DNA of 38,327 nt from Ghiorsea sp. (lineage in GTDB: Bacteria > Pseudomonadota > Zetaproteobacteria > Mariprofundales > Mariprofundaceae), in assembly GCA_027055255.1 (NCBI GenBank), contig JALUNK010000064.1, forward strand, positions 1 through 38,327, in the 5' to 3' direction. Position numbers and translations under genes: made by a program. The notes under the pieces are model-generated. The model was not told the DNA's origin, ran no database searches, and worked only from the letters and a program-made list of their open reading frames with translations. Positions 1-38,327 of the stretch are shown here, piece by piece. How positions within the stretch are numbered: position 1 is the stretch's first letter; each line of letters opens with the position of its first letter.

Positions 1-2
1 AC

Positions 3-284
3 TACAACTTGGTTCGCTTGAAAAAGAAATCTGAGCCTGCGAAGAAAATGCGTGCTTATCTTGAGTCATTGGATGGCTATTTGGCTAACCAAGTCTTCTT
101 TATTGGTGAGCAATATACCTTAGCTGATATTACCCTTGCACCGATTTTGTGGCGCTTAGAATCCAATGGCATTAGCACCATTGATTGGCCACATTTGGAA
201 GCATACATGGACAGAGTGTTTGAACGTCCTGCGTTTGGTCGTTCATTATCTGAACATGAGAAGATGTTACGCGATAGCCTGTAG
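3..284 (+). CDS. sspA: Stringent starvation protein A, C-terminal part (window edge)
   Basis: The reading frame is open from the window edge, so only the C-terminal part is present. It matches the all-helical C-terminal domain of the glutathione S-transferase fold. The segment LADITLAPILWRL followed by YMDRVFERPAF is characteristic of SspA, a GST-like protein that binds RNA polymerase and is known in other proteobacteria for stress and stationary-phase roles. There is no catalytic part to judge. The gene is followed directly by a strong hairpin terminator and then mnmA on the same strand. A generic GST is the alternative, but the APILWRL segment favours SspA. Confidence 0.8.
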   Translation, partial: YNLVRLKKKSEPAKKMRAYLESLDGYLANQVFFIGEQYTLADITLAPILWRLESNGISTIDWPHLEAYMDRVFERPAFGRSLSEHEKMLRDSL

Positions 285-305
285 GCTTTGCTTTAAACCT
301 TTGCT

Positions 306-341
306 AAAGCCTACATTGTTGCGAAACGTGTAGGCTTTTTT
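306..341 (+). terminator. Rho-independent terminator after sspA
   Basis: AAAGCCTACA (306-315) pairs perfectly with TGTAGGCTTT (329-338) and is followed by a T run. A further copy of GTAGGCTTT at 281-289 overlaps the sspA stop codon and could pair instead with 306-314, so two mutually exclusive hairpins are possible. Confidence 0.85.
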
Positions 342-370
342 GTTTCACTTTAAAAATTCATGGAGAACCC

Positions 371-1486
371 TTGAGCACAGACATTCAATCACTTAAACCT
401 GACTTATCGCACCTTAAAGGCGTGCGCATCATTGCTGCGATGTCGGGTGGTGTGGATTCTTCTGTGGTGGCTGCATTGCTTAAAGAAGCGGGTGCAGATG
501 TGATTGGTGTGTTCTTGCATGTTTGGGACTACAACCGTGATGAAGTGTCAGGTCATGGCTCGTGCTGTTCGCTAGATGATGCTTATGATGCAAGGCGGGT
601 CTGCGACCAAATCGGCATTCCATTTTATAATATGGATATGCGCGAAAATTTTCGTGAAAATGTCATCAACCCATTCATTGAAGATTACGAAACAGGACGT
701 ACGCCCAACCCATGTGAGCGTTGCAATCGCTTTGTGAAATTCGGGGCATTGCTTGATGCTGCTGATGAATTGGAAGCTGCATATGTGGCGACTGGGCATT
801 ATGTGCAACGCAATGATGATGAGATGGGCGTGCATATCTATCGTGGTAACGACCAAATCAAAGACCAAAGCTATTTCCTTGCTACCACCAACAAAGAGCA
901 AGTCGCTCGCATCTTGTTTCCTGTAGGTCATTTGCAAAAAGATGGTACGCGCATTTTAGCCCGTCATTATGATTTGATGACGGCTGAAAAGCATGAAAGC
1001 CAAGACATCTGCTTTATTCCTGCTGGCAATCGTATTGCATTCTTGAAAAAAGAAGGTGCGGAAGCTGGGTTTCGCGCTGGCGATATTATGGATAGAGAGG
1101 GAACAATCCTTGGTCGCCATAAGGGCATTGCCCACTTCACACTGGGTCAACGTAAAGGTTTGGGGCTTCCTAACGGCCCTTGGCATGTTGTAGAGCTTGA
1201 TGGCACGACTGCGCGCGTGATTGTCGCCCCACCTGCTGATGCCTTGATTACGCACGTGAACGTGGCGGAAACCACGTGGCTGCGCGACATCAAAGAAGGC
1301 GAACAAGTCCTATCCAAAGTGCGTTATCAAATGCGTCCATCGCCATGCACCATCACACTTGATGGTGACAATACTTTACTTACCTTTGATGAACCTCAAA
1401 AACCCACTGCTCCAGGGCAAGTCGCTGCATTTTATGTTGGTGATGAACTTGTGGGTGGCGGTATTGTTTCAAGCATCATCAAATAA
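371..1486 (+). CDS. mnmA: tRNA-specific 2-thiouridylase MnmA
   Basis: MnmA transfers sulfur to U34 of the wobble position in tRNAs for Lys, Glu and Gln, using ATP to adenylate the base. The 371-residue product has the PP-loop SGGVDSS at residues 25-31, the NPCERCN segment with Cys118 and the SQDICFIP segment with Cys214. The two cysteines correspond to the catalytic pair of the E. coli enzyme. The middle contains GHYV and KDQSYFLA, both family hallmarks. The start is TTG, chosen because GGAG lies five bases upstream and the next ATG would fall inside the PP-loop. The last 53 codons plus downstream DNA are present again, diverged, at 2554-2949. The gene is intact and presumably functional. Confidence 0.95.
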   Translation: MSTDIQSLKPDLSHLKGVRIIAAMSGGVDSSVVAALLKEAGADVIGVFLHVWDYNRDEVSGHGSCCSLDDAYDARRVCDQIGIPFYNMDMRENFRENVINPFIEDYETGRTPNPCERCNRFVKFGALLDAADELEAAYVATGHYVQRNDDEMGVHIYRGNDQIKDQSYFLATTNKEQVARILFPVGHLQKDGTRILARHYDLMTAEKHESQDICFIPAGNRIAFLKKEGAEAGFRAGDIMDREGTILGRHKGIAHFTLGQRKGLGLPNGPWHVVELDGTTARVIVAPPADALITHVNVAETTWLRDIKEGEQVLSKVRYQMRPSPCTITLDGDNTLLTFDEPQKPTAPGQVAAFYVGDELVGGGIVSSIIK

Positions 1487-1822
1487 ACACTAACAGATAC
1501 AGCTTTATCACTGTCACCCCGAGCGGCAGTCGAGGGGTCTCTTAGATTTCTCCACTTCCCCCAGGGGATACTCTCTTGCTTCGCAATTCACCTAATCGGT
1601 CGAAATGACAAACTCACCACGAAGAACACGAAGAATAAAAATGGTAGGCTAATACCTGTACAAGCTTGATATGTCCCCCTGTTATAGCTGCGCCAAGCAA
1701 AAGGTGGAAGAAGGGATAAAAGCAAAACACGCTTTGTTTTGCGCCCGATTTCCAGCTTTTGAGAGGATATACGCAGATATTAAGGGCGACTTTTTTGGTT
1801 CGTTTTTTTGGTCGTGCAAAAA
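1325..1822 (+). repeat. Direct repeat copy A: mnmA 3' end plus downstream DNA
   Basis: This segment is the left copy of a long imperfect direct repeat. It covers the last 53 codons of mnmA, the stop codon and about 335 bases of non-coding DNA. It aligns base by base with 2554-2949 except for a 100-base insertion at 1519-1618 found only here. Both copies keep an 8-bp stem (GCAAAACA/TGTTTTGC, 1722-1742 here) although the 5-base loops differ. The stretch 1487-1932 has no gene that I can support; it holds this repeat tail and two REP-like elements. Confidence 0.9.
1514..1618. repeat. REP-like/MITE-like insertion with TCACC direct repeats
   Basis: Compared with copy B, copy A has 100 extra bases (1519-1618) bounded by TCACC at 1514-1518 and 1614-1618. 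Copy B has a single TCACC at the same place, so copy B looks like an empty site. The insert carries TGTCA near one end (1512-1516) and TGACA near the other (1606-1610), and the sequence CCCGAGCGGCAGTCGAGG resembles dispersed short repeats common in many bacteria. No transposase is present, so any mobilisation would have to act in trans. Confidence 0.6.
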
Positions 1823-1878
1823 ATGAACATAAAAACTAACGGCAAAGTACGCTAAGGTCGCAGAGTTGCCTAGTTTTC

Positions 1879-1909
1879 TTGTCATGCTGAGCGTAGTCGA
1901 AGCATCTGT
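1879..1909. repeat. Second, partial REP-like repeat
   Basis: GTCATGCTGAGCGTAGTCGA followed by AGCATCTG shares the GTCA..C.GAGCG.AGTCGA core with the element at 1514-1618. It lies just downstream of the toxin gene and looks like one half of the same class of dispersed palindromic repeat. Confidence 0.5.
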
Positions 1910-1932
1910 CCTCTATGGGTTAAACCGATAAC

Positions 1933-2214
1933 CTAGCGTTTAGCCGCCGCCTGATACACCTTGTTTCGTTTGCGCTTACCCACAGCCACAACCAACACCA
2001 CAACTTCGGAGTCAATGACTTCATACACCAAACGAAAACCCGATTGTCTCAGTTTAATTTTATAGCGGTTTGTTGTGCCAAAGAGGCGAGAAGCAGGTAC
2101 GATAGGATGCTTTAATCGCTCTGCTAACTTTTTCTTAAATTGCTTCTGAACAGTGCTATCAAGAGCATTCCATTCTTTAAGAGCTTCGCTGACAAATTCA
2201 AGATTATAGGTCAT
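1933..2214 (-). CDS. relE: RelE-family mRNA interferase toxin
   Basis: The 93-residue product matches the RelE family of type II toxins, which cut mRNA in the ribosomal A site. Counting from the ATG at 2214, the residues Lys52, Lys54, Arg61, Arg81 and Tyr87 fall exactly where the key residues of E. coli RelE are, in the segments YKIKLR, GFRLVYEV and VGKRKRNKVY. All are intact, so an active toxin is likely. A TTG one codon upstream is a less likely start. The gene overlaps the end of the antitoxin gene by 11 bases, which implies translational coupling. The pair sits between two copies of the mnmA 3' end. Confidence 0.9.
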   Translation of the reverse strand: MTYNLEFVSEALKEWNALDSTVQKQFKKKLAERLKHPIVPASRLFGTTNRYKIKLRQSGFRLVYEVIDSEVVVLVVAVGKRKRNKVYQAAAKR

Positions 2215-2452
2215 CAAGATCTACAGTAATTCGCTCTTGTGAATCTCTTGTATTCGCCAGTGCATTCAACTCTAAATCCTCAAGCCTATCCATCAACGCT
2301 TCATAAGCTTCGGCTGGCACACAATAGAATGCAGGATGATTTCGGCTCAGTACGGCAATGGGAAACCCTTCACCTTGCTCCACAACTTTAATTGGATTTT
2401 TCTTTAAATCAGAAACACTTACAACCGTATCTGCCAACACTGTAGAAACCAT
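2204..2452 (-). CDS. Phd/YefM-family antitoxin
   Basis: This small acidic protein precedes and overlaps the RelE-type toxin gene. The N-terminal part (DTVVSVSDLKKNP, then GFPIAVLSRNHPAFYCVP) has the Phd/YefM DNA-binding fold signature, and the acidic C-terminal tail (ITVDLDDL) is the expected toxin-neutralising part. I chose the ATG at 2452 because GAGAGG lies six bases upstream; the ATG at 2455 is equally in frame but close to that site, and a longer frame to 2485 has no support. Known family members bind their own promoter and repress it together with the toxin. Pairing of a Phd/YefM-type antitoxin with a RelE-type toxin is a known combination. Confidence 0.85.
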   Translation of the reverse strand: MVSTVLADTVVSVSDLKKNPIKVVEQGEGFPIAVLSRNHPAFYCVPAEAYEALMDRLEDLELNALANTRDSQERITVDLDDL

Positions 2453-2469
2453 CATACACCTCTCAAGAC

Positions 2470-2479
2470 CTGTTAACAG
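2470..2479. promoter_or_regulatory. Palindrome, candidate antitoxin operator
   Basis: CTGTTAACAG is a perfect 10-base palindrome between the predicted -10 box and the start of the antitoxin gene. Autoregulated TA operons usually have such an operator here. The operator role is inferred. Confidence 0.45.
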
Positions 2480-2484
2480 CATCA

Positions 2485-2513
2485 AGTTTAGTGCTATTAA
2501 ACAGTCTTTTCAA
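2485..2513 (-). promoter_or_regulatory. Predicted promoter of the toxin-antitoxin operon
   Basis: On the - strand TTGAAA (+ strand 2508-2513) and TAAACT (2485-2490) are separated by exactly 17 bases. This gives a reasonable sigma-70 type promoter reading into the antitoxin gene. Confidence 0.5.
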
Positions 2514-2553
2514 GGTTGGGTTAATTTAATAAGTAAACTGCCTCTTTATTCAC

Positions 2554-2715
2554 TATCAAATGCGTCCATCGCCATGCTCTATTACAATTGATAGTGACAA
2601 TACTTCACTTACCTTTGATGAACCTCAAAAACCCACTGCACTGGGGCAAGTCGCTGCATTTTATGTGAACGATGAACTTGTGGGTGGTGGTATTGTTTCA
2701 TCCATCATCAAATAA
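2554..2715 (+). pseudogene. mnmA: Orphan mnmA 3'-end fragment
   Basis: Fifty-three codons and the stop codon of mnmA are repeated here in an open frame but without any 5' part of the gene. By hand alignment, 16 of 162 bases differ from the intact gene, in 11 codons; six changes alter the amino acid (for example Gly to Asn and Pro to Leu) and five are silent. The fragment has no start site of its own and cannot make a functional thiouridylase. It is either the displaced original tail of mnmA or a tail imported from a related strain. Confidence 0.9.
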
Positions 2716-2949
2716 ACACTAGCAGGTATAGCTTTACCATTGTCACCACGAAGCACACGAAGAATAAAAATGGTAGGCTAACACCTCTACAAGCTTGATA
2801 TGCTCCCCTGTTATAGCTGCGCCAAGCAAAAGGTGGAAGAAGGGGCAAAAGCAAAACACACACTGTTTTGCCCCGATTTCCAACTTTTGAGAGGATCTAC
2901 GCAGATATTAAGGGCGACTTTTTTGGTTCGTTTTTCTGTCGCGCAAAAA
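2554..2949 (+). repeat. Direct repeat copy B
   Basis: This is the right copy of the imperfect direct repeat described at 1325-1822. Homology begins abruptly at TATCAAATGCG and ends at GCGCAAAAA, seven bases before the end of the lipoprotein gene on the other strand. It lacks the 100-base REP-like insertion. The shared stem GCAAAACA/TGTTTTGC is at 2851-2871, and here a longer alternative stem, GGGGCAAAA (2842-2850) with TTTTGCCCC (2866-2874), can also form. Confidence 0.9.
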
Positions 2950-2956
2950 TCCTAGA

Positions 2957-3334
2957 CTATTTTTCTAAACGAACCAAGTCACCCTTAATCAAAATACAGT
3001 TACTTCTATAACCTAAGAAGCCAAAGTCATTTTCTGTAATTAGGACATTAACCAACATATCACCATCCGTTCCTGAATCTTGACCACTGCGTATCGCATT
3101 ATCCATAGCAATTTGTTGACGGTTCTCATCATCACCAAAAGGAAACCCTAAAAAGGCTCTACTACAAGCTTCACCTTCTGTTCTAACAGATGTATTATTT
3201 GATACATTGTAATCCAAATTTCTAACATTATGTGTTGAAGCTGCCGTAAAGTGACCAAGACTGCTTGTGGTTGAACATGCCGTCATCATCAAACATGATG
3301 CAGCAATAGATATTTTAAGTACTTTGTTTAACAT
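2957..3334 (-). CDS. Small predicted lipoprotein of unknown function
   Basis: The 125-residue product starts at the ATG at 3334, which has GGGAG seven or eight bases upstream; an in-frame extension to 3367 lacks this. It begins with a basic residue and a hydrophobic segment ending in the lipobox MTAC, so the mature protein should be lipidated on its cysteine and held in the inner or outer membrane. The mature part contains GEACSRAFLGFPFGDD, an AMDNAIRSG segment and a C-terminal GYRSNCILIKGDLVRLE strand. The overall layout faintly recalls TRL-like small lipoproteins, but I cannot assign a family. It is monocistronic, lies in the accessory island and has a homopolymer in its predicted promoter. 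Confidence 0.75.
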   Translation of the reverse strand: MLNKVLKISIAASCLMMTACSTTSSLGHFTAASTHNVRNLDYNVSNNTSVRTEGEACSRAFLGFPFGDDENRQQIAMDNAIRSGQDSGTDGDMLVNVLITENDFGFLGYRSNCILIKGDLVRLEK

Positions 3335-3362
3335 TAGTTCTCCCTCAGTATGAAATGAACAA

Positions 3363-3392
3363 AACATACCTGCTCAAGGGGGGGGGGGTCAA
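3363..3392 (-). promoter_or_regulatory. Predicted lipoprotein promoter with homopolymeric spacer
   Basis: On the - strand TTGACC (+ strand 3387-3392) and TATGTT (3363-3368) lie 18 bases apart, and nine of the 18 spacer bases are C from the homopolymer. The leader to the lipoprotein ATG would be about 20 bases. A change of one or two bases in the tract would move the spacer through 17-19 bases and alter promoter strength. Confidence 0.5.
3378..3388. repeat. G11 homopolymer tract (C11 on the - strand)
   Basis: Eleven consecutive G bases, unlike anything else in this AT-leaning window. The tract overlaps the predicted -35 box and spacer of the lipoprotein gene. Tracts of this length are prone to slipped-strand change, and also to sequencing error. 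Confidence 0.9.
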
Positions 3393-3421
3393 CTTAATAA
3401 AGGAGCCTGCTCAATAAAAGT

Positions 3422-3466
3422 TTCCTCAGAGCCTTTAGTCTGCGTCATAGACATAATAAAAATCAA
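3422..3466 (-). pseudogene. thrB: Decayed, internally deleted thrB remnant
   Basis: Positions 3422-3448 match 3705-3731 inside thrB at 24 of 27 bases (the codons for MTQTKDPEE). Positions 3452-3466 match 3959-3973 of thrB at 15 of 15 bases (the codons around IDFYY). The two pieces are adjacent here but about 220 bases apart in thrB, and join at a short shared ATGA(T/C)GC sequence, as expected from a deletion between microhomologies. In-frame stops show that it is not coding. Confidence 0.6.
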
Positions 3467-3581
3467 GCAAAAGTCAGAAGAATAAAATCACCTTGATATT
3501 GATACACAATCCTAGGAGACCAATAGCCCGCCAACCCGTGTTTGAGTTGCTCTGGCTTCTAATGCCTCATTCCTCAAGTTT

Positions 3582-4616
3582 TCACTCTTTTCCTCCACCT
3601 GATTCAAGCTCGCTGATCGATTCAATTAACCGTTTCGCATTGGCTGGAGAGCGTAAAAGATAATTCGTTTCATCATCTCGGTGTAATAATAATTTCCTGC
3701 GATATTCCTCAGGGTCTTTGGTCTGCGTCATCGCACCACCCCTTGGATACAAAGCATCAAACAAGCGTGACACCCAGAAACGCAATGCACCCAAACGCAA
3801 TAAACCATTCAGCACATCTTTTTCATCAGCATGAAGTGGGCGTTTGGATTCATAACCCTCTAAAAATACGGCCATACGTTGTTTGTCATCATCACCAAGC
3901 ACAATCGCTTGCGCATTGATAGCAATGGCAATATCCATAGCATAAGCGGCATCATGAGCATAATAAAAATCAATCACACCCGAAACATCTTCACCCTCAA
4001 ACAAGATATTATCTACGAATAAATCGCCATGAATCACCCCTTTAGGCAAACCATCAAACTTATGCTGTTTTTGATAAGCAAGTTCATCATTCAGCAAAGC
4101 AAGCGCATCTGCGCCATAAGCCTTTTCCACATCAGTTTGCATGGCTTTGATATTATCTTCCAGCCAAGCAAAGCCTGTAGGGTTTTCTCTATGCTCATCA
4201 AAGCTGCTGCCTGCGATGTGTAGCGTGGCTAAGGCTTCGCCTGATGACCTAAGCTGGGTTTCGTTTAAGAAGTCTAAAGTCTCTCCTGTTAGGCAAGACA
4301 CAATACAGCCTTGCTTGACCCCATCTTCAGCCTCAAAATCAAAAATAAGCGAATCATCTTTACGCACTTGCACATCTGGGCTTTTCAAACCATGCGTTGC
4401 TAAATGTTTCATCAAACGCATAAAATAAGGCAGCTCATCGCCTGCCAAGCGTTCAAAAATAGTCAGCACATAGCGCTCACCATTTTGCATATCAATAAAG
4501 AAATTACTGTTTTCAATGCCTGCAGCAATGCCTGTAAAACTTTTCAGTTTTCCCAGTGAATAATCTTTTAAAATCGTTTCAAAATGATGTGTTGTTAATT
4601 CTGTATAAACGGACAT
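3582..4616 (-). CDS. thrB: Homoserine kinase, ThrB2 type (APH fold)
   Basis: It phosphorylates homoserine with ATP in threonine synthesis. The 344-residue product starts MSVYTELT and shows LKSFTGIAAGIENSNFFI near residue 30, typical of the Pseudomonas-type homoserine kinase that belongs to the aminoglycoside phosphotransferase/choline kinase fold rather than the GHMP fold. The catalytic loop HGDLFVDN (His196, Asp198) and the metal-binding IDFYYAHD (Asp216) are intact. It is the last gene of the 13-gene directon, 17 bases after the flavodoxin-like gene. A remnant of a second copy lies just downstream. I saw no convincing terminator in the 115 bases after the stop. Confidence 0.92.
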   Translation of the reverse strand: MSVYTELTTHHFETILKDYSLGKLKSFTGIAAGIENSNFFIDMQNGERYVLTIFERLAGDELPYFMRLMKHLATHGLKSPDVQVRKDDSLIFDFEAEDGVKQGCIVSCLTGETLDFLNETQLRSSGEALATLHIAGSSFDEHRENPTGFAWLEDNIKAMQTDVEKAYGADALALLNDELAYQKQHKFDGLPKGVIHGDLFVDNILFEGEDVSGVIDFYYAHDAAYAMDIAIAINAQAIVLGDDDKQRMAVFLEGYESKRPLHADEKDVLNGLLRLGALRFWVSRLFDALYPRGGAMTQTKDPEEYRRKLLLHRDDETNYLLRSPANAKRLIESISELESGGGKE

Positions 4617-4633
4617 GCGTCAATAAATCCTTT

Positions 4634-5188
4634 TTATGATTTAAATTTAAGTGCTGTTTCTACAACATGCGCACCATAAGCACGCGCTGCAACCAAGGCA
4701 GCCTCTGTCACACCTTCGGGCATACCTTCATCATTGCCTGTGCGCACCGCTAAACCCCAGTGTAAACCAGCATCAGCATAACCTAATAAGGAACGTGGAA
4801 AACCACACACCAACATACCTTGCTCTAAGAAATTGGCATGAAGCGACATCAATGTTTGCTCAACACCACCACCTGCACCACCAAAGCCACCATAAGTGGC
4901 AAACACACCACCAATTTTACCTTCCAAATCACCTGCCACCCAAAGCTTAGAACCCGCATCAATCAACTGCTTCATTTGCCAAGCCATACTTCCCATATGC
5001 ACAGGTGAACCAAAAATAATTGCATCAGCATCCCGCATATCATCAAGGCTTACATCTGCGGCTTGTTTTACAGATATTTTTTCTGCTTCGCCCGCATCTT
5101 GCAGAGCCGCCATTGCACCCGCAGCAATCGCATCTGCCACACTTTGCGTATGCTGATAATCGGAATGACAAACAATGAGAACCTGCAT
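4634..5188 (-). CDS. Flavodoxin-fold protein, WrbA/NAD(P)H:quinone reductase-like
   Basis: The 184-residue product begins MQVLIVCHSDYQHTQSVADA, a flavodoxin-type phosphate-binding loop at residues 8-15, followed by FGSPVHMGSMAWQMKQ near residue 60 and GKIGGVFATYGGFGGAGG near 90-105. These are the segments that bind FMN in the WrbA-like branch, which reduces quinones with two electrons. The usual WrbA residues are only partly kept, so I call the fold and not the enzyme. Its start codon overlaps the algH stop codon by one base and thrB follows 17 bases later, so it is co-transcribed with both. Confidence 0.75.
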   Translation of the reverse strand: MQVLIVCHSDYQHTQSVADAIAAGAMAALQDAGEAEKISVKQAADVSLDDMRDADAIIFGSPVHMGSMAWQMKQLIDAGSKLWVAGDLEGKIGGVFATYGGFGGAGGGVEQTLMSLHANFLEQGMLVCGFPRSLLGYADAGLHWGLAVRTGNDEGMPEGVTEAALVAARAYGAHVVETALKFKS

Positions 5189-5766
5189 TATGCATGACCA
5201 ATTTGGTGAGATAATTGCGCGCGTTCAAAGCCTATGCCTCGCGCTGCAACAGCCCACATTTGTTCAGGAGGTGTATCAAAAATCATATCTTTGGTTGGTG
5301 TGGCAAGAAGCCAATCGTTCTGCATCAGTTCATCTTCAAGCTGACCTGCTTCCCAACCTGCATATCCCAATAATAGTGAGAATCGTTTGGGACCTTTACC
5401 TTCTGCAATGAGTTCCAGAATATCTTTGGATGTGGTTAAATTAAAATCTGCACCCACACGCATGGTGGAATCATATGTTTTATCGATTTCATGCAGCACA
5501 AAACCACGATACGTGTCCACAGGCCCTGCTTCATACACAATTTGTTCTTCAAAGCGCATTTGTGCTACACCTTTTTCACGCTCTGACTCAAACAAAGCCA
5601 TATCATCCAACACTTCAAACACATTAATCGGTTGCGGTTTATTGAGCACCAACCCCATAGAGCCTTCATCATCGTGCTGGCAAAGCAAGACCACACTATC
5701 GTGAAAAAAACCTTCGCCCAAAGATGGGGTTGCAATCAATAGTTTTCCTGCAATATCATCAATCAT
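5188..5766 (-). CDS. algH: YqgE/AlgH family protein
   Basis: The 192-residue product has the family opening GKLLIATPSLGEGFFHDSVV, then GSMGLVLNKP at about residue 35 and the LLLGYAGWEAGQLEDEL segment near the C-terminal third, which together are diagnostic of the YqgE/AlgH (UPF0301) family. The biochemical role is not settled; AlgH affects alginate regulation in Pseudomonas. Length is normal for the family. The start overlaps the pdxA stop by four bases (ATGA) and the stop overlaps the next gene by one base. Confidence 0.93.
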   Translation of the reverse strand: MIDDIAGKLLIATPSLGEGFFHDSVVLLCQHDDEGSMGLVLNKPQPINVFEVLDDMALFESEREKGVAQMRFEEQIVYEAGPVDTYRGFVLHEIDKTYDSTMRVGADFNLTTSKDILELIAEGKGPKRFSLLLGYAGWEAGQLEDELMQNDWLLATPTKDMIFDTPPEQMWAVAARGIGFERAQLSHQIGHA

Positions 5767-6752
5767 AAGCTGCTCCGATGAAAGTTGTTCGCCATGTCTA
5801 TGGCTGCTATCAAACTATTGTAGCTGATTTTACCCGTACCTGCACGACTTAGTGCAGTACCATGGTCAACACTGGTTCGAATAAATGGCAAACCAAGGGT
5901 AACATTTACTGCATCACCAAAACTAAGCGCTTTAATCGGAATCAATGCTTGGTCGTGATAACAACACACAATCGCATCATAATTTTTGCGCATATCCACA
6001 GAGAAAAGTGTATCTGCGGGTAGAGGTCCATCCACACGAATACCTTCATGCTTCAATGCATCTAAAGCAGGCTGTAAAATTTCAATTTCTTCTCTACCAA
6101 AATGACCTTGCTCACCTGCGTGTGGATTTAAACCTGTCAAAGCTAACCTTGGTTGCTTTATGCCCATTTGCTGCTGCATGGCTTGGTAAGTGATACGAAT
6201 AATCGTTTGGGTATCTTCTTGATTAAGCAAGTTTGAAACATCACTAATCGCAACATGTGTTGTTAATAAGGCAACACGAACCGCACTGGATGCCAACATC
6301 ATCACCACTCTATCTACACCTGCAATGTCTGCTAAAAACTCGGTGTGCCCTGGAAAATCAAAACCACCATCTTTTAAAACTGCTTTTTCAATCGGAGCCG
6401 TGACTAAACCCAAAGCTTGCCCGCTCAAACACATTTCTGCCGCTACACGAATACATGTGACCACGGCTTCGGCTTCTAAAGCGCTTGGTTTACCCGCAAT
6501 CACCGCGCGCGCTTCATCATTTGTGGGATCAAACACCCATAATGGGTTTGGCTTTGTATCCTTCCGAAAACTGGCATCGCATGTTGCTATTTTAATATCT
6601 AAGCCGAGCTCTGTAGCACGCCCAGTTAACCAACAAGGCTTGGCAACCACTACAATATTGCGGAATAGTTCCGGCTTAGCTTCATAAGCCAGTAGCACGC
6701 AATCAGGACCAATACCTGCTGGCTCCCCTAGCGTTAAAACAAAAGGTATCAC
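5763..6752 (-). CDS. pdxA: 4-hydroxythreonine-4-phosphate dehydrogenase PdxA
   Basis: PdxA oxidises 4-phosphohydroxy-L-threonine in the deoxyxylulose-phosphate-dependent route to pyridoxal phosphate. The 329-residue product begins with LGEPAGIGPD and contains FPGHTEFLAD, LLTTHVAI, GLNPHAGE and CYHDQALIPIK. The last three supply the conserved histidines that bind the divalent metal. The SVDHGTA segment near the C-terminus is also typical. The start is GTG, six bases after the surA stop. The pairing surA-pdxA is common in proteobacteria, where these genes often share an operon with lptD. No anomaly was seen. Confidence 0.95.
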   Translation of the reverse strand: MIPFVLTLGEPAGIGPDCVLLAYEAKPELFRNIVVVAKPCWLTGRATELGLDIKIATCDASFRKDTKPNPLWVFDPTNDEARAVIAGKPSALEAEAVVTCIRVAAEMCLSGQALGLVTAPIEKAVLKDGGFDFPGHTEFLADIAGVDRVVMMLASSAVRVALLTTHVAISDVSNLLNQEDTQTIIRITYQAMQQQMGIKQPRLALTGLNPHAGEQGHFGREEIEILQPALDALKHEGIRVDGPLPADTLFSVDMRKNYDAIVCCYHDQALIPIKALSFGDAVNVTLGLPFIRTSVDHGTALSRAGTGKISYNSLIAAIDMANNFHRSSL

Positions 6753-6758
6753 GCTGGT

Positions 6759-8591
6759 TTATTTCACAGTACGTTCACTGATAATTTTCCAATCACCATC
6801 TATATTTTCCATCACAATCACTTTGCGATCAACATCGTTCAAACGATTAGACTGAAAGTGTTGGTCAAAGCTAAACTGTATACGTTTACCTTGTTCCAAC
6901 TCCGTCTCAATGACATTGCTTATTTCCACATGAATATTTTCATGTTTCGCTGTCACGCGCTGTTTGTACATTTTCCATTTGGCAAAGCTTGTAAAACGTT
7001 TATCTGGCGACTGACTCTCATCATACATAGCAAAATAAGCATGCATATCCTTATCCTGCCAAGCACCTTTCCATGCGCTCAGGGCGAAGGATGGTGTTGA
7101 TATATCCTCTTTACTATCTTTTACATTTGATGTCGTACCTGTTGTAGTTTTTTCTGTAGAGCCCACAACTTGTGTATACGCATCGTTACTCACCGCTGCT
7201 TGGCTATACATATCTTGTGCTACTTCCATGGTTGGTATTTGAATGCTTTCGACTTCATCTATCCGTGATGAGGTTGTTAAAGCATCGCAACTCCGCTTCT
7301 CAATCTTGGCTTGCTCAATCAAAGTATTCATCCAACGTGGAACCTGCTGTTGCATCTCGGTTTGAATCAAAAGTTGCTCAACATTATCTTTGTGCGCTTC
7401 AAACGAATTAGGGTTCACTTTTCGTTTTTCAACAACACGAATAATGTGTAAACCAAATTGTGTTTCTACAACACCACTGGTTTCACCTGGCTGCATCGCA
7501 AACACAACTTTATCAAAGGCTGGAACCATTTGCCCTTTCTTAAACCAACCCAAATCACCACCACGGGAAGCACTGGGGCCTTGAGAAATCTCTTTGGCAC
7601 GCACGGCAAAAGCTTCATCTGACGAACCTTTCATTTCGTTGGCAATATCTTGAGCACGGCTTCTAATTTTTACCTGAGTATCCGTATCTGCACTATCAGG
7701 AATTTGAAGCAGGATATGTCTTGCATGCACTTCTTCATAAGGCAATAAATTTTGTGGCTTACGCATACGCTCTTCGAGAATTTTTACAATATGAAAGCCG
7801 CCAGCAGAGCGAATCGGTGGTGTAATATCACCGACAGGCACATCAAACATTTGTTTGAATGCTCCTTTAACCACACCTTGAGACACCCAGCCCATATCAC
7901 CACCTTCATTGGCATTGGGTGCATCGGACTCAAACGTTACAATCGACTTAAAATCTTCACCCGCCTTAAAGCGTTGATAATATTCCTCAGCTTGTTGGCG
8001 TTTATACTCAACTGTATCTGCATCTGCATTGGCAGGTAATGCAATAAACATTTGTGCCGTATGCACTTCACGCACAGGTTTAGGGTCTTTTAAATTTTTA
8101 CGATAATACTCACGGATAGCCTCTTCACTTACACTTATTTTTGAGCGTACAGCTACATTGATAAGGCGCGAATTTAATATTCTATCCTTCACAGTTTCTT
8201 TATAAACTTCAACATCAATACCTTGAGCTTTAAGCACATCTTCCAATTGCCCAGGCTGTAAATTGTTGCGCTTCTCAACATCTCCCATGGCTGCCTTCAC
8301 TTCTTCAGGGGAAACTTTTAAGCCTAATTTTTCTGCTTCTTGATATTGTACTGTGCGTTGTATTCGAGATTCTAAAGCTCGGTTAAATAGTGTGTTTTCA
8401 TCAGGAATGGGTGCGCCACTTTGTTCCAGCTGAGTTTTCAAACTGTTCTTCGCCGTTTGTACTTCATAACAAGTAATCACTTCACCATTCACAGTGCCTG
8501 CAATCGCATCCAAACGCTCTGCATATGCACCCTGCACGGCAAACAACAACCCTGCCAAAGTCACAACTAATGTACCTAAGATATTCAACAT
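6759..8591 (-). CDS. surA: Periplasmic chaperone SurA with extra C-terminal NTF2-like domain
   Basis: SurA escorts unfolded outer membrane proteins through the periplasm. I place the start at the ATG at 8591, with GAGAGG five bases upstream, which gives 610 residues and a clean signal peptide ending near VQGAYA; the TTG at 8618 would overlap lptD and has no such site. The SurA N-terminal helical domain is followed by two parvulin domains, at about residues 176-275 and 289-390, each with the GGDMGW or GGDLGW motif. The protein is much longer than the roughly 430 residues of E. coli SurA. After a Ser/Thr-rich linker, residues about 502-610 (SAWKGAWQDKDMHAYFAMYD ... GDWKIISE) resemble the Cds6-type NTF2-like domain seen on some L,D-transpeptidases. 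Confidence 0.93.
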   Translation of the reverse strand: MLNILGTLVVTLAGLLFAVQGAYAERLDAIAGTVNGEVITCYEVQTAKNSLKTQLEQSGAPIPDENTLFNRALESRIQRTVQYQEAEKLGLKVSPEEVKAAMGDVEKRNNLQPGQLEDVLKAQGIDVEVYKETVKDRILNSRLINVAVRSKISVSEEAIREYYRKNLKDPKPVREVHTAQMFIALPANADADTVEYKRQQAEEYYQRFKAGEDFKSIVTFESDAPNANEGGDMGWVSQGVVKGAFKQMFDVPVGDITPPIRSAGGFHIVKILEERMRKPQNLLPYEEVHARHILLQIPDSADTDTQVKIRSRAQDIANEMKGSSDEAFAVRAKEISQGPSASRGGDLGWFKKGQMVPAFDKVVFAMQPGETSGVVETQFGLHIIRVVEKRKVNPNSFEAHKDNVEQLLIQTEMQQQVPRWMNTLIEQAKIEKRSCDALTTSSRIDEVESIQIPTMEVAQDMYSQAAVSNDAYTQVVGSTEKTTTGTTSNVKDSKEDISTPSFALSAWKGAWQDKDMHAYFAMYDESQSPDKRFTSFAKWKMYKQRVTAKHENIHVEISNVIETELEQGKRIQFSFDQHFQSNRLNDVDRKVIVMENIDGDWKIISERTVK

Positions 8592-8604
8592 GTATCCTCT
8601 CAAT

Positions 8605-10572
8605 CTACTTATCGCCAAAGCTACCTAGCCCATCAAACGTGAGCAAGAAACGCCAGCCAATATCCGTCAAACTATTGGTTCCCACTTGATAAGACTTAAA
8701 ACCTTCTAAGCTGAAATCCCAACATGCATGATTATATGCTACCCCCAAACGGGTTTGGATAACATGTTTTCTAAGCATATCATATTGGTTTGAAGTGTTG
8801 GTTGACCAACGACGGTTTAATTTTAATTTAGCTGCAAGCGTAACCGATTCAGCAGCTAAAGAATATGAAGCATCCGTCCGCCGCCAAGACATATTAAAGT
8901 ATTGCCCTTGCCCTGACCAACTCAAACCTCCATGTGCTTCCACCCAAAGGTTTGTAGGCTCATGATACTGCCCACCTAGGCTAAGCTTCCATTGTTGATG
9001 AGGCATCCATGCCATCTCTGCCAAAAGATTAGAGTTTGCCCGTACGGGTGCAGCCGCTGCCGTTGCATCAACTGTTTCTCGTAACCCATCATAAGCCATA
9101 CCTACTGTGGTTTCTAAAACAGTACGCACTTGGCCATCACCCTTACTTTGTAAAGTAGATACAAACATAAGACTTACTTTACGCATACGCTCAAATCTAT
9201 CCCAGCCTGAATATCGATTACCTTGCATCAAATTGCTAAGATTTAAGGGTAACAAGCTTGAATCATACCTTGGCTGCAAACTTTGATCAGGTGCAGATGA
9301 CACATCAAACCGAATGATTGGTTTAATTTCATGCCGCCATTGTTGGTCAGCAAATACTTTCTCAAATCTCGCTTGCATTTGTATGCTGGTGGCAAGCGCA
9401 CTGTAATGTGAAGCTGAGCTCGTGGCATTTCTTGAATCATAACCCACAGCTTGTGCTTGCATTGCCCACACCGTCGACACTGCACCGCCCTGCATTTCCC
9501 AAGGTATCGACCATGATGGCCGCAGACCTACGCGTAAACCTGACACACCTAGGTCACGCTGAAATAGTGTACTTTGGTGCTCTAATTTAAACGTTTGACC
9601 TTCAACAATATTAAAATAATTGCGTGTTTGCAGACGAGGTAATACTTGTAATGTACTCGCATTACTTGCTCCCCCTAAAACCTGCTGGTATCGCGTACTA
9701 AAAATAGCGCTATCGCTACCATCACGCCAAGCCACTGAAGCATTGCTTGTTAAATAGGATGCTGATTCCCTATCGCCACTGTACAAAGGGAAATCTGCAA
9801 TGTAAAAACCATCATTGACCGCATCAATATTGACCGCAGCATCAATCGTAGGTAAAAAACGCCAACCCATATCGGTGCGAAGCCGACCACGTTGTGTTCC
9901 TGTTTCTTTATCATTAAGACCTTGCACCTGAATCAACTCATCGCCGATATTGGAGCGATGCCGCCATTCAATATCTGTCATTGTACCGCGTAATGACATC
10001 CAACGTGGTGTAAAAGTCATATCCCAATTGGGTGATGCTGCCCAATATAAGGGAATATCAATTTGCGTGCCTCGGCGTGTACTGTTGGAAAACTTAGGCG
10101 TCAGTAAACCTGAGTTTCTATACAAGGAGTGACTCCAATATGGTGTGTAGAAGACTGGAATACCACCCCATACAAACTGTGCACCTCTTGCCGCAAACTC
10201 ACCTGAGTCATGATCCAAGTAAGCAGAGTTTGCCACAATCTTCCAAGCTCCATCATCATCAGGGCATAATGTATACACAACATTCTCACCCTGAAATGTT
10301 TCCAAATCAATGCGCTGCAGGTGAGAGCCACTTAATTTATGCCCTCCCTTCATTTCTATCTTGGCATTTTGCAAATCGGTAGCTTGTGAATCCACATCAA
10401 AATTTAATGCATCAGCGCGAATATCAACACCTTTTGAAGTAAAGTGAACATCACCCTGTGCTTGAATTTGTCCATAAGGGTCACGTTGAATCTCATCAGC
10501 AGTCATTTCTCCTGCTGATAAAAGTGCTGGTTGTAGCAGAAAGCTTAGTCCCACTAAAAAGAAGAAAGGCAA
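8605..10572 (-). CDS. lptD: LPS-assembly outer membrane protein LptD
   Basis: LptD is the beta-barrel that, with LptE, inserts lipopolysaccharide in the outer leaflet. The 655-residue product has an N-terminal hydrophobic segment, a periplasmic OstA-like jellyroll (GQIQAQGDVHFTSKGVDIRADA, then FQGENVVYTLCPDDDGAWKI), the conserved FYTPYWSH and GLLTPKFSNSTRRG linker, and a long barrel region. It is shorter than the E. coli protein (784) but in range for other proteobacteria. The start is uncertain: TTG at 10572 follows the ubiG stop by nine bases without a good ribosome site, and the signal peptide lacks the usual basic residue. Translation is probably coupled to ubiG. Confidence 0.93.
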   Translation of the reverse strand: MPFFFLVGLSFLLQPALLSAGEMTADEIQRDPYGQIQAQGDVHFTSKGVDIRADALNFDVDSQATDLQNAKIEMKGGHKLSGSHLQRIDLETFQGENVVYTLCPDDDGAWKIVANSAYLDHDSGEFAARGAQFVWGGIPVFYTPYWSHSLYRNSGLLTPKFSNSTRRGTQIDIPLYWAASPNWDMTFTPRWMSLRGTMTDIEWRHRSNIGDELIQVQGLNDKETGTQRGRLRTDMGWRFLPTIDAAVNIDAVNDGFYIADFPLYSGDRESASYLTSNASVAWRDGSDSAIFSTRYQQVLGGASNASTLQVLPRLQTRNYFNIVEGQTFKLEHQSTLFQRDLGVSGLRVGLRPSWSIPWEMQGGAVSTVWAMQAQAVGYDSRNATSSASHYSALATSIQMQARFEKVFADQQWRHEIKPIIRFDVSSAPDQSLQPRYDSSLLPLNLSNLMQGNRYSGWDRFERMRKVSLMFVSTLQSKGDGQVRTVLETTVGMAYDGLRETVDATAAAAPVRANSNLLAEMAWMPHQQWKLSLGGQYHEPTNLWVEAHGGLSWSGQGQYFNMSWRRTDASYSLAAESVTLAAKLKLNRRWSTNTSNQYDMLRKHVIQTRLGVAYNHACWDFSLEGFKSYQVGTNSLTDIGWRFLLTFDGLGSFGDK

Positions 10573-10581
10573 AGTAAACAG

Positions 10582-11310
10582 TTAGACGGGTTTTTGTGCA
10601 AAACCCAGATAATTCACATTCAGGTTATCAGATAATGAAAAATGTCCTGACAACATCGCATAACGCATACCCTGCATATCCTGCTCCACCAAACCTGCAC
10701 TACGCGTTGCATCTATCATCTCAGAGGGTTTAATAAACTTACTGTATTGATGTGTGCCTTTAGGCAACCACCCCAATACATATTCTGCCCCAATAATGGC
10801 TTTTAGATAACATTCTGGCGTGCGATTGAGCGTGGCAAAAAAGAATAATCCACCTGGCTTTAACATGCCCGCGCACGCGGCAACTGCACGTTTCACATCA
10901 GGCACATGCTCCAGCACTTCCAAACACGTTACCACATCGTAAGTTTCTGCATGTGTTTGTGCCCAAGTTTCAGCATCATTTTCTTGGTAGTCCACACCTA
11001 TTCCCGATTGCTCAGCATGTACACTGGCAACACTCAATGCCTTGGGCGAGCGGTCAATACCTGTAACATCCGCACCATGACTTGCCATACTCTCGACCAG
11101 CAAGCCTCCACCACAACCTACATCTAATACTTTAGCACCTTTCAAATTAACGCGTTGCGCAATATAATCCAATCGCAAAGGGTTGATTTGATGCAAAGGT
11201 TTAAAGCGACCATCTGGATCCCACCACTCAGCCGCAATGGCTTCAAAGCGTTGGATTTCTTCAGGGTCTACATAAATAGAAGTCATGCACAAATGATGGG
11301 TTGAAAGCAT
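10582..11310 (-). CDS. ubiG: Ubiquinone biosynthesis O-methyltransferase UbiG
   Basis: UbiG carries out both O-methylations of the ubiquinone ring. The 242-residue product has the family opening EEIQRFEAIAAEWWDPDGRFKPLH, the SAM-binding motif VLDVGCGGG at residues 61-69 and CLEVLEHVPD in the middle, followed by GLFFFATLNRT. The ATG at 11286 (residue 9) is an equally plausible start, because neither site has a clear ribosome binding sequence. The gene lies between folC and lptD. Its presence implies aerobic or nitrate-type respiration with ubiquinone. Confidence 0.95.
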   Translation of the reverse strand: MLSTHHLCMTSIYVDPEEIQRFEAIAAEWWDPDGRFKPLHQINPLRLDYIAQRVNLKGAKVLDVGCGGGLLVESMASHGADVTGIDRSPKALSVASVHAEQSGIGVDYQENDAETWAQTHAETYDVVTCLEVLEHVPDVKRAVAACAGMLKPGGLFFFATLNRTPECYLKAIIGAEYVLGWLPKGTHQYSKFIKPSEMIDATRSAGLVEQDMQGMRYAMLSGHFSLSDNLNVNYLGFAQKPV

Positions 11311-11328
11311 ACCATTGGCAAGCTTAGG

Positions 11329-12489
11329 CTAATGATTCTTATTTTTCATCCAACGCAATGTCTTAGCGAGAGTCACAAAAGAACCGAGCACAAGAAAATG
11401 GCCTGCTTCAAACTTACTCACTTCAGCCTGCAATGCATGTTGGATATGTTCTTCATCTTGCCTATCACCCGTAAGTGCAATAAGGCGGGTGGAGCATGCT
11501 TGCAAATCATCCAAAATATGACTCAAATCCCTGTCTTCACGCGTTGCGACAAAAATAATATCAAAAGGCTCCATCTGTTGAAGTGTAGGCAACAATGCCT
11601 GAACGGCATGTTCATTATGAGCTGCATCAAGCACAAAGCTATGCTTTTGAAACATCAATGGTTGTAAGCGCCCTGTAATGTTTAACCCTGTCATTGCATC
11701 CTTGGCACGGGTTAAATCAATGTTCGGAAACCTCTCCATCACTGCCAGCAAACCTGCATATGCTAGCCCTGCATTGGTATACTGATGTTGTCCTGCCATA
11801 TCCAGTTTACCTTCAAAGCTTGGCGCATACATCACTTGCGTAAAAGGTTTCAGCGCTTTTTTAACTTCCGATGATTGCAGCGCACTAAGTTGAATCTCAC
11901 AACCTCGAAAAACATAAGCTTTTTCTTGCGCTATTTCAGCTAATGTATCACCCAGCCAAGCCTGATGGTCTAAAGCAATTGGAGTAAGTAATGCCATATC
12001 TGCTGGCACGGCTGTCGTGGCATCTAACTTTGCGCCCACACCAGCCTCTAAAATTTCAACATCAACATGTTGTTGGCTGAAATATAACAAAGCAAGTACG
12101 GTAGCTGTTTCAAAATATGATGTTCCTACATCTAGAGCGAGTGGCATAATCACTGCCATAAGTTTAAGCAGAGTATCCTGCTTGATAGGCTCACCATCAA
12201 TTCGCATTCGCTCATGAAACTCTAAGATATGTGGTGAAGTATACAGTCCAACTTTGAAACCATTGGCTTGAAGTGCCGTTGCTAAAAAGTTTGCTGTCGA
12301 ACCTTTACCATTCGTGCCCGCGATACGCACACGAAGCTTTGGCTTGCGAAAAGTAAGTCCTTTCACTTCTAATTTAGTTATAAGTGTTTGTATCCGTGCG
12401 TGCCCAGGCTTGTAATCACGGTCGGCACTCGGCGCACCTAAAGCATCTAACCAAGACTCAATATCTTGAGGTTTTTCTTGAACGCTCAC
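11329..12489 (-). CDS. folC: Dihydrofolate synthase/folylpolyglutamate synthase FolC
   Basis: FolC adds glutamate to dihydropteroate and extends the glutamate tail of folates, using ATP. The 386-residue product has the P-loop GTNGKGS at residues 58-64 and the YTSPHILEFHERMRIDG segment that follows it, both diagnostic of the Mur ligase-like folate branch. VLDAAHNEHA in the C-terminal domain is the conserved DxAHN motif. The start is GTG, 18 bases after accD. At 386 residues it is at the short end for the family, which often runs to about 420. The accD-folC pair is widely conserved. Confidence 0.93.
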   Translation of the reverse strand: MSVQEKPQDIESWLDALGAPSADRDYKPGHARIQTLITKLEVKGLTFRKPKLRVRIAGTNGKGSTANFLATALQANGFKVGLYTSPHILEFHERMRIDGEPIKQDTLLKLMAVIMPLALDVGTSYFETATVLALLYFSQQHVDVEILEAGVGAKLDATTAVPADMALLTPIALDHQAWLGDTLAEIAQEKAYVFRGCEIQLSALQSSEVKKALKPFTQVMYAPSFEGKLDMAGQHQYTNAGLAYAGLLAVMERFPNIDLTRAKDAMTGLNITGRLQPLMFQKHSFVLDAAHNEHAVQALLPTLQQMEPFDIIFVATREDRDLSHILDDLQACSTRLIALTGDRQDEEHIQHALQAEVSKFEAGHFLVLGSFVTLAKTLRWMKNKNH

Positions 12490-12507
12490 TTTTCGTGAAA
12501 AAGTATA

Positions 12508-13377
12508 TCAGTTGGGTTGACGATATGAGCGAGACATCAAATGTTCAAACAATGTTTTTAAATAATCGCGCTGCTCGCGTCTATCCACCACATCGTCAAT
12601 CAGACCATGCTCAAGCAGGAACTCTGCGCGTTGAAAGCCTTCTGGTAGTTCTTCAGCTACAGTTTCTTTAATCACGCGCGGCCCAGCAAAACCAATAAGT
12701 GCTCCAGGCTCTGCAATAATAACATCTCCAAGCCATGCAACTGATGCGGATACACCACCCATAGTTGGGTCAGCCAAAAGACAAACAAACGGAATCTTGG
12801 CTTCATTCAAGCGGTTAGCAACGGACGATGTTTTTGCCATTTGCATTAAGGATAAAATCCCTTCTTGCATACGTGCACCACCCGATGCTGTAATCAACAA
12901 GTAAGGACACTGCCTCTCAATGGCACGCTCCATACCAAGTGCGATTTTTTCACCTACCACAGCGCCCATGCTACCGCCCATATAAGCAAACTCGAACATG
13001 GTCACTGAAACAGTCATACCTTTTATATCGCCATAATAATTGCGCGCTGCATCATTCTTGCCCGCTTTTTTATTCGCAGCTTTAAGGCGATCTGTATAAC
13101 GCTTTTGATCTTTAAATTGTAGTGGATCTTGTGATGTTAAATGTGTATCGCATTCGTCATAAGTTTCTTCATCGAATAAAAACTCTGCGCGTTGCGAAGT
13201 GGGAATACGCATATGCTGATCACACTTGGGGCAAACCATCTCAGAGCGTACTAATTCTTTATTGTATAATGTTTCTGAACAACCCGGGCACTTAATCCAC
13301 AAACCATCCGGTGTATTATCTGCCTCGCCACTAATCATATTTTTAGGTCGCTCAATCAAACGCGTTAACCAACTCAT
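12508..13377 (-). CDS. accD: Acetyl-CoA carboxylase carboxyltransferase subunit beta
   Basis: AccD, with AccA, moves the carboxyl group from biotin to acetyl-CoA to make malonyl-CoA. The 289-residue product has the N-terminal zinc ribbon with Cys30, Cys33, Cys49 and Cys52, then the crotonase-like core with GGSMGAVVGEKI and SGGARMQEGILSLMQMAKT, where the Gly-Gly amides form the oxyanion hole. Length and motifs are normal. It lies between the MBL hydrolase gene and folC, with short gaps and no terminator. Confidence 0.97.
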   Translation of the reverse strand: MSWLTRLIERPKNMISGEADNTPDGLWIKCPGCSETLYNKELVRSEMVCPKCDQHMRIPTSQRAEFLFDEETYDECDTHLTSQDPLQFKDQKRYTDRLKAANKKAGKNDAARNYYGDIKGMTVSVTMFEFAYMGGSMGAVVGEKIALGMERAIERQCPYLLITASGGARMQEGILSLMQMAKTSSVANRLNEAKIPFVCLLADPTMGGVSASVAWLGDVIIAEPGALIGFAGPRVIKETVAEELPEGFQRAEFLLEHGLIDDVVDRREQRDYLKTLFEHLMSRSYRQPN

Positions 13378-13407
13378 ATTATCTTCCTTACCCGCAAACT
13401 TTTATGT

Positions 13408-14193
13408 TCAAATAACCAGCTCATCAACTTGTGTCAACATACGCAAGTGTGGGATATTCTCCGCCTCAACTTCGGATGCCATTTCGGTTAGCACTTCAGG
13501 CTTCATATGATACAAATAAATAGGTATCTCGCCAAGTTTATCCAATTTTTTTAGTTCTTCTGCCATGCCTTTAGGTGTGAGATGACCACTGATATCTGCC
13601 AAATGTTCACGGTTATTGGGAAAAGAACAATCAATAATAACTGCTTTGAGATTGGGTTGTTGATTGGCAATTTCCCAAATTCTATCCGTGTGCCCAGTGT
13701 CTGCAGTAAAAATAGCTTGAGAACCACCTTGATTCAGTAAAAAACCTGTACATGGAACAGGATGCTCAACTTCAATGGGTGTAATTTCCAAATCACCAAC
13801 CTGGAGCACGTCTTCGGCCTCAAAGCTTTTCATATTCAAAATTGCATCCGATACCGTCGGGATTTTTGTAAAATCAGGCCAGACAATATTATTTAAAAAG
13901 TGTTTGGATAAGGTTTCTAAATTTTGCTGTAAACTATGAATCGTAATTGCACATATTTCATCACCAGTGGACAAACGCTTCAACGAGCGATTATCTGCTA
14001 AAAATGCAATATCTTTAATATGGTCAAGGTGCGTGTGTGATAAAAAGATATGTTCAATCTTATTTTGTTCTTCCAGCGTCAATACCTCAGTTGGTGATCC
14101 AGCATCAAGCAAAACCGTGTCATTCACCAAAAACGAAGTGAGATGGAAGCCTAAGAGTTGCCCTCCATAACAGCCTAAAACACGTATTTTCAT
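13408..14193 (-). CDS. MBL-fold hydrolase, class II cAMP phosphodiesterase-like
   Basis: The 261-residue product has the metallo-beta-lactamase signature HTHLDH (His53, His55, Asp57, His58) after LLDAGS, plus a conserved FTADTGHTD segment and HLTPKGMAEEL further on. The layout recalls class II cyclic-nucleotide phosphodiesterases of the CpdP kind, and the start MKIRVLGCYGGQLLG fits that branch. Substrate cannot be told from sequence alone. It is placed between trpA and accD with gaps of 25 and 30 bases, and has no obvious link to either pathway. An unrelated MBL hydrolase activity is the alternative. Confidence 0.75.
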   Translation of the reverse strand: MKIRVLGCYGGQLLGFHLTSFLVNDTVLLDAGSPTEVLTLEEQNKIEHIFLSHTHLDHIKDIAFLADNRSLKRLSTGDEICAITIHSLQQNLETLSKHFLNNIVWPDFTKIPTVSDAILNMKSFEAEDVLQVGDLEITPIEVEHPVPCTGFLLNQGGSQAIFTADTGHTDRIWEIANQQPNLKAVIIDCSFPNNREHLADISGHLTPKGMAEELKKLDKLGEIPIYLYHMKPEVLTEMASEVEAENIPHLRMLTQVDELVI

Positions 14194-14218
14194 GCACTCT
14201 CCCCACGTTGCAAAGCAA

Positions 14219-15028
14219 CTAACCCTGACGCTTCATAACTTCAGCCATAGCCGAAGCTGTTGATGAAAGCGAAGAAAGCATAGCATCACGGTCATCAATA
14301 TTCGATGTGATTTGGCTCACAAAATGACTGCCTACAACCACACCATCTGCGAACAATGCAATGCTTTCCGCTTGCTTTGGTGTTTTTACACCAAACCCTA
14401 CGCATATAGGTAGTTTAGTGTATTGACGAATTAAAGACAACTTCTCTTTAATTTTTGCTACTTCACCCATCTCAGCACCCGTAATCCCTGCAAGTGAAAC
14501 ATAATAAATAAAACCTTCTGCAATATTTACTGCAAGTTTAATACGTTCTTCAGTTGATGTCGGTGCAAGCAGCATAATTTGACTTAAATTTTGGGATTTA
14601 AAGGCTTCGGCACAGATACCACTTTCTTCTGCAGGGATATCCACTAAAAGTACGCCATCCACACCCGATTGTTTCGCTTTAGAAGCAAACAGCTCGAAAC
14701 CCATAGTGTAGGGAACATTGGCATAACCCATAAGCACAATACCAATTTCTGGTTTGGCTTGCCTCACTCTCTTCGCGATAGCAAACACATCATCAATATG
14801 TGCCCCCGCAGTCAAAGCTCGTTCACTCGCGGCTTGAATCGTTGGCCCATCCGCAGCAGGGTCTGAAAAGGGCATTCCAATTTCGAGAATATCAACCTGC
14901 TCGGCCAATGTGAGCATCAATCTCTCAGAAGTTTGTACATTGGGATCACCCGCCGTTAAATAACCCACTAAAGCAGCACGATTCTCCCGTTCACAGCGTT
15001 GAAACACTTCTGGTAAATGGTTACTCAT
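14219..15028 (-). CDS. trpA: Tryptophan synthase alpha subunit
   Basis: TrpA cleaves indole-glycerol phosphate to indole, which passes through a tunnel to TrpB. The 269-residue product has the catalytic Glu49 and Asp60 in [15 protein letters not shown], in the same positions as the enteric enzyme, and AGITGAEMG in the loop near residue 180. [22 protein letters not shown] near the C-terminus is the phosphate-binding region. It overlaps the trpB stop by four bases, as expected for genes whose products form one complex. No anomaly was seen. Confidence 0.97.
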
Positions 15029-16254
15029 AATTGACCTTCAGTATGAAAACCAAATTTCTCCATCACTGTATTCAAATCTTTATCACCGCGGCCAGATAGG
15101 TTGATCAGTACAATTTTATTCGAGCTCATACCAGCTGCAATACGAATACCTGCTGCAAGCGCATGACTGGATTCTAAGGCTGGGATAATGCCTTCTGTTT
15201 TTGTTAACATTTCAAATGCCTGTAAAGCCTCATCATCTGTTGCACTATCAAGATTTAAGCGGCCTACATCCATCATATGAGCTAGCTCAGGCCCCACTCC
15301 TGGATAATCCAAACCCGCTGAAATACTATGTGCATTTGCCGATATTTGACCTTCATCATCATCTAAAACATAACTCAAGCTGCCATGAATAATACCAGGT
15401 CGGCCTTTTGCCAACGACGCAGCATGCTCACCAGTTTCTAAGCCATGACCACCCGCTTCAACAGCGACCAAACGTACGCCTTCATCGTCCCACATCGGAT
15501 GCAATAAACCCATTGCATTAGAACCGCCTCCAACACAAGCCACAGCCACATCGGGAAGCCTTCCTGCTTGCTCAAGACACTGCTTACGAGCCTCTTGACC
15601 AATGACAGTATGGAATTGTCTAACCATCAATGGAAATGGATGCGGACCTGCGGCTGTGCCAAAGATATAATATGTATCTTCGCACGATGCAACCCAAACA
15701 CGCAGTGCTTCATTCACTGCATCTTTAAGTGTCCCTGTACCCGAATCTACAGCGATGACATTTGCACCCAGCAATTTCATCCGAAACACATTTGGTGCTT
15801 GTCTGCGAATATCTTCTCTACCCATATAGATATCGCACTGCATATTAAACATCGCCGCCACTGTTGCAGTTGCAACCCCATGTTGGCCTGCTCCAGTTTC
15901 CGCAATCACCTTCTTTTTACCCATACGCCGTGCCAACAAAGCTTGGCCTATGGTATTATTCACCTTATGCGCGCCTGTATGGTTTAAATCTTCACGTTTA
16001 AGATAAATTTTCGCCCCACCAACTTTTTCACTTAATTGTTTGGCATAATAAAGTGGCGTCATGCGCCCTACATAATTTTTGAGTAGGTCTAAGCGTTCTG
16101 TGTGAAACTCAGGATCAGCCCACGCTTCAAAAAAAGCATCTTCAATTTCTTTGAGCGGTTGCATCAAAGTTTCAGCAGCAAAACGCCCACCATACTTTCC
16201 AAAATGCCCACCTTCATCAGGTGCATGTTTAATTTCTAAATCATAATCCATCAA
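15025..16254 (-). CDS. trpB: Tryptophan synthase beta subunit
   Basis: TrpB joins indole and serine, with pyridoxal phosphate, to make tryptophan. The 409-residue product carries the PLP lysine Lys97 in HTGAHKVNN, the GAGQHG segment and the phosphate cradle [10 protein letters not shown]. It begins [17 protein letters not shown], the normal TrpB1 N-terminus. Overlaps of four bases at both ends with trpF and trpA show tight coupling. trpE, trpG, trpD and trpC are not in the window, so the pathway is split. Confidence 0.97.
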
Positions 16255-16877
16255 CAGAACTTCTCACATAATTCAATCATTTTTTGTTTATCTTTAATAC
16301 CCTTAGCCGATTCAACGCCAGAGGATACATCCAAAGCATATAAACCCTTCACTTGTTTTGCACGAGCAATATTTTCACTATCGATGCCACCTGCAAGTAT
16401 CAAAGGATGTGTATGGTTCAACCCAGCAAGCATAGACCAGTCAAAGCTCGTTCCAGTGCCACCATAAACGCCATCAGGTGCCTTGGCATCAAGTAGTACA
16501 GAGCAATCAAAGGCTTGAACCATGTCCAAGTCCTTGGCTTCAGAAATTGCTACCGCTTTTATAACACGTTTAGATTGCTGCGCACAAAATTCTGGAGTTT
16601 CATTGCCGTGAAACTGAAGCACATCCAATGCACATGCTTCAAGTGTTTTATTAACTTTACTCTGCGATGGGTTCACAAACAATCCAACTACAGTTATAAA
16701 AGGAGGGAGCTGTTGGATAATCTCATTGGCAGCCTGAGGAGAAACATAGCGGGGTGATTCTTTGTAAAATACAAAACCAAGGGCATGCACACCTAAGTTT
16801 GATGCAAACAAAGCGTCTTCTAATCGTGTAATCCCACAAACTTTTAACCGCAGGGAAGAGTTCATATTTTCAACCAT
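16251..16877 (-). CDS. trpF: Phosphoribosylanthranilate isomerase
   Basis: TrpF opens and rearranges phosphoribosylanthranilate in tryptophan synthesis. The product has KVCGIT near the start (catalytic Cys), [19 protein letters not shown] in the middle and [13 protein letters not shown] near the end, the standard TrpF motifs on a TIM barrel. The start is not certain: ATG at 16877 is used here, ATG at 16865 and GTG at 16883 are possible, and none has a strong ribosome site. Only about 45 bases separate it from the atp terminator, so the promoter of the whole 13-gene directon should lie in that space or inside trpF. Confidence 0.93.
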
Positions 16878-16922
16878 GAGCACAGTTTAAAACGAAAGTG
16901 CTAACAAGCAATAAACTTCAAC

Positions 16923-16949
16923 AAAAAAGGCCACCCTAAGGTGACCTTT
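16923..16949 (-). terminator. Rho-independent terminator of the atp operon
   Basis: On the - strand AAAGGTCACC, loop TTAG, then GGTGGCCTTT form a 10-bp stem with one T-G wobble, followed by further T bases. It lies 20 bases after the atpC stop codon. Confidence 0.85.
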
Positions 16950-16969
16950 AAATGAATCAGCAAAACTGA

Positions 16970-17380
16970 TTATCTATTTTTTCGCTTTTGAATCAGACGT
17001 AAGCGTGCTGCCATCATAGCAATTTCAGCTTCCGCTGCTGCAAAATCAATATCACCTTTCTTCGATGCAATCAATTCTTCAGCTTTACGTTGAGCAGCAA
17101 TAATTTCTGCTTCATCCATATCCGCTGCACGTTCCGCAACATCTGCCAAAACAGTCACTTTATCAGGTTGAACTTCCATATAGCCGCCAGCTACAAACAC
17201 TTCATCTACATCATCACCATTGGTAATAATAAGTTCACCAGCATTTAATGATGTAAGCAAGGCGTTATGTCCGGGTAAGATACCCAACTCACCTTCTGCG
17301 CCTGGGGCTAGCAGCATAGTGGCTTCACCCGAAAACACTTCGCGTTCAGCCGTAGCAACTACAATTTTCATGTTAGACAT
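16970..17380 (-). CDS. atpC: F1 ATP synthase epsilon subunit
   Basis: The epsilon subunit links the rotor stalk gamma to the c-ring and can inhibit ATP hydrolysis. The 136-residue product has the N-terminal beta-sandwich with the GELGILPGHNALLTSL motif at about residues 31-46, then a C-terminal helical hairpin rich in Ala, Glu and Lys. Length is normal. It is the last gene of the operon, five bases after atpD, and is followed by a clear terminator. Confidence 0.96.
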   Translation of the reverse strand: MSNMKIVVATAEREVFSGEATMLLAPGAEGELGILPGHNALLTSLNAGELIITNGDDVDEVFVAGGYMEVQPDKVTVLADVAERAADMDEAEIIAAQRKAEELIASKKGDIDFAAAEAEIAMMAARLRLIQKRKNR

Positions 17381-17385
17381 GATAA

Positions 17386-18795
<1,410 letters not shown>

Positions 18796-19671
18796 CTATG
18801 CAGCAGCTGCACCGGCACTAATTTCAGCAAGTTCTTGCGTAATTGCTGCTTGGCGTGCCTTGTTATATGTAATTTGCAAATCAGATATAATATCTTTTGC
18901 GTTATCAGTTGCAGATTTCATTGCAACCATTCGTGCTGATTGTTCACAAGCTTTATTTTCCAATACCGCTTGATACACAATCGTTTCGATGTAACGGCGT
19001 AATAAACCGTCGAGAACTTCTTTACTGTCTGGTTCATAGAGATAATCCCAATAACCAGGATATTCCCAAACTCCAGTTCTGCCCTCAGCTTTAGTCTCAG
19101 GGCAAGGAAGAAGCTGTACTTCAGTAGGTGTTTGCGTCATGGTGTTTACAAATGTATTAAACACCAAACGAACTTCGTCATAGTCACCAGCCAAGAATTT
19201 TTCCATCGCCAAATTAACTACGCCGACAATTTCAGAAAACTCTGGTGCATCGTTAATATCTTCAACACTTGCTGCAAGTGGCGCTACGCGCTTCATAAAT
19301 AAGCCCGCACGACGACCAATGGAAAGCACTTCGACATCAGCCGTTTCTTTCACTTCTTTAAGGCTTACCATAGCATGTTTAAACACATTGGTGTTCAAAC
19401 CGCCGCATAAACCTTTGTCTGAAGAAACAACAATATATGCCACACGTTTAACTTCATCATGTTTCACCAAAAATGGATGTGGGTATTCAGTGTGTGCCTG
19501 CATTAGGTTTGCAATCACTGTATTAATACCATCTGAATAAGCACGAGATTGCGTTACGGCATCTTGTGCTTTACGCATCTTGCTCGCCGCTACCATTTCC
19601 ATAGCTTTGGTGATTTTTGAAGTGTTTTGCGTGGCCTTAATTTGCCCGCGGATTTCCTTAGCCGATGCCAT
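18796..19671 (-). CDS. atpG: F1 ATP synthase gamma subunit
   Basis: Gamma is the central rotating shaft of F1. The 291-residue product has the N-terminal helix with RGQIKATQNTSKITKAMEMV, the middle SSDKGLCGGLNTNVFK segment and the C-terminal MKSATDNAKDIISDLQITYN helix. These are the standard gamma features and the length is typical. It lies 11 bases after atpA. Confidence 0.97.
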   Translation of the reverse strand: MASAKEIRGQIKATQNTSKITKAMEMVAASKMRKAQDAVTQSRAYSDGINTVIANLMQAHTEYPHPFLVKHDEVKRVAYIVVSSDKGLCGGLNTNVFKHAMVSLKEVKETADVEVLSIGRRAGLFMKRVAPLAASVEDINDAPEFSEIVGVVNLAMEKFLAGDYDEVRLVFNTFVNTMTQTPTEVQLLPCPETKAEGRTGVWEYPGYWDYLYEPDSKEVLDGLLRRYIETIVYQAVLENKACEQSARMVAMKSATDNAKDIISDLQITYNKARQAAITQELAEISAGAAAA

Positions 19672-19682
19672 TAGAAGACCCC

Positions 19683-21224
19683 TTAGTAAGTGCCAGTCGC
19701 TTTAAAGTCAGCAACTGCTTTCTTCAAAGTGTCTGTAACTTCACCACTAAGTTCAGGTTTTTCATTTAAACCTTTAACAAAATCACCGTGACTTGAACCC
19801 AAGTAAGCAATATATGCTTTCTCAAAGTCTACGACTTTATCCACATCAACATCATCCAAATCACCATTGTTTAGTGCAAACAATACAGCTGTCATTTCAG
19901 CAACAGATTGTGGAGAGTTCTCATCTTGTTTCAAGACTTCAACACCGCGTTTACCACGTTCAATTTGAGCACGTGTCGCTTCATCCAAATCAGATGCAAA
20001 TTGAGCAAATGCTGCCAACTCACGGTACTGAGCCAAATCAAGACGTAAACCACCACCAACCTTCTTCATCGCCTTCGTTTGCGCAGCACCACCAACACGG
20101 GATACAGACAAACCAGCATTAATTGCAGGGCGCTGACCAGAGTTAAACATTGAGGTTTCCAAGAAAATCTGACCATCAGTAATGGAAATCACGTTAGTTG
20201 GTACGAATGCAGATACATCACCCTCTTGTGTTTCAATAATTGGTAAAGACGTTAAAGATCCAGTCTTACCTTTGACTTCACCATTGGTAAATTTTTCTAC
20301 GTAAGTCTCATCAACACGCGAAGCTCGCTCCAATAAACGAGAGTGGATGTAGAACACATCACCAGGATATGCTTCGCGACCTGGAGGACGGCGAAGAATC
20401 AAGGAGATTTGACGGTAAGCCCAAGCTTGTTTAGTCAAATCATCATAAATGATAAGTGCGTCTTCACCACGATCACGGAAATACTCACCCATAGTGCAAC
20501 CAGAATAGGGTGCAATAAATTGAAGTGCCGCAGCTTCAGAAGCATTGGCTGATACGATAATCGTGTGATCCAATGCATCATGTTCTTTTAGCGTACGAAC
20601 AATGTTTGCCACTGTTGCTGCTTTTTGACCAACTGCCACATAAATACAAGTTACGCCTGTATCTTTCTGGTTGATGATTGTATCAATTGCAATTGCAGTT
20701 TTACCCGTTTGACGGTCACCAATGATAAGCTCACGTTGGCCGCGTCCTACAGGAACCATTGAGTCAATCGCCTTGATACCTGTTTGCAAAGGCTGATCCA
20801 CTGATTTACGTTCAATTACACCAGGCGCAATTTTTTCAACAGCATCAAACCCATCATTTTCTACTGGGCCTTTACCATCTACTGGCTCGCCAAGTGCATT
20901 CAAAACGCGACCTTTTAACCCAGGCCCAACAGGGACCTCAAAGATGCGACCCGTGCATTTAACTTCGTCACCTTCTGTCAAGTGCATGTATTCGCCGAAA
21001 ATAACCGCGCCCACACTGTCTTGCTCAAGGTTAAGTACCATGCCAAGTGTATCACCTGGGAATTCAAGCATCTCGCCAGCCATTGCGCCAGCAAGCCCGT
21101 GAATCAACGCAACACCATCACCAACTGAAATCAAACGACCTACGTTTGCATCACTTGCGCTGGCTTCAAAACCTTTAATTTGTTCTTTAATAATAGAACT
21201 AATTTCTGCTGTATCAAGTTTCAT
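19683..21224 (-). CDS. atpA: F1 ATP synthase alpha subunit
   Basis: Alpha alternates with beta in the F1 hexamer and supplies the arginine finger to each catalytic site. The 513-residue product has the P-loop GDRQTGKT at residues 169-176, the [19 protein letters not shown] region and [16 protein letters not shown] with the arginine finger. Length is normal. It starts [16 protein letters not shown] and lies 24 bases after atpH. Confidence 0.98.
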
Positions 21225-21248
21225 AATCTCAATATCCTCTGTATCTAA

Positions 21249-21773
21249 TCAAACCGACAATGCACGTTTTAAGCCATCTAAACGGCCACGTACAGAGTGA
21301 TCAATTTGGCGATCGCCAATGTTTAAAATCATACCACCCAAAATTGAAGCATCTTTTTGAACATTCAGTTCAACTTGCTTACCAATACCTGAGCTAATGG
21401 TTTCTTTTAATTTGCCAGCAAGAGCCGCATCCAAATCTTCTGCAACAGTCACATTTACCATGACTTGAGCATTCGCTTCTCGAACCATCTTATCAAGCAT
21501 TTCGTAAATGCTTGGCAACAATGTAGCTTTGTTGCGCGATGCCAAAAGCGTTACTAATCGTAACACATGCTCATCTTTCGCAGTCGCAGCCTTCATCACA
21601 ACACTTGCACGATTTTCCGCAGAAATCTGCGTATTAATCAATAAAGCTTTGGCATCGTCATTCGCTGCTACCTGAGATACTTTGTTCAAGTCCTCAGTCA
21701 CATCGACACCTTCTTGATGAAGCTCAAACAATGCAGCCGCGTAGCGGCGCGCTATGGCTCTTTCGTCACTCAC
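21249..21773 (-). CDS. atpH: F1 ATP synthase delta subunit
   Basis: Delta holds the F1 head to the peripheral stalk. The 174-residue product begins with ARRYAAALFELHQEG, the family's conserved opening, and ends with the KDASILGGMILNIGDRQIDHSVRGRL segment, which is diagnostic. It overlaps the atpF stop by four bases, so b and delta are translationally coupled, in keeping with their contact in the stalk. Confidence 0.96.
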   Translation of the reverse strand: MSDERAIARRYAAALFELHQEGVDVTEDLNKVSQVAANDDAKALLINTQISAENRASVVMKAATAKDEHVLRLVTLLASRNKATLLPSIYEMLDKMVREANAQVMVNVTVAEDLDAALAGKLKETISSGIGKQVELNVQKDASILGGMILNIGDRQIDHSVRGRLDGLKRALSV

Positions 21774-22249
21774 GCTGACACTCCGCCAGCAATGACTTTC
21801 TCAATCAATGCTTTATGCTTGTTAGCATCAAGTTCAGATTCTACAATCTTCTCTGCAGCCATCATTGCCAAGCCGGCAACTTCCTTCTGCAATCCTTGAC
21901 GAACACGACCTGCTTCTGCTTCTGCTTCTTCTTTCGCGCTTTGAATAATAAGCTCGGCATCATGACGCGCTTTAGCTACTGCCTCTTCAGACACTTCTAA
22001 TGCACGACGCTCAGCACCCGATACAATTTCTTGTGCCGATTGCTTAGCTTCATTGATCTTCGCCTTCACTTCCGCTTCCGCATCCGCTTGTGCATTTTTG
22101 CCAGCTTCTGCCGCAGCAAGACCTTCTTCAATCTTTTGCGTACGTGCTGCCATCGCATCATTCAAAGGTTGATAAAGAAGTTTACCCAACAAAACTACCA
22201 TCGTTAAGAAAACGACCATTTGTCCAACTAATGTTAAGTCTACACTCAT
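21770..22249 (-). CDS. atpF: F0 ATP synthase b subunit
   Basis: Subunit b forms the peripheral stalk. The 159-residue product has one N-terminal membrane helix (about residues 5-26), then a long charged Ala/Glu/Lys-rich coiled coil (about 30-140), which is the normal plan. There is a single b gene here, not the b/b' pair found in phototrophs and alphaproteobacteria. It is followed by atpH with a four-base overlap. Confidence 0.95.
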   Translation of the reverse strand: MSVDLTLVGQMVVFLTMVVLLGKLLYQPLNDAMAARTQKIEEGLAAAEAGKNAQADAEAEVKAKINEAKQSAQEIVSGAERRALEVSEEAVAKARHDAELIIQSAKEEAEAEAGRVRQGLQKEVAGLAMMAAEKIVESELDANKHKALIEKVIAGGVSA

Positions 22250-22283
22250 TTCTTTACCCCTTTAAAGTTCTTAATATTCGCGA

Positions 22284-22541
22284 TTAGCCCAAGAATGGGT
22301 TAGCAAATACGAACCACAGTGCAAATGCCATAATAATAAACGGGAAAGATTCCATCAAACCTGCGAAAATAAACATGTTAAACACTAAAGTTGGGCGCAT
22401 TTCTGGTTGCCTAGAGATACCTTCCATAGTTTTAGCGCAAATCAAGCCCCAAGCGATTGCAGAACCCAGACCTGCAGCTGCCAAAATAATACCAACAGCA
22501 ATTGCCGTCGCAGCGGTGATTAATGATACATCCATTTCCAT
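22284..22541 (-). CDS. atpE: F0 ATP synthase c subunit
   Basis: Subunit c forms the proton-driven rotor ring. The 85-residue product has two membrane helices joined by the polar loop SRQPE at about residues 43-47. The ion-binding carboxylate is Glu64 followed by Ser65 (GLMESFPFI). In sodium-binding rings a Gln stands in helix 1 at the position equal to Trp31 here, and that Gln is absent, so I expect protons to be the coupling ion. Use of Glu rather than Asp is known in several lineages. Confidence 0.96.
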   Translation of the reverse strand: MEMDVSLITAATAIAVGIILAAAGLGSAIAWGLICAKTMEGISRQPEMRPTLVFNMFIFAGLMESFPFIIMAFALWFVFANPFLG

Positions 22542-22591
22542 TTTACTACTCCTTATGTTTTACTACTTTTTTTAAATATATCGCTTTGCGA

Positions 22592-23482
22592 TTAGTGCTC
22601 TACAGGCTGGTGCGTCATTGATAAATACACCACCGTAAGAGTCATAAAGATAAAGGCTTGAAGCAAGCCAATGAACATGTGGAAGAATGACCAACCCAAG
22701 GCAATAACAAAACCAAGAATCTCGCCAATAATACCACCAACACTCATCAAGTCATCTACCGAGTCTGAAAATAACAAGAATGCAATCAGCAAGAATATAA
22801 CCTCACCCGCAAACATATTACCAAACAACCGGAAAGAAAGACTCAAAGGTTTAGCGACTTCTTCCACAATTTTCAAAACTAAATTAATCGGCATCACAAT
22901 GGGTTTTGCCCACATCGGAACCAAGCTTGTAAATGGCTCATTCACCATATCTTTCAAAAAGTGCATGGGCTTAAGCTTAAGCTCATAATAAAGCGTCATT
23001 GCAAACACAGACAATGCCATAGCCATAGGCAAGTTCAAATCATTGGTCGGTACAGGACGGAACGCTGGTACACCAAATGCATGCGCAATATGACCAATCA
23101 AGTACGCTGGCAGGATATCAATGGTGTTGCATAGGAAAATAAATACAAAAATCGTAAACGCTAGCGGTGCCATCCAAGGGTTATGCACAGCGAAGTTGTT
23201 ATCTACAGTATCATTGATGAAATCAACAATCGTTTCGATAAAGTTTTGTGCGCCAGTCGGAGCACCCTCTGTAATTTTACCGCGCAACCAAAGTGCAAAA
23301 CCAATTAAAGACAAAGCAATAACACTGGTCATAATCATAGTATCCACATGGATTTGCATGAATGGATTGCTATCATCAAATTTATAAGTCCAATACTCTA
23401 AATGGTCTGCAATCGTTGCACCATGCTCTTCAGCGTGCCCCAGTTCCATTAGCTCTTGTTCAACATGTCCGTGTTCAGCCAA
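22592..23482 (-). CDS. atpB: F0 ATP synthase a subunit
   Basis: Subunit a forms the two half-channels for protons next to the c-ring. The 296-residue product has several membrane helices and the essential Arg218 in KPLSLSFRLFGNMFAGE. An N-terminal hydrophilic stretch of about 50 residues is rich in His and Glu (EHGHVEQELMELGHAEEHG), which is longer than in most relatives. It overlaps the end of atpI by eight bases. Confidence 0.96.
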   Translation of the reverse strand: MAEHGHVEQELMELGHAEEHGATIADHLEYWTYKFDDSNPFMQIHVDTMIMTSVIALSLIGFALWLRGKITEGAPTGAQNFIETIVDFINDTVDNNFAVHNPWMAPLAFTIFVFIFLCNTIDILPAYLIGHIAHAFGVPAFRPVPTNDLNLPMAMALSVFAMTLYYELKLKPMHFLKDMVNEPFTSLVPMWAKPIVMPINLVLKIVEEVAKPLSLSFRLFGNMFAGEVIFLLIAFLLFSDSVDDLMSVGGIIGEILGFVIALGWSFFHMFIGLLQAFIFMTLTVVYLSMTHQPVEH

Positions 23483-23855
23483 GACCGTCTCCCTTCATTT
23501 TCTTAACAATCATTATTAAACTTCTAAAGTACATCGCAATGTAAGACGTTGCCATACCTGCAATCAATTCTATCGGCTGCAACTTTAAGAAAAAAACTGC
23601 TGCTGCCATCATCAACAAAAACAGACCAAATCTAGTTCCTGCTGCTTTCAACAAAAAAACTCTGTCGCCGCCTGAGAGGTACACACTACGATACACGTGC
23701 CATGTCGACACAACTACACCTAGACCACCAAAAAGAACACTAAACCACGACAACAAAAAGAAACTAGACAACAAACTCACCACTAAAACAGCAATCATTT
23801 GCCATAGCAAAACCGAATGTATTTCGAAACCCTCATCCGTCTTACTTTCTAACAT
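23475..23855 (-). CDS. atpI: ATP synthase protein I
   Basis: AtpI is a small membrane protein that helps assemble the c-ring or carries magnesium, depending on the organism. I place the start at the ATG at 23855, with AAGGA seven bases upstream, giving 126 residues; a longer frame to 23927 lacks a ribosome site. Four hydrophobic segments are visible, and the overall pattern and the place at the head of the atp operon support the call more than any single motif. Its 3' end overlaps atpB by eight bases. Confidence 0.8.
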   Translation of the reverse strand: MLESKTDEGFEIHSVLLWQMIAVLVVSLLSSFFLLSWFSVLFGGLGVVVSTWHVYRSVYLSGGDRVFLLKAAGTRFGLFLLMMAAAVFFLKLQPIELIAGMATSYIAMYFRSLIMIVKKMKGDGLG

Positions 23856-23947
23856 AGGAACGTCCTTAACCAAAGAGCTCCCCCCTTTTGCGAGGCGATT
23901 TCTAACAGAACAGAAACCAAAAAACAAACATTGTTTTTGTGGTCAAG

Positions 23948-23971
23948 AAAAAGGGTAACCTCTGTTACCCT
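23948..23971 (-). terminator. Rho-independent terminator after the outer-membrane protein gene
   Basis: On the - strand AGGGTAAC, loop AGAG, GTTACCCT form a perfect 8-bp stem followed by a T run. It separates the barrel gene from the atp operon, whose promoter must lie between here and 23855; TTGACC at 23942-23947 is a possible -35 box, but I found no convincing -10 box. Confidence 0.85.
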
Positions 23972-24000
23972 CTTGCAATTTTACCTACATTAAAAAATCT

Positions 24001-25476
24001 TTAGAAATCAACGGCTAAGGCAACTGCCCCCGCTAAATATGCAGGCACCTCTTCACCATCAAATAAAACTTTTTTACTCGACACTGCGACAGCAAGGTCA
24101 ACTCTTGCTGCCCATAAGTTTAGCCCCAAGCCAAAAGTAGGAACCAATCCAATATCAGTTTGTGCCATATTTTGAAATGCACCTAGACGCAACGCTAAGA
24201 TTTTCCACGCATCCCATTCTAAACCAACATTCCAATATTGCGATTCACTGGAAGCTACTGCACCTTCATTTTTCGTTAAATCAAGCGCTGCTTCTACAGT
24301 CAATGTATCGGAAGGGATCCAAGCGACACCAACTTTAGCTTGTGGTTTCAACTCATAAGTATACGGCGTGTTTGCAAATGTTCCTGCTCCTGAATGCTCA
24401 AAGGTAGGTTTATTTAAGTTTCTAATGGTCAAACCTACCTGCCAAGATGGAATACGATACATGACGCCAAGGTCTAAACCAAAGGCAGAAGATGATTCGA
24501 CATTATTTTGATCAAAACTAAAACCAGTGTTTGTATTAAAAAGTTTCACATCCGAAGCAATAATGTCTGCCTGCATCAATTTGAACACACCACCAATGCT
24601 TAGCTCCTCATTGATTGCATAACCATACGTAAAACCTACCTCACGAACCGCAACGCCGCGCACTGAAAGTGCGGTTTGGTTTTGGGTCACATCCGTTCCT
24701 GCTGCGTTAGCAATAGTATTCATGGCATCAGCATTGGCTTGCTGCTGACCTGCTGCCCCAGAGCCCGGAAGCCCTAGTGCTGCATCGTAAGCGATTACAA
24801 CAGCATTTGCTTGACCTAAATTTAAACCCGAACTTATTAATGATGAAACCATGTCTGCCTCTTGCGCAGATGTAAAATATGTAGGTGCAGTAAGCGTTGC
24901 CACTTCAGAGGCAACACCACCTGCCGTAAATGAGTTAAATATGTTTGTGAAACCAACATTTGTTGCATCAACTGCTACTGTACTATTCAAATCAACTGCT
25001 TGACGTACACCCAACCCATAGTTGGAAACTCGAGCCCCGACAGTGGCGTTGGCAAACACATTGGCGCCCATGGGGGCCGTATCCAATGAGGACAAACCAC
25101 TCACTAATGATGCTGCTTTTTGAATATCTGTCGGGCTCAAAGTGCCTGTCAACGCTGACGGATCTGGCAAAGCTTCGACCTTTAATTTATTAGACTCTAA
25201 CGGGCCAAAAATATTTCCGCCAGCACCGATATCAATCTCTACCCCAAAATCCTTATCGGCCATGCTATTGTTATCATTTTCACCTGAGCTTTCGCCAAAA
25301 AAACCGTAAGCAGCTGGATTCCAGTACGAAGCGTCAACCCCATGTGTAGACGCAACAGCCGAACCACCCATACCCAAAGCACGTACGCTTGCGGGGGCGA
25401 ACTCAGCAGCTGATACCATGTTTGCAGCCACACTCATGGATAATAAAACTCCAATTATATAATTTTTCTTATGCAT
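24001..25476 (-). CDS. Outer membrane beta-barrel protein, TraF_2/FadL-like
   Basis: The 491-residue product begins with a signal peptide (MHKKNYIIGVLLSMSVAANM, cut near VSA/AEF). The mature start has SVRALGMGGSAVASTHGVDASYWNPAAYGFFG, which is typical of the TraF_2-type and FadL-related barrels often misnamed conjugal transfer protein. Many alternating-hydrophobic strands follow, and the last residue is Phe, as in proteins that the BAM complex inserts. A low-complexity Ala/Asn/Thr-rich region of about 180 residues (110-290) may form a large periplasmic or surface loop. AGGGAG lies six bases before the ATG. It stands alone, with terminators on both sides. The cargo is unknown. Confidence 0.7.
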   Translation of the reverse strand: MHKKNYIIGVLLSMSVAANMVSAAEFAPASVRALGMGGSAVASTHGVDASYWNPAAYGFFGESSGENDNNSMADKDFGVEIDIGAGGNIFGPLESNKLKVEALPDPSALTGTLSPTDIQKAASLVSGLSSLDTAPMGANVFANATVGARVSNYGLGVRQAVDLNSTVAVDATNVGFTNIFNSFTAGGVASEVATLTAPTYFTSAQEADMVSSLISSGLNLGQANAVVIAYDAALGLPGSGAAGQQQANADAMNTIANAAGTDVTQNQTALSVRGVAVREVGFTYGYAINEELSIGGVFKLMQADIIASDVKLFNTNTGFSFDQNNVESSSAFGLDLGVMYRIPSWQVGLTIRNLNKPTFEHSGAGTFANTPYTYELKPQAKVGVAWIPSDTLTVEAALDLTKNEGAVASSESQYWNVGLEWDAWKILALRLGAFQNMAQTDIGLVPTFGLGLNLWAARVDLAVAVSSKKVLFDGEEVPAYLAGAVALAVDF

Positions 25477-25514
25477 AAGAATCTCCCTGTATGATATATC
25501 ACATAGTTTAGACC

Positions 25515-25544
25515 AAAAAAAAAGCTTCGCAAGTGCGAAGCTTT
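25515..25544 (-). terminator. Rho-independent terminator of the ribosomal protein operon
   Basis: AAAGCTTCGC (25521-25530) and GCGAAGCTTT (25535-25544) form a perfect 10-bp stem with a 4-base loop. Read on the - strand it ends in a run of nine T bases. It follows rplQ by 33 bases. Confidence 0.93.
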
Positions 25545-25577
25545 AATATTTATTAAAATATATGAACTAATATTTCT

Positions 25578-25976
25578 TTATTCTTTGGATGATACTTCTT
25601 CTTCAGCAGCTGACACATCAACATTCTCAACCAACTCAATCAAAGCCATCGGTGCTGCATCACCAACACGAAAACGTGTTTTAATAATACGTGTATATCC
25701 GCCAGGGCGAGTGCTAAATGCTGTTGCAACGTCACCAAATAAACGGTCAACAATAGGGCGATAACGTAATTTAGATAAGGCTTGACGACGTGAATGCAAG
25801 TCACCTTTTTTACCTAAAGTAATTAATTTTTCAATATATGGTTTAACTGCACGAGCCTTGGCTTGTGTTGTTTCAATTTTACCATGCGTCAACAATGCAG
25901 TAGCAAGATTTGCCAATACTGCGCGACGATGTCCTGAAACAAGACCAAGTGATGTGCGATGTTTGCGATGTCTCAT
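25578..25976 (-). CDS. rplQ: Ribosomal protein L17
   Basis: L17 is a large-subunit protein. The 132-residue product starts MRHRKHRTSLGLVSGHRRAVL and has HGKIETTQAKARAVKPYIEKLIT, the family signature, followed by an acidic tail (SAAEEEVSSKE). It is the last gene of the alpha operon, 14 bases after rpoA, and is followed by a strong terminator. Confidence 0.97.
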   Translation of the reverse strand: MRHRKHRTSLGLVSGHRRAVLANLATALLTHGKIETTQAKARAVKPYIEKLITLGKKGDLHSRRQALSKLRYRPIVDRLFGDVATAFSTRPGGYTRIIKTRFRVGDAAPMALIELVENVDVSAAEEEVSSKE

Positions 25977-25990
25977 CGTGTAATACCTCT

Positions 25991-26959
25991 TTATTTCTCT
26001 TCAGCGGACTCAGAAGTCCAGCCATCAACTTCCATGCCCAAAGCAAGACCCATACTTTCCAACACCACTTTAATCTCAGTCAAAGACTTGCGACCAAAGT
26101 TTGGCGTGCGCAGCATTTCTTGCTCGGTACGTTGTACCAAATCACCAACATAAAATACATTGTCACTTTTCAAACAATTCATTGAGCGTACTGATAGGTC
26201 TAAATGATCGATAGGCTGGCTCAACAAGTCAGCAACATTATCACCAGCATCTTCGCTTTCATCTGCAACTTCAACCACATCAAAATCAACAAAAACATTC
26301 AATTGTTCTTGGAACATTGCAGCAGCAGCACTAATTGCATCTTGCGGCGTAAGTGAACCGTCAGTTTCTACTTCCATAATCAGCTTATCATAGTTAGTTT
26401 TTTTACTTACACGTGCATTTTCAACACGCATAGCAACGCGACGGATTGGAGAGTAAGAGGCATCAATCAAAAGGAAACCCTTAGGACGCTCTTCTTCTTC
26501 ACGGTCTTGAGCAGGGTCATAACCACGACCTTTTTCAGCAACCAATTCCATTTTTAATTTACCGTCTTCATTCAAATGTGCGATAATTAATTCAGGGTTC
26601 AACACTGACACACCTGCAGGACACTTAATGTCTGCAGCGGTTACCACAGCAGGACCCTTGGCATCAATTGTCAATGTTTCTGCAGAATCACCGCTCAAAT
26701 GAACATCAAGTTCTTTTAGCGTAAGAATCATATCTACTACGTCTTCACGGACACCATTGATAGAATCAAATTCATGCATCACACCATCAAAGGCTGCAGA
26801 TGTAATCGCACCACCTGGCAACGAAGACAAAAGCATACGACGCAAGCCGTTACCAATAGTTGTGCCAAAGCCACGCTCAAGAGGTTCGAAAACAATCTTG
26901 GCTGAACGGCCTGCTACCACTTCTTCAATCGAAATCGAACGCGGATTAATCAGTTCCAT
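25991..26959 (-). CDS. rpoA: RNA polymerase alpha subunit
   Basis: Alpha starts RNA polymerase assembly with its N-terminal domain and contacts activators and UP elements with its C-terminal domain. The 322-residue product has the N-terminal dimer domain ([20 protein letters not shown] at about residues 28-47) and a C-terminal domain with [20 protein letters not shown], which keeps the DNA-binding arginine, and [12 protein letters not shown]. The linker is acidic. The place between rpsD and rplQ is the standard alpha-operon order. Confidence 0.98.
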
Positions 26960-26978
26960 ATTATTACCAACCTCTTAA

Positions 26979-27608
26979 TTATTTAGAATACAATTCTACG
27001 ATGAGTTGTTCGCGAATACCAGCATCTAACTGGTCACGTACTGGAAGCTCACGATAAACACCTTGGCGCTGTTGCAAGTCAACATCTAACCATTCAGGCG
27101 CACCTTTCTGACCAGCCGCTTCAACAGAAGCATTGATACGCAAGTGCTCTTTTGCAGCATCAACCAAACCAATGGTATCGCCTGCTTTAACGCGGTATGA
27201 AGGAACATTTAAAACAGAACCATTCACTTCAATTTGCTTATGACGAACAATCTGACGTGCTTCGGTACGTGATGACGCAAAGCCCATGCGATATACTACA
27301 TTATCCAAACGGCTTTCAAGAAGCTGCAACAATGTTGTACCCGTAATACCTGTCATTTTATCGGCATCTTTGTAGTAACGAAGAAATTGTTTTTCTTGTA
27401 ACCCATAGATACGTTTTACTTTTTGTTTTTCACGCAACTGAATACCATAGTTGGATACCTTTACGCGACGGCCTTGACCATGCATACCTGGAGGAAACGG
27501 ACGCTCTTCCATTGGGCACTTTGCCGAATAACATTTTGAACCTTTAAGGAAAAGTTTTTCGCCTTCACGACGACAAAGACGACACTTTGCTTCTAAATAA
27601 CGAGCCAT
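26979..27608 (-). CDS. rpsD: Ribosomal protein S4
   Basis: S4 starts 30S assembly on 16S rRNA and represses its own operon in several bacteria. The 209-residue product keeps the zinc-type N-terminus with Cys residues (CRLCRREGEKLFLKGSKC and AKCPMEERP), so it is the cysteine-containing form. The S4 domain (LESRLDNVVYRMGFASSRTEA, then VRHKQIEVNG) is intact. Position in the alpha operon is standard. Confidence 0.97.
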   Translation of the reverse strand: MARYLEAKCRLCRREGEKLFLKGSKCYSAKCPMEERPFPPGMHGQGRRVKVSNYGIQLREKQKVKRIYGLQEKQFLRYYKDADKMTGITGTTLLQLLESRLDNVVYRMGFASSRTEARQIVRHKQIEVNGSVLNVPSYRVKAGDTIGLVDAAKEHLRINASVEAAGQKGAPEWLDVDLQQRQGVYRELPVRDQLDAGIREQLIVELYSK

Positions 27609-27620
27609 GCTATATTACCC

Positions 27621-28007
27621 CTAAACCCGACGACGCTTGGATGGGCGACAACCATTGTGTGGAATCGGCGTCACGTCGCGAATTGATGTTACGTTTAAAC
27701 CAACAGCTGCAATTGCTCGCATTGCTGATTCGCGACCAGAACCTGGCCCTTTAACCAAAACTGCTACATTTTTCACACCATGATCCATAGCTTTCGTTGC
27801 TGCTTCTTCAGCTGCAACCTGCGCCGCGAACGGTGTACTTTTACGAGAACCTTTAAATCCTGCACCACCACTGGTCGCCCAGCTGATTGTGTTTCCAGAT
27901 TCATCTGCAAATGTAATGATTGTGTTGTTAAAAGAAGCTTTAATGTGTGCCACAGCGTTTGCAATATTCTTGCGTACGCGCTTCTTGGTTACTTTTGCTT
28001 TAGCCAT
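27621..28007 (-). CDS. rpsK: Ribosomal protein S11
   Basis: S11 lines the platform of the small subunit. The 128-residue product has [20 protein letters not shown] early on and ends [20 protein letters not shown], the conserved C-terminus. The length is normal, and it lies between rpsM and rpsD. Confidence 0.98.
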
Positions 28008-28021
28008 TATTCAACCCAGCC

Positions 28022-28390
28022 TTACTTCTTCTTACCGGCAACAGCCCGACGAGGACCTTTGCGAGTACGAGCATTTGTTTTACTTTTCTGACCACGAACA
28101 GGTAAACCCTTACGATGGCGCAAACCACGATAGCAACCTAAATCCGTAAGACGCTTGATGTTCATCAAAACTTCACGGCGAAGGTCGCCTTCAATTTTGT
28201 AATCATCATTCAAAAGATTACGGATATTATCTACTTGTTCATCTGTTAATGCATTAACTCGAGTATCCGGGTCAATTTTTAATTTTTCTAAAACTTCAGA
28301 CGCGCGAGACGCACCTACACCAAAGATGTAAGTCAGTGCGATCACAACACGTTTCTGAGTTGGTATGTTTACACCAGCTATTCGAGCCAT
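28022..28390 (-). CDS. rpsM: Ribosomal protein S13
   Basis: S13 sits at the head of the small subunit and contacts L5 and tRNA. The 122-residue product begins [20 protein letters not shown], has [15 protein letters not shown] and [11 protein letters not shown] near the end, and closes with a basic Lys-rich tail. Position after rpmJ is the standard order. Confidence 0.98.
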
Positions 28391-28419
28391 TTATGCCACC
28401 TTCTTCAATACAGTCATCA

Positions 28420-28533
28420 TTAACCCTGGCGCTGCTTATGGCGTGGATTTTCGCAAATAATGCGAACCACGCCTTTACGACGGATTACCTGACATTTCAA
28501 ACACATTTTCTTTACAGACGCACGAACTTTCAC
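28420..28533 (-). CDS. rpmJ: Ribosomal protein L36
   Basis: The 37-residue product reads [14 protein letters not shown] ... [12 protein letters not shown]. The four zinc ligands Cys11, Cys14, Cys27 and His32 are all present, so this is the zinc-binding form. The start codon is GTG, fixed by GGAGG seven bases upstream; translation then gives the exact family start MKVRAS. The gene lies between infA and rpsM, as in many bacteria. Confidence 0.95.
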
Positions 28534-28569
28534 AGTACGCCCTCCATCATGCACAGCAACAAAGCTGTG

Positions 28570-28788
28570 TTATTTTTCGCGGTAACTAATGCGACCGCGA
28601 CTCAAGTCGTAAGGTGAAATATCTACTTTAACCTTATCGCCTGGGAGAATGCGAATATAATACTTACGCATCTTCCCTGAAATTGTACATAATACTTCAT
28701 GACCATTTTCAAGTTTTACCTTAAACATAGCATTAGGTAGCTTCTCAACCACCTCGCCAGCCATTTCAATAATATCTTCTTTAGCCAT
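28570..28788 (-). CDS. infA: Translation initiation factor IF-1
   Basis: IF-1 blocks the A site during initiation. The 72-residue product is a single S1/OB domain beginning [20 protein letters not shown], with [20 protein letters not shown] and [12 protein letters not shown] at the end, an almost textbook match. It follows adk with a one-base gap. Confidence 0.98.
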
Positions 28789-28789
28789 G

Positions 28790-29434
28790 TTATCCTTTTA
28801 CTGCAACAAGAAGAGAAGCATACACTTCATCCATTCCCGCTTCAGCGTTCACTTTACAAAACTCTTCTTCATCACCATAAAAATCTAGCAATGGAGCTGT
28901 TTGCTCAGCATATACTTCAAGGCGCTGTGATATAACTTCTTCAGTATCATCAGCTCTTTGATATAAAGAACCACCACACTTATCACACTGCCCCTCAATT
29001 TTGGGTGGCGAATAATGCCGATGAAATCCAAAACCGCAAGCACTACATGTTAAGCGACCTGTTAAGCGTTCCAACAGTGCATTTTTTGAAGCATCCATGA
29101 AGACAACATGGTCAATTTTAAGCCCATGTTTGTCCAACATTTCATTCAAAGCTTTGGCTTGCGCAACATTGCGAGGGAATCCATCTAATAGAAAACCGCC
29201 CTTTGCATCATCTGCAGTAATACGCTCTTCGATTAAACCAATCACCAAATCATCAGTCACCAGTTTTCCAGCATCCATAAAAGCTTTCGCCTTTAAACCT
29301 AGTTCTGTTTGTTCAGCAACTGCGGCCCTTAAAAGGTCACCCATAGCCAAATGAACAATTTTAAATTCTTCAGCTAGCTTAACACCCTGTGTACCTTTAC
29401 CAACACCAGGTGGTCCAAACAGAATAATATTCAT
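28790..29434 (-). CDS. adk: Adenylate kinase, zinc-LID type
   Basis: Adk interconverts AMP, ADP and ATP. The 214-residue product has the P-loop GPPGVGKGT at residues 7-15 and DGFPRN near residue 84. The long LID carries Cys130, Cys133, Cys150 and Cys153, which form a structural zinc site as in many Gram-positive enzymes; the E. coli enzyme lacks these. The start codon overlaps the secY stop by one base. Placement between secY and infA is common in Gram-positive bacteria and not in gammaproteobacteria. Confidence 0.97.
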
Positions 29435-30759
29435 TAACGACGTTTCAACTTGGCTTGCTTCATTAAGCCTTCATACTGATGCGACATCAAATGTGATTGA
29501 ACCTGTGCCATGGTATCCATAGTAACTACCACGATAATCAACAGGCTTGTACCACCAAAATAAAAAGGTACACCAAACGTACTAATCAACCACTCAGGCA
29601 ACAAACAGACTAAAGTTACATAAACTGCACCAACAACTGTGATGCGTGTTAGTACTGAATCAATATACTTAGCAGTATTTTGACCTGGACGAATGCCAGG
29701 AATAAAACCACCTGCTTTTTTCAGATTGTCCGCTGTATCTTTAGGGTTAAATACAATTGCCGTATAAAAGAAGCAGAAGAATGCAACCAATGCACTAAAT
29801 ATGACCAAATACAGCCACTGACCTGGCGCCATCATGGCCGCAATGTCTCCAATCCATTCAAAACCTTCCGCATCTTTTGTAAATTGACCAAATGTTGCAG
29901 GCAACAAAATTAAACTTGAAGCAAAAATTGGAGGAATTACACCCGCAGTATTTAGCTTCAAAGGCAAAAATGACGATTGACCACCAAACATTTTATTGCC
30001 TACCTGACGTTTGGCATATTGCACAGGAATCCTGCGCTGTGCTCGTTCAAACCAAACCACTGCATAGGTTACAACAAGAAGCATCAATAAAATTGCCAAT
30101 ACGCCTAGCGCCGTGTACTCACCTGTTCTTGCAAGCTCTAATGTGCCGCCAATAGCACTTGGCAACCCAGCCACGATACCCGCAAAGATGATCAATGAAA
30201 TACCATTGCCAATGCCACGCTCTGTAATTTGTTCTCCTAACCACATTAAAAAGATAGTACCTGAAACCAGTGTGATTACGGTGATTATTCTAAAATCAAG
30301 TCCTGCATCAATCACCACAGGGCGACCACCCACAGAGAAGGACTCCAAACCAATGGACATACCTACCGCTTGGAACACTGCTAAAAATACCGTTCCATAG
30401 CGTGTATATTGCGTAATTTTACGACGACCTGCTTCACCTTCTTTCTTCAATTGCTCAAGCTTAGGTGAAACCACCTGTAACAACTGCATGATAATCGATG
30501 CCGAAATGTATGGCATGATACCCAATGCAAAAATAGTTAAGCGTGAAAGTGCACCACCAGAAAACATATCAAACAAACCCAATAAAGAGTTTGACGTTTG
30601 ATCAAAAAATTGAGCCAATACCTGAGCATCAATCCCTGGAACAGGAATATGTGCACCAATGCGGTAAACCACAAGCATCGCCAACACGAATAAGATACGT
30701 TGTTTGAGTTCTCCAACCTTACCAATACTGGCAAGTCCGCCGAGTTGTGGTTGTTGCAT
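29434..30759 (-). CDS. secY: Sec translocon subunit SecY
   Basis: SecY is the protein-conducting channel of the inner membrane. The 441-residue product has about ten membrane helices, GAHIPVPGID near the start of the first loop and MPYISASIIMQLL in the plug region, FKKAGGF-like NLKKAGGFIPGIRPG near residue 345, and a basic C-terminus KLKRR. It lies three bases after rplO, in the usual spc-operon place. Confidence 0.98.
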   Translation of the reverse strand: MQQPQLGGLASIGKVGELKQRILFVLAMLVVYRIGAHIPVPGIDAQVLAQFFDQTSNSLLGLFDMFSGGALSRLTIFALGIMPYISASIIMQLLQVVSPKLEQLKKEGEAGRRKITQYTRYGTVFLAVFQAVGMSIGLESFSVGGRPVVIDAGLDFRIITVITLVSGTIFLMWLGEQITERGIGNGISLIIFAGIVAGLPSAIGGTLELARTGEYTALGVLAILLMLLVVTYAVVWFERAQRRIPVQYAKRQVGNKMFGGQSSFLPLKLNTAGVIPPIFASSLILLPATFGQFTKDAEGFEWIGDIAAMMAPGQWLYLVIFSALVAFFCFFYTAIVFNPKDTADNLKKAGGFIPGIRPGQNTAKYIDSVLTRITVVGAVYVTLVCLLPEWLISTFGVPFYFGGTSLLIIVVVTMDTMAQVQSHLMSHQYEGLMKQAKLKRR

Positions 30760-30762
30760 GAA

Positions 30763-31206
30763 TTAAGCCGAAACTGCGACTGAACCACCAGCAGCTTCAA
30801 TTTTCTTGATTGCTGATGGTGATGCTTTAGCTACAGAGATTGTGGCTGCCTTATCAAGGTCGCCTGATGCTAACAATTTGATAGGATCAACAGCGTTGCG
30901 CACAAGACCTGCCGCATACAATGCAGCAGCATCAATTGTTGAACCTGCTTCGAACGAAGCAAGTTGCCCAACGTTAACCAATTGATACGTTGTGCGTGAA
31001 AGCGGTGTAAAACCGCGCTTAGGTAGACGTCGAATTAAAGGCATTTGACCACCCTCAAATCCACGCATCACACCACCACCAGAACGAGACTTTTGACCTT
31101 TGTGACCACGACCACCCGTTTTACCATGACCTGTGCCAATACCACAGCCCAAACGCTTACGATTACGGCGTTGACCTTTACTTGATTGAATATCGTTTAA
31201 TTTCAT
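30763..31206 (-). CDS. rplO: Ribosomal protein L15
   Basis: The 147-residue product has the Gly/Arg-rich N-terminus (GCGIGTGHGKTGGRGHKGQK) and GFEGGQMPLIRRLPKRGF, both diagnostic of L15, which binds 23S rRNA late in large-subunit assembly. It lies between rpmD and secY. Confidence 0.98.
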   Translation of the reverse strand: MKLNDIQSSKGQRRNRKRLGCGIGTGHGKTGGRGHKGQKSRSGGGVMRGFEGGQMPLIRRLPKRGFTPLSRTTYQLVNVGQLASFEAGSTIDAAALYAAGLVRNAVDPIKLLASGDLDKAATISVAKASPSAIKKIEAAGGSVAVSA

Positions 31207-31226
31207 TGTTGTCTCCGAACGATTAC

Positions 31227-31412
31227 TTAAGACTCTTCAACAGCAACAAGGTGACGAACTTTATTCACCATACCTCGAGTTGAAGGCGTATCTTCAAGTT
31301 CTACAACTTGATGCATACGGCGGAAGCCTAGACCACGCAATGTGGCATTTTGATCTTTAGGGTATCCAATACCACTTTTGATCTGACGGATTTTAAAAGT
31401 TTTCTTAGCCAT
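31227..31412 (-). CDS. rpmD: Ribosomal protein L30
   Basis: The 61-residue product has KIRQIKSGIGYPKDQNATL and LGFRRMHQVVELEDTPSTRG, the L30 signature. L30 is absent in some lineages, so its presence is informative. It lies between rpsE and rplO. Confidence 0.96.
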   Translation of the reverse strand: MAKKTFKIRQIKSGIGYPKDQNATLRGLGFRRMHQVVELEDTPSTRGMVNKVRHLVAVEES

Positions 31413-31430
31413 TATCTCTTAACCTCTGAC

Positions 31431-31910
31431 TCAGGAAGCTTTGCCACGGCGAGCCGCAACCTGACTTGGACTTTCCAAACTTTTTAAGCCATTAAAGGTA
31501 GCACGAACAACATTAATTGGGTTACGTGAACCATGTGCCTTCGTCAAAATATCTTTAATACCAACGGCTTCAATCACAGCACGAACTGCAGCACCTGCAA
31601 TTACACCCGTACCTTCAGTTGCTGGTTTCAACATCACACGTGATGCATCTTGAATACCTGTTGTTTGATAAAAAATTGTGCCATCTTTACGAGGAATGAA
31701 TACCAAGTTCTTACGTGCAATTTCATTAGCCTTACGAATCGCTTCTGGCACTTCTTTAGCTTTAGCATAACCAAAACCAACATGCCCATCACCATCACCA
31801 ACAACCATCAATGCCGCAAAACCAAATCTACGACCACCTGCCACAACTTTGGCAACACGGTTAATATGAACAAGCTTTTCAGTTAGCTCAAGTTCTTCTG
31901 CGTTAATCAT
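31431..31910 (-). CDS. rpsE: Ribosomal protein S5
   Basis: S5 helps with decoding accuracy at the mRNA entry side. The 159-residue product has the double-stranded RNA-binding-like N-domain ([20 protein letters not shown], then [17 protein letters not shown]) and the C-domain [20 protein letters not shown]. Length is normal, and the order rplR-rpsE-rpmD is standard. Confidence 0.98.
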
Positions 31911-31920
31911 TCACTATCTC

Positions 31921-32274
31921 CTAGAACTTCAGACCAGCAGCACGTGCTGCTTCAGCCAAAGCTTGAACACGACCATGGTAAGGATATGAACCACGATCAA
32001 AAGCTAAATTCTCTAATTTTTTCTTCATTGCACGCTCGCCAAGTAGTTTCCCAACTGCTTCTGCACCTTCACGACCACCGCCGTTTTTAATGCTTTCGTC
32101 CAAGCTTGATGCAGACACCAAAGTTTCACCTTTAGCATCATCAATAATTTGAGCATAGATATTCCGTGAAGAACGGAAAATACTGATACGCAAACGCCCT
32201 GAAGCTTTTACTTTCGCACGAACACGTCGAGCACGACGTATATTTGCATTTTTTTCATAACGTTTTACAGCCAC
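31921..32274 (-). CDS. rplR: Ribosomal protein L18
   Basis: L18 binds 5S rRNA. The 117-residue product has the basic N-terminus ([19 protein letters not shown]), [18 protein letters not shown], and the C-terminal [20 protein letters not shown] segment typical of bacterial L18. It lies between rplF and rpsE. Confidence 0.97.
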
Positions 32275-32301
32275 TGAAACGTCTCCTATCCTAGCAAGCT
32301 A

Positions 32302-32835
32302 TTAAGCTCGTTTACCTTCTTTCATTGCAACATATTCATTTGTATAACGTACACCTTTACCTTTATAAGGCTCTGGCGGACGGAATGCACGAATTTCTGA
32401 TGCAACCTGACCAACTTTCTGTTTATCAAAACCAGAAATAATAATGTTAGATTTCTCTACCTTTGCTTCAATTCCATCAGGAATTGGATAAATCACAGGG
32501 TGAGAAAAACCCAAAGACAAATCAAGGTTTTTACCTTGAACCTTAGCACGGTAACCAACACCACGAAGCTCTAATGTTTTTTCAAAACCTTTACTCACAC
32601 CAATCACATTGTTTGCAACCAAAGAGCGTGACAAGCCAAAAAAAGATTTCATCTTTTTGTTGCCTAAGTCAGCACATTCAAATTGTAATTCAGTGCCTTC
32701 AACTTTCGCTGTTACACCTTTAAAAAGCGGAGATTCCAAAGAACCCTTTGCACCTTTTACTGTAATGCTTGATGCATTTACCGTTATTTCAACTCCAGAT
32801 GGAATTGCAACGGGCTGCTTACCAATACGAGACAT
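32302..32835 (-). CDS. rplF: Ribosomal protein L6
   Basis: L6 lies near the sarcin-ricin loop. The 177-residue product starts MSRIGKQPVAIPSGVEI, has GVSKGFEKTLELRGVGYRA in the middle and the C-terminal FRPPEPYKGKGVRYTNEYV, all diagnostic. Length is normal for the two-domain protein. Confidence 0.98.
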   Translation of the reverse strand: MSRIGKQPVAIPSGVEITVNASSITVKGAKGSLESPLFKGVTAKVEGTELQFECADLGNKKMKSFFGLSRSLVANNVIGVSKGFEKTLELRGVGYRAKVQGKNLDLSLGFSHPVIYPIPDGIEAKVEKSNIIISGFDKQKVGQVASEIRAFRPPEPYKGKGVRYTNEYVAMKEGKRA

Positions 32836-32847
32836 AGTAATTTACCT

Positions 32848-33243
32848 CTAAAACACTGTACAAAGAATTTCGCCACCGATGTTCTTGGTGCGTGCATCTT
32901 TGTCAGTCATAAGACCTTGTGAAGTGCTGATAACAGCAATACCATATCCGTTGCGAACACGTGGCAAATCTGTTGCTGACGCGTACATACGACGTCCAGA
33001 TTTAGAAATACGTGTAATCTCACGGATTGCTGGCTGACCTTCATCATCATAACGTAGTGTCAAACGCAAATAGCGATGACCTTTATAGTTATAAGGTTTT
33101 CCAGCTTGAATATAACCTTCAGCTTTCAAAATTTGAGCGATTGAAACCAAGGTATTACTACCTGGCATTTCCACTTTCTCAAGTCCTGCTTGCTGTGCGT
33201 TGCGAATGCGGGTTAACATGTCCGCAATACGATCCATCATCAT
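32848..33243 (-). CDS. rpsH: Ribosomal protein S8
   Basis: S8 binds helix 21 of 16S rRNA and represses the spc operon in E. coli. The 131-residue product has DRIADMLTRIRNAQQAG near the start and VISTSQGLMTDKDARTKNIGGE near the end, the family signature. Three ATG codons in a row begin the gene and GGAG lies upstream, so the exact start is open by one or two codons. Confidence 0.97.
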   Translation of the reverse strand: MMMDRIADMLTRIRNAQQAGLEKVEMPGSNTLVSIAQILKAEGYIQAGKPYNYKGHRYLRLTLRYDDEGQPAIREITRISKSGRRMYASATDLPRVRNGYGIAVISTSQGLMTDKDARTKNIGGEILCTVF

Positions 33244-33262
33244 AAAACTATCTCCTACCCAA

Positions 33263-33448
33263 TTACCAGCTTGATTTTACCATGCCTGGGATTTCACCCG
33301 CCAATGCATGTTTTCTCAAGCAAATTCGACACATACCTAGTTTACGATAAACAGAATGTGGACGACCACATAACTGACAGCGCGTATAACCACGAACTTT
33401 GAACTTTGGTGTACGGTTACATTTAACCTTTAATGCCTTCGTTGCCAT
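33263..33448 (-). CDS. rpsN: Ribosomal protein S14, zinc-binding type
   Basis: The 61-residue product is the short, zinc-binding form of S14, with paired cysteines in CQLCGRPH and CRICLRKHA. The long non-zinc form of gammaproteobacteria has about 100 residues. The ATG at 33448 has AGGAG six bases upstream and is preferred to the TTG one codon earlier. Confidence 0.97.
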
Positions 33449-33460
33449 CAAAAGCTCCTA

Positions 33461-34000
33461 TTAATTCCGAAAGGGCATACTGAATTGTTTCAACAGTGCG
33501 CGCCCTTCGTCATTTGTCTTTGCTGTAGTACAGATTGTAATATCCATACCACGAATTTTATCAATTTTATCATAATCAATTTCAGGGAAAATGATTTGCT
33601 CTTTTACACCCAAAGTGTAGTTGCCACGACCATCAAATGCTTTTGGACTAATGCCGCGGAAATCACGGATACGTGGAAGTGCAATATTCACCAAACGGTC
33701 AAAGAACTCCCACATGCGTTCACCACGAAGGGTAACACGACAGCCAACTGGCATGCCATCACGCAACTTAAAGTTTGCAATTGATTTACGCGATTTGGTC
33801 ACAACTGGTTTTTGACCAGAAAGAGCCAGCATATCTGTTAATGCGCCATCCAAAAGCTTGCGGTTTTGCGATGCTTCACCACAACCCATATTGATTACAA
33901 TTTTAGTAATCGCAGGAACTTCCATAACGTTTTTGTAATTCAGTTCTTTAATAAGCGCTGGTTTTACACGTTTATTATAATCTTCTCTCAAGCGTGCCAT
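33461..34000 (-). CDS. rplE: Ribosomal protein L5
   Basis: L5 binds 5S rRNA and contacts the P-site tRNA. I start it at the ATG at 34000, with TAGGAG nearby upstream, which gives the normal 179 residues and the family opening [20 protein letters not shown]; an in-frame extension to 34063 runs into the rplX coding region and is not credible. [11 protein letters not shown] and [20 protein letters not shown] are conserved. Confidence 0.97.
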
Positions 34001-34010
34001 TGCACTACTC

Positions 34011-34340
34011 CTACTTGTCCAACACTTCGCCACATTTGCGGCAAGTGCGAACTTTACGACCATCTTCTAATGTTTTTAGACCCAAGCGAACACCTGTGTC
34101 ACATTTTGGGCAAACAAATTGAATATTTGAAATTTCCAAAGGTGCTTCACGTTCAATAATACCACCAGCATTTGCTTGCGATGCTTTCGTGTGACGCTTC
34201 ACCATGTTTACTTTAGCAACGATTACTTTGCCTTTTTCAGGAATCACGCGAGTAACTTTACCGCGAGCACCTTTATCACGACCAGTGATGACTACAACCT
34301 CATCACTGCTGCGAATACGATATTTTACGTTCGTAGACAT
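34011..34340 (-). CDS. rplX: Ribosomal protein L24
   Basis: L24 is an early assembly protein of the large subunit. The 109-residue product has the KOW motif ([17 protein letters not shown] at about residues 14-30), [13 protein letters not shown], and a C-terminal zinc ribbon with CPKC and CRKC pairs. The ribbon is degenerate in E. coli L24, so this is the cysteine-containing form. Confidence 0.97.
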
Positions 34341-34355
34341 GCTAAATCCTCTTTG

Positions 34356-34724
34356 TTAAAGAACTTCTGGCGCAAGGGAAATAATTTTCATATATCCTTT
34401 CGCACGAAGTTCGCGGGTTACAGGGCCAAAAATACGCGTACCAATTGGCTCACCTTGTTTATTCAATAATACTGCAGCATTTTCATCAAAGCGAATCGAA
34501 CTTCCATCAGGACGACGAAATTCTTTAGCTACACGAACCACAACTGCACGTTGCACTTCACCTTTCTTCACTTTACCGCCCGGAATCACTTCCTTGACTG
34601 CAACAACAATCACATCACCAACACTTGCATAACGACGTTTTGAACCACCCAAAACTTTGATACAAGTCACACGACGTGCGCCTGAGTTATCTGCAACTTG
34701 CAGAACTGTTTCATTCTGAATCAT
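34356..34724 (-). CDS. rplN: Ribosomal protein L14
   Basis: L14 sits at the interface of the subunits. The 122-residue product starts [19 protein letters not shown] and contains [20 protein letters not shown] and [20 protein letters not shown], which are near-identical in most bacteria. It lies between rpsQ and rplX. Confidence 0.98.
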
Positions 34725-34736
34725 CTGTTCAAACCC

Positions 34737-35003
34737 CTACAATTGCTCAGCACGTGTAACAACCTCATCCATCATCCAAGTCTTACGACGTGACAATGGA
34801 GGGCATTCAGAAATACGTACAGTATCACCAATGTTGCATGTGTTTTCCGCATCATGAGCCATATATTTTTTATGCGAGCTTACCGTCTTACGGTAGCGTG
34901 CATGCATAAATCTACGCTCAACTTGAACAACAACGGTCTTGTCACCTTTGTTACTCACAACAACACCTTCAAGGGTGCGTTTATTACTACTTACTTCACT
35001 CAT
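34737..35003 (-). CDS. rpsQ: Ribosomal protein S17
   Basis: S17 binds 16S rRNA early in assembly. The product, about 88 residues, has the OB fold with RTLEGVVVSNKGDKTVVVQV and the IGDTVRISECPPLSRRKTW signature. Two start codons are possible: the ATG at 35003 is eight bases from AAGAGG and is preferred, while the ATG at 35009 lies only two bases from it. Confidence 0.96.
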   Translation of the reverse strand: MSEVSSNKRTLEGVVVSNKGDKTVVVQVERRFMHARYRKTVSSHKKYMAHDAENTCNIGDTVRISECPPLSRRKTWMMDEVVTRAEQL

Positions 35004-35015
35004 TTCCATAACCTC

Positions 35016-35201
35016 TTAGCGACGCTCATTCAGAATTGTCTGAATACGTGCTATTTCACGGCGGTTTGCTGAAATACGGCTAGTATGCGTCAATTGCATA
35101 GTTGCTCTTTGGAATCTAAGCTTCATACCTTCTGCAGCCAATTCATCCATTTTTTCTTTCAATTCAGCGTCTTTCATTTCACGCAATTCTTTAGCTTTCA
35201 T
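35016..35201 (-). CDS. rpmC: Ribosomal protein L29
   Basis: L29 lies at the exit tunnel near L23. The 61-residue helical hairpin has [20 protein letters not shown] and the [19 protein letters not shown] segment of the family. Its start overlaps the rplP stop by four bases (ATGA). Confidence 0.96.
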
Positions 35202-35620
35202 CGTCCAACTCCACGCACTACAATTTTAGTGCGAATCGGCAATTTAGATGCCGCACGACCCAATGCTTCACGTGCCATCTCTTCATTCACGCCATCCATT
35301 TCAAAAAGAATGCGACCTGCGCGAACTGCAGCCACCCAATACTCTGGGGAACCTTTACCTTTACCCATACGAACCTCTGCAGGTTTTTTAGATACTGGTA
35401 AATCTGGAAACATGCGAATCCAAACACGCCCCTGACGCTTAATGTGACGGGTCATTGTAATACGAGCCGCTTCAATTTGACGTGCAGTAATACGACCTGG
35501 CTCCATAGCCTTGATGCCGAAATCACCAAAATTTAAACTTGCGCCGCGCGTTGCTTTACCACGAATGCGTTGAAGCTCTTTGTGGTGCTTGCGCCAGCGT
35601 ACTTTTTTCGGTTGTAACAT
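35198..35620 (-). CDS. rplP: Ribosomal protein L16
   Basis: L16 helps form the A site of the large subunit. The 140-residue product starts [20 protein letters not shown] and has [20 protein letters not shown] and the [20 protein letters not shown] segment, all diagnostic. It overlaps rpmC by four bases. Confidence 0.98.
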
Positions 35621-35635
35621 AACTCTTAATCTCCG

Positions 35636-36292
35636 TTACGCGTTTGTAGCTTCTGCTTCGCTTACGCCAAGCTTCTCACCATTAAACACCCAAACTTTTA
35701 CACCAATAATGCCATATGTTGTTGCAGCTTCTGCTACACCATAATCAATCTCTGCACGCAAAGTATGCAAAGGTACGCGACCTTCACGATACCATTCCAT
35801 ACGAGCAATATCAGCACCACCCAAACGACCTGAACAGTTAATACGAACGCCTTTAGCACCCATACGCATTGCACCTTGAACTGCACGCTTCATCGCACGA
35901 CGAAATGCAACACGACGCTCCAATTGGAATGCTATGTTCTCAGCTACCAATTGTGCTTCAGCTTCAGGGCGTTTAATTTCAACAATATAAACTTGTACTT
36001 CTTGACCAAACGTATGCAACAATGCGTTACGTAACGCTTCAATCTCAGAACCTTTTCTGCCGATAATTACACCGGGGCGCGCAGTATGCACAGTTACTTT
36101 TACTTTACCAGCAGGTCTTTCAATAACGATACGAGATACACCCGCATGTTTCATTCTAGCCTTGATAAACCTACGCATTTTGATGTCTTCACGAAGCTGA
36201 CTACCAAAATCTTTATCTGATGCATACCAAACTGATTCCCAACCACGGGTAATACCAACTCGGAAACCAATTGGATTGACTTTTTGTCCCAT
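35636..36292 (-). CDS. rpsC: Ribosomal protein S3
   Basis: S3 forms part of the mRNA entry channel. The 218-residue product begins [20 protein letters not shown], contains the KH motif [19 protein letters not shown] and a C-terminal domain with [20 protein letters not shown]. Length is normal. Confidence 0.98.
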
Positions 36293-36304
36293 TCCAGAAC
36301 TCCC

Positions 36305-36646
36305 TTAACTGCGTTCGCTCACAGCCACTGTTACATGACTATGACGATGAAAACGCTGACGCATACGACCCATACCTTTTGGACGGTAACGTTTTAAAAC
36401 TTCACCTTGATCAACCGTAATGGTTGAAATCAACAGGTTATCAATATCTAAACCATTGTTTTGCTCTGCATTTGCTACCGCAGACTTCACAACTTTTTCA
36501 ATCACGCGAGCCGCTTTCTTAGGTGACAGAGACAACGCAGCAAGTGCACGATCAACAGGAAGACCACGCACAGCATTGGCTACTGTACGAACTTTTTGTG
36601 CGCTAATATGTGCATTCTTATGCATCGCACGTACTTCTTCAGACAT
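36305..36646 (-). CDS. rplV: Ribosomal protein L22
   Basis: L22 lines the peptide exit tunnel, and changes in its loop give macrolide resistance in other bacteria. The 113-residue product has SAQKVRTVANAVRGLPVDRA and the loop with KGMGRMRQRFHRHSHVTVAV, with no unusual insertion in the loop. It lies between rpsS and rpsC. Confidence 0.98.
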   Translation of the reverse strand: MSEEVRAMHKNAHISAQKVRTVANAVRGLPVDRALAALSLSPKKAARVIEKVVKSAVANAEQNNGLDIDNLLISTITVDQGEVLKRYRPKGMGRMRQRFHRHSHVTVAVSERS

Positions 36647-36651
36647 ACCGA

Positions 36652-36930
36652 TTACCTCTTCCGTGCTTTTTTGTCAGCACCGTGACCATAATAAGTACGT
36701 GTCGGTGCAAATTCGCCCAACTTGTGACCTACCATGTTCTCAGAAACAAACACAGGAATAAATTTATTGCCGTTATGCACAGCAAAGTTCAAACCTACAA
36801 AATCAGGTGAGATAGTAGAGCGGCGAGACCAAGTTTTGATCACACCTTTCTTACCATTTTCAATAGCAGCATCTACTTTCTTCTCAAGAGAAGCTTGAAT
36901 GTAAGGACCTTTCTTTAATGAACGTGCCAT
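36652..36930 (-). CDS. rpsS: Ribosomal protein S19
   Basis: S19 forms part of the head of the small subunit with S13. The 92-residue product starts [19 protein letters not shown] and has [20 protein letters not shown] and [20 protein letters not shown], near-invariant in bacteria. Confidence 0.98.
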
Positions 36931-36942
36931 TTTCTAGCTACC

Positions 36943-37773
36943 TCACTTCTGATTACGACGACGAATAATATCACGATTCGAAGTCTTATTCTTTTTACGA
37001 GTCTTGCGACCCTTGGTTGGTACACCCCAAGGTGTTACTGGGTGACGACCACCTGATGTGCGGCCTTCACCACCACCATGTGGATGGTCTACAGGGTTCA
37101 TGGCTACACCACGAACATGTGGACGTTTGCCCAACCAGCGCGAACGACCAGCTTTACCAACTTTTTGGTTAGAATGATCAGCATTACCAATCACACCGAC
37201 ACTAGCCATACAGCGTAAATCAACTTTACGAAACTCACCTGATGGTAACTTCAAAATAGCCTTGCCATTCTCTTTACCCATCAACTGAACTGAAGCACCA
37301 GCAGTACGCGCCATTTGACCGCCCTTGCCTGGTTTCATTTCGACATTGTGCAGCATTGTACCCACACGGATATTACCAAGTGGCAATGCGTTGCCTGGAC
37401 GAACTTCTGCTTCAGAACCTGAAACAACTTTGTCACCAGCCCTAAGACCTTGCGGTGCTAGAATATAACGCTTATCACCGTTGCTAAAAACAACCAACGC
37501 AATGTGCGCTGTGCGGTTAGGGTCATACTCAAGGCGCGCAACCTTACCTTCGATTCCTTGATTGTCACGTTTAAAATCAATCATACGGTAAAGGCGCTTA
37601 TGCCCACCGCCACGATGACGAGAAGTGATGCGACCATTGTTGTTACGACCGCCCGATTTTGTAAGACCTTCTGTTAAACGTGCTTCAGGAGCACCTTTAT
37701 ACAAATCAGGGTTTACAATCGCAACGCGTCCACGAACACCATTGGTCATTGGTTTCCAAACTTTAATTGCCAT
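36943..37773 (-). CDS. rplB: Ribosomal protein L2
   Basis: L2 is needed for subunit joining and peptidyl transfer. The 276-residue product has the KOW-like middle domain and the C-terminal [20 protein letters not shown] segment, which includes the conserved histidine near the catalytic centre, and a basic tail. It lies between rplW and rpsS. Confidence 0.98.
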
Positions 37774-37776
37774 GTC

Positions 37777-38076
37777 TTATGCCTCTTCTGCTACTTCAAG
37801 CGACTGACCTTCTGCCAGACGTATAATAGCTTTGCGATAACCAGAGCGTGTCCCAGTGTGTGCACCACGACGCTTTTCTTTGCTAGGCATGTTCACAACT
37901 TGAACTTTTTCAACCTTAACATCGAAGATTGCCTCAATCGCAGCTTTTACTTGAACCTTTGTTGCTTCAGGTGCAATGCGGAACGTATACTGGTTCGCTT
38001 CACCTGTTGCTTGATAGCTCTTTTCAGTAATTACTGGCTTACGGAGCGTATTGAAATGATGATATTTTGCGCTCAT
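37777..38076 (-). CDS. rplW: Ribosomal protein L23
   Basis: L23 lies at the tunnel exit and docks trigger factor and SRP. The 99-residue product has LRKPVITEKSYQATGEANQY and VKAAIEAIFDVKVEKVQVVN, the family signature. The start overlaps the rplD stop by four bases. Confidence 0.97.
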   Translation of the reverse strand: MSAKYHHFNTLRKPVITEKSYQATGEANQYTFRIAPEATKVQVKAAIEAIFDVKVEKVQVVNMPSKEKRRGAHTGTRSGYRKAIIRLAEGQSLEVAEEA

Positions 38077-38327
38077 CCTTCACCTCCCAAGCGTTTTTCA
38101 ATATTTGTTAATGCGTCTTCAGTGACAACCAAGTGATCAAACTTCAACATATCATGTAAATTCATTTGACCATCCAGCACAACCTTACTTAAAGGCACAT
38201 TGCGACCTGAAAACTCAACAGCATCGTTGCTTTCAGCTAAAACAAACAAACCAGAAGTTACTTTCAACTTGTCGCGAACCTTAATGAACGCTTTGGTTTT
38301 AGCTTCTTTCAATGCAAGTTTATTCAC
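38073..38327 (-). CDS. rplD: Ribosomal protein L4, C-terminal part (window edge)
   Basis: The 84 visible residues are the C-terminal part of L4, which reaches the peptide exit tunnel and, in E. coli, represses the S10 operon. NKLALKEAKTKAFIKVRDKL, SGRNVPLSKVVLDGQMNLHD and the final VTEDALTNIEKRL helix are characteristic. The 5' end, including the tunnel loop, is outside the window. Confidence 0.93.
   Translation of the reverse strand: MNKLALKEAKTKAFIKVRDKLKVTSGLFVLAESNDAVEFSGRNVPLSKVVLDGQMNLHDMLKFDHLVVTEDALTNIEKRLGGEG

Follow-up and report, generated by a model that had tools for sequence, protein, structure and literature searches.

Insertion with long target duplication has been described for restriction-modification systems (Nobusato et al., 2000, as cited in PMC3874152, PMC3031569, and PMC1643837). 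Homology-facilitated illegitimate recombination (HFIR) mostly deletes DNA of the recipient (PMC3240628). In the same study, performed in E. coli, entry of circularised fragments by a single crossover was inferred for most clones analysed, and most clones carried the homologous locus duplicated beside the insert, over 109-950 bp in those that were sequenced (PMC3240628). It is an open question how solitary toxin-antitoxin (TA) modules spread among chromosomes when no mobile element carries them, and the footprint described here, a gene end stranded beyond a TA pair, bears on it. The literature searched, which largely excluded subscription papers, held no description of such a footprint for TA pairs; the closest precedent was that of restriction-modification systems.

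The mnmA-thrB region studied here lies on contig C64 of a Ghiorsea (Zetaproteobacteria) metagenome-assembled genome (MAG; 2.0 Mb in 234 contigs, 85% complete, 4.8% contamination). The window is the whole 38 kb stretch of DNA that was analysed. The genomes compared with it are mostly metagenome assemblies, with layouts read from assembled contigs, and the names gshA, hflX, manC, pta, and ackA rest on reading of protein sequences.

The duplicated mnmA tail and its cargo

The features of the region are as follows (positions in the window).

371-1486, plus strand: mnmA (tRNA 2-thiouridine synthase), intact and mosaic, with the switch at about 1323 (NCBIfam equivalog PRK00143, E 8e-120; changepoint against G014 at gene position 953)
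1325-1486, plus strand: tail copy 1, the mnmA 3′ end of the intact gene, probably imported (direct repeat, site comparison, changepoint)
1487-1822, plus strand: R1, downstream part of duplicate copy 1, a dispersed intergenic repeat that also carries a 91-bp insert (about 1523-1613)
1933-2217, minus strand: RelE/ParE-family toxin, ATG probably at 2214 (Pfam PF05016 ParE_toxin, E 7e-11; TIGR02385, E 4.5e-5, under its cut-off)
2204-2485, minus strand: Phd/YefM-family antitoxin, ATG probably at 2455 or 2452, overlapping the toxin start (Pfam PF02604 PhdYeFM, E 3e-9)
2486-2553, no strand: upstream DNA of the TA operon, like the TA upstream DNA of G015 to about 2545, ending at the displaced-tail junction (by-eye comparison)
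2554-2715, plus strand: tail copy 2, the displaced mnmA 3′ end, attached to no gene (direct repeat, site comparison)
2716-2949, plus strand: R2, downstream part of duplicate copy 2, without the 91-bp insert
2957-3367, minus strand: small lipoprotein-like ORF, conserved beside the same TA pair in G015 (81%)
3422-3448, minus strand: what is left of a displaced thrB 3′ end (identical to thrB 3705-3731 at 24 of 27 bases; alignment score reached by none of 1000 shuffles)
3449-3584, minus strand, limits approximate: YoeB toxin remnant (alignment to the intact yefM-yoeB behind thrB in G014)
3582-4616, minus strand: thrB (homoserine kinase, E 2e-92), its last 30 codons (3585-3674) a captured YefM C-terminus (residues 315-344 match YefM NF008499, E 3.5e-9)

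Beside the lipoprotein gene stands a run of G (3379-3389) that is also found in G015 and is a possible phase-variable tract. A search of Rfam with positions 1-8000 of the window gave no match.

The initial annotation had reported the 3′ end of mnmA as present twice, and this is confirmed: 53 codons with 234-336 bp of downstream DNA stand in two copies 1.2 kb apart. The direct repeats pair 1325-1522 with 2554-2751 (89%), 1614-1745 with 2743-2874 (92%), and 1744-1810 with 2872-2938 (96%), and a second scan returned the duplicate as 198 bp at 88.9% (E 7e-60) and 209 bp at 92% (E 4e-68). Scanning the 38 kb window for repeats revealed no other gene-tail duplicate comparable to this one. The 16 coding differences and six amino-acid changes that had been counted between the tails also held (T327S, L330I, G332S, L336S, P348L, and G357N); synonymous and non-synonymous counts are 7 and 9, which is uninformative. 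Tail 2 has lost Pro348, otherwise invariant in mnmA. The downstream part of the duplicate (about 2743-2949, and 1614-1822 in R1) belongs to an intergenic repeat that is dispersed in the genome (13 matches), and the coding part is therefore the stronger evidence. R1 and R2 are each other's closest copies of this repeat (92%; next best, 86%). The 91-bp insert, whose 5′ border is GTCACCCCGAGCGG, is missing from R2, which probably lost it, since the first bases of the insert are also present after mnmA in G014. The dispersed repeat occurs across Ghiorsea, and parts of it also occur alone.

The 731 bp between the copies (1823-2553) hold a complete TA operon, as annotated, with intact toxin and antitoxin genes on the minus strand, convergent with mnmA. 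The genes are adjacent and overlapping, and with Pfam scores of 43.0 bits for the toxin (cut-off 23) and 36.8 bits for the antitoxin (cut-off 29.8) they are predicted to form a type II pair of a RelE/ParE toxin and a Phd/YefM antitoxin; the functions of all TA pairs discussed here are predicted from family membership. Between the mnmA repeats only the toxin and the antitoxin were recognised, with no integrase or other recombinase, and no recombinase was recognised among the window's ORFs of at least 170 aa.

The distribution of the pair lends no support to the earlier suggestion of a TA cassette directed at the mnmA tail. In G002 the same TA pair lies directly behind a single mnmA tail, in G005 a toxin remnant of the same family follows the mnmA tail, and in G006 an antitoxin remnant of that family lies between mnmA and thrB. 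G015 carries the same pair further on, with pta and ackA ahead of it and the same lipoprotein gene and thrB behind it. Related toxins are found at unrelated sites in the genus and family, as well as on 3,826 plasmid records and 6 phage records. With the same family behind a single mnmA tail in G002 and also at unrelated sites, the pair is therefore not tied to mnmA, although it has a history at the mnmA site. Recurrence of the layout with hflX, manC, gshA, and thrB, described below, also speaks against mnmA-specific targeting. Relatives with one mnmA tail and no TA pair beside it, sought as empty sites, do exist (G007, G011, G013, G001, and G008), none of them a near-identical strain; in G007, G011, and G013 one long gene lies between the single mnmA tail and thrB.

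Comparison of the two tails with the closest relative

The mnmA gene of G014, the closest relative, is 93% identical to that of the window up to codon 318, where the second tail begins, and from there about 80% identical to the intact tail (63 of 953 bases differ before codon 318, and 29 of 148 after it). The ratio of tail to body differences, 2.96, is the highest of 78 species pairs (next, 1.86; median, 1.36), and the best changepoint, mnmA base 953 (942-968), is the start of the second tail. Over the same 148 bases tail 2 differs from G014 at only 19. Where the coding sequences of the two tails disagree (16 sites), G014 has the base of tail 2 in 12 cases and that of tail 1 in 3, and its codon AAC at residue 357 is that of tail 2. 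Trees of the two tails, proposed earlier as a check, answered in part: for the 159-bp tails the grouping of tail 2 with G014 is preferred (AU p 0.62) and that of tail 1 with G014 is rejected (AU p 0.04), while tail 1 and tail 2 as sisters are not rejected (AU p 0.31). The earlier view that the intact tail was imported and the downstream tail displaced is thus supported by the changepoint at base 953 and by G014 siding with tail 2; tail 1 as the import and tail 2 as the native, displaced copy is likely, not proven, because the tree does not reject sister tails.

In G011 the end of contig C102 and the start of C173 (L041, L043) overlap by exactly 141 bases. The break falls in the conserved mnmA block beside codon 323 and points to variation among strains immediately after that block.

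Recurrence of the layout with other genes and cargo

As read from the assembled gene orders, the layout of a rebuilt gene end, a small gene pair, and a stranded old end recurs across Ghiorsea. Other cargo between mnmA tails, another expectation raised by the initial annotation, was found in G006, where a complete mnmA is followed by a PDC-M21-like pair, a stranded mnmA tail of about 65 bp, and the antitoxin remnant of the window's TA family. The pair matches the candidate defence pair PDC-M21A/B, with the B gene split into two ORFs, and the stranded tail abuts the old TA remnant much as the mnmA tail does in G002. Within the window itself, thrB ends in 30 YefM codons, followed by the YoeB remnant and then the remnant of the old thrB end. 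In G014 the order is thrB-yefM-yoeB, with yefM intact and yoeB intact as far as the contig end.

In the window, thrB runs in frame into the last 30 residues of YefM, the 5′ part of the antitoxin gene having been deleted, and a TA remnant now forms the tail of this housekeeping enzyme.

In G009 the order is a gshA-like gene, a BrnT-BrnA pair, a stranded gshA tail, and a YefM-YoeB-like pair. The stranded tail is identical to that of G006, another species, at 114 of 120 bases (167 of 178 when DNA past the stop is included) and to its own intact copy at 102 of 120; the intact tail is closest to G002 (113 of 120). The two G009 tails as sister copies, the result of duplication within the genome, are rejected (AU p 0.016). 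Judged by these identities, the stranded tail belongs to the lineage of another species, and import is seen directly in this case, with either of the two gshA alleles as the possible earlier resident. The gshA body is a patchwork of species-like tracts within the genus, which argues that exchange between species is frequent here. Moreover, comEC is present in 13 of 16 genomes and dprA in 16 of 16, which allows natural transformation but does not show it.

G007 (about a dozen contigs, 100% complete, 0% contamination) was scanned for repeats over its 1.95 Mb without use of TA genes, as one near-complete genome, leaving out tandem paralogues and intergenic repeats. The scan returned hflX with a BrnT/CopG-type pair and then a stranded hflX tail, and manC with two nucleotidyltransferase/HepT-like pairs and then a stranded manC tail. 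Of these, BrnT and CopG score just short of their Pfam cut-offs, and Pfam gives no match for the second HepT-like partner. A VapBC/RelE cluster on contig C9 of this genome, with 25-29 bp repeats, was set aside, as the repeats are near-identical and short, like a dispersed element and not a gene tail. Short matches to the manC tail in G001 (C135 15717-15776 and C2 4695-4769; L364, L368) are possible stranded tails, in a genome that has no full manC match.

The cargo need not be a TA pair: on contig C210 of G000, gshA and a stranded gshA tail flank an AraC-type regulator and a PEBP-like gene, both named by eye from sequence. Conversely, most TA loci are without the footprint, given that 46 other RelE- or YefM-type loci had only one weak straddling repeat (28 bp, G001).

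Origin of the locus and relation to known systems

The mnmA locus is probably, with considerable room for doubt, the footprint of one-armed homologous import of a gene tail with its cargo. What is observed is the duplication with its TA pair, the break in identity where the displaced tail starts, and the recurrence of the layout; the donor, the way in which its DNA was taken up, and the character of the second joint are inferences. In this account a second Ghiorsea lineage would have supplied DNA with the 3′ part of mnmA followed by the TA pair. The mnmA sequence common to both would have mediated recombination with the resident gene, and the far end would have been joined to the chromosome within the resident mnmA tail, with no long homology. 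Alternatively, a circularised fragment may have entered by a single crossover. The outcome would be an intact mnmA with a foreign tail, and a native tail stranded beyond the cargo. The left side is homologous, with a mosaic break present at mnmA, and tail 2 and R2 were kept, meaning that no recipient DNA of similar size was deleted. Homologous recombination with DNA of a related strain, which the initial annotation had offered as an alternative, fits best. Some points count against import: a free left crossover would not predict that the identity break and the displaced-tail start fall within about 15 bp of each other, HFIR mostly deletes recipient DNA rather than duplicating it, and sister tails are not rejected at the window. 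The conserved block AAAGTGCGTTATCAAATGCG at the break may favour both the identity break and the tail start, and single crossover of a circularised fragment would explain a duplication instead of the usual deletion.

The unrejected sister tails, together with R1 and R2 as mutual nearest copies, would also suit a tandem duplication of the mnmA tail, R, and TA pair within the genome, with the second TA copy later deleted to leave tail 2 and R2. We consider this rather unlikely, given the second deletion that it requires, the identity break against G014 exactly at the tail, the 12 of 16 sites at which G014 sides with tail 2, and its rejection for the parallel case in G009. A site-specific mobile cassette, with the tail copies as attachment sites and a recombinase from elsewhere inserting TA pairs at gene 3′ ends, would be in keeping with the coincidence of break and displaced-tail start and with the in-frame rebuilding of the gene every time. 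It is nonetheless improbable, as the target genes (mnmA, thrB, gshA, hflX, and manC) and the TA families are unrelated, one cargo is not a TA pair, displaced-tail lengths vary from about 27 to 162 coding bases, and the larger window ORFs include no recognised recombinase. The joining of mnmA haplotypes of two strains during metagenome assembly is suggested by the fragmentation and contamination of the MAG and by the G011 contigs that break at the same conserved mnmA block with their 141-base overlap. Such an artefact is very improbable, since the same layout is found with other genes in independent assemblies, including the complete and uncontaminated G007.

Import of this kind has a wider bearing, in that the stranded tail of a gene is a mark in the sequence for which any collection of genomes can be screened. 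Such marks can reveal import when the alleles do not match, as in G009, and would make it possible to measure how often such events happen, which donors they draw on, and what they carry. As a speculation that we hold with little confidence, gene-tail-anchored exchange between related strains may be a main and general route by which chromosomal TA pairs without a mobile element spread and persist. The rebuilt tail of an essential gene and the addiction module would jointly select the recombinant, so that TA pairs would accumulate after housekeeping genes, and the stranded tails that they leave could be dated.

Integrative elements that occupy gene 3′ ends likewise rebuild the gene tail and displace the old one; in contrast to them, the loci described here have no integrase, no fixed target, and inserts of about 0.6-2 kb. 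HFIR and circularised-fragment entry have a single homologous end, as the mnmA locus would have under the import reading, and a duplication of the homologous locus beside the insert was seen in the E. coli clones too; that study used laboratory constructs, and classic HFIR involves deletions and 3-10 bp of microhomology. Insertion with long target duplication, as far as it is described in the papers citing it, is similar in that a small addiction-type module without a recognised mobile element lies between long, variable direct target repeats (of the order of 100 bp), and related genomes with an unduplicated empty site exist. It differs in that the cargo here is a type II TA pair, and elsewhere once other genes, rather than a restriction-modification system, in that the insertions are at gene 3′ ends with diverged alleles as repeats, and in that allele mismatch was demonstrated here in at least one case. 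The mnmA locus has the form of an insertion with long target duplication and departs from it in its cargo.

Follow-up and report, generated by a model that had tools for sequence, protein, structure and literature searches.

The lipoprotein locus and its orthologues

The window, as the whole stretch of 38,327 nucleotides analysed here is called, is contig 64 of a 1.99-Mb Ghiorsea assembly that comprises 234 contigs and is 85% complete. Near one end it carries a short minus-strand gene for a lipoprotein, preceded by a Shine-Dalgarno sequence, two promoter-like hexamers and a long run of C between them (Table 1). Read on the minus strand, the order of these elements is AAG-TTGACC-CCCCCCCCCTTGAGCAGG-TATGTT-TTGTTCATTTCATACTGAGGGAGAACTA-ATG, with 16 nt separating TATGTT from GAGGGAG.

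Table 1. Features upstream of and including the lipoprotein gene (positions in the window)
Feature	Position	Strand	Basis
C11 homopolymer, proposed slippage tract	3378..3388	- (G11 on + strand)	sequence
TTGACC, -35-like hexamer	3387..3392	-	sequence; the first two Cs of the tract are counted in the hexamer
Spacer, 18 nt, of which nine (the first nine) are C	3369..3386	-	sequence
TATGTT, -10-like hexamer, 18 nt after TTGACC	3363..3368	-	sequence; class-wide -10 enrichment
Shine-Dalgarno GAGGGAG	3340..3346	-	sequence; GGGAG also before the ATG of the orthologue
Lipoprotein gene, 125 aa	2957..3334	-	lipobox MMTAC (MLNKVLKISIAASCLMMTAC); ATG 3334-3332
Short sequence similar to the 3' part of the adjacent APH-family gene (TATGACGCAGACTAAAGGCTCTGAGGAA)	3405..3450, approximate boundaries	-	sequence, alignment

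An earlier note on this DNA had proposed a phase-variable promoter built from TTGACC, an 18-base spacer with nine Cs and TATGTT, and this arrangement was confirmed at 3392-3363. Its remark that C11 is the sole long G/C homopolymer also holds, as no other G or C run exceeds 6 nt in the window. Under a first-order Markov model, runs of at least 11 are expected 6e-5 times for G and 1.8e-3 times for C, or about 0.002 times in total. The length C11 is that of the assembly consensus. The two hexamers agree with the consensus at 9 of 12 positions, and 3 matches of this quality were found in the region against 2.5 expected from shuffles. This shuffle-level match in isolation counts against the locus, and the promoter reading therefore rests on comparative evidence.

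The lipoprotein gene is present in 3 of the 16 genomes of the genus, in one of them as a fragment at a contig start (L007). The full orthologue (L008) encodes a protein that is 85% identical and lies in G015, which is Ca. Ghiorsea rimicarensis RB_MAG_00008 (CAMZLG010000032); the search assigned the window genome to that genus as well. Ca. Ghiorsea rimicarensis lives on the vent shrimp Rimicaris exoculata as an epibiont (PMC8042907). In both genomes the gene stands downstream of the same phosphotransferase-family (APH) gene, and in G015 the promoter directly follows the 3' part of that gene. The coding parts of the two loci align at 80-82%, whereas the intergenic DNA aligns poorly. The G015 promoter reads TTGACA-G-C11-ATT-TATACT with a 15-nt spacer. 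C11 is found in both full copies, which are only two in number, within diverged flanks. As judged from this alignment, the surrounding sequence has changed while the tract has kept its place between the hexamers. The lipoprotein family had no match in Pfam, NCBIfam, the PDB or plasmids, and an AlphaFold model built from three sequences was useless (pLDDT 29).

Elsewhere on the same contig, the 3' end (1340-1486) of an mnmA-like gene (371-1486, plus strand) is repeated in degenerate form at 2560-2714. Between the two copies lies a pair of small minus-strand genes, judged by eye to be RelE/ParE-like (1933-2217) and Phd/YefM-like (2204-2485). The arrangement looks like the insertion of a toxin-antitoxin pair accompanied by a partial duplication.

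Recurrence of the arrangement and its target genes

The combination of TTGAC and a C-tract is not confined to the window. The pattern TTGACN{0,8}C7+ occurs at about 24 distinct sites in the genus, counted among the matches listed, compared with 1 in the reversed control. A family-wide scan that also required a downstream ATG listed 29 matches against 2 in the control. When C9+ tracts were fetched from 16 assemblies, TTGAC was the commonest of the 1024 pentamers just upstream of them (13 of 57 tracts, 0.6 expected). The class excludes other C9+ tracts of the genus that stand in coding-like sequence, beside a dispersed repeat or within an inverted repeat. In a Pseudomonadota-wide search, TTGAC-C8-ATG matched in 12 of the 16 genomes of the genus and in about 1 in 8 of the other genomes of the phylum that were scanned, and many of the matches outside the genus stand in GC-rich, coding-like sequence.

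Hexamers resembling a -10 element are enriched downstream of the tracts at spacers of 14-19 nt, with none of 2000 shuffles as good and a z of 7.8, a value that overstates independence because redundant orthologues are included. The hexamers were scored with an approximate sigma-70 matrix for E. coli. The apparent spacers of the class range from 13 to 22 nt; 15 and 16 are the commonest lengths, and a second group lies at 19. The canonical distance between -35 and -10 is 17, and the modal spacer of 15 counts against the reading of these sites as phase-variable sigma-70-type promoters. The tracts themselves run from C5 to C14, most of them C8-C11, and begin 0-7 nt after TTGAC.

The genes downstream of these sites are largely those of exported proteins. 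Among the 36 sites with a usable ORF, 28 are followed by a lipoprotein (17) or signal-peptide protein (11), as called by a simple heuristic, compared with 29 of 90 background ORFs. Pfam identified OMP beta-barrel, OmpA or Opacity domains in two of the targets and, with weak scores, invasin/filamin-like or ZU5 domains in others; most targets are orphans. Together with the lipobox of the window protein, this distribution agrees with the view of the earlier note that an envelope protein is a plausible target.

Tract length, base identity and the GCAAN6TGCC subclass

Differences in tract length were found at several loci other than that of the window. Contigs 10 and 24 of G005 share 5.5 kb at their ends with 97.9% identity, which represents either two strains or a duplication. 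For about 490 bp spanning the promoter of a beta-barrel gene, the two copies are identical except for CCCCC in place of CCCCCCCCC (C5/C9), between TTGACACTGTCTA and TATAATTCC. About 270 bp separate the C5 allele from a contig end, which makes a misassembly possible, although such errors do not usually take the form of a clean 4-base loss. Two loci that are nearly identical for 180 bp upstream, on contig C45 of G015 and contig C26 of G010, carry tracts of C9 and C8, respectively. A family of signal-peptide proteins (EEGRGS) has C9, C8, C6 or no tract, depending on the species, and three orthologues of a lipoprotein family have C9, C10 and C6. At the orthologous loci L039 and L070, three other bases make up for the difference between C8 and C11, and both spacers are 15 nt. 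The variation among relatives that the earlier note proposed to look for is present at other loci, and the window locus has the same length in both full copies.

A difference of another kind separates the near-identical orthologous promoters L229 (G015, contig C62) and L233 (G010, contig C54), in which a 5-base block differs between TTGACT and the C-tract. The apparent spacers of these two promoters are 19 and 14, respectively.

Poly-G can occupy the place of poly-C. The G-for-C version of the search listed 11 matches, compared with a handful of control matches, and yielded fewer sites than poly-C, several of them showing the complete arrangement. In the genome of the window itself (contig C219), TTGACA and TATGTT flank 19 nt containing G8 before a gene for a secreted protein, and the orthologue in another genus has G9 in a spacer of 18. 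A further orthologous pair, in G038 and G044, carries G9 and G10. Poly-G at the same place, with orthologues of other lengths, suggests that tract length rather than base identity matters. An apparently dispensable base identity fits spacer length as the working variable.

In a subclass of promoters, a conserved element GCAAN6TGCC, in fuller form [A]GCAAC-TANNAT-GCC, follows the C-tract immediately (L048, L050, L060, L064, L104, L120, L133, L142, L144, L145 and others). Control of spacer length does not explain this element, and a regulator may also act there. Occurrences of GCAACTANNNTGCC without a C-tract are modestly above the reversed control, which indicates that the element is not a stand-alone signal. 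Read in reverse as TGGCAN6TTGC, it suggested a sigma-54 promoter on the opposite strand. This candidate was set aside because the G-tract would fall where the DNA must melt and because most targets lie on the C strand.

The subclass bears on an alternative in which the G:C tract serves as a fixed part of the promoter or as a binding site, either for a regulator or as a DNA-shape element, and its length variation is incidental. A role of this kind has reportedly been suggested for the poly-C of Neisseria opc. The conserved element behind the tract implies a protein-binding constraint beyond spacing, and both the concentration of tracts at C8-C11 and a modal spacer other than 17 would suit a fixed component. 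However, the full spread of tract lengths and of distances from TTGAC, the replacement of poly-C by poly-G, the lack of a tract in some orthologues of the same gene and the lack of a GCAAC element after the tract in the window make this alternative unlikely.

A homopolymer that is neutral or due to chance, lying in non-coding DNA with an accidentally promoter-like context, would agree with the chance-level hexamer match and with the C9+ tracts that these genomes carry without promoter context. It was already disfavoured by the strong enrichment of TTGAC, -10 hexamers and secreted targets around the tracts, and the retention of the tract in a relative despite diverged flanks leaves it very improbable. 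Equally little weight can be given to a transcription start farther upstream, which would place the tract in a 5' leader where its length acts on mRNA structure or translation, since throughout the class -10-like hexamers come after the tract, at a sigma-70 distance from TTGAC, and the Shine-Dalgarno sequence of the window gene lies still farther downstream of its -10.

A probable phase-variable promoter and its known counterparts

The window site is best read as a phase-variable, or graded, promoter of sigma-70 type and of the porA kind, one of a set in Ghiorsea and its relatives; a probability of about three in four is assigned to this reading. It is supported by conservation in the orthologue, by recurrence in the genus before genes of surface proteins and by length differences at other loci. 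From these features we infer the transcription start, slippage at the window locus and an effect of tract length on expression. RNA polymerase would recognise TTGAC(C) and TATGTT, and the C-tract would supply half of the intervening spacer. As the DNA is replicated, slipped-strand mispairing would add or remove Cs, and the spacer of 18 nt at C11 would become 17 at C10, the canonical value, or 19 at C12, altering promoter strength. A clonal population would then contain cells with differing amounts of the lipoprotein. Since the spacer is 18 at C11, the prediction for the allele in the window is a strength close to the optimum, not a clear on or off state. Comparable promoters in Ghiorsea and its relatives would drive genes for lipoproteins, outer-membrane beta-barrels and other secreted proteins.

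Promoters of this layout are known from pathogens. In Neisseria meningitidis, porA has a poly-G between -10 and -35, and single-base changes in its length alter the spacing (van der Ende 1995, cited in PMC5084427 and described in PMC7864442). The window site shares with porA a G/C homopolymer in the -35/-10 spacer of a gene for an outer-membrane or envelope protein, a position supported by the hexamers and by the class-wide enrichment of TTGAC and -10 elements. Unlike porA, it concerns an unrelated gene in another bacterial class, carries poly-C on the coding strand and is known from its sequence. In Treponema pallidum, tp0126, which encodes an OmpW homologue, has a poly-G between -35 and -10, and transcription is best at a spacing of 17 (PMC7864442). 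The spacer homopolymer and the surface-protein target are common to both systems, whereas tp0126 belongs to another phylum and has had its variability and transcription measured. In opc of Neisseria meningitidis, a poly-C encompasses the -35 region and presumably influences the binding of a regulator (Sarkari 1994, cited and described in the same two articles, respectively). The window site resembles opc in that a surface-protein gene has a promoter with poly-C abutting or including the -35 region (TTGACCCC...), but TTGAC is intact here and conserved at the 5' edge of the tract. A promoter of the opc type, with poly-C replacing the -35, was rejected on account of this separate TTGAC.

The mechanism is known already from porA-like promoters and tp0126, while the host lineage and the breadth of the set appear new. 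A search of the open-access literature found no paper linking Zetaproteobacteria or Mariprofundus to phase variation or slipped-strand change, apart from one incidental co-mention, although such absence is unproven. Phase variation through homopolymer tracts has been studied mostly in host-adapted pathogens. It is somewhat more probable than not that Ghiorsea and related Zetaproteobacteria, including the vent-shrimp epibiont, possess a genus-wide group of promoters with homopolymer spacers, each switching its own surface protein independently of the others, with GCAAN6TGCC as an addition in one subclass. If true, this would be a contingency-locus system in chemolithoautotrophic iron oxidisers. 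Such a promoter set in deep-sea iron oxidisers suggests surface variation under pressure from phages, grazing or hosts in environmental chemolithotrophs.

Other poly-C tracts in the genus have different surroundings. A dispersed repeat (CTGTTATAGCTGCGCCAAGCAAAAGGTGGAAGAAG...), present in the window at about 2808-2850 and elsewhere in the genus, directly follows a C9 tract at L061 and L065. Tracts of C17 and C19 at L040 (G007, contig C9) and L086 (G011, contig C141) lie between the inverted repeats GGCCTGTCAATT and AATTGGCAGG(T/C)CC. These two loci, from two species, share a conserved hairpin whose loop is a long run of C, possibly another length-variable element.
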